From Brachionus manjavacas (lineage: Eukaryota; Rotifera; Eurotatoria; Ploima; Brachionidae), in the NCBI GenBank assembly GCA_019054805.1, contig JAHQIY010000018.1:1240001-1304000 (forward strand): a stretch of DNA of 64,000 nucleotides, written 5' to 3'. Positions 1 to 64,000 of this stretch are shown piece after piece. The notes beneath the pieces were generated by a model. The model was not told the DNA's origin. It saw nothing but the letters and a program-made list of their open reading frames with translations, and searched no databases. Position 1 is the stretch's first letter; each line of letters starts with the position of its first letter. A program made the translations under genes and the position numbers.

Positions 1-1188
1 ATAAATTTTCAAACAAATAACTTTTTTTTTTTTATATTAAAAGATAATTAATTAATAAAAAATTTTAATTTTCTTTATTATTCACAGATTTTGCGCATTT
101 TTATGAGATTTTTATAGTTGATGCAACTATGAACGTTTCACCTTGTTACATTCATATTAGTAATTTTGAACTTATGAAAAAAAAGTTTTTCAATTTTTTA
201 TCATTTTGTTCTGTTCTTTGGTGATGAATTTCACAAAACCTGTCTATCATCAATTTTTTTATGCTATTAGTTTTATTATTCGGTGATTTTTCACCTGAAA
301 AATCAATATTTAAATTTTAAAAAAAAATTTAATTTTAAAATATAGAAAAGAATAACTTTAATGTCAGAAAATTGTACAACAAAAAAAGAAGAGAGCTTTT
401 GTTTTTAGAAAGAAGTTTTTTTGTTCTTGAAAATATCATTCTCATTGAAAAATAGAGGCATTGTAAAACTCTTTGGGTGACATGTTCTCTTCTAACTTTG
501 ACCGAATGGTTCCATAAATATTATCATTGATGCATTGATGAATCATGATGAATGTCTCTGTATTAGTTTAAATCATGATAAAGAAAAAATTCTCGTAGAG
601 AAAATATTTAAATAGAAAATTTTGATTATCTATAAATTATACTTACTTTAATTATAACACAAAAAACTAGATTACAAAATCAAAAAAAAATTGTTTTTTA
701 AATTGACAAAAAGCCTTCTTTTCAGTCTGTAATCGTTTTGTTAATATTTAACTTTTTTCGATCTAAAGACTGTCAAGAAATGTTTAAATCTATTCTGAGT
801 AGTCTGAGGGAGGTAACCTCAATTCTCTATTTGATAAAAATAGAATTTTTCGGTCCAGAAATAAAATACAAAGAATACAAATTAAGTCTGTTAAAGGGCT
901 ATTAAATAGATATTTTTTACTTTTGCTTTATTGAATCAATTATGTATCGATGATATTGAAATTTTGGTAAATTTTAATCAAGAATAAATGTTTAAAAAAA
1001 CTTTTTCACCATGTTCAGCAGCACTTCGAGAATACAGATTATACAATTTAATTATTTGATAAATGAAAGGAAAAAATTAAAGTAAACAAAAAAAAAACTC
1101 ATTTACATTTCTAAATTAATCACCATTTGAAATACTGATTAAATAAGGCAACAAAAAGAAAACATAACAAAACAATGAAAACATTAGA
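1..1188. other. Intergenic AT-rich DNA, no gene seen
   Basis: I see no plausible exon here. The stretch is AT-rich with short homopolymer runs and lies downstream of the RBPJ stop codon. It probably includes the RBPJ 3' UTR, but no clear poly(A) signal can be singled out because AATAAA-like strings are common by chance. Confidence 0.6.
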
Positions 1189-6617
<5,429 letters not shown>

Positions 6618-7154
6618 TCAAATGTGAATGACCTTTTTGTTTTGTTTTTCTACTTTGTTTTTTGTGTATACTTGAGTTTGGATTTTATTTAAATTATGTG
6701 TTTTAGACAACAACTTCACAACGAGAAAAGATTAAAAGCACAAATGTTCAGATTCACATTTGGATGGGAGAAAAGAAAATTATTTATTTATTTAGAAAAA
6801 AAAAAAAAAACTCAACTAAAGATGATGGTGATGAATATGAAAATGATGATGATGATGATGTTTTGTCAAAATTTAATCTTGTTAGTTTATTTAGAGTCTA
6901 TTCATACCTTTTTTTGTTTTGTTTTGTTTTATTAACGGTTGTACAAAAATGTTTCCTTTACAGATTAGAGTCTGAACAAACATTTCCTAAGGCTATGTTT
7001 TTGTTTTTGTGCTCGAGATAAAAAACATTGTTGGCCACTAATTAATTGTTTGTTCATCACACAATCTGCAAATGATGCCGCCCACTCTAGATTATCAACA
7101 TCACATGTTTAACTCACTTACCGTATATCATCAAATAAAACAAGGTTCTAAAAT

Positions 7155-7205
7155 AAATTATTATTATTATTATTATTATTTATTGAATTAAGCCTCATAG
7201 GCAAA
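7155..7205 (-). repeat. Probable LINE 3' tail, GCCTATGAGGCTTAA plus (AAT)n
   Basis: Read on the minus strand, the segment has GCCTATGAGGCTTAATTC followed by an (AAT)n tail. A related end, GGCAATGAGGCTTAAATAA, lies at about 10210-10230 on the minus strand. A short hairpin (GCCTATGAGGC or GGCAATGAGGC) before a trinucleotide tail is typical of some non-LTR retrotransposon 3' ends. The family is not identified. Confidence 0.4.
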
Positions 7206-7604
7206 AAAAAAATAAAAAAAAATAAAAAAAAAATAATAAAAAAAAATAAAAAAAAAATAAAAAGTTATGTTTTTCGATTTTATACATGACCAGATTTACC
7301 GAATCAACGAACCGGTGATTTTTTTCTGCAAATATGTGCTCAATAATCAAAATAGACGTCCTCGATTTATAGTCAGTAACATTTATATGTATTTTATTTT
7401 CCAAACTTGCCAGTTGTTTACACAGTGAGGTATTCTTTTGCCCAAAAATAATATATTTTTCTCCAAAGTAAATCAATAAGTCATAACACATCTTGCTATT
7501 TTCTAATTGTTTGAGTAAAAATATCTTGTGCTTTAAAAAGATTTGTTCAATTTTTTCCACCTTTAGAGCCTCTTGCAAGGAATAAAAGAAAAGAAATTAG
7601 TTTT

Positions 7605-7822
7605 TTTCCTAAAACCTGAACTATGTAAACATGTGCCACTACTAAAAATCTATGTATTCTTAACTTTTTTTTTTTTTTAGCCTATTTACTTTATTTTGAT
7701 TTTCTTTTTATTGCATTTTATTAACTTTAACTTAAACTTTAATTTTATTTTATTTTTTATTTTGATTTTTTTAATTTATTTTGAAGGAGCCCTAGCTCGG
7801 TACAGAAAACAAATAAAAAAAA
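7605..7822 (+). repeat. Retroposon 3' end, copy A
   Basis: The segment runs from CCTAAAACCTGAACTATGTAAACATG through T-rich sequence to GAAGGAGCCCTAGCTCGGTACAG and an AAACAAATAAA tail. The same order of blocks is found at 8940-9205, and a third copy lies on the minus strand at 22955-23060. The hairpin GAGCCCTAGCTC before an (AAAT)n tail suggests a SINE or LINE 3' end. Confidence 0.55.
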
Positions 7823-7878
7823 GATAATTTTTTCTTCCTTATTAGAAACAGGAAATTACATTTTTTCAATTTTTTTCC

Positions 7879-8523
7879 TTATTCACTCCTTGTGGAGCAT
7901 AGGGCCCTTACTTTTGATTTCCACTCAAGTCGATCTTTTGCCTTTACCTTTTCTTCTCCCCATGTCATTCCCATTTCGATGAGCTCTTTCGTGATTGTTG
8001 ACCTCCATGTTACTGCTGGTCTTGCTACCTTACGTCGCCCTTGAGGTGTCCATTGAAGGGCTCTTTTTGGTATCCGTGTTTCTTTCAATCTAAGTACATG
8101 CCCGAGCCATCGCAGTCTTTTGTTCTTAATGCATTGACTTAATGGCTCTGAATTTGTTCTTCTGTTTAGGTCAGCATTCGACAATGTCTCAGGCCAGTGT
8201 TTCCCGAGAATCCTCCGCAGGCTTCTCGTGTGGAATGTGTTGAGACTTTTCCTGTCAGATTCACACATCCCCCAACATTCACTTCCGTACATCAGTGTTG
8301 CTTTTACTACACTGTTGTATAGTTTAAGTTTTGTTTCCTTAATGTAGCTGGTTGACTTCCATACTGGTTTGAGTCTTGCGAAAGCACTCTTTGCTTTTGA
8401 AAGTCTTTTCTTAATGTCTCTGTGTGCTCCCATCGCTGTACTGATGGTGCTTCCTTAGTATGTGAATTCGTTTACACACTCGATTGGTGCGCCATCGATG
8501 GCGATACATGTTTTCCATGACAT
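7879..8523 (-). pseudogene. 5'-truncated non-LTR retrotransposon reverse transcriptase, C-terminal part
   Basis: The longest open part (8433..7879, 184 codons) matches the C-terminal region of LINE reverse transcriptases: LYNSVVKATLMYGSECW, then RRILGKHWPET, then LRWLGHVLRL, then a GRRKVARPAVTWR segment and the ending LCSTRSE. Upstream codons continue the same frame (IDGAPIECVNEFTY), but an in-frame TAA follows where the family normally continues YLGS. The copy is therefore dead, and everything upstream of about 8523 is missing. The clade (RTE-like or related) cannot be fixed by eye. Confidence 0.8.
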
Positions 8524-8939
8524 AGCCCTTTTTTTTCTTTTTTTTTATTCAAAAATTAATTAAAAAAAGGCTTCGAACTAACATTCTAAAATAAAAATAT
8601 AAATATATAATCTCGCACAGGACATACAAGAAGGTTCACTGTCTAAAGCAAATGTTAGACAAACTATTTTTGGCATAATCAGAAAAAATATAGAGATGAG
8701 TTGTACGAAATTCTTTGAAAACGATGGCAATAATAGTCTCTTTGTTTATCTTGAGAATCTTTAAAGAAGGATTTAAAGATTTTTCATCTGGAAACGAATC
8801 TGATTGACCTGCTTCGGGTTCAAAGAGATTACAGTCCCGCAGTTCCCTAATGACCTAGTCACTATAAACATAAATCATCATCGTCAACTATCAATATTGA
8901 CTACCCAACTCCATTGTGTAATTGCTACCTTACTATTTC

Positions 8940-9205
8940 TTCTTTTTTTCCTGAAACTTGAACTATTTAAACATGAGCCACATGTAACAATCTTTTCCAA
9001 TTTTATATATTCTTAATTTTCATTTATTTAGCTTATTTACTTTTTTTTAATTCTTTTTTTTTGTTTTTTTTTTATCTTATTTTATTAACTTTAATTTTAT
9101 TTTATTTTATTTCATTTTTATTTTATTTTTTTTAATTTTTAACTTATTCTGAAGGAGCTCTAGCTCGGTACAGAAAACAAATAAATAAATAAATAAAAAT
9201 AATCA
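8940..9205 (+). repeat. Retroposon 3' end, copy B
   Basis: A second copy of the 7605-7822 repeat, with GAACTATTTAAACATGAGCCA at the left and GAAGGAGCTCTAGCTCGGTA, CAGAAAAC and a clean (AAAT)n tail at the right. The tail is longer than in copy A, which suggests a younger insertion. Confidence 0.55.
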
Positions 9206-11807
9206 ACATTCGAAATGACGCATTCTGCCCAGTAAAAATAAAAAAAATAGTTTTCATCATAAAAAATAATAATGTTCTTTTCCTGTTTATCATAGCACAA
9301 ATTCCTATTTTTTATTTTTGACTCAAATACTAGCAACAAGCTTCTTCTATTTGTTGTTACTTCTGAACAGAACAAAATATTTGTTATTTTTGTTGTTTCA
9401 TTTATAGCGCGTCATCAATTACTCATCAATTATTTTTAACATAATAATATTCATTGAGATTTTTTAAAAATTTTTGAGCTCTAAGTCTTAATTTGTATAC
9501 TGGGAAGCAAATACAAATATAAACAAATCAAGTAAAAGCCGGACATTTCAGCGATTTCAAGACGCTCTTGAATAGATCCAAAAGAAAGCCAATTTCTTTA
9601 TTCTTTTTTTCTTTTTATAGGACCTTATTGGACCCTATTTTTCAATGTTAATTACGATTGAAATTAAGTCTTTTTTATAATTAACTAAATGCAATAATTT
9701 ATTTAAAAAGAAATTATATCAAATTCGATGCAGCATTAATACACACAATAAAATGCACTCACAACATAAACAAAATGAACTCATTCGAGTCTATTTTTCT
9801 GGATATCATTTTTTTTTAATATTTTTAATTATATTAATTACTGCTATCAGACTTAGGTAAAAAAAAAAATTCGGTTTGAAATTTTCCTGGTTGTCAATTG
9901 AGCTTCCCGTAGGCTCTTCCGGTTCTTGTGTCCTTTCTGGTGGCTTTAAAAATGCCAAACATGATGATCATTCTGTCATTATTTCAATTTAAACATCTCT
10001 TTTATTTTTCATACATATAATAACTAATTTTTTTTTAATTTCTTATTAAATTTACTTATTTTAATAGGAGGCGCACTCAATATAATAAAGAAAGCGAAAT
10101 AAGATTCGTTCTTAACAAGAGTTGCAAATATCAAAATCTTTGTGAACTTTTCAGACTACAATGTATATTGTAATTACTCAATTTCAATCACTGATTGATA
10201 CATTTTTTTATTATTTAAGCCTCATTGCCAAAATTAATAACTAAAAATTAGTTTTATAAAAAAATTAAAAAATACAAATGTAAATTTAAAACGCAAGTTC
10301 AAAATTAAGCTACAAGATTTCAGGAGAAATTTCAACAAATTAGGATCATGATCAAATCTAAATTTCAAATCAGAATTTTTAAGTTTTGATTATTAAAAAA
10401 GGTATATTTATCAATCTTTTAAATAATAAATTTACAAAGAAAATTGCATGAATTTTTAACTGATATAAAATAAAATCTTAATCAAAATTTTAAAGAATTG
10501 AAATACAAAGTTCAACTTTGTTTCGCTGTAATATATTTTAATTAATATTTAACTATTATTAAAAGCCATAATTTGCATACCTTAATGTGGATTTTAATTT
10601 CAAAAAAGTTTCAAAAAGTCTATTTCATCATTTTTATCAAGACTCTAATCTATTAAGTTTTGATCATGTGAACAAGATCATCAACCTCAAGTTGTCTATT
10701 TTTTTCAATTAAATTTTCACTTTTATTTTTAGTCTTTTTATATTGATAATTTTTAAATCAATTTAAATTAAATAAATGAAGCGTCAATCAGTATTTTGAA
10801 GCCTTTTGATTAAACATTGATAATGTAAAAAATAGCATTTATTTGAACGGTCAGCTTTTTGGTATATTTTTATTTGGCAAAGACAATTTTTTTCATGCGA
10901 TTCTAAACTCAAAATTTAAACCATATTTTTGTGAGCATCAATTCACAATAAATCAGACTTATTTTTAAGTCAAGTCAAGTCAATGACTTAAAATCTCGAC
11001 TAAACTTCACTAAAAAAATGAAAAAAAATTTTAAGACATTGGCATTGACTTAAAAAAATAAATAATAAGTCATGACTTTGACTTAAATTTTTCTGACTTA
11101 GACTTAAAACTGTGACTTAAAAACAAGTCTGCAATAAATGATGCTGTGAATATTAATTTTTTTTTTAAAAGAAAAGAAATTTAGAAAAAAACCTGTAGCT
11201 TTTATTTGAATATTTATGAATTTATTAAAAACTAAGCTAAAGAAAATCTTTAAAGTCGACTTGTTTAAATGAATAGAAAATTTTGCCAAATATTTAAATT
11301 AATAACTTATGCGACTTTAAATATTTTTAAAATAATAAAGAACAAACTTGAAAAATTACTTACTGAATAATTGTTGAATTTTTGATGAATGTCCTTTTTA
11401 TTTTTAATCAAAAAAGACAGTACATTTTAATAACTTATTCTTGTTTAAAAAAAATATAAAAAAAAATAAAAATTTGCTAAATTTAGTTAAAATTTTAAAA
11501 TTTCAAAATTAAATTGAAAAATCGATTATTGATCTGCGAGGTTAACTTTGCAATAATAAAAGAAATCTAAAGTTGATACGTAAAACGTTTGATTTGTCTG
11601 AAACATCTAAATTAAAAAAATAACAATAACAATAATAAAAATAGTTTATAAATAAATAAAAATGGCAATATCAATTTCGAATTTAATTTTAACAAAATTT
11701 GTTAGTTATTGTTAAATAAATTTTGTTATACCAATATTCACTTTGAAAAAGCTATTGATGTTGTATTTGAACAAAATTGCTCTCAACTTCACTCTCCCAA
11801 AAAATTA

Positions 11808-11850
<43 letters not shown>

Positions 11851-12395
11851 AGCTTGTTGTAACTTATATTATTATTATTTATTATTATTTTGACCTAAAA
11901 ATTTAAACAGTTTTTTCTTTTTGCAGTAAATTTTTATGTGTAATGTGCAAAGAGCTACCATAGGTGACCTCCTAGTAGGCCACCTCCGCAAGCTAGTCTT
12001 GCTGTAGCTTATATATATTATTATATTATTATTATTATATATTTGTTACCATGATCTTATATAATGAGTGTTATTTACTTGAACTTATCCGAGGGTTAAA
12101 ATATTTTATTGTTTGCAAATTTTGTCTAATAATACGATTTAAAAAAAGAGAAAAAAAAAAAAAAAAAAGTTGGATAATTTAATTTATTAAAATTTGAAGA
12201 AAAAAAAAATTATATATATTTAATTGTTTGCAAATTTTGTTTAATAATACGATTTGAAAAAAAAAGAGGAAAAAAAAAGAGAAGACATTTAAATAAGAAT
12301 TAAATCTGAGTTTTTCGAACCAAGATAACTCAAGCACCATAGTGGCACATTTTTATGCACAAGCGAAATATAATTAGACAAAATTAGATACAAAT
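9206..12395. other. Intergenic, repeat-rich, no gene supported
   Basis: I see no exon with recognisable protein content. It holds long A/T tracts, an (AT)n tract followed by a T run of about 30 (11808-11850), two LINE-like 3' ends (11851-11890 and 11944-12045) and a locally GC-richer patch at 9895-9950 that I cannot assign. Two nearly identical segments occur at about 12105-12150 and 12220-12265 (TTGCAAATTTTGTTTAATAA type), a local tandem duplication. Confidence 0.5.
11851..12045 (+). repeat. LINE-like 3' ends with hairpin and (TTA)n tail
   Basis: Two adjacent ends share the pattern AGCTTGTTGTAACTTATATT followed by ATTATTATT. The second (11944-12045) reads ACCATAGGTGACC, then the hairpin GCAAGCTAGTCTTGC, then GTAGCTTATATATATTATT. 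A third relative at 53590-53685 reads ACCATAGATGGGAT, then GCAAGTCTAGCTTGC, then the same tail. Hairpin plus microsatellite tail is a usual 3' signature of LINEs and their SINEs. Confidence 0.45.
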
Positions 12396-15300
12396 TTAGT
12401 GTTCCATGTGGTCGGGATTTTTTCTCAAAATAGCAAAGCCTTCAAGGACTGGCGTCAACGAAATGAATTCATCGGTGGCCAATTCGGCGCGTTCGCCATA
12501 CGCCAACAAGACAGGCGTAGTATGAGTCTGAAAACCGGTGATTGTTTTTGGCTTGCCGGCTTGACCAACCACGTCAACCGCTTGACCAACACGGACTGTG
12601 ATCGGCAACGGGTTTAGCTTTTCATCGAATGTGATCAGCATCCTAGGCTGCATGGCCAGTGCCAAATTAAAGAGCATGTAATGCGATTTGGCCAAAATGA
12701 TGTTCTTTACGTCCAAAAAACTGACCAAAACGGCCAACAGACCGCCGACAGCCACTCGATTGAGCAAAAATTTGTGACTATGATAGGGCGATATGGTCAT
12801 GGTGCCTTTGCCCATGTGAGTCAAGCCTTGAGCCAAACGCACCATGAACAAATTGTTCTGGTCTTTGGCATGATACATGGCCAATTGTCTTAGCATGGCG
12901 GCCAAACGAGCATTGTTGGTGCCGGCGCCCACCAGCCCCATGGCAAATATCGAATTGTGTGCCACTTCGGCGTCCGAGTCGTGAGAAAACTTGGACAATG
13001 TGTCCAAAATGTTCAACTTGGGATTGGACAAGCTAATGAGGCCGAGAGCGAGCGGAACAGCTCGTTTAATGACCGGCTCGCCGTAATGAAGCAAATGGCC
13101 AAATGTTCTGAGAGCCATTTCGGCGCCAATTTCTTCGTTCATGCCAATGAGAGAAATGCCCAATACGGCCACTGCTTGATGCATATTGGAGCTCATTTGA
13201 GACGAACTGCCAGTTGATGTGGCAGCTGAGTCGTCGTCTTTTTTCTCTTTTTTGTCCTTGTCGTCTTTTTTGTCCTTGTCGTCTTTTTTGTCCTTGTCGT
13301 CTTTTTTGTCCTTGCTGTCTTTATTGCTTGTGGCTGTGGTGGTGGCTGTGGTGGTGGTGTCGACTTGGATGTGTTCGCTGCAAATGCTAAGCAATTGTTG
13401 CACTTTGAGCACATTGCCTGAGCCAGCGTAGGCGCACACGTCCACCAAAATGGTTGCCAACGATTGCAATGGTTCTGGTATGGCCTTGAGCGACTCGAGT
13501 ATAACATCGACTTGTTCGCCCTTGCCCAAATACACGAGGCCAATGGCCAAGGCCAAAAATTTCGAAAATGTCTCGTTGAGCTGTTGTTCGGTGCGTTCGA
13601 GCAGTGTTTGCATGAGAGTCGAAGTGATCTCGCCATTGGCGCTGCCTACGCCGATCAGACCAAGCGAGAGCGCAGCCACGCCGATCACTTCCATGTTTGC
13701 CGACGAGTCGCACAAAATGGCCGAGCATAGCGCTATGGCGTCTTGTCTATTTTTGCCAGCGTACGCAATGCCCAGGCCAAGAATGGACGCTATGCGAATG
13801 CTGTTGTTTTTGTGATTGACATAGTCGGATAGAAGAGCCAACGCTGGATCGCATTCGTTTTGCACGCCCGCATTCACAATGCCGCACGCCAACAACGCGC
13901 CCGCCTTCACATACTCCTCGTCCGAGTACAAGTACTTGTCGATTTGTGTTAGGCCGTTTTCGACGTCCCACAAAGACAACAGGCCCAGAGTGGCCGTGGT
14001 GCTCATGATGCCGTGCTCTTTGTTCTTGTGTATCCACACGTTGGCCTCTTTGTCGTCGCTCATCAATTTGTCTTTGGCAAAGGCGGCGTTCACAAACCCG
14101 TTGACAAACGAAGCGGCCAAATTTTGACGCGCCGAGTCCACTTGAGACTGATACGATCGGCTCGTTTCCAAATGAGTCTTGTAAATGTCCTCGGGCACTT
14201 TGGCCTCCATGATGTCGAGTTCGCGCGCCAAATTCAAAAAGTTTTCACTCAACCGCGAATTGTTCATTATTTCTTTTATTTGCTCGGCGTCCTCGATCCG
14301 CGACTCGTCTATGTCCCAGTAGACTTGCTGGCGAGCCAACACGAACGCCAATTGTTTTCTCACCAACGGGTCCGCGCACGTGTAGAACACCGACTGCATC
14401 AAGTCCATGTCGTTTAGTTGCACGGCACATCGCAGCGCCAACACGTCCTCATTGAACTTTTGGTAGATCTTGACAGCTGTTCGAATCAATATTGAGTCTT
14501 CGGGCTCGGCCACGTACGGCACACAGCTCAACAAGTACAGACACACACGTTGATACGTGTCCTTTTCGGTCTGAGTCACAATCAAATGAATGTGTTCGAT
14601 TTCCATTAGGAGATCGCACGCGTCCGCTTCGGCATTGTGTGCCATGTAGAACGCGACCATTTCTTGTGCCAACTTCAACAAGTCCTCTTTGCTAATGGTC
14701 ACCTGAGGCTCCCAAGTCAACTCGACGTCTTCGCTTATCTCTTTCTCTTTCTCTTTGCCTCTCTCTTTCTCTTTGCCTTTCTCTGTGCCTCTCTCTTGGC
14801 TTTTCTCTGCGGCCGCGATTCGGCGCTCGTCTCCTTCTTTTTGCTGTCCCCCTTCGTCCATTTGATTCCACTGAGCTGTGAGCTCGGATGTCAAGTGACG
14901 CACGTACTCGTGGCCCCATTCGCCAACTGTTTCTCTTGAGCTCAAGTATCTGTACTTTAAGCATTCTCGTTTTTCGCTAATCGTCATGCCCAGCACCGAT
15001 AAAATGTCAGCGCAAAATTCCTTTTTCATTTATTTATTATTAAAAAATTACAACAACAACAACAACAAAAGAAATTTTTTTTTTTTAATAAAATTTTTTT
15101 TTTTAATAAAATAATTTGTTTTTTCTGCTCTTACCTTGGTAGTTTTGTCAAAGATTTTCTCGTAGACACCTTTGAGTGTGTCGTATTGATTGCGCAGAAA
15201 TTTGAGCGGCTTGGGCACACTGGTCATCGAGCTTGTCGACTCCTTTATTTTGGTGCGCAAAATTTCCAACGCTGGCTTGTACAGTTTTTCGTCATTTTCT

Positions 15301-15452
15301 GTCAATCGCTGGACACACAACAACAGCTCGTCTTTGAGCTGTTTGTCTTCGTCGCTCAAGTCTTCATCTTCGACCACTACTTTGGCCTTGTTTTTTTCGC
15401 CATCTTTTTTCACTTCACTCTTGCTTATTTCTTTGCTTTTTTCGCTCACCAT
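12396..15452 (-). CDS. PSMD2: 26S proteasome non-ATPase regulatory subunit 2 (Rpn1)
   Basis: Rpn1 is a base scaffold of the 19S regulatory particle and a docking site for ubiquitin, shuttle factors and Ubp6. Exon 1 is 15452..15135 (starting MVSEKSKE, 106 codons). Exon 2 is 15020..12396, joined in phase 0 across a 114 bp intron, giving about 980 aa against about 908 in human. Visible family blocks are [40 protein letters not shown], the toroidal PC repeats ([33 protein letters not shown]), [12 protein letters not shown] and the conserved C-terminus ([20 protein letters not shown]). Extra length comes from two charged low-complexity insertions: a K/E/R-rich one near residues 165-205 and a KKDDKD repeat before the second PC half. 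Codon use is clearly GC-richer than the flanks. Confidence 0.96.
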
Positions 15453-16737
15453 TTTTTTTTCCTTCAACAAATTCTAAACAAAAAAAAGTCCACTATTAAT
15501 AAACAATAAATTTTTAGTCAAAATGAAGAACATTTAAAGATATTTGGTCACTTATACAAGATGACTATTTCGTTTTGAAGTTGAAATTTTTGTTCGAAAA
15601 TTTTCATCTTTAGTTTCTAAAATGAGATCTTGAAATTTCAAATTTTGCTGACACAATATCTACTGCAAGTAAGTAGAGCTAAAATGAATGTAATGATTTG
15701 AAATTGAAATTTTTCCTTTTCGTTTCAAGTGCAGATTTGTGATAAATAAAGTTGTGCACAAATTAAAACAAAAATAGAACTTTTTTTTTTTTTTTTTTAA
15801 TAAATTATACGATAGTTATTTTTTTTTTATTTTTTTTTTTTTATCAATTCAATTATTTAGTGATATTTGCTAATTTTCAGCATAGTTTCATTTAATTTAC
15901 TTTTACATTTTCTTATGAATGTTGATCACTTAGTGGATCACTTAATTTAAAATTGGATTTAAAAAAGGATATACAAAATGCATTCAGAATGCTAAAATGC
16001 CCAAAATCCTGGGTTTATAGCACTTGAAAAATGGAATTTGAGTTTATGTTTTCAGTTAGGTACTTCACCAAAAACCATCTGATTTGAATCTAATGCTCAA
16101 TCATTTCTCTAGTTAATTTTTAGCATTTATCGGAAAATTTTTAAAACTCAAAAATAAAAAATCAAAAACTTACTTTGTTTGAATATATTTTATAAAATTC
16201 ATCAATTTACAAATAAAAATATGAACTTCATGCTAAATACAAAGAGAGAATTTAGAAAAAAAAAAATTAATTAAAAACATTTGTATATTAGTTAATATTA
16301 AAATTAAGCAAAAAATTGTCAATTAATATATTTATCATTTAATCATTATTATTATTTGGTATATCAAACGAATTATTTGTTGACTTCTTGTCGAATACAG
16401 AGTTTTTCAGATATCTTTTTTTGGATGTATACAATGCTACAAATTAAAGTATTTATCGGTAATTGTTTAAAGGTAAAACAATGCTAAAAGAAAAAAGATT
16501 AAGCAACAATTTCCAAAGAAATGATAAGTATTTTATTTTTGTAATTTTTGGAAGTCTTTAATAAAATTCACAATGTTCACTTTTCTTAGAATCGATACGA
16601 TCAAATTGAATGGTACTCAATTCTACCGATTAGAGAATATATTTTCAAAAGTATTGTTTAAAAATAAAGAGGTTTCAGCATTCAATATACTTTAATTTAT
16701 TTTCAAACAAAAAAAAAAAAATTAAAAAAAAAATTCT
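15453..16737. other. Intergenic AT-rich DNA, no gene seen
   Basis: This region contains the PSMD2 upstream region and the sulfotransferase 3' flank. It has long T/A runs (15781-15842) and no exon-like sequence. Confidence 0.55.
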
Positions 16738-17637
16738 TCAATAAATAAACTTAAAAGTTCGGAGCATATCTATTTCTTTGGTCACCAAATGTTCATCATA
16801 ATCACTTATTTTGCCAACCCAGTTGTTCAGTGAATCGGCATTTATTTCTTTTTTCAATCCATATAAAGAATACTCATGTTTGGAGAGTTTGATGTCTTTT
16901 CCCAAATATTTTTGATGATTTAAAAATCTGTCAGTCCATTTCAAATTCAAAAATTTTGCCATCTCTCCAACCTCTTGTTCGGGATTTGCAACCAGCTTGT
17001 TATAATAAATAATCTTACAATAATCAGATCCTGTTTCAATGCATTGATCGTATGCGTTTTTGTTTTTCCAATTCCACAATTTTAATAATTTGAAAAAATT
17101 TTTGAAAGATTTTTTCACATGTGATCTCTTCATCCATGAAAAAGACGACTCACGTCCATCTCTTACAACCAAAATAAACTTTGAATTTGGAAAAAGTTCT
17201 TTGAACAATTTTATGTATTGATAATTTGCAGGCTCTTTATTGCAGATACGATACGTGGGATACACATTGTTCAAGTAATTATAAAAAGCAAACAAGCTTA
17301 AAGCTTTCCGGAGCTTTTCAAAATATAAAGTCGACGTTTTCGAGAATAATTTTTTTTTCAAGGTGACATTTAAAAAAGAGAGCGAGTCTACGGAAACTTT
17401 TATTTCTGGTCCACATTTGCATTCCGGGTGAACATCTAGAAGCGATCTAACAAGTGAAGTGCCAGAACTTTTGAAGCCACCGACTAAAATTAAAGGCTCG
17501 TTAAAAACATTCTCAAAATTAAAGCCAGACGATGTATTTGATTTTGTCAATTCTGCTGATATTTTCTCACGGCTAAAAATTAAAAAAACAAATTGTATTA
17601 AACAAAAAAAGAAAAAAAATATTTCTATTTTATTCAT
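16738..17637 (-). CDS. Tyrosylprotein-sulfotransferase-like enzyme (TPST family), copy 1
   Basis: A single-exon 299 aa type II membrane protein of the Golgi sulfotransferase family, which uses PAPS as sulfate donor. A short cytoplasmic N-terminus is followed by a hydrophobic anchor (about residues 5-22). The 5'-phosphosulfate loop reads ILVGGFKSSGTSLVRSLLD, and HPECKCGPEIKV carries the acidic residue equivalent to the TPST catalytic Glu. The 3'-phosphate site reads FILVVRDGRESSFSW. Family C-terminal blocks (YNKLVANPEQEVGEMAKFL, SLNNWVGKISDYD) follow. The last third is almost identical to the gene at 32637-33530, whereas the first two thirds are much more divergent. The first 42 codons are also present, inverted, at 28196-28320. 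The true substrate is unknown. Confidence 0.88.
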   Translation of the reverse strand: MNKIEIFFFFFCLIQFVFLIFSREKISAELTKSNTSSGFNFENVFNEPLILVGGFKSSGTSLVRSLLDVHPECKCGPEIKVSVDSLSFLNVTLKKKLFSKTSTLYFEKLRKALSLFAFYNYLNNVYPTYRICNKEPANYQYIKLFKELFPNSKFILVVRDGRESSFSWMKRSHVKKSFKNFFKLLKLWNWKNKNAYDQCIETGSDYCKIIYYNKLVANPEQEVGEMAKFLNLKWTDRFLNHQKYLGKDIKLSKHEYSLYGLKKEINADSLNNWVGKISDYDEHLVTKEIDMLRTFKFIY

Positions 17638-20600
17638 TTTATCACTCTAAAATTTAAGTTTATCCTAAAAACAATAATCATATTTTTTAGATTATATTTA
17701 ATTAGTTGAAATAAAATTATTTTGAAAAAAAAATCTAATTAATCGAATAAAATTAATAATTACATTCCATCTTTTAAAGGAAATGAACTAGAATATCTAT
17801 TCTCTTATTAAATGAATTAAAACAGCTTTGAATAATTTCAGTTAAATAAATAGTTTAAAAATTAATTGCTATTGATATCAACAAATTAATTCTAGACCTA
17901 AAGAAATAAGAAAAAATTTATTTTATTGGGCTTAAAAGAGAACATTTTCAGCTAAAATCTTCGGGATTACATTGTTATTTTAAAAATATCTGAAATCAAA
18001 AAGGAAACAATTTTCTCTAGAACTTTTGTTAAGTTATTTAATTATTTAGGCTATTTTGAAATAAGTTTTACATCAAGTTACAGCTTTTTTAGTCAAGTCA
18101 AATATAAGCATTCTGTTGAGTATACTGAGATCTTTCTATTTTAACTAAGATTTGTCAGTCAAGGTTCTTTTATAATTGTGGCTAAAATTAAAGTAAAAAA
18201 ATGATGCAAACCGAAATTAATTTATTCATAGGAGAAAAAAATCCCAAAAAAAAATTGCTAGAAATCAGAAATCATTCTAATATTTTTAGCAACAACAAAA
18301 AAATTAATGATATTAAAAAAAAAAATTACTTTAAGTTTTATGTTGGTTTTGGTTTTGGTTTTTCTATTGTTCTTAGCTAACATTTGCCTAGAATAATAAT
18401 TAACATGTGAAAAGATAGAAGAAGCAGATAATTAATTGAGTAAAATTTTATTCCAAAAAAAATTAATTTTGCCAAATTTAAATACAACAAAAAAATTGCA
18501 AACAAAACAAAATTTAAAAATTTAAAAAATCAAAAAAATTTACATATTGCAAAGAACAAAAAATTAAAAAAAAATCAAAAAAAAAATTAAAGAAATGAAT
18601 TTTTTGAGAAAAAAACTCAATCAAAATTACGAGCGGGCAATTACTTTCTTTGCCAAACGCCTAGCTCGGTCAATATCTATAAATTCTTCTTCAGATGGTG
18701 CAGCATCATCCTTATCATCATCACCATCGTCATCATTAGTATCTGCAATTATTGATTCGGCAGTGACAATTAGAGTAGGAGACGATTCTGTTTTAGTCTT
18801 TTTGTTAGTGTTTTCATTTTCACAACTTTGATCACTTTCTTGTGATTGAGAGATTTTTTTTGATTTTTCACTTTTTTTTCTTTTAAGTGTTTTGTTCAAT
18901 TGACGAGTTTGTGAATCGTCGTCTTTGATTAGCATGGATTCTTTGATTAGCTTTCTCTCTTCAATCTCTTTAATTCGTTTGCTTCGCCTCAGTCGACATC
19001 CACCAACCCATCTAGATCTGGACTTATCTTTTGGTGCTGACTTTAATTTTGTTTGTCTTCGACTTGGAGTTGTTTTTTTATCGAAGTCTTTTTGACAACT
19101 TTTCTTTTACCAAGTGGCAAAGCCGATGGTGACCATGACCATGTGGCTTTTGTCGAAAAAGTAGATTTCGAAAAGAAATATGGATCATTGACCAATTTGA
19201 CGTCATGGTCGCAAGCAAACTTTTTCATTTGTTCAAGACTTGTCACTTGGGACAGTTGTTTTGTGGTGTCCGTTATTTGTATGTCTGTTTTGAGCTTGTT
19301 TATGCTTTGTAGTGACTTTTTCGAGTTTAGTATTTCATGTACTCGTTTGGTTAGCTCTTCTTCGTCAATTCTTTTGCCTTTTTCTGCTGCCTCTCTCATC
19401 AAATCGTTATGCACTTCGGCCATCATTTTTTCCATTGATATTTCTTCTCGTGTGCCACCAACAATTACATTCGACAAATTGGCCGCATCTTCAAGACTTA
19501 CATATTGGCCACCAGTTATCAAACATAATGCCAGAAAAAATTGTCTGTACGCATTTAGAGCAGGCTCACAGCCAGCACAGTACAAAGTTATTCCCCTTTG
19601 AGCCATTTTATGAGCTATTTCAACTGGATCATTCTTAATAGGACATCCATTGGGCATCGAATCACCTACACAGCCTAGGCCGTGCGGAGGAGCATCAGCG
19701 ATCAAAATAGCCACTTTGACTGCATCGCTTCTCCACTCCAATTTTTCCAAACAATCGCTAAACGCACAACACATCGACTCTGGACAATCACCACCTCCTT
19801 GAGCCATTGTAGCTGTTAATGTACATTTTACTTTTAAAATATCATCGGTAAATTGATTGACCTGAGTAACATACGTTGTGTCTTGAGGAGGATGATCTCG
19901 ATAATTGACAAGGCCCACTCTCAGAGTACATTTTTCCAATTTGATTATTTCATCACATATATTTGTTATATTCTAAATAGTGAACAGTTTGACATTAAAA
20001 GTGAAATAGACTTTTGAATGGATTGAAAATAGATTTTACTTTTTTAGCATGGTTTATATATGAGCCCATGCTTGATGTAGTGTCCAGCATAAATGCCAAA
20101 TCAAGCTTAGAAAAGTCCACTTCACTCATCTTTTTTTTCTCTATTTATTTGATTTTTAAATTTTAGATATATAAATATATTTCCTTGCATTTTCTTCAAT
20201 TTATAACACTTATAAACAAGCTAACTAACTCAAAGCAAGTTTTGACAAATTTTCAAAATTTTAATATTCAAGTTTTGACATGAAATTCCTAAAATAAAAT
20301 CTCCTAAAATTAAATGTACAAAAACTTTTTTTCAAGTTTTTCATAAATAAATTTTTATCTTTATTATATGTTAAGCTATTATTTTTTGTTAATTTTAAAA
20401 ATAATTACTGTAATTTTAAAAAATCATTCTTTAATTATGAAAATTCGACATTGTTTTTACATTAATTTCAAAAATTATTTTTTGTTTATGAATTTAATTT
20501 TAATTATCTCTTTTTTAAAGTAATTTGAAAAGCATTTATTTCTATAGTTTAAAATACAAAATTTATTTTCTCTTTGTTTTATTTATTTTTTTTTATTTTA

Positions 20601-21492
20601 TTCTCTCTTTCAGTTTCAAAACCAGAAGAAGGCCATTTGATCGAAACGCCTCGTAACAAAGTTACTTTTTATTTTAAAATTTTTTTTTAAATTAATATTG
20701 TTTAAAGATATAATCATTTTTTCTTATAATATACAATGTCTGTTCTCTTATTTGATTTTATTTTTTAAGTAAAATTTTAATCTTTCATCTATTTAGAACT
20801 TCTAAATAGATGAAAGATAATGAAATGATTAATTATAAGAAAGAAAAAATATCATATATAAAATTTAAGTTTGGGCGGAGTAGGAAAATTATGCGATAAA
20901 GATGAATCTATGTTCCCCAAAGTCAATCTCCTTAAAGGGTGAAAAATTAATTTTAATATTCTTTAATTTTATTATTTTATCCTGAAAGGAAAAAATTTAA
21001 GAAGAGAGCACATTTGGATATTTGGGATTGTTGAAAGAGTAATACTGAGTCAACTAGATTTAAGCAATTGCTTAGTTATTTCTATACTTCCTTCAAATTA
21101 AAAATAAAACAATTATTAACTAATTTTTATACCAGTTAAGAGAATTAGGCATTTTATTAAATAGCTTTATTCAATTTGTTCACATAATCTAAAAATTGTT
21201 CGTCTAATTCTATTTTTCTTTATTTAAAAATAATTTAGGAGAAGTTTTTTCAGGGCAGTTCCAATGGCAGAGCCTTCTTTTCAGCCCACATGGTTGCAAT
21301 ATGATTAAAATATGTATTAATTATGATTAATTTTACTTCTGTTTTAAAACTTTTGCTATTTATTCTAATTTAATGAATTAGACAATTAATAAAGTTAAAT
21401 TTTGATTTATTAAATATCCATTAAAAAAATTATTTTAAATTTAATTCATAAAATTTATATTTGAAATAAAAATTTGATCATGAACTTTATTA
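17513..21492. repeat. Left arm of a large inverted duplication
   Basis: The arm is the near-identical reverse complement of 24562-28320. The outer edge is abrupt: matching stops at 17513, inside the sulfotransferase coding sequence, against 28320. The inner edge falls at 21492 against 24562, where both sides read TGAACTTTATTA before diverging. It holds the 5' end of the sulfotransferase gene, the complete VWA gene and its 5' flank. It is about 220 bp longer than the right arm because of indels, mainly around 17700-18050. Inside lies a 19-bp perfect palindrome (20780-20818) mirrored in the other arm. Confidence 0.9.
19043..20129 (-). CDS. VWA-domain protein, left copy (frameshifted C-terminus)
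   Basis: Exon 1 is 20129..20040 (30 codons, starting MSEVDFSKLDLAFMLD) and exon 2 starts at 19972, phase 0, with a 67 bp intron. The fold is a von Willebrand A domain of the kind found in vwkA/alpha-kinase-associated proteins. It has a MIDAS motif LDTTSSMGSY (residues 15-24), then LRVGLVNYRDHPPQD, MAQGGGDCPES (Asp about 92) and ILIADAPPHG (Asp about 123), then CAGCEPALNAYRQFF. No kinase domain follows; the tail is basic. In this copy an A7 run (19073-19079) is one base shorter than in the other arm, so the frame ends after 339 aa at 19043. The intact tail frame survives downstream as 18935..18627, an acidic region ending KKVIARS. It is either a damaged gene or a homopolymer assembly error. 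Confidence 0.75.
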
Positions 21493-21945
21493 TTTTACTA
21501 TTCAGAAGCAATCTTTTATTTTTAAAATTATAATTTTTATTTTATATGAGAAAAATAAAAAATTTGCTTTTAACAAATGAAAGTTAAATAAATTAATTCT
21601 TTGCCAAGCCAAGTCCGTGACTTGCGCGCAAGTTGTTATTTAAGATTTATAAAGAGCAAAGTAGTTGTTAAATTTTAAAAGATCTGTTTAAACAAATTTT
21701 GAAAATTGTTAATTTAAAATTTTTAAGCAAAATCATAAATTCTAATAATTAAAAAAGATTGATTTTTTCTGTATTTTTTTTGACATATTTATAATTATAG
21801 TTGAATGAATAAATAAATAAATTATTTAATTACAAAATTTCAAAATTTGTTTAGGTTAACTTAGTTTTGAAATTAAATAAAATTATTTACTTATTGTGTT
21901 TGTCTTATATGTTTTCATCTAAATTCATCAAAATAAAAATAAAAA

Positions 21946-22731
21946 ATGTCTGATTTAAGTGAGCATGTTGATTTTGACAAAACATATGAATTAAATATTG
22001 GCAAAAGTTTCCAAAGTGGAGCTAAGTCATCATATCACAACTTCAAATGTAATTATAAAAAGATGCTATTATTAGTAATTAAATTTTTTTAACAGATGAT
22101 TTTACACCGGCTTCAATTGATAAAAATCAAGAAGGAAAAGTAACCATTGGTTCCAAGAATGATGTAACAATACTTGTTCCACATGTTGAAGGTTCTGCCC
22201 AAAAACATACCCAATTCACTGGTAACAAACAGCCTGCGTCCAACAAAGAATGTGTGCTTATTTTCGACACAAGAACTGGTGAGTTCACTTTAGAGCGTTT
22301 ACAATCTAATTTTATTCTAAAGCGGAGCAGGTAATTAATGTTCAAAAGTAATTGCCAATTTTTAATTTTATTAAAAATCATTTAAGATTAGAAGGATCCA
22401 GCAAGGCTGCGATAATAACACCTAGATCAGTTACGCCTACAAATGAAGCAAAAAAGAAAAAATCTGAAAACAAAAATAATCCTACTCCGAATAAAACAAA
22501 AGAAAATGTTGTGAAAGCCAAATCTAACTCACCTGTTTCTTCAAATGTTTCTCAGATGAAAGCTGGTATTAAAAAAAAAAGCAAATCACAAATCCGAAGA
22601 ATTTCTCTAGTACTAAATTAGTTTGATTTTTCGGATGGAATTTTTAGGAATTTTTTTAATAAAAATTTTTTTTAGATCAAATTTTTGGGGATGATTTTAA
22701 TATGAGTGACACAAGTGATTTTGACAATTAA
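21946..22731 (+). CDS. EAF: ELL-associated factor (EAF)
   Basis: EAF binds ELL and stimulates RNA polymerase II elongation as part of the super elongation complex. Exons are 21946..22048, 22096..22330, 22387..22565 and 22676..22731, about 190 aa, with consistent phases. The N-terminal EAF domain is clear: TYELNIGKSF, then YDDFTPASIDKNQEGKVTIG, VTILVPHVEGS and CVLIFDTRTGEFTLERLQS. A Lys-rich linker follows. The last exon is inferred: a donor at 22566 gives an acidic tail (GDDFNMSDTSDFDN), as EAF C-termini are Ser/Asp-rich. Without that splice the third exon would stop at 22621. This is the only host gene in the single-copy spacer of the inverted duplication, so recombination between the arms would flip it. 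Confidence 0.88.
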
Positions 22732-22954
22732 AGAATATCTTTATTTTTTCTAAATTTTTTAAAGTATTTAAACAATTAGAAATCAATTAATAAATAAAAA
22801 TTTTTTGTGAATATAGTTTAATATTTTGTGCTTGAATAACAAAAAGTATCCAATGTTGAAATAACATTGAAAAAGTGTGATGTTCAAATATTTTAAAAAT
22901 ATTTGCTTGGAATTTTGAAACAATTATTGATAATTCTTTTTTAACTTTTAAACA

Positions 22955-23060
22955 GTTCAGTTATTTATTTTTTACCGAGCATATGCTCCTTCAGAATTAA
23001 AACAAATGAAAAAACTAAAAATAAAGTTGTACAATATAAAATAAAAGAAAAAATGAAAAA
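22955..23060 (-). repeat. Retroposon 3' end, copy C
   Basis: Read on the minus strand, this has TTCTGAAGGAGCATATGCTC followed by GGTAAAAAATAAATAA. It matches the hairpin-plus-(AAAT) tail of the copies at 7605-7822 and 8940-9205, with the hairpin loop diverged. Confidence 0.45.
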
Positions 23061-23253
23061 AAAGAAGATAAATAATTCATTCAGATTAAAGTTTGTATTC
23101 AATCGTTGAAAGACTGGGTCTAGTCGGTTAGGTGAACCAAAGTTTACTTAATATGCGAAAAATTCTTATACTCATGTTTTGTGAACTTTAGGTTCACCCA
23201 ATTTTTTGATCAAAATAGAATTAAATTACGCTTTACTCTGTCCAAAAACTATT

Positions 23254-24561
23254 CAGTTTAAAATTTAACGAATGATATTCAAGACACATCAGTTTAAAAT
23301 TTAACGAATGATATTCAAGAAGCCTTATAAATCGCAAATGATCGATACGAAATCAAGATAGCTACTTAACTATCTTGAACGAAATTTGAAATCAGAGCTA
23401 ACTAGCATAAGAAGCATGTTCTTGAAGACAAACTTACTTATTTGAAAGACTTCAATCAATCGTAACCGAAGCATTAGGAAGCACTTCTTAGCATAAAATT
23501 GGAAAATAAAAATAATAAAAAAACATTATCATTTTAAAAAATGATAAACTTTCTACCAGCGATCCAGCTGAAATTGCAGAATTATATTTAAACAAAATTT
23601 ACTGATAGTCAAACTTTGATGAGACAAAGCTCGTCTACCTTTCCAATAGGAAGCCAAATGCATATAACTAGATATGAAATGATGAAAACGCTAAAAACTA
23701 CCAACTCAAGAGCAGCAGCAGGTTTTGATCTAGGATCCAATAAGGTATGTAAAAATCTCCCTTTCTCAATACTTGTCGAAATACACAAGATATTCAACAG
23801 CTCTCTAAATCATGGCCACATACATTCAATTTTGAAAAAATCAAAAATTATCATGATTCTTAAGAACAATAAACCTCCAGATAGTTTAGTCTCTTACAGG
23901 CCTATCTCCCTACTCAGTTGCTTAGCTAAATGGATCGAAAATATTGTAAATCAAAAGATTCAAGATTGGACAGAAAACTAAAAAATTCTACCAAACTGTC
24001 AATCTGGCTTCAGAAAATCCAAAACCACCCAAGATCACATATTGAGACTAAACCAATCAATAACAGATGGATTCAATCGCAATCAATTAACTGGAGCTAT
24101 CTTCTTCGATCTTGAAAAAGCCTTTGACAAAACATCGCACAATGCAAAATTAAAAGAACACAATCTCCATAGTATTGGTCCTGATGTTAAAATACCATTT
24201 TTTGCAGATGACCTCTGTATTTGGGCATCCAAGGCCAGTAAAAGAGAAATTCAAAAAATTCTTCAAAATGCAGTGAAAAGAATCACAAAATACTTCAAAA
24301 AGGGGATTTAAAATTAACAAAAGGAAAACTTGCTACACAATATTTACCAAAGCTGGTCTTCGAAAAAATTATGAGAAAACTTATGGAATGAAAATAAAAA
24401 TTGGGAATTCACATATTCCTCTTGACCCAAATCCAACATTCTTTGGTATTAAAAAAGATCCCAAAATAAATTATTAAGAACATTTGAAAACTATCATTTC
24501 AAAACAAATTTCCAAAATAAACTTAATCAGAAAAATAAAGAGTTTTAAATGGGGATCCTGT
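23254..24561 (+). pseudogene. Decayed jockey-type LINE reverse transcriptase remnant
   Basis: Broken reading frames carry reverse transcriptase blocks. These are SDPAEIAELYLNKIY near 23560, KKSKIIMILKNNKPPD then YRPISLLSCLAKWIENIV in 23616..23981, then DLEKAFDKTSH and the catalytic-loop remnant FFADDLCIWA in 24042..24311. The section between DLEKAFD and FADD is mostly deleted, and stops and shifts occur throughout. A 36-bp tandem duplication (units starting at 23254 and 23290) lies just upstream. The remnant fills much of the spacer between the inverted arms and ends at the right-arm boundary. Confidence 0.8.
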
Positions 24562-25859
24562 TAATAAAGTTCATGATCAAATTTTTATTTCAAATATTAA
24601 TTTTATGAATTAAATTTAAAATAATTTTTTTAATGGATATTTAATAAATCAAAATTTAACTTTATTAATTGTCTAATTCATAAAATTAGAATAAATAGCA
24701 AAAGTTTAAATATAATTTTTATAAATAATTATAAAAATTCCTGAAAAAACATCATTATGAATTTATAATAAAGAAAAATAGAATTAGACGAACAATTTTT
24801 AGATTATGTGAACAAATTGAATAAAGCTATTTAATAAATGCCTAATTCTCTTAACTGGTATAAAAATTAGTTAATTATTGTTTTATTTTTAATTTGAAGG
24901 AAGTTTAGAAATAACTAAGCAATTGCTTAAATCTAGTTGACTCAGTATTACTCTTTCAACAATCCCAAATATCCAAATGTGCTCTCTTCTTAAATTTTTT
25001 CCTTTCAGGATAAAATAATAAAATTAAAGAATATTAAAATTAATTTTTCACCCTTTAAGGAGATTGACTTTGGGGAACATAGATTCATCTTTATCGCATA
25101 ATTTTCCTACTCCGCCCAAACTTAAATTTTATATATGATATTTTTTCTTTCTTATAATTAATCATTTCATTATCTTTCATCTATTTAGAAGTTCTAAATA
25201 GATGAAAGATTAAAATTTTACTTAAAAAATCAAATCAAATAAGAGAACAGACATTGTATATTATAAGAAAAAATGATTATATCTTTAAACAATATTAATT
25301 TAAAAAAAAATTTTAAAATAAAAAGTAAATTTGTTACGAGGCCTTTCGATCAAATGGCCTTCTTCTGGTTTTGAAACTGAAAGAGAGAATAAAATAAAAA
25401 AAATAAAAAAAACAAAGAGAAAATAAATTTTGTATTTTAAACTATAGAAATAAATGCTTTTCAAATTACTTTAAAAAAGAGATAATTAAAATTAAATTCA
25501 TAAACAAAAAATAATTTTTGAAATTAATGTAAAAACAATGTCGAATTTTCATAATTAAAGAATGATTTTTTAAAATTACAGTAATTATTTTTAAAATTAA
25601 CAAAAAATCATAGCTTAACATATAATAAAGATAAAAATTTATTTATGAAAAACTTGAAAAAAAGTTTTTGTACATTTAATTTTAGGAGTTTTTATTTTAG
25701 GAATTTCATGTCAAAACTTGAATATTAAAATTTTGAAAATTTGTCAAAACTTGCTTTGAGTTAGTTAGCTTGTTTATAAGTGTTATAAATTGAAGAAAAT
25801 GCAAGGAAATATATTTATATATCTAAAATTTAAAAATCAATTAAATAGAGAAAAAAAAG

Positions 25860-27219
25860 ATGAGTGAAGTGGACTTTTCTAAGCTTGATTTGGCATTTAT
25901 GCTGGACACTACATCAAGCATGGGCTCATATATAAACCATGCTAAAAAAGTAAAATCTATTTTCAATCCATTCAAAAGTCTATTTCACTTTTAATGTCAA
26001 ACTGTTCACTATTTAGAATATAACAAATATATGTGATGAAATAATCAAATTGGAAAAATGTACTCTGAGAGTGGGCCTTGTCAATTATCGAGATCATCCT
26101 CCTCAAGACACAACGTATGTTACTCAGGTCAATCAATTTACCGATGATATTTTAAAAGTAAAATGTACATTAACAGCTACAATGGCTCAAGGAGGTGGTG
26201 ATTGTCCAGAGTCGATGTGTTGTGCGTTTAGCGATTGTTTGGAAAAATTGGAGTGGAGAAGCGATGCAGTCAAAGTGGCTATTTTGATCGCTGATGCTCC
26301 TCCGCACGGCCTAGGCTGTGTAGGTGATTCGATGCCCAATGGATGTCCTATTAAGAATGATCCAGTTGAAATAGCTCATAAAATGGCTCAAAGGGGAATA
26401 ACTTTGTACTGTGCTGGCTGTGAGCCTGCTCTAAATGCGTACAGACAATTTTTTCTGGCATTATGTTTGATAACTGGTGGCCAATATGTAAGTCTTGAAG
26501 ATGCGGCCAATTTGTCGAATGTAATTGTTGGTGGCACACGAGAAGAAATATCAATGGAAAAAATGATGGCCGAAGTGCATAACGATTTGATGAGAGAGGC
26601 AGCAGAAAAAGGCAAAAGAATTGACGAAGAAGAGCTAACCAAACGAGTACATGAAATACTAAACTCGAAAAAGTCACTACAAAGCATAAACAAGCTCAAA
26701 ACAGACATACAAATAACGGACACCACAAAACAACTGTCCCAAGTGACAAGTCTTGAACAAATGAAAAAGTTTGCTTGCGACCATGACGTCAAATTGGTCA
26801 ATGATCCATATTTCTTTTCGAAATCTACTTTTTCGACAAAAGCCACATGGTCATGGTCACCATCGGCTTTGCCACTTGGTAAAAGAAAAGTTGTCAAAAA
26901 GACTTCGATAAAAAAAACAACTCCAAGTCGAAGACAAACAAAATTAAAGTCAGCACCAAAAGATAAGTCCAGATCTAGATGGGTTGGTGGATGTCGACTG
27001 AGGCGAAGCAAACGAATTAAAGAGATTGAAGAGAGAAAGCTAATCAAAGAATCCATGCTAATCAAAGACGACGATTCACAAACTCGTCAATTGAACAAAA
27101 CACTTAAAAGAAAAAAAAGTGAAAAATCAAAAAAATCTCTCAATCACAAGAAAGTGATCAAAGTTGTGAAAATGAAAACACTAACAAAAAGACTAAAACA
27201 GAATCGTCTCCTACTCTAA
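25860..27219 (+). CDS. VWA-domain protein, right copy (different frameshift)
   Basis: Exons are 25860..25949 and 26017..27219, reading 430 aa. The VWA domain is identical at the protein level to the left copy over the compared stretch, with MIDAS LDTTSSMGSY and the same later motifs. This copy keeps A8 at about 26910-26917, so it reads on into a basic region with WVGGCRLRRSKRIKEIEERK. A second A run (about 27129-27135) has seven bases where the left arm has eight. From there the frame diverges (KSLNHKKVIKVVKMK) and stops at 27219 instead of reaching the acidic end near 27362. The two copies are therefore broken at different places, and each is intact where the other is damaged. Confidence 0.75.
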
Positions 27220-28195
27220 TTGTCACTGCCGAATCAATAATTGCAGATACTAATGATGACGATGGTGATGATGATAAGGATGATGCTGCACCATCTGAAG
27301 AAGAATTTATAGATATTGACCGAGCTAGGCGTTTGGCAAAGAAAGTAATTGCCCGCTCGTAATTTTGATTGAGTTTTTTTCTCAAAAAATTCATTTCTTT
27401 AATTTTTTTTTTGATTTTTTTTTAATTTTTTGTTCTTTGCAATATGTAAATTTTTTTGATTTTTTAAATTTTTAAATTTTGTTTTGTTTGCAATTTTTTT
27501 GTTGTATTTAAATTTGGCAAAATTAATTTTTTTTGGAATAAAATTTTACTCAATTAATTATCTGCTTCTTCTATCTTTTCACATGTTAATTATTATTCTA
27601 GGCAAATGTTAGCTAAGAACAATAGAAAAACCAAAACCAAAACCAACATAAAACTTAAAGTAATTTTTTTTTTTAATATCATTAATTTTTTTGTTGTTGC
27701 TAAAAATATTAGAATGATTTCTGATTTCTAGCAATTTTTTTTTGGGATTTTTTCTCCTATGAATAAATTAATTTCGGTTTGCATCATTTTTTTACTTTAA
27801 TTTTAGCCACAAATATAAAAGAACCTTGACTGACAAATCTTAGTTAAAATAGAAAGATCTCAGTATACTCAACAGAATGCTTATATTTGACTTGACTAAA
27901 AAAGCTGTAACTTGATATAAAACTTATTTCAAAATAGCCTAAATAATTAAATAAATAAATTAACATCAGTTTTAGAGAAAATTATTTTCTTTTGATTTCA
28001 GATATTTTTTAATATTTATTTTCATTTATTAAGAGATATTCTGATTCATTTCCTTTAAAAGATGGAATGTAATTATTAATTTTTTTCGATTCATTTGAGT
28101 TTTTTTCTCAAAATTATTTAATTTCAACCAAATAAATATATCTTAAAAAATATGATTATTGTTTTTAGGATAAACTTAAATTTTAGAGTGATAAA

Positions 28196-28320
28196 ATGAA
28201 TAAAATAGAAAAATTTTTTTTCTTTTTTTGTTTAATACAATTTGTTTTTTTAATTTTTAGCCGTGAGAAAATATCAGCAGAATTGACAAAATCAAATACA
28301 TCGTCTGGCTTTAATTTTGA
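28196..28320 (+). pseudogene. 5' fragment of the TPST-like gene at the edge of the inverted duplication
   Basis: The first about 42 codons of the 16738-17637 gene (MNKIEKFFFFFCL ... ISAELTKSNTSSGFNF) are present and then cut at the duplication breakpoint. The rest of the enzyme is absent, so this cannot be functional. Confidence 0.88.
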
Positions 28321-28339
28321 AATTTTTTTTTAATTTTAT

Positions 28340-28500
28340 TGTAGTAATTTTCAATTAATTACCTGCTTCTTCAATCTTTTGTTATGTTAATTATTATTTT
28401 TGGCAAATGGTAGCTAGGAACATAAGAAAAACCAAAAACCAACGTATCATTGCTTTACTTTAATTTTATCTACAAATTTAAAACAGTGAATTAAATCATT
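28340..28500 (+). repeat. Older, diverged copy of the VWA 3' flank
   Basis: Just outside the right arm, sequence from CAATTAATTACCTGCTTCTT through GGCAAATGGTAGCTAGGAAC and AAGAAAAACCAAAAACCAAC to TTTACTTTAATTTTA parallels 27549-27815 in the same orientation. It is far more diverged than the arms are from each other. This suggests an earlier VWA duplication beside VPS28 before the inverted one. Confidence 0.6.
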
Positions 28501-28566
28501 GCGAATTTGAATTTTTTTAAATTTTTAAATTTTGATTAAATTTTATAAAAATAAGAAAAATAAAAT

Positions 28567-29468
28567 TTAGAATAATCCATGATTAAAAGCATAAAGCACC
28601 GAGTCTAAATCAAGTAGCAAGTTTCTTGATTGATTTTCATCAATTTCATCTGTGGCACTCATTTGTTGCAATTGATTATACCATTTTTGCAATTTAGATT
28701 TTCCATCAAACTCAGTCGGTAAATTATTTATTCGACTCATCACATCAATAAGCTCTCTTAAATCTGGCTGTATTTCATCGTTCGCTTTTATTTCTAATCT
28801 TAACTTATCCATTAGAGTTATTAATAGCTATAAATACTAATCAAAATTTCTATTTTAGTTTCCAAATAAATCATACCGAAACAGTTTGTGCTATTAGTTT
28901 GCTCGAGCTCCCTTTATCATCTTTTATAGTAATTGGTCTGTCCTCTTTTATGCGAGCAATTGCAATTGGAAAATGGATCTCAAAATTTAATTAAAAATTT
29001 AAACTCAATTTAATTTTTTTTAATGAATAAATTTACTTTAAATTTTTTTAGAAAATCTTCAATTGTTTTAAAATCGGGCTCAATTAATTTAAATGCTATC
29101 TTATATTGGGCAAGTAGATTTGCACAAGCTGAAGTATATCTTTAATTAAAAGAGTTAGATTAAAATATAATAAAAAGAGTAGGATTATCAGAAAGTGTAA
29201 GTTACTCGTTTGGCTTTATGCAATCGTGTATGTACGCTTTTTCCAAATGTTCCAAAGTGGAAACAATAGCGAATAAATTCGCCTGATTATCATATCTAAA
29301 ATTTTATATTTGACGATTTAAAAAAGAATTTTTTTGATTTTTTTAAAAAAATACTTTTCGCGTTCCTTTGGACTTTTGAATAATCGCACTTCCTTAAAAA
29401 ATTAAGCTTTCATGTTTAAAGCTCAAATAAAGTTCAAATACTTCAAAAATTTCCGGTCTTGTTTCCAT
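28567..29468 (-). CDS. VPS28: VPS28, ESCRT-I subunit
   Basis: VPS28 is the ESCRT-I subunit that links TSG101/VPS37 to ESCRT-II and sorts ubiquitinated cargo at endosomes. Six small exons can be assigned with consistent phases: 29468..29442, 29392..29355, 29295..29206, 29139..29037, 28978..28877 and 28827..28567, giving 206 aa (human about 221). Recognisable blocks are [17 protein letters not shown] and [14 protein letters not shown] (N-terminal core), [15 protein letters not shown], and the C-terminal four-helix domain ([20 protein letters not shown] ... [13 protein letters not shown]). Introns are 49 to about 66 bp except one near 70. No defects are seen. Confidence 0.95.
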
Positions 29469-29868
29469 TTTAAAAAATTTCTTTATTCTAATTTGTTGCT
29501 AATTTAGTCTTTTATTAAATAAAATTATTATGTATGAAAAATTATGTTGCAAATTCAAAGTTAATAAATATTTACTGTTAAACAAAAACAATTTTACAAA
29601 AATTCTGAATTCGTTAAATTAAATTTAAAAAATGTTTTAAAAAATTTCAAGAGTTCTTACCAGATTTTTTTAATGAATTTGAAAAAATTAATAATATAAC
29701 TAAGATAATAAATATTTAAAAAAAAATTTAATTTCATTTATCTATGTTATAATGCGGCAATAATTGATTCTTATTAAAAAATTATTTAATTTAAATAATT
29801 TACTAAATCAAAAATTGCCAGTAATAAATTTTGATTTGTAGCATAAACCAGGGAAAAAGTTTGTAAAA

Positions 29869-30145
29869 ATGCAAGAGGACGAAATTCCTTCAATCTTTAG
29901 TCTTTGGTAATTTTAGTATCAAATAATTATTGTCGATTTTTACAAAATCTTATATTTTTTGCTTATAAATTAAGAGGAGGTATTTACGAGACTTATGTTA
30001 TCAGTTGGAATCAAAAATCTTAAAAATGTTGAACAAGAATTTTTAAAATAATATTTTAAGTAAATATTTCAATTTCTAAGATTCACTTAATTGAGTATGA
30101 CTTTTTATGAATACATTTACCAGATGTATATTTTTGATTTTTTTA
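29869..30145 (+). pseudogene. Relic of the 5' end of EIPR1
   Basis: Sequence matches the first exons and introns of the EIPR1 gene at 44489. ATG CAA GAG GAC GAA ATT parallels ATG CTA GAG GAC GAA ATT, but codon 14 is a TAA. Parts of exon 2 (GTTGGAATCAAAAATCTTAA, then AAATGTTGAACAAG), the following AATTTTTAAAATAATATTTT, and the start of exon 3 (GATTCACTTAATTGAGTATG) are recognisable in order. Because introns are retained, this is a segmental DNA copy, not a retrocopy. Confidence 0.8.
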
Positions 30146-30460
30146 TAAGACCTAAGTCATTATTTAACTTAATTTAAACTTGTTGAAAATAGAAATGAGT
30201 AAAAAATTATTTTTCAAAAATTTAATCACTTTAATTGAAGTTAAATTTTTTTTAATTGACAGTTGTTAATAGGGTCATTCTCTTCAAAAAGTAAAAAGAG
30301 TATAATCTAATCTTTAATAATCATCAGGAATAGAAGAGTATGATTTTTTATTAAATACTAAATTTTTTTTAAATAATTTTATTTAAATTTAATTTTTTTT
30401 TAAGTAAATAGTTTTGTTTATTGCTTTTCAGTTAAATTAATAGTTAAAATATTTTTTTTC

Positions 30461-31103
30461 CTATAAAAGGGGTTGAGTTGGTAAATTTAAATATGTTGCT
30501 AATGTTCTTTTGTTCTTTTTGACAGGATTTTCGATTCTAAGATCATAATAATTTAAAAAATCAATTACCATACGTCCATTCATTTCATTAAATTGATCTA
30601 ATGTGTTAACTTCATGATTTGGAAAATCTTTTCCATTCACCTAATTTAATAATTAAAAATAATGAGTTTGAAGATTTAGTAAAAATTACTTCAATCCAAG
30701 TGATATCACATTTGTCTCTGATACATGATGAATTCTTGGTCCTAATCACTTGAATGTTGTCTAAATTTTTATAAGATTTCTTAATATCATTTTTCAACTC
30801 GTCAAATCTCTTATGGGTGTCCTCTTTGAACGTACTTAATTCATTTTTCACCTCGTCAAATCTCTTATGGGTGTCCTCTTTGAACGTTCTCAATTCATTT
30901 TTCACCTCGTCAAATCTCTTTTGGGTGTCCTCTTTGAACGTACTCAATTCATTTTTAATGGCTTGAATTTCATTCAAAATCAACACATTGCTTTGAGATG
31001 CAGTCACTATATTTGAAATAGCTGGAGCCATTTCTTTCAACTCATTAAAGGCAATGATGCCAGTGTCAGCAAAACTATTTATTTTTGCAGTTTGACTAGA
31101 CAT
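30461..31103 (-). CDS. Small coiled-coil protein with 18-residue tandem repeats
   Basis: Not recognised. Exon 1 is 31103..30690 (138 codons) and exon 2 is 30640..30461, phase 0 across a 49 bp intron, giving 197 aa. The N-terminal third is polar and helical. Residues about 50-105 contain three near-identical 18-residue units (KNELSTFKEDTQKRFDEV type, about 30795-30956) that would form an amphipathic coiled coil. The C-terminal 90 residues (IRDKCDITWIEVNGKDFPN ... NGRMVIDFLNYYDLRI) look globular. The nucleotide repeats are almost identical, so they arose recently or are being homogenised. There is no signal peptide or membrane segment. Confidence 0.72.
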
Positions 31104-32636
31104 GTCTTAAAAAAATTATTTTTAGCTTAACTAAAATATTCAAAATTTTAAGCCTAAAAATTTGAGCTTAAGGAAGTTTTTATATTTAAAAATGAAATTT
31201 TTTTAAACTAAAATAAAAAATTGCCATAAAATTTCACTCTAAGAAAAATGACTAGGATTTTGAAATAAATTTTTAGAATTTATAATGTGAAATATTTTTC
31301 AATTGTTTGTAATTTTAAGATTATAGTATATAGTGAATAACCAAAATAAAATTCAAATCAAATGCAAAAGAACACATCTCCAAGATTTAAGTTAAATAAT
31401 CAATTTTATAAAAATGTTGCAAAAATTATTAAATCACGTTTTAAAATTGTATTTTTAGAAATAAAAGACACAGTTTCATTTTAATAGAATCATAAAAATT
31501 AGCTTATTTCTATTAAATATTCAGAAATTAAACGACATTTTTAGTTTTATTTTCTTTAATTGTAATATTTAATTATAGTTTGAAAAATTTACTGCTTACA
31601 TTTTCAAAATTAATTTGTATTTTGTTAAGATTTCATGTTAATTTTAGAGAAAACACTTTCAAATTAAAAATTAAATAAATATAGACAGAGTGAGTTAAAA
31701 TTCAAAATATTCAAAAATGAAAAAATTGAACAGATTGGCATTTGTCTCAACGCATGTTCTGAGTTTTTAACCGCTTTCCAAGTGAAATTGCATCAGCAAT
31801 AGACCAATATTTTAAGCAACGATTAGCTTTAGGCGCTGAACTTATAAAAAATCACAAAACAACTGACAAAGATGCCGCGTAGATTTGATCTAATTATTAA
31901 CCCGACTCACTCTAGATCATGCCATTAACCCAAAACCAGTAATTTTAACAAAAATAAATTTTTTAAAGCAAAATATCAAAATAAGAACAATTCATAATCC
32001 TCGAAACACTTGTGACTATACTTTTAATTGGAATTTTCATTGAAAAAATCATCGACAATTTTCAAAAAAAAATTTAAAATTTTTGAATACCTAAATGAAC
32101 AATAAGATAAAATTTTTAAATTTAGATAAAAATCAGAATATTCCTGGTTTTCTAGTGGAGATGGTTAAATAAAAAAAAATCTCAATATCTTTCTTTTATT
32201 CTAACAAATTAGTTATAGAGAGACAAGAAAGAAGTAAAATAAATTAATTGCTAAGTTGTATTATTTAAAGCATTTAAAATCTTAATAAATTTTTTTAATT
32301 ACGATTATTAAGATTTTGGATGATTAAAAAATGTATCATCATGCATAATTAATTTATAAATTAAAACTGAAGTGTGATTATTACATGAAAATTTTCGAAA
32401 AAAATTTTCAGAAAATGATTTAGTTACCCCACAAAGAAAGATATTTATAATTTCATGTTCTCGAATTTTTAAATTTTTCGTGTCAGTTTATAAATTAACA
32501 GTAGCGATTGTTTATTTCCAATGAATAAAAATTGATAAAAAAAAGAGAAATAACTTTTATTTTGGTTTAATATGTTTCTATTTAAAAATAATTTTACAAA
32601 ATATAAATTAACTTATAATTTTAACAAAAAAAAGCA
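31104..32636. other. Intergenic, no gene supported
   Basis: AT-rich sequence without a convincing exon. Around 31750-31900 the composition is slightly more balanced and may be an eroded coding remnant, but no frame stays open. Confidence 0.45.
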
Positions 32637-33530
32637 TTAGGAAATAAATTTATATGTATGAAGCATATCTATTTCTTTGGTCACCAAATGTTCATCATAA
32701 TCACTTATTTTGCCAACCCAGTTGTTCAGTGAATCGGCATTTATTTGTTTCTTAATTCCATACAAAGAATACTCATGTTTGGCGAGTTTGATGTCTTTTC
32801 CCAAATATTTTTGATGATTTAAAAATCTGTCAGTCCATTTCAAATTCAAAAATTTTGCCATCTCTCCAATCTCTTCTTCGGGATTTGCAACCAGCTTGTT
32901 ATAATAAATAATCTTACAGTATTCATGTCCTGTTTCAATGCATTGGTTATAAGCTTGGCTGTTAAATTTATTCCAAGCCTTTAATACGGAAAAAAAAATT
33001 TTGAATTTTTTTCCCATTCCGTTTCTGTTAATCCAAGAATAAGCTGCTTCTCTTCCATCTCGTACGACCATCAAAAATTTTGATCTTGGAAAAACACGCT
33101 TAAAATAACTTATAAATCGAAAATTGCCTGGCTCTTTATTGCAAATGTGATAAGTTGGCTCTACATTTATCATATAGGTAAAATAAGCAAATATCGCCAT
33201 GGCCTTTTCAATCTTTTCTTGGTTTATTTTTGTCACATTCAAGCTTTCTAGAAATTTTAATGATTCAAACGATATTTTAATCTCTGGTCCACACTTGCAC
33301 TCCGGATGAACATCTAGGATCGATCTAACCAACGAAGTACCTGAACTCATGTAACCACCGACTAGAATCAAAGGCTCGTTTAATACATCATCAAAACTGA
33401 ATATTCTATCAACAATCGATATTCTATAATTCTGGTCAGGTAAATAAAATGAGAGAACTAAGCCTTGGACAGTTAAAACAAGAACAATCAAGTTATCCGG
33501 TTTGATTTTTTTTATTAAATTTAGAAACAT
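32637..33530 (-). CDS. Tyrosylprotein-sulfotransferase-like enzyme (TPST family), copy 2
   Basis: A single exon of 297 aa with an N-terminal hydrophobic anchor (about residues 13-30). The PAPS-binding loop is ILVGGYMSSGTSLVRSILD. HPECKCGPEIKI contains the Glu equivalent to the TPST catalytic acid/base. The 3'-phosphate site is FLMVVRDGREAAYSW. Cys positions in HICNKEPGN and CIETGHEYCK match copy 1. The final about 95 residues are nearly identical to copy 1 down to the DNA level, pointing to gene conversion. It is transcribed away from the gene at 33797, with 266 bp between start codons that may act as a shared promoter. Confidence 0.88.
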   Translation of the reverse strand: MFLNLIKKIKPDNLIVLVLTVQGLVLSFYLPDQNYRISIVDRIFSFDDVLNEPLILVGGYMSSGTSLVRSILDVHPECKCGPEIKISFESLKFLESLNVTKINQEKIEKAMAIFAYFTYMINVEPTYHICNKEPGNFRFISYFKRVFPRSKFLMVVRDGREAAYSWINRNGMGKKFKIFFSVLKAWNKFNSQAYNQCIETGHEYCKIIYYNKLVANPEEEIGEMAKFLNLKWTDRFLNHQKYLGKDIKLAKHEYSLYGIKKQINADSLNNWVGKISDYDEHLVTKEIDMLHTYKFIS

Positions 33531-33796
33531 CTTTATATAGAAAAATGTAAAATTAAAAAAAGAATTAATTTAAAATAATCAGATAGCATTTTCTTCAAGA
33601 AAAAAAGTTTTTTTTAAATTTGCCTTTGAGCTAGTGTTTTTAATTATTAATAAAAAAAATTAAATAATTGGTTTCAAACGTCAAAAAAAAAAAAATTTTC
33701 TGCCTAATCAGTTAAAAAATTGGTTTTTAAAAATAAATAAACTATTCAAAAAATTTTTTTTATTATTCACCATTTTTTAATCAAGATCAAAATAGA

Positions 33797-34633
33797 ATGA
33801 AGAGCAAGTCGAAATTGATAATTTACACCGCAATTCAAATTGTTTTTTTATATTTTTTTTGTAGAAAATACAACAATGATAAGGTGAGAGTGGTCGAACA
33901 AAACTCTGTTAATAGCTCGAGAAAGTTTTTAGATAAAATTTTTGTTCGCCGAATGCTTTTTGTCGGTGGAGGAAACAATTCTGGCTTAGACATCATAACA
34001 AAATTCTTAAAACAAAGTAATTTGGTAAAAATTGCCGACTATGGTTCAACGACAGCAATTGACTTTAAAAATTATGTCAAAAAAATTCAAAAGAAAAAGT
34101 GGAGTTTTATAAAAAATGCCAAATTAAAAGAAGAAAATATTGATAAAGCCATCGGACTATTCACATTTTACATTTTATCAAAAAATACTTCAGACAATGG
34201 CTATGTCTGTTCCGTTGAAGAAAGAAATGCTTTACTGATGAAATTTAATAAAAAAATATTTCCCAATTCGAAGTTTATTTATTTGGTGAGAGATGGACGT
34301 GAGGTTGCCTATTCTCAAATAGAAGGAGAAAAAACATTTAAAAAGCTTTTGAGCTATTTGGAACAATGGAACAAATTTAATAGAAATGCTTTTGAAAATT
34401 GTCAAAAGGTTGGCCCGAAAAGCTGCTTATTGATTAGGTATGATCAGCTAATTGCCAATCCACTTTATTTTGTGGAAAAGATAATGCAATTTTTGGAAAT
34501 CGATCATTTGGTTAATAAAGAAATTTCTTTTCAATCAGAAATTTATTCCAATTCGTTTGAACAAATTGCTCGCTATGATCCAAATTTGGTAAATAAAAAA
34601 TTCAAAATGTTGTCTACATTGAACTTTATTTAG
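33797..34633 (+). CDS. Divergent TPST-like protein lacking a normal PAPS loop
   Basis: A single exon of 278 aa, head to head with copy 2. The N-terminal membrane anchor (residues 6-22) and the rear half of the fold are kept: IFPNSKFIYLVRDGREVAYS and SCLLIRYDQLIANPLYFVEK. The front half is eroded. The loop reads LFVGGGNNSGLDIITKFL instead of GGYMSSGTSLVR, and the CKCGPEIK block with the catalytic Glu is absent, with IADYGSTTAI in its place. The frame is fully open, so this looks like a maintained pseudoenzyme or a young relic, not an active sulfotransferase. Confidence 0.8.
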   Translation: MKSKSKLIIYTAIQIVFLYFFCRKYNNDKVRVVEQNSVNSSRKFLDKIFVRRMLFVGGGNNSGLDIITKFLKQSNLVKIADYGSTTAIDFKNYVKKIQKKKWSFIKNAKLKEENIDKAIGLFTFYILSKNTSDNGYVCSVEERNALLMKFNKKIFPNSKFIYLVRDGREVAYSQIEGEKTFKKLLSYLEQWNKFNRNAFENCQKVGPKSCLLIRYDQLIANPLYFVEKIMQFLEIDHLVNKEISFQSEIYSNSFEQIARYDPNLVNKKFKMLSTLNFI

Positions 34634-34798
34634 GATATTAATTTTTATAGAAAACAATTATCTAAAAAAAATAAATTCTATTTTTTTTTCTCTGGTATAA
34701 AAATTCTAATTTTTGTCTCCTAACATCGATTGAACAAAGAAAAAAGCCAAAAAAGCTAAATAAGCTAAAAAAGCCAAAAAAACTAGAGTGCAAAAAAT

Positions 34799-36793
34799 TT
34801 AATCAAAATATTTGTTTATTTTTTTTGTATTCATTCGGTCAGTGTCTTTATGAGCCGAGTAATCAAAGTAAAACTTGCATTCCGTAATCACACAATCTTT
34901 TTCCTCATTTGACATTTGAGTATTTTGAATGGGAAAATAAATGTCCTCTTTATCCAAAGTAGACTTGAACTCTTCGAGTATTGTCGAATTTTCATGGTCT
35001 ACTGGAGTATCGGTGCCCACTCTTAGTAGAAACTGTGCCTTACGAGTGTCATAGCAACTCGGTATGATAACATAATTGCCAGGTGCAAGTCGAAACCGTC
35101 TAATTACTTCACTTGAATTGACATAGCACCCTGACGAGACCACTTTGTCCAAATGACTTGCATACAACCGAGAACAATTCCTATTAGCTTCTAGCGCTGC
35201 ATTTTCGTTCAAAGTTCGGTAAATACGAAACTGAACAAATGCTTCCGAATTGTGGCAGTCATTTTCTAGCAATTGCTCTCGAATGTATTTCTGGCGAAGA
35301 GACACAATCACATTCATTTTTTCATCAAAAGAATTGTCAATTTTAAAGAAAAGCTGGGGATTTTTCCAATATTCTTGGTCGCTTTGCCTAAAGCCAATGT
35401 TTGTCTTATTGAATTTCCATTCACCGTGATAAGAAAACACAGTCCATCTTTGGTCATTTTGATCCAAAAAAAAAGTATCACTTGTAAATTCACAGACCAA
35501 AATTGTTTCGAAATAATGATAGAAATCATCGAATCTTTTTTAATTTAAAAAAAAATTTAATTTTTCAGAATTTTTTTTTCTTTTTTCTACTACGTTATCC
35601 AAAAGTGTCCATCCGAACTCTCTTTACCAAGCAAAGTGTTGATTTGTTCACTTTTTTTCACTAGATTGTTGACCTTATCGCTCCATGGTAATCTCCAGTC
35701 AATCTAAAAATTTTTATTTAAACAAAAAAAAACCAAAACCAAAAACTAAAATTCTACTTTTTGATCCCACGGATTTTTTATTTGAATGAGATTGAAATTT
35801 TTTTCATCATCATAAACACTTATTAATTTGCTCACGACATAATAGCTAAAAATTTGAATTTAATGTTTTCTATAATTTCTTTTTTTTGTAAAGATTTTTT
35901 TTTAAAAAATTTTTTTTTAATTTTCATTTACCGATCTAAAGCTAATCCATTAGCGAGTCTTGTGCCCCTTATTTTCGGATTAGGTTCTATGTAGCTATAA
36001 ATCAGACTTCCATTAACTTGAGTTTCATTCAAAAACTGCCACATCTCCCTCTTTCTTTTCTCATTTTTCAAGTTTTTAATGTCGAATTTCTCTACAAATC
36101 CACCAGTTAAGTCAACGAGCATATCTCGGGCAGATACATCTTTTAAAAATTCATAGCAGCCACATAGCTTGGCATATGCTTTTTCACATAATGGCAGCCA
36201 AAACTCATTTGTATTTGTTAAGTTGTGCGAAAATACAAAATTATTTTCTGAATCCACAGGTATTCTATCATCGACACACACATCTACCCATTTGCCGTAA
36301 TACCAAAATCTAAAGTGAAATATTCCTCCATAATTTGACAAGGTGAAATCTTGATTTTGCGGAACTATAAAATGTAATAGTTTTTCATTCAGGCTCAAAG
36401 ACGAACAGCCCAAAACAAATGCAGCTAAAAATGAACATTAATTTTGTTTTTATTTTTACTGAACAAAAAAAATAAATAAAATAATTTTCTACTATTTTTT
36501 ATTAATCCGGAAGAAAAATTCGAAATTTTGAATTCAGCCTCAAAAAAACATGGATTTTCACAAATTTCTGCAGGTCTTTTCCACACCACATTTTTGTCAC
36601 ACAAAATACTTTTGCAAAAATGCAAACTAGCATCATTCGGTGGAAAGGTAGAATCCTCGAATAGGTTATTGTTCAATACACAAGCGCCTTTGATTGTGTC
36701 AAAATTTTGATTTTTGAAAAGGACTATTTGTTTGTCCATACAATCGTCAATACGTATAATTCGGTTGTTTAGGTTAAGTTGTGTGCTTTCCAT
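34799..36793 (-). CDS. Calpain-like protein with catalytic residues lost (pseudo-calpain)
   Basis: Exons are 36793..36493, 36424..35932, 35845..35758, 35703..35594 and 35534..34799, 575 aa, with all phases consistent. Order: N-terminal LFEDSTFPPNDASL and VWKRPAEICENP, protease core PC1/PC2 (YGGIFHFRFWYYGKWVDV, EKAYAKLCGCYE), then a calpain-type beta-sandwich; no penta-EF hand. The residue equivalent to the catalytic Cys is Thr101: the codon is split A|CT by the intron, where the sister gene has T|GC. The following Trp is Ala, the oxyanion Gln is Ser, and the GHAY His is Arg265 (LDRYY). Only the Asn (IKNPWD, Asn289) remains. A regulatory or structural role is inferred, as for other inactive calpains. 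Confidence 0.88.
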
Positions 36794-39158
36794 TTTGAGA
36801 AATTTTCAGAATGCTTGATAAAATGTTTAGTGTATTTATAGATGTAATCGGATTTAATTTTGTATCCTAGTGGATTAAGGCTTTTAAATGTTTAATACCA
36901 ATGGGACATTTCGTGATTGAAAAAATCAATTGCATCGAATTAAGATTTGATAGATTAGAGTTTTTTTTTATTTCCTGATTACAAAAATTCATTAATTAAA
37001 AAGGGTACAATTAATTGTACTAATTTAAAAAGAATGTCTAAAATAAAATCTTAAATAATCTAATTTTTCACACTTTTTCGCCATTTTTAATATCTTATAA
37101 AAATTAATACTCTCTGCTTAAATTTAATTGTTAAAAAATTATTAAAAATAAACTTCAAATAATTTTTATGAATTAAATCAAATCAAATTTTTCTTTTGGA
37201 TGATTTTTAGTTTAGATTAGTAGACAAGTTTTAACAAATATTATTTTCTAAAAAAATCTAGAATTTCTCATAAATTTTCTACATATTTGAACATTTTTTT
37301 TTTAGGCCTAAATGACATTTTTGATTGTTGCATGATTATTAAAAACCACATCAGATAGATTAATTTACTAATCTGTTTTTTTTTTCTAATAAATAATTTT
37401 TATAGAATTCTTTACGGAAAAATAAATCAAAAATCAGAAAAAATAAATAAAATCATTTTGTAAAACTTTAATTCTCTATAGCTAAATTAGATACAATTAG
37501 TCAATTAAATAGAGTAGTCAATTTGTCAATTGTTTAGACAAGTTTGATAAATATTTTTCAACTTAAAAGCCAAATTAATGAAAAAGCTTTTTATTAGTCT
37601 GGGTAAATAAATGGTGGTTTAATTGGGTTTTTTATTCTAAATATAAAGCAAATTAGAAAATTTAAAAAAATATAAAGTTTTTGAAATTTTATTTTGCTCA
37701 TTCAAAAAATATCCATTATTATGAAAGAATAATTTCATTTATCCAAGCAGTTAAAATTTAGTTAAATTTTTAAATGAAACATTCATTTAGTTAAAATAAT
37801 TAAAATTAATTTTTTGAAAAAAAATTGAATGACCTTTTTTAGTTATCAAAATTAAAAAAAAATAAACAAAAATTTAAAAAAAATTGGAACATACATTTTT
37901 TTAACTTAAAACTAATTTTTGTGATCCAAATAGACAAAAAATAAAATAAAATATAATATAATTTTATTTAAAAAATTATTTTAAGTAAAAAGGTACAATA
38001 TATTATTTTTTGTTTTAATTTTTTTAAAAAATAGAAATATTTTTGTTGAATTCTTACTGAATTTCACCATAGGATTTAATTCTAATTTTAATTTTACAGG
38101 ACTGGCATTAGGTTTATAGCAGCTCTGAACTGATATCATTTTATATCAGATTATATCAGCTTACAGTAAATCATTGTAATTAAAAAAAAATTTAAACTCT
38201 AAGTTATACCAAATTGAGATAAAAACTAAAAAATACAAGTTTAATTACATTTTCTTTTTAAATCACTTGGAAAGTTTCGAAAATTAAAATGAAATAAAAT
38301 CGTAGATTCTGTTATCATTTTATATCATCCGATAAAATCAAATATCAGCCGATACCAGCTTTGGCAACAAAAAAAATGATGCCATCTGATACTTGAGATC
38401 ACTTCCTGCCAGCTGATATAATCTGATATTACATGATATAAGTTGAGGGCCGTTACTAATAATGCTAATGCCACCACTTTAAGAACCAAGCGATACAAAA
38501 TATATCAATAAAGTTGGTTTATTACTTGTACTCCGTCAGATCTTTTAGCTAAATTGCAAGAAGAAATCAAGTTTGACAAAATCGAAATACATCTTCGCAA
38601 GCTTTATGTATGATACATTAAAAGAATTATATGATAGATTTTTATGTTTAAATTCACCAGTTATTAAATGACTATGATGGTGCTTTATTTAGTAGCTCAA
38701 AAAAATGAAGTTAAGAAAATACCACCATACCTAAACCTTTTAAATGGATTTTTTTTAAAAAAATTATTATAGTATAATGCTTTTCAATCTTTATTAAAAT
38801 ATTTATTTATTTTTTTATCTAAAAAAATTTCTGAAAGAGTTTTATTTCTGAGAACGATTTAAATTTTAAATTTAACTTAATAAAATTTTCAAGAACTGAA
38901 CTTCGTTTAAGTTTTAAAATAAACATTTAGCAGCTGAAGTTCTTTTTTTTATAGAATAAAATTTTAAGCAGCAACATTTTAATTTTAATTTTATCTTTTC
39001 CACTGCACTAAAATTAAAACTGAGTGTAAAGTATCAAGAAAAAAAATCATTAAAATTTTATTCAAAAATCTAAGTTTGAAGATATTTTTGTAGACAATGG
39101 AAAAAAATATTGAAAAAAAATTTCTATACTAATAGAGTAAAACGAATTTGAAAAATAT
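36794..39158. other. Intergenic between the calpains
   Basis: About 2.4 kb without a supported gene. From 38100 to 38450 there are repeated GATATCA/TATATCAG/CTGATAT strings resembling the interior of the MITE at 3968-4201, so a degraded relative probably lies here. The rest is AT-rich filler. Confidence 0.45.
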
Positions 39159-42044
39159 TTAGAAAAATCTTCTTATATTTTTAGGACCTTTCTTAGCGTC
39201 TATTTTAATTTCTAAATCTTCATCTTTACTTTCTACAATTTGTTTGATGTATGTCAAGCTTTTTGGTGTCGATGAATATTGATTTGATTTTGTGAATGTA
39301 GCTGAGCTTGTTTGGTAGTCTTCATCTTTTTTTGTTGCTGCACCAATCAAAAGATTGGTCCAACTGCTGAACGCGTCGTCCAGTGATTTGGGCACTGAAA
39401 AAAAAATGTCATCTTGATCCAAATCGCCTTTGTGATCGCTTAAAATCGAACAATTGCCTTCGTTGATCGGATGTTCAGTGTACAATCGTAGCAAAAATTG
39501 TCCAGAAATTGCCGAATCATAGCAACTGGGTATGATCAAATAATTGCCTGGTGCAACACGTAAACGCTTGGTCACTTCTCTTAAGTTAATATAGGGACCT
39601 GACGTGGAGCATCGTTCTAGACTTTTGGCGTACAAACGTCGCCCAGTTGTCTTAGCCAAATATGCATCTTCATCACTTAGAATTCTGTACAATCTAAATT
39701 GGATAAATTCTTCACAAGGCTCTCCGTTATTGTTCATTCTTCTTTCTCTGGTGTTTTTTTGCAACAGAGCAATTATAATAGTTGCCATATTCTCATTGTC
39801 GTCCGGATCTACATCAGTGAGTGCGACTAAAAATTGGGGATTTGTCCAAAAAAGAGCTTCGCCTCCTCTACCACTTCCTCCACTTGATTGTCCAGGAATC
39901 CTAGTAACAATCAAAGAAATAATTTTTTTTTAATCTATCAACCTAATAATTTTATTAAAACCATTCGCCATGATAAGAAGTTAGTTTCCACGTGAGCTTC
40001 GATTTGTCTTGGCTGCCAAGTATTTCATCAGCAAAAGCATCAGGCGTCAAATTACAAAGTTGTATTGTTTCAAAATTATAGTAGAAGTCATCAAAGCTTT
40101 TTTTATTTAATGAATTAAAAATTTTTATTAATTTTTTTGGCTAGTTTTATTTACTTCATCCAAAATTCACCATCAGGCATTCGTTTGTATCCTAGAGCTT
40201 GTTTCACATCATCTGAAACGTTGTACCAATCATATGAACTATCTGACCATGAACCTTTCCATTCTACCTTTTTTGAAAAAAATTTCAACTCTAAATTTCA
40301 TTTTTTAATTTGGAATTCACTTCATTTCCCCATGGATTTCTGACGCGAATTAAATTAATGTCACGTCCATTTAATTCGATGCAAGCTACGCTTGTCACCG
40401 TGTAAGCACTAAAAAAAATTTTCTTAATTACTCAAAGCAAAAATTCAAAACAAACTTTCTAGCTTATTGTTTTTCTCAACATTGCTTTTTATTTCTAAGT
40501 TTACCTGATTGACAGAAAAATTTTGAACAAGCTTTAGGGAAAATTTAAAATGTTTAAGCTCCAAGTCATTTTTTAAAAAAATTAATTTCATGCAGTCAAA
40601 TCAGATAACCTTTGATCGTGAAATAATATTTGCAAAATTGCATCAAAAATATCAAGAAGCATTTTGAATAAAATCAATCATCAAAATGGTCAAGTATTGC
40701 GAATTTTACTTTTGCTTACTAAAATCATTTTACATTCTTATCAAAATTTACAACAAATGATACAAAAAATAAGAAAATTTTGTAAGTGATAATTGAAAAA
40801 TAAAAACTTTTGTAAATTAACATAATCTTACACAAGCTGATGTAATCTTGAGTTAGATTTTGTGGTTAAGAACTTAGAATCTCACGTAAAATTGCATTAA
40901 TTGTTGTAAGTCCCATGTAAAATAAAAGATAGATTTCAGGTAGAAAAAATGCAACATAAGATGCAATATTTTGTTTCATTTTTTTTCGAGATTTTTTTAA
41001 ATAATTCAAAAAAGTAGATATCTTTGATCAATATGTACTGAATTTCAAAACGCCAGACTTGAAATGAATCAGCGTAAAAATGAGATGAGCTAAAATTCAA
41101 AGATTTTCAATTTAAATAAAAATTTCATTACTTTACTACTTTAAAAAAGAAATTTCTCTCTTAATCTTTAATTTTTTAATTAAAAAAAAATATCCAAAAC
41201 TCTTACTGTCCCATGACAAGACCATTGTAGAGTCTTGCTTCTCTGACTCTCGGATTTGGCGCAATCGATGCGCCTATCAAAGATTTATGCTTTCTCGAAC
41301 AAACTAAAACTTTCCACATGTCATTTTTTAGAGATTCACGTTTCATTTCTTTAATTTCAAAGGTTTCTTGAATACCACCAGTCATGTCAATGAGTGCATC
41401 AGTCGTATGACCACCATCCAAATTCTCGTAGCAGCCAGACAATTTTGCATACGCTTTTTCAAGCAAAGCTGCCCAAAATTCATTCGGCTCTTGCTTATTA
41501 CTGCAAAATAGCAGCTTATTGCTCGAATCGACAGGAAGTCGATCGTCAATTACTACTTCAACCCACTGTCCATAGTTCCAAAAATGGAACCTAAATATCC
41601 CAGCATAACTTGCACCGATCATTTCTTGATCCTTTGGTACAACATTTGCGAATAGTTCGGGAACAAGTGCAATAGCTGAACAACCGGCAATAAACCAGCC
41701 TTTAAGAAAATATTTTATTTTAACTTTAATTTAAAAATTTAAAGTTAACAATTTCCCAAATATCCCTGATCCAAATCGTTTGAATGAACTTTGTCTTGGA
41801 TAAATACTGGTTTGCTACAGATTTCAGATGGCCGCTTCCACTTTGTTCCATACGGAACTGGCTGAGTGTAGAACATGCTACGATCTTCTGTTGGAAATTC
41901 CGAATCTTCAAACAATTTGCCATGCCTGAGGCAGTCTCTTTTCAACAATTCAAAATTTTGATTTTTGAAGGCCACTATCTTTCGGTCAGCTGTGCAAGTC
42001 ACTCGAACAACCTTGTTTCTAATGTCTATTTTATCGAAATCCAT
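39159..42044 (-). CDS. Calpain, intact catalytic triad, no EF-hand domain
   Basis: A calcium-dependent cysteine protease of the calpain family. Exons are 42044..41750, 41699..41207, 40408..40321, 40267..40155, 40096..39962 and 39900..39159, 621 aa. Residues 90-100 read LDQGYLGNCWF, with Gln93 and catalytic Cys99; the Cys codon is split T|GC by a phase-1 intron. The His is in MGHAYTV (His263, also at an exon junction) and the Asn in RVRNPWGN (Asn287), spacing as in classical calpains. A beta-sandwich domain with WTNPQFLVAL and SCYDSAISGQFLLRLYTE follows, and there is no penta-EF hand. A Gly/Ser-rich loop (SSGGSGRGG) interrupts the sandwich. Exon 2 (493 bp) and exon 3 (88 bp) have the same lengths as in the neighbouring pseudo-calpain, so the two are tandem duplicates. 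Confidence 0.93.
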
Positions 42045-43908
42045 TACTTTAATCTAAACAACTTGTTCAAAATAAAATTTGTTATCTTAAATTAATGTTT
42101 GTTATTTTTGAAATAAAAAAAGATTTTAGGTTTCCCATGTTTAACAGAATTTAGTTTATTAATTTTCAAGATGTTAATGGGCTCTGTTTTTATTTCAAAA
42201 TCAAGAATTAATTATGCCTTTTTTTATAGCGTATTATTAATTAATCAATAAGCAAATTTTTAAAAAAAATTATTTCTACTTGTAATTTAGCGCCTTATGT
42301 TGCTATGAATTACAAAAAGTTTTTTTCTCGATTATCTTAAATATATAGTAATTAATTTATTGCTCATTTACTTTGGCTCAAGTGCTTCTTGATATTAATC
42401 CAGTAAGGTTTGCTTTTTGCGAATAGAAATAATAAATTAAAATAAATTTTCTAATTGAAGCCTAGTTTATTTGAGAAATTCTTTTTGTAAAAAAAGAAAA
42501 CTTTTTTTTAATTACATGAAAATTAAAATTTATTCAAATAAAACGACAATTTTTTTTATTTCACTATCTGATCTTAAGGCCTGTTGAAAAAACAATATCC
42601 TTGTTCAAAATGTTCATTAAAATATTCTTGTTAAAAGTGATTAATCATCTTTAAATGAATTACATGACATTTGAGACTGCTAAAATACAGTTGTACAACA
42701 AGCTTAATCTCAAAGAATTGTTTGCAAACTCATTAAAAGGTATTTTTATGATTTAGAATAGGTGATTTTAAATCAAATAATGAATAACTGATTTTTAGAT
42801 AAAAGTGATTTTATGAATTAAGCAAATAAAGCTTTATTAATAATGCAGTAAATAAGCAAATTTATTACTTAACCAACTCCAAATTGAGGCTTGTGTTACA
42901 AATGGCCTAAATTCCACCAAAAGCATGATATAATTTTTTTTTGCAACTAAATTAGCTAATTGTTATATTGAGTCAGCTCTTAGGGTCCTCGTTATTTATT
43001 TATTTTTAAAAAAATAATTATTTAGATCCATTTGGTATCACATTTTCGCATTTTCGTACATTTGCCGGCAATAAGGAAAAGTCAAAAATTTTAGAAATAA
43101 CATTAGAGTTGTAATTAAAATTACTATTTTATATATTCTTTTTTATCAAATGATTAATTTATTAAAAGATAGTAGTGTTTGCTTTACTAATTGTAGGATT
43201 GAATTTAATTAATGATTAAATTATAAATATTTAAAATTTTAAGTTATTTATTTAAGCATAACGATAAGATCTACAAATAAGTGATAAATAAAATATTAAA
43301 ATTTAATTTTCAACTATTGATATATTCGTTTCCGGACTTGGACTTGACTTAAGATCTGTGACTTTTAAACTTTGAGATTCTATACGAGAAAAAAAAGCAA
43401 AAATGGTAATCTTTGAGCTTAAATATCTCATGTTCTAATAGACCTAACTTAATCAATATGGAGAAATTCTGAAAGAGCATAGTCTCATCTACAAAATGGT
43501 GTATTAATTTAATTAATTATTTTACTTTTCACAATTTTTGTATCTAGTCTGTGTTTTATGCCCTATACCCAATTTTTTTTTATTGCAGAATCAGAAACCA
43601 GAAAAAATTCTGAACAAAATGATGGGACCAATTTTTTTATTTTATTTTTGAATTTGAATTTAAAGTCAAAAAAGAATAAGATGAGTTTGAGGCTAATTTT
43701 TGAAATTCAAAAAAAAATTTCAAAATTGATTTACTTAATAATCTAAAAAATCAATACACACAATACTTAAATGAATTATAAAATTAGAAAAAAATAATTA
43801 TCTTTAAGGAATAAACACTGAAATTCCAAAGCCCATTCTTTAAAGAACCTTTAATAAGTCTTTAATTTTTTTTTTGAATGGGAATAAAAAATATCTTAAC
43901 ATTAATAT
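42045..43908. other. Intergenic, no gene supported
   Basis: AT-rich spacer with no recognisable exon. A 62-codon open frame at 43558 contains only low-complexity residues. Confidence 0.5.
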
Positions 43909-44138
43909 TACCGTAAACTCGTGTTCACGACTCTAAGAATAAAAGCCAAAAACTCCGCTTTTACTCTAATTGAAATTGTGTTTTACTCTATATGGCAAAG
44001 GATGGGATTTTTTATTTTTTTTAAATTTTTTTCCAAAAACTCAATCTTTGGTCATATAGAGTAAAAGACAATTTCAATTAGAGTAAAAGCGGAGTTTTTG
44101 GCTTTTACTCTTAGAGTCGTGAACACGAGTTTACGGTA
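43909..44138. mobile_element. Near-perfect fold-back MITE, third family
   Basis: About 226 bp between TA dinucleotides. Arms 43911-43994 and about 44056-44136 are almost perfect reverse complements: CCGTAAACTCGTGTTCACGA, then CTCTAAGAATAAAAGCCAAA, then AACTCCGCTTTTACTC, and so on. They surround a loop of about 60 bp. Arm identity this high indicates recent activity. It lies about 350 bp upstream of EIPR1. No transposase is present. Confidence 0.75.
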
Positions 44139-44488
44139 ATATAGCTTAAATCTTCAAATGAATTTCTTGAAAAATCCTTGAAATCTTTTTTCTAATAATT
44201 TAATTTATTCATAATTTTTTTATGAATTGAACAAGATTGTTTGTTGACTGTGCGATTATTCACAAATTTTTATTTTCAAGATTTTATTTAAAAAAAATCA
44301 AAAATTAAATTCTTTAACAAACTTGTCAATTTTAAAAAGAAAAAGATCGTGATGAATGCAAAGTATTTTATTTTGCAAATGAAAGGTCCTTTTTAGATTA
44401 GCAAAACTATGATGCTTTCAAATTTGAAATTTTTCCAAATTAATTCTATTTATAACATAACATAAATTAGAAAAAAAAATTAGAATAA

Positions 44489-45899
44489 ATGCTAGAGGAC
44501 GAAATTCCTTTAATCTATGGTCTAGAGTATCAGGTTAGTTTTTTGATTTTTTTGTCATAATTAAAACTATGCACTAATTATAAATTTAGAGCAGAGCCTT
44601 ATGTTCTCAATTGAACGAAACTGAAATTAAAAGATTTCTAGTTGGAACTCAAACTCTTAAAAATGTCAACCAAGTATTTTTAAAATAATATTTAGAAATT
44701 AAATTATAAATTCTTTTTTACTTAGATTCACTTAATTGAGTATGACGATGAATTAAATACACTTACAAAATGTATATTTGACCATAAAGATGGAGAAATT
44801 TGGCACATAGGATCATCTCCTCAAAATAAACTTCAACTTATGACATGCTACAACAAACTTAGTGCACCAAATACAATTCAAATGAAGTGTTCTATTTGGC
44901 AATTGCCTGAAAATATTGACATGTCAATACCTGCTGATGATTCTACTCATTTTTCTTTAAAGCATTTAGCTGATATACCTCAGCAGAATTGTATTTTGTA
45001 CGTTCACATTTAAAAAATAAAATAAAAAGAAATTTAAGTTTTTTTTTAAAGAAGCATTTGGGAACCAAATTCCAAAGGTGTTGTATCTTTGACCGAAAAT
45101 TCGATTAGCTACTTTGACCTTGTCAATTCATCTGAACCAAAATTAGTTGGTTCGGCTAAACTCGAAGCAAAAGGTCAGCCTAAATTTTCTAATTGCAAAT
45201 GGAATCCGCATCATAATAATTCTCAAATAGCTACTTGTAATGATACTGCTATTCGCGGTTGGGACTTGAAATCAATGAAGTATTTTAGATAAATTTTAAT
45301 AATTTTAAAGATTGTTTATTCTAGACACTAAATTAACTATAGACAATGTTTTGTGATTGAAAATTCGCATAACCAATTTGTAAGAGATGTTGATTTCAAT
45401 CCAAATAAGCAATACTATTTGGTCTCCGTAGGTGATGATTGCAAAACAAAATTTTGGGACATTCGAAAGTCGAATGAATGTTTGATGACTTTGACAAATC
45501 ATTCACATTGGTATTAATATTTTTTTTTATTTTTTTTTATTTTAATTTAAAAACTAGAGAAAAAATTATTGTTCTAAAAGGATATGGTCAGTTAGATATA
45601 ACAGTGTTCATGATCAGTTGGTTTTGTCTGGCAGTAGTGATAATAAAGTTGCCTTGAGTGCTATTTCTAGTCTCTCATCGGAGCCTATTAAAACAATTGT
45701 GGACGAAGAGAGTGACAATGAAACAAAACAAGTACCTGAGCCAGACAAATTAATTAAAGTTTACGAAGATCATGAGGATAGCGTTTATAGTGTAGAATGG
45801 TCTTCAGTTGATCCTTGGGTGTTTGCTTCACTTAGTTATGATGGCAGATTGGTCATTAACAAAGTTCCAAAAGAAGAAAAATTTAGAATTTTACTTTAA
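44489..45899 (+). CDS. EIPR1: EARP and GARP complex-interacting protein 1 (WD40 protein, TSSC1)
   Basis: EIPR1 is a WD40 beta-propeller that binds the EARP/GARP tethering complexes in endosomal recycling and dense-core vesicle biology. Six exons: 44489..44533, 44590..44673, 44726..44997, 45052..45279, 45343..45510 and 45581..45899, 371 aa, phases consistent. Signature blocks are [83 protein letters not shown], and the C-terminal [19 protein letters not shown] with [14 protein letters not shown]. All introns are 52-70 bp. PLAA starts 131 bp after the stop codon on the same strand. A truncated relic of this gene lies at 29869-30145. Confidence 0.95.
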
Positions 45900-46030
45900 T
45901 AAATATTATTTTTTATTTTTTTTGAAAGTTTATTTGATCAATTTTTTTGTTGTCAAAAAAAAAACCGGAATTTGATTTATCCGGAAAATTCTAAAGATTT
46001 TTTAATTAATTGGTTATTTTTTTGATTTAG

Positions 46031-48794
46031 ATGAAACCGTTTAAGTTAATGTGTTCTTTGTTCGGTCATACGGCCGATGTTAAGAGTTTATGTCAAACGA
46101 GAGATAATGGAGGTTTTGTTAGCGTGTCAAGAGATTTAAGCGCAAAAATGTGGATGCAAGCAGAACAGTAAGTTGAAGAATTGTTTTTTATTCAAAAATT
46201 ATTAGTAAAAAAATCAAAGATTAAAAAATGAAGTCGATTTTAAGATTCAATTTTTTTTCAAAAATTTTAATCTTAAGTTAATTGAATTTTAATTAAAAAA
46301 AAAAAAAAAGAACTTCAAATCAATATGTTCAAGCTCAAGTTATCACTACGCATAAAAAGTACGTAAATTCTGTGACTGTTGTTTACACTTTGAAAGAATA
46401 CCCCAATGGATTAATAGTTACCGGTTCAAATGATCAAACAATTGCTTTTCATGACATTGAAGCAAACAAAGTAATTTCACAATTTACAGCTCATGATGGC
46501 CCAGTGTGTACATTAAATTTTGATAATTGCTCTCAAAGTAATTTGTTGTTCAGCGGATCTTTTGACTGTACGGCCAAAGTTTGGAACTTGAATGATCTAG
46601 TACGAAATGAATTTAAATTATCTCCAGTGATTACAATAAAGGGACATGACTTGACTGTTTGGGATGTTTTGAGCATTGATCAAGAAGGAGTTGTGTTAAC
46701 AGCCAGTGCTGATAAATGCATAAAACATTGGACTATAAGTCCAGAAAATCGAAATGCTGAATGCCTAATAAAATACGTTGGTCATGGTGATTGTGTCAGA
46801 GGCCTCACATTAAACATACAAAATAGACAAGAGTTTTTCTCTTGTTCAAATGACGGAAATGTCATTCAGTGGCGTTTGGGTCATCCAGCTCCCATACAAA
46901 CTATTCGTGTCACCGACTCTTTTCTGTATTCGTTAAATTGTTTTAGTCAAAATGGAACTTGCTATGTGATTAGCAGCAGTGAAGATAGATCACTACGAGT
47001 TCATTCGATTGTTAAATCATACAATGAATTGGCTCAGACAATTGTGTTGCCATGTCAAACATTATGGAAGGCGATTCACTTGACAAATGGCAATTTGGCT
47101 GTTGCTTGCAGCGATGGATCTATCAGACTTTTTACTCAACATGAATTTTTGATGGCTACGGCTCAAGAGATGCAGGAATTCGAAACAGAACTATCCAAGT
47201 TTGCCATTCCCGTCAAAACAAATCAACAAATGTCAAATATAAATTTAAACAAACTGCCAGGAGTAGAAGCATTGATGACACCAGGCAAAAGAGATGGTCA
47301 AAATTTAATAGTCAATAATCAAAATGAGGCCGAAGTTTATCAATGGGATGCTAACGATTCTAGATGGATTAAAATAGGAGTTGCCGTTGGTTCTTCGGAT
47401 GCAGGCGGTGGTCAAACTCAAAAAGTAAACTACTTGGGCAATCAATATGACCATGTGTTCGATATTGAGCTTGATGAAGGCAAAACACTAAAGCTTGCTT
47501 ACAATTTGACCGAAGATCCGTATCATGCGGCTCAGAAATTCATCCATCAACATGATCTTAATCAACATTTTCTTGATCAAATAGCTCAATTTCTAATTCA
47601 GAATACACAAAGCCAAGTAATTGGTTCGACGAACCAATCGAGCGGCTATTATGATCCGTTCACAGGAGGAAATAGATATGTGCCACCTTCATTCGACACT
47701 AGCAAAGCATCCAGCACCAATAGCTCAGATCCCTTTACTGGATCGAGTGCATACACCACATCCAAAGTTCAAGCGCCAGCCATTCAACATTCCAACGAGT
47801 TTTATCCTCACAAAAATTTCGTCCTATTTGATCAATTTAATTTGGAAACAATTTTCAAAAAAATTAGAGAAATTTATTCGCAAAATGAGAACTTGGTAAA
47901 TGATTTGGAGAAAATGGTAAAAAATGGATTTAGTTCTAGTATTTTTGATCAATTGTTTGAACTTATTGACCAATTTGAACAAGGTTAGCTTTTTCTTTTT
48001 CACAAAAAATTTTTCAAAAAGAACAATAAAATTTTAAATTCTAAATTTTGAAGAAATTTTTTCTACTGATTAAATTTTTATTTTTAAATTTTTATTTCTT
48101 AAATTTTTTCTTAGAAAAGTTGTTTCCATTCATTGATTTGGTTCGTATTATTGCATTAGATCAAGAGGCTGTCAATTGTATTCTTAGAAAAGAAGCGGAG
48201 CACAAGTTGCACAACGAAACCCAAAATTTCTATATTCGAATTCTTTTCAAGCATTTGACTGAAAACAATGCCGTAAATTCAATGCTGGTAGTGCGTGTTT
48301 TGTGCAATTTATTCAAAAGTTGTAACTTGCTTCCAATGAACAAAAAACTTGTCGCGTTGCTTTTAAACGAGCGAAATTTCTTATTCAATTTTATTTTAAA
48401 AACGAGCAATACAAACAGCAAGACATTACAAATATCATGTGCCACATTGCTTTTAAACTTTACTGTTCTAAATCCCAAGCTTGTTAATTTGGATCCACAA
48501 TTTTCAGCCAACTTCTGCACTGATCTAATTGTGGAACAAATCGAATTTCTAAACAACGATCTTTTGTGCAACCGTTTAATTAACTGGGATCATGAAGCAT
48601 TGTTTAGGATGTTGGTAGCTTTCGGAAATCTACTAAATAATCTTTCAAAAGACTTGGACAAAGAATACATAATATCAGTTGCTAAATCGCTTAATAATGC
48701 AATCGAATTGTGCAAATGTATTAACGACCAAGGCCAAAACTATGCACCCAAAGTATCCAAATGCTCAAAATATTTGGTTCAATTGTTCCATTAA
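46031..48794 (+). CDS. PLAA: Phospholipase A2-activating protein (Doa1/Ufd3 homologue)
   Basis: PLAA is a ubiquitin-binding cofactor of p97/VCP acting in ubiquitin turnover, endosomal sorting and lysophagy. Exons are 46031..46167, 46311..47983 and 48115..48794, 829 aa (human 795), phases consistent. Residues 1 to about 325 form a WD40 propeller (FGHTADVKSLCQTRDNGGFV, GHDLTVWDVLSID, VGHGDCVRGLTL). A PFU ubiquitin-binding domain follows at about 380-475 (EAEVYQWDANDSRWIKIG ... AAQKFIHQHDLNQHFLDQI). After a Ser/Thr-rich linker comes the armadillo-like PUL domain (about 560-829; FPFIDLVRIIALDQEA, NSMLVVRVLCNLFK) that binds p97. TTTGATTTAG directly abuts the ATG, resembling a 3' splice site, so a 5' UTR intron or spliced-leader addition is possible. 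Confidence 0.95.
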
Positions 48795-50209
48795 TTTATT
48801 TATTCTCAATTAAAAAAAAATAAATAACCTTTACTTTACTTCGACTTATTTAATAAAATGGCTAATCCTGTCACTTTTTTTCTTTGAGATTCTTTCGAAT
48901 TTAATTTTGTTTAAAAGCGAGTGAAATATTTTGTACTAATTGATAGACAATTCAAAGAATAAATATTAAAATAATGAAAGCGATATTTTGAATTTAAATT
49001 TAAAATCTATTAGTTTGGCACTGCATTTGTGAAATTGAAACTGTGGCTCTAGCCTGTTATGCGATCAGCTACTTTTTTGGACTGGTCACCTATTTATTTA
49101 TAAGTAAAAAAAATGTTAACTTAACATTTTTTTTTTACTTATTTTTCATAATTTTTCATAATTTCATAACTAAAATCAAAATACAAAAAAATAGAAAAAA
49201 TCATCATAAAATATCAAACGAATAAAAAAAGCAAAAAAATTTAACAGCAACAGTAACTAAAAAAATACAGCATTATTATTAAGAATAAAAGAAAAATCGA
49301 ATCAGTAAATAGAGTAAACCACCTTAAACTTTTTGAGTCTATAAATAACTGTCTAATACAAATTGGGAATTATCAAAAATTGAAAAAAATCTTAAAAATA
49401 CTTTAATTTATTAGAAAAACTAACCGAAAAAATCTTCTATTTTTTCACTGAGTTTTTTTGGACCGTAATTTTTCCTATTTTCTGTGTAGATGATCAACTG
49501 GAAGGTTTTTTTTTCCATTCTAAATTTTTCAATTAATCTTAAAGCAAAAAATTAAAAAAAAAATTGTTTTTGTTGATAAAAATCAAACAGAATAATATTC
49601 AATATGTCTTTTAAAAGAGGCCTTTTATTTTTGTAGTACATAATTATATAAAATAAAATAACATAAAATAAGAAATTTAAAAAAAATCGATTAATTTTTT
49701 TTTTTATTTTTATTTTTTTTTCTAATAGTTTGAGTAGTAATTCACTCTTATTTACTATTAACTTGAAAAAACAGCTTAGATTCTGATCTGTCTAAGATCT
49801 TGATTTTGACTTTTTTTACTTTAAGATTCATTGAAAAATGTAAAACAGAAAAAAAAAACCAACTCGATGCAATAATATACGTCAGATCGGTCAGTGTAAC
49901 ATGTGTCCGAGTTGTTGCTAAAAAAAAAGTTTTTAAATGATTTTATAACCCTCTATTAAACTCAAAATTATATTCGCAATTAAACTAATTTAAATTAAAA
50001 ATAAAATCTCAATATTTATTTATTAAAAAATAATAAAACGGACAAATAATTTATAGAATAACTTATCTTTCACTGTATGTGTGTTTGTGTTGGTTTTTTT
50101 TGTAAATGGAATAAATAAAATTAATTTATTGACTATTGTTTGTATATACAATTAAGAGATCGTAAAAGTTGAATTTAAAAAAGTGATGACTTTTGCGGAA
50201 GATTATGAT
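48795..50209. other. Intergenic with simple repeats
   Basis: AT-rich spacer between convergent PLAA and RUNDC1. No exon is seen apart from a short SINE relic at 49860-49921. Confidence 0.5.
49860..49921 (+). repeat. Decayed fragment of the SINE body
   Basis: AACTCGATGCA, then GTCAGATCGG, then GAGTTGTTGCT follow the same order as in the intact SINE (about 5040-5090: AACTCGATGCA, GTCAGATCGG, GAGCCGTTGCT), with an insertion in the middle. Only this part of the element is recognisable. Confidence 0.55.
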
Positions 50210-53200
50210 TTAGAATAAATCATTGGTTTTTGTAGACTTTCGCCTTTTTGACTTTTCCACTGGCACATTCCAATTTAAACATTTCAGCTGATCAATAGAT
50301 TTTAGTGCGTCGTCAAAGCCTAAAAACATTAATTTAAAACTTTTAAATATTTAGCTCTGTTATAGAACAATACTAAAAAAAAACTTTGAACAAGCTTTTT
50401 TGTAATTATCAAATTAAATTAATAAGTAACAAAATAATTTATTTGATCTTAAATTGGATTTAGTCAACTTTCTTTTTTTCCATTAAACCTAATAAAAGCT
50501 TGTACTTTATTAAAATAACATGATTGTATCCTGCCGGCTTAGCTTCCGGAATTATAAAATTGAGAAAAAAAAAGAGAAATTTATTTTGATTATTGATTAA
50601 TTGATAGATTTTACTTATAATTTTTAAAGATTACACGTCTTGGGAAAGAATATCAAGAACCTAATCCGAGAAAATGTAAAAAAGTTGTCTTCCAAGATTT
50701 AACTTTTTTACTAATAGAGTTGTGAATGAGTAAAACAAATTTCCAAAAGAAATAATAAATGCAAATATACTTAACAGTTTCAAAGCAAAGATTGATGGGT
50801 GTTTGGAGAAGCGTATTGTAACGACTGATGTGGCTTATTAAAGCTTCGCTTGTAGAATCTCCAAGTTACAATTAATTTTACTACTATTACTTCTATTAGA
50901 CTAGATTTTACTAAACCCTAGATTTATTTGTGAAAAATTCTTATTAAAATTGATATTTATTGATTTATTTATAATTATAATTATTAAATAAATAAGTCTG
51001 TATAAACAACATTTCTTGAAAGAAAAACTTGAGTGAATGAACTTCACTGAATTTGAATGTTTTTTTTTCTTCTTTAATTTTCTTTAATTTCTTTAATTTC
51101 TTTAATTTCTTTAATTTCTTTAATTTAATATATAAAAATGGATTAAGACAATTTTTAAGAGAAATATTTTTAAATTTTAAAGCTAGTTATCGTAAATACT
51201 TTTTTTCGCACATGTATTTTGTTAATCGAAAGTTCCAAAATATTCCCTTAAATTCTTAAGCAAAAAGTTTTCGTACTCCAAAAGCTAAAGAAGTTTTGGC
51301 CAGAAAAATACTTCAATTAATACTACTAATAATAATTATTTATTCGGATTTAATTTTTATACCTGTAGTTTTAATGTAGCTCCAATTTTGATAATAGTTC
51401 TCAATGATTACTGTGGCTTTCAGAATTTGTTTTAAATACAAAGCAAGCTTTTTTTCATTGATAGCAAGACACACAAACGCTTTGAAACACGAATCTTTAT
51501 TCGTTGCACTATTGCCGTGAATTTTCAACACAGTTTCAATTGAGTTCAACAAAGACTAAAGTTGATTATTTGTTAATTAATTGTTTAATATTTGTTGTTG
51601 GTTAACTTTTGCTTCATACCTGTTTAATTGTGATCACTTTTCCGCCAACAACATTTAAATTAAACGATTGAGACAATTTGTTGGCAGCCGATTGAGTGAA
51701 CTCTTTGCCATGTTTGGCTTCGTAATATTTGATTAAAAGGTCCCAAATGTGCATTTGAGATGGGGACTCTTTGGAACGAGCTACAAAGCAGCCAAACGGA
51801 ACCATAGACGATGAATTTGATAATTCTACTAGACCATGCTGCATTAGATCTCTAAGTGAGCATGAAAAATCTTTCCTAATTGCTTTGGTCAACTCGTGTG
51901 GACACTCTCTTACTATTTCGTCGTCTGATTCAGTGTTGATTTTGGCATACAAACATGCTTTTTTTGAATCACAATAGTTTGAGTTAACAATTAAAATTTT
52001 GTTAATCGAAAGTTCCAAATTGGCCCTTAGATCCCTTTAAAAAAAAAGAAAAAAAGAAAAGCAAATTAATTCAAATTCTATCTTAGGTTTAATGTTTGTG
52101 AGACCCCCAATGATTCGAGCTTTTTTTTAGGGAATTTTTCTCAAATGTGTTCTTAGAGCCGCAGTTAAGTTGGCTAATGGCAAACATTTGCATTACAGAT
52201 AAAATTTTTTTCAAAAGATCAACTGTCGATTGATTGCTTTGACTGGATTCACACTTTTCAGTTTGGTCGTTCTTTTGCGGCTGATTAAAAACTGGAAATG
52301 CACTCTGGGATTCATGTTGTTGATTACAATTTTTTGAGCATGTGCAGTTTTTTTTCTGCAAATACGGTCCAGGACTAGAGGCTTCGCCTTGAAGAAAATC
52401 AATGAACCGCTCCAAATCTTCGATTTGTGTTTTCAATTGTCCCACTAGTTGTTCTTTTACTTTGACTGGATTTACTATCTTAAAATAAAGAGAAATAAAA
52501 AGTATTTAAGAGTGATGTAAAAATTAGAATTTTTTTGTCTATTTGTTTGTGTTTGTTTTTTTTTTGTTAAGTACTTGATGGATGGCTTTGTCGACCACTT
52601 TTTTTAATTCGTCACTGCTCAATTTATCCAAATTTTCCAAAGGCAAATTTATTTTCTCTTTTAATTCATCAATAACGATTTTTTGTTTCTCTATAATAGA
52701 CGGAACATCGCATCCATTTTCAGACTTAAATTGTTTGCAATCAATGTTTGAAAACTATCTACAATTTTCGATTAAAGTAAATTTACTTGGTAAGTGAAGC
52801 TTTGAATGTCTTGGAGCTGACCCTTGAGCTGAAAAATGAGATCCTTTTGTTTTAAGCGTTGCTCTTGGATTATGTTTTGATGAAAATTGTTGACTGGATT
52901 ATTTACGGGACAACCTTTGAAAGCGAACTCTTCTAGTTCTTTGAGCAGGTGTTCTTTGTCAGGCTCAGGAGCAGCAACTATTTGTTTGAGCCGAAATTGA
53001 ACTTGGCCAAAATGAGTTGTCAGGGCCATTAGAGAAGCGTTTAGTTGCTCTTGTTCGAGCTCTAGTGCTTGAAGACGCGACGATTCATTGAAAAAGCCGG
53101 ACTCGTTCGACTCGGTCATTTGGCTGTTGGTCAAATTGCTTTTCGAATTCGAATTGCTCTTTTGTACAGTCTCATCGTCTATGGATAGATTTTCGGTTAG

Positions 53201-53218
53201 CGACAATTCTTCCATCAT
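50210..53218 (-). CDS. RUNDC1: RUN domain-containing protein 1
   Basis: RUNDC1 is a coiled-coil plus RUN-domain protein; in mammals it is reported to influence p53 activity and autophagy. Six exons: 53218..52787, 52754..52575, 52478..52105, 52034..51620, 51555..51363 and 50319..50210, 567 aa, phases consistent. Signature blocks are LMALTTHFGQVQFRLKQIV, LLKELEEFAFKGCP, KQKDLIFQLKGQLQDIQSF, QKIVIDELKEKI, QIVNPVKVKEQLVGQLKTQI, LRDLMQHGLVE, and the RUN-domain end YYQNWSYIKTTG with FDDALKSIDQL. The first intron is only 32 bp (52755-52786), the last about 1.04 kb. TTTGATTTTAG lies 15 bases before the start codon, resembling an acceptor for a 5' UTR exon or spliced leader. The donor of intron 3 (GG|GTCTCA) is weak. 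Confidence 0.92.
51068..51127 (+). repeat. 10-bp tandem repeat (TTTAATTTCT)n
   Basis: Five to six copies of a TTTAATTTCT unit in the last RUNDC1 intron, preceded by a T/C-rich stretch. Confidence 0.8.
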
Positions 53219-53589
53219 TCTTAAAATCCGCTCTAAAATCAAATAAAAATCTATGTAGGTTTTTTCGAATTACGAAAATAATAATACTAATTAATTGATT
53301 TCTTGAATCATCATAAAAAAAGCAAAATTATTCTCAAAAATGAAATTTGAAAAAAAAATTTTGTCTCATTTAAGAGTTAATTTGCAGAAAAGTGCACGCT
53401 TCTATATTTTTTTCTATTTCGATCATAATAAACTTTCATTTTCATTAAAATTTTGTTTTTTTTTTTCTCAATTTGAATTATTCAAGGTTTAAAAACTCAA
53501 TTTGTTTTAAACAAACAAACTTTTTTCTAAACAAAAAATTTTTCATTTTAAACAAACTGGTAAAAATTTTAAGAATATTTCAGTTACCA

Positions 53590-53685
53590 TAGATGGGATC
53601 ATACTGTTTCTCATCTTAGCAAGTCTAGCTTGCTAGTTTGTTGTAACTTATATTATTATTATTTATTATTATTTGAATTTAGTCA
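53590..53685 (+). repeat. LINE-like 3' end with (ATT)n tail
   Basis: Reads ACCATAGATGGGATCATACT, then GCAAGTCTAGCTTGC, then GTTGTAACTTATATTATTAT. It matches the arrangement at 11944-12045, including the short hairpin before the tail. Confidence 0.45.
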
Positions 53686-54119
53686 ATATTTAGTTTTCTA
53701 ATTTATCTTATTTCTGAAAAATATATTTTGTACTTTTATTAATTTTGTATTAATCAAATTCAGATTAGGTGTACTACATTTCAACTTTGATAGAAATTGA
53801 TTCATCTCCTTTGTGTTAAATTTTTAAAATTTTCTCCTCATTTATAAAGATTTAAAAATTATTATTCTGCTTCAAAATAAAAATAAAAAATGATTTCAAA
53901 TTTAACATTTTGATTAAAAAAAAAAAAAATTTAAAGTGACAATGTTTCTTGATGCTTCAAAATAAATTAATTCCAAAAGGATAACAAAAAAATTTAAATC
54001 TCTATAATTGATTAGATAGGATATCACAGATTTATTAAAAAGTTTATTCGAAAATTTTTAAGATTAGGACGAAAAAATTTAATCAGGATGATTGTTTACT
54101 TGTCCGATTTGAAAAAAAA

Positions 54120-54540
54120 ATCCGATGTGTAAACATGCTGTTGTTATTTCTTGTCGTGATAGAGAAATCGAATGACATGAAAACGCAAAGGATGTTCCGC
54201 TTGGTGAGAATCAAAAAAAGGACGACCAGCTAAAAATAGAAAAAGCTCTAGAAAAACAACCGATTGAGACGCTTTCAAAAATCCAAATAAAAGATTCCGA
54301 AGATGAAGTCATCTATTTTAATATTTGAAACAGAAAAAAACCAAAACAATAAGTGCTAGATACAAGCCATTATTGTTCAAATTCCCACTCAAAAGCATAC
54401 TGAAGAGCATGCTGATAATCCAGTTCTAGTAAACTGAAATTTCAAGCAAAATGACCAAGAAGAAGATTATGAAAAACTAAATTACAAGATGAAAAAAAAC
54501 TGGCAAACAAAAATTCACGAGAAAATAAATGTATCTTTTC
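54120..54540 (+). pseudogene. Decayed coding remnant, family unknown
   Basis: Composition rises above the AT background and short frames carry protein-like sequence: NAKDVPLGENQKKDDQLKIE, KALEKQPIETLSKIQIKDSE, then in another frame IVQIPTQKHTEEHADNPVLV and QEEDYEKLN. Several stops and shifts interrupt it. I do not recognise the family; a transposon-encoded or host acidic protein are both possible. Confidence 0.35.
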
Positions 54541-55148
54541 TTTATATTAATCTGTGAAAAAAAGCATTTTTTTTTTTTTTTTGAAGCAATTATGCCTTAT
54601 TCAAGTTTACTTTTTTCTGCTCACGAAAAAAGTAAACTTGACTCAACTAATTTTATTTTAATTTTTTCATTCGACTATTTGGCTTTGATTTAGAATTTTT
54701 TCTTATTCAGTGGGTATTTTATAAACAATGCGATACGGTGCAGTGCCTTTTTTATTTTTTACGGCACCGATGATGGTACGGTTATTTTATTTTAAAAATG
54801 CCTACTTTAAATTTAATTTTACTTTGAACTTTTGATGATCTAAAATTTTTTGGCTTGATATTTTTCATTCTTTTTTTTAAACTCTTTTAATTTTATTAAA
54901 CAAAAATTTTAAGTTAAGTCAAATAAATTTTTTGCTAAAAAACAAGTTTTCTATTGAAATTTTTTTTAAAATAAAGCTTGTGCATTTTTTTGGTTTTAGA
55001 GCCTTAATGTTTTCATTATGATTTATTTTCTAATTTTTTTAGGATACTTTTTCTTTGAAAATGCTTTAAATCATGTCTAATCTAGATAACTGGTCGATGT
55101 TCTGTTCTATTCTTTCCATTTATTTGTTAATAATTAGTGAATAATAGT

Positions 55149-55203
55149 TTGTGTGTTAGTGTCATGCAAGCAGAGGATCGAAGGGTTAAAAAACGCTGAG
55201 GGG
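55149..55203 (+). repeat. Decayed SINE head (tRNA-like part)
   Basis: GTCATGCAAGCAGAGGATCG matches the intact SINE at about 4886-4905 exactly. The following B box is mutated (GGGTTAAAAAACGC against GGGTTCGAAACCCGC), and the body is absent. Confidence 0.65.
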
Positions 55204-55243
55204 GCAAAATATGAAGAAGAGAGAAAAAAATGATCTAAACTGA

Positions 55244-55320
55244 TGAGCTAATAGCTATTATCATTTAATATCAGATAATATAAGATGAACTGATGTGACA
55301 AGTTAATTTCTGGCACTGTA
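55244..55320. mobile_element. Right-end fragment of the 3968-4201 MITE family
   Basis: The end GATGTGACAAGTTAATTTCT, GGCACTG, TA parallels the right terminus of the MITE at 3968-4201. Upstream is a degenerate GATATTA/AGATAATAT interior. The left end is not seen. Confidence 0.55.
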
Positions 55321-56262
55321 ATAATTTAAACTATTAACTATGAATAAGAATGTGATTCTGCTATAAGTTGCTTAGTTTTTCCCAAAATTATCCCCAATCC
55401 TTATTTATTATTGATTAAATTTTAAAAATTGAATTATTTTTTTTTTTAAATATAATATTTTTTATTTCTCTGAAAATTGAAAAAAAAAATTGATGTGACC
55501 GAAAATAGGTTCACTTGGACCAGTTGAATGATCGTTTGTCAAATTTTGACTGACCACGTGAATTTTTGGCTTGTTAGTTGGCCGCGCGTACAGTTCCAAC
55601 AACACTAGATTTAAAGCTGAATAATTTTGTCTAATTAAACAAAAAAGGCTCTAAAGTATTTTTTTTAATTAGGTAGAAGTAAGATTTAGATTAAATGCAT
55701 TAAAATATAACAATTGTTTGTTGTCGATGAATAAAATACAACAAAATAAAGCATTTTAAATTTTGTTTTTTCCATCATTTTTAAATTAAATTCAGTTTTC
55801 TTAATAATAATCACTAGATATCAAATTTAAGTAGACACAAAAATCAAATTCTTAATATTAAAACTTCTCACTTATTTGTTCAAGATTTGAAAATTAAATT
55901 GAATTAAATTGTTTTAACTTTTTCCTCACAAGGTATCTATTTATCTTTATTTTGATTATTTTATTAAATTAATTTTTGAAATTATCAAATAGAAAAAAGA
56001 TATTTTATAAATAAACTTTAAATCTTTTTTCTAACAGTCTTTTTGTTTTAGGTTTCAAACACATTCAAACATTTTTAGCAGTTAGTGTTTTTTTATTATT
56101 AAATTCAAAAAGAAAATCAAACAGAAAAACGATATATTATTTGAATAATTAAATTTAAAACTCTTGATCGATTTTTAATTCAAGATTCTTGAATTTAAGA
56201 TCAATTTGGTTCAATATAAAGCAATTCAAATTTTTAAATTCATAAAACCATCAAAAAATAAA

Positions 56263-56946
56263 ATGTTCAAAAAAATTTTGATACTTTTTGCTCTCTTTTC
56301 AGTTTTCAAATGTAAATCAATTGAAAAAAGACAATTTTGCAACGATTTCGCTCCAGTAAGCGGAGACTGCTCGAAATATTTTAGATGTTCAAATGGAAAT
56401 TCATTTATTGAGCAATGTCCAGCAGGAACACTTTTTGATCCTAATCTTAAAGTTTGCAATTGGGCTGCTCAAGTTACTAACTGCAATTCAAATGTTTCTC
56501 CAGCCAATTTGGCATATGGAAGTTCATGCAATCCTAATAATGATTACACTCAAGTTCCAAATGATTGCTCACGATACTTTAGATGTGTAAATGGTATCTA
56601 TCAGGTGCAACAGTGTCCATCAGGAACATTATTTGATACAAACTTACGACAATGTGTCTGGGCCGAAACAGTAACAACATGTTTTAATCCTCAAAATGCC
56701 TATTATAGCACCAATGCATATCAAACTTACAATAATGGCCAGCCTTTATATAATCCAGGATATAACACTGGACAATCGTGTACCCAATATCAAGATTACA
56801 AGCAAGTTCCAAATGATTGTTCAAAATATTATAGATGTGTTAATGGAGTTTTTGTGATTGAAGCTTGTTCAAATGGATTGTGGTTTGATGCAAATTTGAA
56901 GGTCTGTAATTGGCCAAATCAAGTTCGAACATGCAATCAATTTTAA
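56263..56946 (+). CDS. Secreted protein with three chitin-binding (CBM14/peritrophin-A) domains
   Basis: A 227 aa single-exon protein. I take the ATG at 56263 because it begins a good signal peptide (MFKKILILFALFSVFKCKS); an in-frame upstream ATG at 56206 would put 19 polar residues in front. Three six-cysteine CBM14 domains follow: Cys 26-74, 89-140 and 173-224, each with the pattern C-x9to12-C-x5-C-x9-C-x12-C-x8-C and a conserved DCS-x-Y-[FY]-RC core. A Tyr/Asn-rich spacer separates domains 2 and 3. Such proteins bind chitin in cuticle, jaws, gut lining or eggshell. No enzyme domain is present. Confidence 0.93.
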   Translation: MFKKILILFALFSVFKCKSIEKRQFCNDFAPVSGDCSKYFRCSNGNSFIEQCPAGTLFDPNLKVCNWAAQVTNCNSNVSPANLAYGSSCNPNNDYTQVPNDCSRYFRCVNGIYQVQQCPSGTLFDTNLRQCVWAETVTTCFNPQNAYYSTNAYQTYNNGQPLYNPGYNTGQSCTQYQDYKQVPNDCSKYYRCVNGVFVIEACSNGLWFDANLKVCNWPNQVRTCNQF

Positions 56947-57167
56947 AACTTTGAATGATTTAAATAATAAATTTTATTCATTAAAAAGGTCTTTAGCGTA
57001 TATATTATTTTTATATTAATTAGAATCAAGACAGATTGATGCTCTTATTTAATTAGCTGCTTCATCAATTTAGATTTAATGATTATTTATTTCATTAGAA
57101 ATTTAAAAAATATTTAAACTATTCTTAGAGTATTATTGAATATAACCCGACCCGTCTAACATCTTAA

Positions 57168-57373
57168 ATGGGCTACGCCGCATCATCGGCTCAGTGCCGA
57201 TTTTGGCTGATCTACTCTCTAAACGCCCTGTCTCTCTACAACTACAGAACCTATTTGCACTCGTACATATTCGCGTGGCCACACAAACTCGACTTGATTT
57301 ACTCGCCTATCAAATTAGTCATGTCTTCCTCGTCCATGTCCAACTCCAAAACCAACACTCAATCCATCAGTCA
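57168..57373 (+). other. Possible exon, unassigned
   Basis: A GC-richer 206-bp stretch with an open frame (MGYAASSAQCRFWLIYSLNA start, Ser/Asn-rich end) and a strong donor (CA|GTAAGTAAG) at 57374. No partner exon in a compatible phase gives a sensible continuation: the nearest acceptor (57634) leads to an early stop and overlaps the antisense exon of the gene at 57691-58207. It may be a real but unidentified gene or a captured fragment. Confidence 0.35.
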
Positions 57374-57690
57374 GTAAGTAAGATTATTTTTTTTTAAATA
57401 AAGTCTATTAATCTAACTAAAATTAAGTTTTAAAAGGCTTTGATTAAAAAAACTCCTTTTCCCATTTTTCAGACAAAAATTTGAATTTTGATTTTGTTTT
57501 TTATCCCTATTTTATTTTTTAATTTAAAAAAAAATTTGAAATTTTCTAAGTTTTTATTTAAATTAATTTAGTAAAATAGTAGTTATTTTAAAGTAGTTTT
57601 TTTTTTAAAATATCAATTATTTAATTTTTTCAGGCACGCTTTCTTGTGACTTTCAAAATTCGGCCGGTTTAAATCCTTTGCTGACCATTG

Positions 57691-58207
57691 TCATTGACAA
57701 TACTCACAAGTCTTCTTTGGGCTTTCTTTCTGTAATTGTGTAACTGCTGTTGCTGTTTCTTTCTAAAATTTAAATTTTTTTTTAAAGTTTTTTTATTTTT
57801 AAATTCTTAACTTACAGGTTTCAGAATTATTTTCTTTAGCTCTTTAATTTGCTTCACTAATTCTTTGTTACACTCGGCTAACTCCTCAATAAAGCGGAAT
57901 TCATTCTGTCTCTTTCTTTTAAGACAGAAACATTATTTTTTTTAAACTGTTTTATTTCTTTTTTCTTTGAGAAAATATAAAAGTTAAAATTTAATTAAAA
58001 ATATAAATTACTTACTTGAGCTTCAAATATTTTTTGAGAATTGAGTTTTTGAATTGGTGACAATGACCGAGAAACTTGTCTTCGTGGCGAACTACTGTCG
58101 GGCGAGTTGTTATTGCGCAACATTTTGATTGATTGCCGGCTTCTTTGTTTATTAAATTTGATGTGGTAATTGCACCAGTCAACCGAAAGATGATTTGACA
58201 TTTTCAT
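57691..58207 (-). CDS. Small uncharacterised coiled-coil protein
   Basis: Three exons fit together: 58207..58016 (64 codons), 57911..57816 (32 codons) and 57762..57691, all phase 0, total 119 aa. Two donors are consensus GTAAGT; the second acceptor is less certain. The N-terminal exon is basic and Ser-rich (NNNSPDSSSPRRQVSRSLSP). The second exon is a strong amphipathic helix (RQNEFRFIEELAECNKELVK, QIKELKK). The end has a CEYC pair. I do not recognise the family. Confidence 0.5.
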
Positions 58208-58423
58208 TTTTTTTTAATTTTATTTAGAAAAATTTAAAAAAATTTCTCTTTTTTATTAAATATAAAATGTCTTAAATTTATTTTTAAAATAAAAAAATTT
58301 CCCGAACAAAAAATTTATCTTTATTTAATAAAAGTGTGAAGCTAATATAAAAAATGTTTTGTTTTGTTTTTAGCTTTATTTGTTTTTAATTATTTTTTAA
58401 TTTGTTGGTTTTTTTACAAAAAT

Positions 58424-58576
58424 ATGTTCAAAAATGTTAAAAATGATAACGTCAATCAGCCACCGTACAAAGTTTTCTGTGATGTCTTAGAAAGAGAGGA
58501 GAATGAGCCTGAAGAAAGATATTTTCAAAATTATTCTTGTCTGAATTCTATATTGATAGATACCAATGAAAGATAA
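58424..58576 (+). CDS. Small open frame, weak
   Basis: A 50-codon frame (MFKNVKNDNVNQPPYKVFCD ... SILIDTNER) with more complex composition than the surroundings. It could be extended upstream from a possible splice acceptor at about 58370 (TTTTTAG). It is divergently placed from the coiled-coil gene at 57691-58207. It could equally be chance. Confidence 0.25.
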   Translation: MFKNVKNDNVNQPPYKVFCDVLEREENEPEERYFQNYSCLNSILIDTNER

Positions 58577-58645
58577 ATAAAAAAACCTAAACTAATTCAA
58601 GAAAAACCTCACACTGATGGTTTTTTTGCAATTTTAATGCCAAAA

Positions 58646-60225
58646 TTAGACGGTATTGTCATTCGATGCAGAATGTTTATCATTTCCATATTCAAGCGTT
58701 ATTAATGAGATAGTGAAATTTTGGTAATTGACTGAATATTCAAACAATGTGGATGCATTATGTGCAACTAATTCAAAGCTGTCAACCAGTGATATATCCT
58801 TGCGTATTAAACATATCTGTCCATTTGAACAATTTAAATTGGTTCCACTTGAAAAATAAACAAGGTGATTATTGTCAAACAATGATGTTGCCACATTTAA
58901 ATTTAAATTTTTCCTATTGTGACATTCACTTAGATAAAAAACATCAGCTTGTTTGTATCCAAAATAAAATTTGACATTTTCTTTTTTTGAATTAAACGAT
59001 TGGATATTTTGAAACATTATTGTCAAATCACTTGTTCTCTTTACCTCAAAACCAAAATCCAAAAAAGAGTAATTAATTTTCATGAAAGCATCCAATCTAA
59101 ATCTTTTAATTCCAATGCGAACAGGATCATATTGTTCAAACAATCGCAATTCTTTGTCACGTTGTTCTTTGGACAATCGTTGAACGCTTGCACTCTCAAT
59201 CGAAAGGCTGCCATACAAATGCAAACCAGTCAGCTTTGTTGCTCTACTCAAACTGTCACCAATTAACACAGCAACACATGTATACGATTGGCCTTGTGAA
59301 TGGTCATTGATTCACATTAAATCAAGGTAAATTGTCTAGGTTTCACGTTTACCTAGATTTATTTACAGGGTTCCGGTTAGGGAATTATTCTATGATTATA
59401 TTTAAATCGAAAGTAATTGATGAAAAGCCAAAAATAAACCTCCAAAGCTAGAGAACCATTATTAAAAATGACTATTATTTTTAATTGTTAAATAAGTTAA
59501 ATAAGCATTAGTAATTATTTTAACATAAATGTTCCCTAAACTGCGCAAACGACTCATTTCAATGCGAACTGGATCGTTTTGTTCAATGTATTCAAATTCA
59601 ATCTCAATTGACAAACTGCCGTACAAGTACAAACCATTTAATTTTGTTGCACGACTCAATGCCACATATAACAATGATCGTTTCAACGAATCGCCAATAC
59701 AAACGGCAACACACTCGTAAGATTGTCATTGTGATTTGTGTATTGTCATTGATTCACATTCAACAAGTGAAAATTGTTTTCGTTCAACGTGATAATTGCC
59801 GCCTGATTTTGGTCTTTTTATAGTTTGTTGCTCACAGACAAGAGCAGTCAATTGTGGACTTATTGATTGCTTTAATATTAGCGAATCGTCTCTTATCCAT
59901 TTTTGTTTTTCATTTTCATTACGTGACAAATGACCAACATCTTTATCAGCAAATTCCAAATACAAACGTTTTACCAATGGTTTTTCGTCAGTTTTTTCTT
60001 TGTAAATATCACATGTTTCAAACAACCAACTGCACCGTTGAACAAACCATCTTCCGTACGCAAATTTGTCGTAATCATATACTTACAATTTTGTTTTAAT
60101 CGAAGCAAAGTCGGCATGCCACACGTTTTGTTCAAATCAATTTCATTGCGTGCACTTGCAACAAGATTTTGGCCCCATTTGATTGTTCGTTTTTGCCACG
60201 CCCAAACCAATAGCTCTATTTTCAA
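58646..60225 (-). pseudogene. Helentron-type PIF1 helicase / endonuclease remnants
   Basis: Decayed frames read 5' to 3' on the minus strand. They show a PIF1-family C-terminal half: YMITTNLRTEDGLFNGAVGC (60225..59971), then FSLVECESMTIHKSQ (about 59770-59726), then LLYVALSRATKLNGLYLYGS (59686). A second, separately truncated copy of the last motif (LSRATKLTGLHLYGSLSIES) begins at 59269. It continues in one frame into an apurinic-type endonuclease domain (LTIMFQNIQSFNSKKENVK, ADVFYLSECHNRK, down to 58646). A helicase joined directly to an endonuclease is characteristic of Helentron/Helitron2 rolling-circle transposons. Stops and the internal repeat show that at least two copies are broken here. 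Confidence 0.75.
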
Positions 60226-60626
60226 TCAAATTGCCTGGCATCAATATCAATTTTTTTTTTTTTTTTTTCAATCTGTTCAGAGCAGACATTAGTCTTACAT
60301 GCGAACATGGTGAACACACTCATTTATTAAAAATAAAAAAATTAAAATTAAATAGATTTTTTATATAAATCAAACTGTTTTAATATAAATTTAAATATAA
60401 ATAAATAGTACAAAATAGAATAAGAAAGAAGAAAGGAGAGAGAAAGGTGATTTGACATTAATTTAGTTTTTTTTTTTTTTTTTTTTTTTGTATTTTACAT
60501 AATTAAGAAAATTATAGATGTAATCTATGTCAAATTTGGGAAACATTTGAATAAACTCAATAAAGTGTAGATTTACATTATTAATTTTTCTTTGTCTAAA
60601 AAGCGATAAATTTAAATCTAGATCTT

Positions 60627-62165
60627 TCAGTGTAAAAGTGTTGATAAATTTAGAAAAAAAAAGGAAAATGTTAATTCACCAAAAGAGTTGAACCCTAGAC
60701 TTCCTGGAGTAAAAAATTTATTACTGTTTCTTAAATTATATGGTTTGTTAAGTGAATCGTTCACAATAAGTTGAGTTTTAAGTGGAAGAGGTGATTCTGG
60801 GTTCTTTAGAATCTTATAAGAAAAACAGCAAAGCTTAATGATCAGCCTATGTTGAAATCCGTAAAGACCTAGAATTTCAAGATTATTATTTATTGTATTG
60901 AAATCATTAGGATAATTAACTTGGGCTTTGAAGTGAATCAATTTGAAAAGCGAAATATAATATGAATTTGATAGAGATTGAATAGCAGGCTTGGAGAAAT
61001 AGATGGTTAGTGATAAACAATAATCAAAGTGTGGCAAGATGAACGTTTTAAAGAATTGTATTTTTACTGGTTTTGAAAGAAAGAATAATTGCTTAATTGA
61101 GTTTAGCTTTTTATTAATAGTAGCTTTTAGATTGTTAACGTGACTAGTAAAGTTTAATTTATTATCTATTATAACACCTAAAAGCTTGAATTCAGGTACA
61201 ACCTCGATTTCGAATGATTTAAAAGAAAATGATGCTGGCATTACTATGTTTTTTTTGTTATGGATAATCATTATTTTAGTTTTATCCCAGTTGATATCGA
61301 GACGATTAAACGAGCACCATTTGTATACTAGTTCTAAGCAATTTCTGAAGTTGTCTATTAAATCCTTTAAATTTGAACTACAGAAATTGATTGTGGTATC
61401 ATCAGCAAAAATTTTACAGTTTATGTCATGATTTTTAAGAAAAAAAGCTAGGTCATTTATGAAAATTAGAAAGAAAAGAGGACCTAACACACTGCCCTGT
61501 GGAACTCCAAGGTCTATTTTTGAGAATTCAGAAAGAGTGCCACCGAAGGAAACCGCTTGTTTTCTTCCAGAGAAATAATTTTTGATAAGTTCAAGAGCGT
61601 TTTCGCTAAGCCCTATTCTCTTTAATTTGCTAAGTAAGAGATTTGGGTCTACCAAGTCGAAAGCCTTGCGAAAGTCAATAAACAAGAAAAGAATATATCT
61701 TTTGTTACGTGATGCGTTAATTTCTGAAATAAGTTCATGCAAGGCCGTTTCACAGGAGTGATCTTCGCGGAATCCATACTGGCATGGAAATAGAATTTTA
61801 TTGGTGGTCAAGTATAGAGAAAATTGTGATGCTATAATCTTTTCAAAAATTTTTGATATTACAGGTAGTATGGAAATTCCTCTGTAGTTGTTGATGATTT
61901 CGATTGGACCTTTATTTTTGTATATAGCTGTTACTATTGCGCATTTCCATTCATCAGGCACTCTGCAATAATTAATACAATCATTGATAAGTTCAGTTAC
62001 CACTGGACCAAGAATTGCTGCTGAATCCTTAAAGATTTTGACTGAAATATCTGAGATTCCAGGACCATTGTTGGGGTTCAAATTACTAATCAATTTAACA
62101 ACAGAATCGACCGATATTAAATGAAAATCAAAAGTTTTTTCTTTTAAATTACTAAAGGGACACAT
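60627..62165 (-). CDS. LINE reverse transcriptase region
   Basis: A 512-codon open stretch with complete reverse transcriptase motifs: NNGPGISDISVKIFKD, WKCAIVTAIYKNKG, YRGISILPVISKIFEKII, CQYGFREDHSCETALHELIS, LFIDFRKAFDLVDP, DLGVPQGSVLGPLFFLIFI, then the catalytic FADDT and INWDKTKIM. The C-terminal part (FILPHFDYC) is the usual LINE thumb region. The frame extends upstream of the Met to about 62262, where it meets the preceding linker in another frame. It would copy the element RNA by target-primed reverse transcription in the nucleus. Confidence 0.9.
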   Translation of the reverse strand: MCPFSNLKEKTFDFHLISVDSVVKLISNLNPNNGPGISDISVKIFKDSAAILGPVVTELINDCINYCRVPDEWKCAIVTAIYKNKGPIEIINNYRGISILPVISKIFEKIIASQFSLYLTTNKILFPCQYGFREDHSCETALHELISEINASRNKRYILFLFIDFRKAFDLVDPNLLLSKLKRIGLSENALELIKNYFSGRKQAVSFGGTLSEFSKIDLGVPQGSVLGPLFFLIFINDLAFFLKNHDINCKIFADDTTINFCSSNLKDLIDNFRNCLELVYKWCSFNRLDINWDKTKIMIIHNKKNIVMPASFSFKSFEIEVVPEFKLLGVIIDNKLNFTSHVNNLKATINKKLNSIKQLFFLSKPVKIQFFKTFILPHFDYCLSLTIYFSKPAIQSLSNSYYISLFKLIHFKAQVNYPNDFNTINNNLEILGLYGFQHRLIIKLCCFSYKILKNPESPLPLKTQLIVNDSLNKPYNLRNSNKFFTPGSLGFNSFGELTFSFFFLNLSTLLH

Positions 62166-62236
62166 GTTAGAGAGTTCATTAAATGTTTCATTTATGAAAG
62201 TAATACAGGTCCTTAAATCAGATAATGAATCTGATT

Positions 62237-63567
62237 TTATATCAGTGAAAAATGATTCATTAGCTTGCTAATTTCTGAGGCCTCAGATGCGGAGTTATTA
62301 CCTTTGATAATGAAGTTCGGAATGATACTATTTTGCTTGTCAGACTTTAATTTTATTGTTGATCTATAGAATTCATAAAATTTTTTGGAATTTTGAAAAT
62401 CATTTAATTTTTTATCTTTGAAATAAAGGACTAATTTTTGTTCGGTCAAAGTTTTTATTCGCTTTTTTTCTTCTACATACGATAAATAAAAAGAGCGATC
62501 ATGTGTGTTTTTCCAAGACTTATAAAAACCATCCCGTGATTTAGAAAGAGAATTAATTTCATTATCTGACCATGGGCTAATAGAATTTCTTTTATCAATT
62601 TTAACATTTTTTGTTGGTGCAATGGAATCTACTATACTTAAAATTGAGTTCTTAAGGGAGTTCCATTTATCATTAGGTAGATCAAATGAAGATAAAGTTA
62701 AATAAAAAGATTGAGATTTGAAGTCATGGTGAGAGATTTTCTCTGAGATTTTATAAAGATTTTTCTCAGAAAGATTTCTCACAGATCTGAACACGGAGGT
62801 GCTTTTTATTGAGGAAATGTCTAGCGTGATAACCAACATTCTATGATCACTTATAGAAGTATCAATGGATGAAGTCGATTTTATTAGATTTTGGTTATGC
62901 AGTACGAGATCTATTTGAGAAACACTTGTTATTAATTTTTTTTCCTTCTGAAAAAATTTGGTTGTGACTCTAGTTGGACCTAAAACGAAGTTTTTTAATG
63001 CGTAACTTGAAAGAAAACATTTTAAGATTTCATTTTTTTTTAAAGAATCTATATTAAAATCACCAATAAGAAAAAGGGGATCTTCGATGTTTATGGTTAA
63101 GAGGAAATTTCCAATTTTATCAAGGTAATCACTATCATTAATATATCTGTTTGGGGCTTTATAGCATGAGAGAAAATTAAAGCATATTTTTTTAAGTAAA
63201 TTTGAAGATAAATACTTTCGATTGATGGTAAAATTTTTGTTTTCCTTATAGTGTATTCGTATCGAACATAGACGAGAACACCTCCGCCTTCTTCATTTTC
63301 TCTATCGAGACGTATGATATTGTAGAAAGAATGTTTAAGAGAGGATAAAGGGTGGATAAAATCATTTAGAAATGTTTCATTGAGCATCACTATATCAAAT
63401 ATTCTTAAGTTTAGGACTGAGAATATTTGGTCTTTTTTATTAAAAAATCTGTTAACATTGAAATGGAGAATAGAAAAATTGCCTGTCGCTTTAGTTACTT
63501 CTATAAGATCGTTAACAAAGTCGGAACTAATTAATCTTGATGATGGGTTTAATTTTTCTGTATTTAG
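62237..63567 (-). pseudogene. LINE endonuclease and linker, broken by frameshifts
   Basis: The apurinic-type endonuclease starts right after the UGA at 63568 (ILHFNVNRFFNKKDQ, FDIVMLNETFLNDF, GGGVLVYVRYEY). At an A7 run (63187-63193) the frame must move by -1 to continue with SCYKAPNRYINDSDYL, FLIGDFNID, DLVLHNQ and SDHRMLVITLD. From there the linker stays open to 62237. Near 62262 a second shift joins the RT frame (NESFFTDIKSDSLSD). Without the first shift the frame ends at 63097. The residues expected of an active endonuclease core (N, E, D/N, SDH) are all present. Confidence 0.8.
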
Positions 63568-63999
63568 TCAAGAACATGAGGTAGTAAATGAATTATCGAT
63601 TCCTTTAATAGAGAGAAGACCTTTAGAGATAATTTCATGAAAAATTAACTTACGAAAGGCATCTATTTGATCCTGTTTAAAGGTTAATTGGGCGCTATGG
63701 ATAAAATATCGAAAAAAAAGACAAATGAAAATACCACAGTCATACAGGTTTGTCTGAATTGGAAAAGAAACATTAGAGTAACACCAGTTATCTATAATCA
63801 GGTTAAGATCCTTTAGTATTAATGTTAAAAATTTGTTTACCTCCTGATAATAAGTGTTGCTGTTTATTCCTAGAGAGTCATATAAGATTATTGTTGATTT
63901 TGAGAAATCAAGAATTATTAGCCGCCAGTGATTCATAAAGCAAGTTGGAATAATTATAAAATTGTATTTACTTACTTTATTGAGTTTTAGTCTGTACTT
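63568..63999 (-). CDS. Ulp1-type (C48) cysteine protease domain, partial, N-terminal to the LINE endonuclease
   Basis: Open from the window edge for 143 codons, then UGA at 63570..63568. It carries the SUMO/ubiquitin-like protease signature: MNHWRLIILD (catalytic His in HW), ILYDSLG (Asp), and FPIQTNLYDCGIFICLFF (oxyanion Gln and catalytic Cys in Q-x5-DCG). The domain's N-terminal part is beyond the edge. The frame is the same as that of the endonuclease, and the stop is UGA followed by CUA, a context known to favour readthrough. Ulp1-like proteases are well known in DNA transposons; I am not sure how often they occur in LINEs. Host-gene origin with LINE insertion is less likely given the frame continuity. 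Confidence 0.8.
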   Translation of the reverse strand, partial: KYRLKLNKVSKYNFIIIPTCFMNHWRLIILDFSKSTIILYDSLGINSNTYYQEVNKFLTLILKDLNLIIDNWCYSNVSFPIQTNLYDCGIFICLFFRYFIHSAQLTFKQDQIDAFRKLIFHEIISKGLLSIKGIDNSFTTSCS

Positions 64000-64000
64000 G

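Follow-up and report, generated by a model that had tools for sequence, protein, structure and literature searches.

LINEs such as SART1 and L1 are laid out with a first ORF followed by an ORF for the endonuclease and reverse transcriptase (RT). The way in which the second ORF is translated is settled for few LINEs (PMC5972666, PMC5009743), and the routes described are reinitiation and 2A (PMC5972666; also PMC5009743, PMC4120745, PMC7943196). For SART1 reinitiation has been reported, whereas for L1 it is a proposal (PMC5972666). An Ulp1-like cysteine protease N-terminal to the LINE RT is carried by NeSL and Utopia of nematodes, and in Utopia the same protein includes zinc fingers and a restriction-like endonuclease C-terminal to the RT (PMC4640811). 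An in-frame stop that limits the amount of polymerase is found in gammaretroviral gag-pol (UAG readthrough in murine leukaemia virus), plant viruses, and alphaviruses (PMC5009743). High readthrough has the consensus UGA CUA, with UGA CUA G the highest; this is the UGA CUA (G) context of the mammalian readthrough genes LDHB and AQP4 and is resembled by the alphavirus type, and UGA CAR YYA is given as a consensus for certain viruses and for yeast (PMC4359377).

The window analyzed here is a stretch of 64,000 nucleotides (C18:1240001-1304000 of a 114 Mb genome in 61 contigs), and one end of it holds a copy of a LINE on the minus strand. Comparison with other copies makes it likely that this is a gag-pro-pol-like LINE producing its endonuclease-RT by programmed UGA readthrough, with the window copy a defective member. 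Unlike Utopia, the LINE has an APE-like endonuclease N-terminal to the RT, an ORF1 before the protease, and a conserved stop between protease and endonuclease. Unlike the readthrough systems of gammaretroviruses, plant viruses, and alphaviruses, it is a LINE with a SENP/Ulp1-class protease and no downstream structure in pseudoknot-free folding. It differs from LDHB and AQP4 in that the extension codes for an endonuclease-RT and, in the C13 copy, stays open over 917 codons, and from SART1 and L1 in that the stop lies in the same frame, with no in-frame AUG in most lineages. An N-terminal protease in a LINE had been called unusual in an earlier note on this DNA; Ulp1 is in fact already known in LINEs of the other endonuclease type (NeSL and Utopia). 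In the literature surveyed, judged mostly by titles and the openings of abstracts and with subscription journals largely outside it, we found no description of readthrough in a LINE and no Ulp1 in an APE-type LINE. Searches of viral contigs, with protease and endonuclease queries, and of genome contigs returned no relatives.

Layout of the window copy and its protease

The LINE copy in the window has the following features.

63571-63999, minus strand: Ulp1/SENP-type (C48) protease, catalytic C-terminal part, with His-Trp, Asp, and Gln...Asp-Cys-Gly (Pfam Peptidase_C48, E 1e-13); extends past the window
63568-63570, minus strand: UGA stop at the protease/endonuclease junction, the proposed readthrough codon (TGA in 21/24 distinct junctions)
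63565-63567, minus strand: CUA, the codon directly 3' of the stop (UGA CUA being the high-readthrough consensus of PMC4359377)
63472-63564, minus strand: remainder of the 32-aa linker from stop to endonuclease, which begins at the CUA (63567); no ATG in any frame in the window copy
63100-63471, minus strand: APE-type endonuclease, N-terminal part, in the frame of the protease (Exo_endo_phos, E 1.5e-4; aligned with four other lineages)
63187-63193, minus strand: A-run whose length breaks the frame in the window copy (compared with other copies)
62240-63292, minus strand: open segment with the C-terminal part of the endonuclease and the region up to the RT, frame changed by the A-run (ORF reading)
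60630-62267, minus strand: reverse transcriptase, third frame segment (RVT_1, E 4.5e-35)
60270-60629, minus strand: end of ORF2 and 3' UTR (tail of the C13 copy similar by eye)

The earlier note had read a C48 protease frame with its His, Asp, and Gln/Cys residues open to the window edge, and this was borne out: the frame 63999-63571 is uninterrupted for 143 aa and crosses the edge. Past the TGA that closes it, and beginning with the CTA, 156 sense codons follow in the same frame down to 63100, so that the proposed continuation into the endonuclease holds; it does not hold through the whole LINE, as ORF2 of the window copy is spread over three frame segments. The first break is at the A-run, which has one A fewer than in the C17 copies, the second lies near 62260, and by eye there is probably a third near 60640. 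The window copy is a defective, dead element. A programmed -1 frameshift at the A-run was considered and rejected: the C17, C2, C28, and C13 copies have one more base there and stay in frame, and the C18 and C4 copies, each one base shorter, differ in sequence. No copy was shown to be intact from end to end; in the C13 copy, the 917 open codons past the UGA are followed by a TAA that breaks the match to the window RT.

The order of Pfam matches, with an APE-like endonuclease N-terminal to a non-LTR RT, is that of an APE-type LINE, with the reservation that the Exo_endo_phos match past the stop, at 22.1 bits, falls under the curated cut-off of 24.5. In the same Pfam search, RVT_1 was the only family in 60630-62267 and the APE-like endonuclease lay upstream; with its frames separated by a stop, this arrangement is, as far as Pfam shows, distinct from that of NeSL and Utopia.

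Extension into the flank, as the earlier note had advised, brought the protease frame to 357 codons in total, with an in-frame TGA and an ORF1 ahead of it. The protease is thus not at the N-terminus of the element, where the earlier note had placed it. Its catalytic His, Asp, Gln, and Cys residues occur in order, with Pfam E values of 1e-13 to 2e-19 in A1, B1, and B2 (lineages are listed below). When a profile of five protease copies from four lineages was compared to PDB, SENP1 was matched at E 7.7e-37 with all four catalytic residues aligned; matches to SENP8 and SENP7 were weaker (E no better than 6e-13 and 7e-9). For the 143-aa window fragment, a structure predicted without an alignment had a mean pLDDT of 43.9 and was left unused.

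The SENP1 match makes it plausible that the protease acts on SUMO-like conjugates. Our first guess as to its role is that it might strip SUMO-like modifiers from the element's own proteins or from host silencing proteins, and our second that it might cleave the polyprotein. Self-cleavage, which the earlier note had suggested, was considered at a diglycine and dropped: by eye GG is absent from the linkers compared, and we saw no sequence support for self-cleavage.

Conservation of the junction stop and its context

Searches of the genome gave at least 85 RT matches and at least 41 protease matches. From 81 loci, with overlapping loci merged by genome position, 24 distinct junctions were read; among these, pairs on C17, C23, C13, and C2 are near-identical and are not independent. 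Eight loci were short of the junction or their sequence was not taken, and stand outside the count (C1:1256k, C8:3317k, C9:1990k, C1:780k, C32:298k, C2:9091k, C2:9113k, C2:9272k). The lineages and the codon following the stop are as follows.

Lineage A, the window family with subfamilies A1 and A2: CTA
Lineage B1, C8:2851k: CTA
Lineage B2, C23: CTA
Lineage B3, C31:415k and C3:1846k: CAA
Lineage B4, C31:166k: CAA
Lineage B5, C35:362k: CTA; decayed, with a frame shift in an A-run past the stop
Lineage B6, C8:4203k and C2 copies: CTA in the C2 copies, CTG in C8:4203k
Lineage B7, C12:747k: CTA; decayed, with a second stop (TAA) four codons on

TGA occupied the protease/endonuclease junction at 21 of the 24 distinct sites in this genome, and in 8/8 lineages whose frame was resolved on the protease side. 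Of the remaining junctions, C10:147k has CGA, with a frame break or deletion close by; the decayed copy C5:3761k has TTA, with a TAA one codon earlier; and C9:144k has TGACTAG near the expected place, in a copy whose frame could not be settled. Because the protease also precedes the endonuclease in these other lineages, a chimeric insertion, which had been put forward as a possible explanation, is excluded.

The codon after the TGA was CTA in 14 of the 21 junctions, CAA in three, TTA in two, and CTG and CAG in one each. In the single CAG case, C10:3591k, homology stops one base past the TGA: the protease is kept up to there and is followed by sequence matching only short repeats in other loci; this junction was counted as TGA but left out as context. 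Weaker or partial contexts are UGA UUA (C17 copies), UGA CAA UCU (B4), and UGA CUG (C8:4203k). The UGA CAA UUA of B3 fits UGA CAR YYA fully, and that of B4 fits it in part; tobamovirus is an example of this type of readthrough. As the earlier note had stated, UGA CUA is a documented readthrough context, being the consensus derived in PMC4359377.

Both sides of the junction stop are under purifying selection: between A1 and A2, dN/dS was 0.225 in the protease, with C18 and C4 as the pair compared, and 0.203 in the endonuclease, with C17 and C13. A stop and context that are kept, in a frame open and selected on both sides, form the sequence pattern of programmed readthrough, and the conservation of the stop supports that reading of the junction.

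RT identity between the window family and the B-type copies is 44-53%. The context codon CTA is not simply inherited, because agreement of leucine codons between lineages is about the chance level: in shared Leu columns of five lineages the codon was identical in 36/145 pairwise cases (range 1/16 for A2-B1 to 4/7 for A2-B3), compared to 23% expected from Leu codon usage alone. Across the nine frames counted, 1.8% of sense codons are CTA and 4.0% are CAA or CAG. The chance of the motif in 8/8 lineages is about 1e-10, and in five (A, B1, B2, B3, B4) about 6e-7; both serve only as a guide, since they assume independent lineages and motifs set beforehand, neither of which is fully true. In the endonuclease tree, B2 and B4 are sisters with support 100/99, B5 joins them with 93/94, and B1, B3, and B6 group with 86/91; the deeper forks and the position of a protease-less family, described below, are weakly supported. 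If the B1-B3-B6 fork holds, the CTA and CAA contexts were probably exchanged twice, because the sisters B2 and B4 have CTA and CAA and B1 (CTA) groups with B3 (CAA) and B6.

Translation of the endonuclease-RT

The rival reading that survives best takes the UGA as the ordinary end of a protease ORF, with the endonuclease-RT restarted by termination-reinitiation, either at an overlapping stop and start as in SART1 or as in L1. Beyond these precedents, it can draw on an AUG that overlaps the stop (AUGA) in 5/8 junctions examined, and on an in-frame AUG at codon 12 past the stop in B3. The overlapping AUG, however, lies in a frame other than that of the endonuclease in 5/5 cases, which argues against a restart of the SART1 type yielding the endonuclease, and its frame closes at the fourth codon in A2 and B2. 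The linkers from stop to endonuclease (32 aa in A, 28 in B1, 26 in B2, 29 in B3, 26 in B4, and 29 in B6) are all in frame, and an in-frame AUG before the endonuclease is absent in A, B1, B2, B4, and B6, or five of six lineages examined. Moreover, reinitiation would need neither the shared frame nor CUA or CAA past the stop. We regard it as unlikely. The linker varies and shows no clear constraint (dN/dS 0.87 in A and 0.47 in B2/B4, from few sites).

Removal of the stop at the RNA level before translation of the endonuclease-RT, by splicing of an intron or by A-to-I editing that turns UGA into a Trp codon, appears very improbable. LINE copies come from RNA, yet those examined here retain the stop. 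Pseudoknot-free folding of nine junctions gave no structure past the stop that exceeded shuffled controls (z -0.5 to +1.7), and 60001-64000 had no Rfam match, to SECIS or another known RNA element, at E up to 1. That the UGA arose by nonsense mutation in this copy or a recent ancestor would be in keeping with the damage elsewhere in the copy, but can be given hardly any credence when TGA stands at the same site in 21/24 junctions and eight lineages and is the sole stop within 732 to 996 matched bases of B1, B2, and B4, and the poor match of codons between lineages argues against a spread of one stop by recent gene conversion.

With programmed readthrough, the element RNA would encode, in one frame, ORF1, a SENP1/Ulp1-class cysteine protease, and the endonuclease-RT. 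Most ribosomes would halt at the leaky UGA, followed by CUA or, in two lineages, CAA, and release a product ending with the protease, and a few would use a near-cognate tRNA to incorporate an amino acid and continue into the endonuclease-RT. Much ORF1/protease and little endonuclease-RT would result, the readthrough being due to the short context, with no downstream structure involved. Ribosomal readthrough, the product ratio, and the action of the protease on SUMO-like conjugates are what we infer from the sequences. If this is true, the retroviral answer to the problem of polymerase ratio arose in LINEs too, and the copies would serve as natural replicates of UGA CUA and UGA CAA in an invertebrate-like genome. 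A SUMO-protease-like enzyme would then take part in LINE replication, and may counter SUMO-dependent silencing.

ORF1, protease-less relatives, and surroundings

Examination of the region beyond the window edge revealed that the in-frame TGA upstream of the protease lies in CAC TGA CAT TTG. The main body of ORF1 is in a frame other than that of this stop in the window copy and is continuous with it in C10:3591k. The stop is present in 5/5 A1 copies with the region (four UGA CAU UUG, one UGA UAU UUG), and C10:147k is without the region; some A1 copies have extra stops or frame shifts around the ORF1/protease junction. In A2 the stop is UAG CAA CUA (3/3) and in B1 UAG CAA CGA (1/1). The first in-frame AUG past the stop is at codon 109 in A1 (C18), 190 in A2, and 10 in B1, and a restart is therefore possible in B1. 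Single copies of B2 and B4 have TAA CAA CAA and TAA ACA GTT at this junction, and the B3 copies have private stops, none of them shared, with ORF1 and protease looking fused.

These data are no more than suggestive of a second leaky stop, between ORF1 and protease, in three subfamilies (A1, A2, and B1). The additional in-frame stop (UGA CAU in A1, UAG CAA CUA in A2, UAG CAA CGA in B1) would be a second step of the same kind as the first. We give even chances to the fuller proposal, that this is a LINE group with two successive leaky stops in the order ORF1, UAG CAA CUA/UAG CAA CGA/UGA CAU, SENP-class protease, UGA CUA/UGA CAA, endonuclease-RT, in which the level of polymerase would be set by readthrough and contexts were probably swapped twice.

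A coiled coil and an RNA-binding domain were read by eye in ORF1; no Pfam family, including Transposase_22 of L1-type ORF1, scored above cut-off in the ORF1 frames of A1, B1, B3, and B4. Around the protease/endonuclease junction, A1 and A2 (C18 and C4:351k) are about 89% identical in DNA, compared to 27% for the matched part of their ORF1 proteins. The A2 ORF1 is slightly nearer to the ORF1 of B1 (31%) and of the protease-less family (29%), and it looks as though ORF1 may have been exchanged by recombination between these LINEs. In the B2 copies (C23), a 28-aa unit, QQQQDTNLAKSSTSNSAESNSKLTKLVV, occurs 13 times in the part read, between ORF1 and protease; other repeats were seen by eye at this place in B3 and B6.

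The protease-less family (C3, C6, C12) is similarly distant from the window family in its RT (48% identity), has RT frames of up to 1004 codons, and carries a C2H2-like stretch immediately before the endonuclease. All four copies read (C3:5125k, C3:5136k, C6:756k, and C12:255k) are open into the endonuclease without a junction stop. In C3:5136k and C12:255k the frame opens at an AUG ahead of the zinc-finger-like stretch (C2H2 E 0.008, under cut-off), and in C3:5125k and C6:756k it opens inside it. In a further family (C12:292k and C1:1954k), ORF1 and ORF2 are in differing frames.

Closely similar LINE pairs lie 2.6-10.5 kb apart at C17:674k/682k, C23:743k/752k, C3:5126k/5136k, and C13:1681k/1684k, as if by local duplication. 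Within the window, the 3' end of the LINE adjoins what by eye is a decayed Helitron-like helicase with an endonuclease-like stretch after it, at 58646-60225 on the minus strand (weak Pfam match to UvrD_C_2, E 0.0036, at 59465-59725). On the plus strand, 56179-56946 codes in one frame for three chitin-binding Peritrophin-A domains (CBM_14, E 3.9e-40), a sign that the host is probably an animal; 23592-24179 is a remnant of another LINE RT, 26% identical to the RT studied here; and 26017-27219 is an open reading frame of 400 aa, matched weakly by the VWA domain (E 0.0027, under cut-off).
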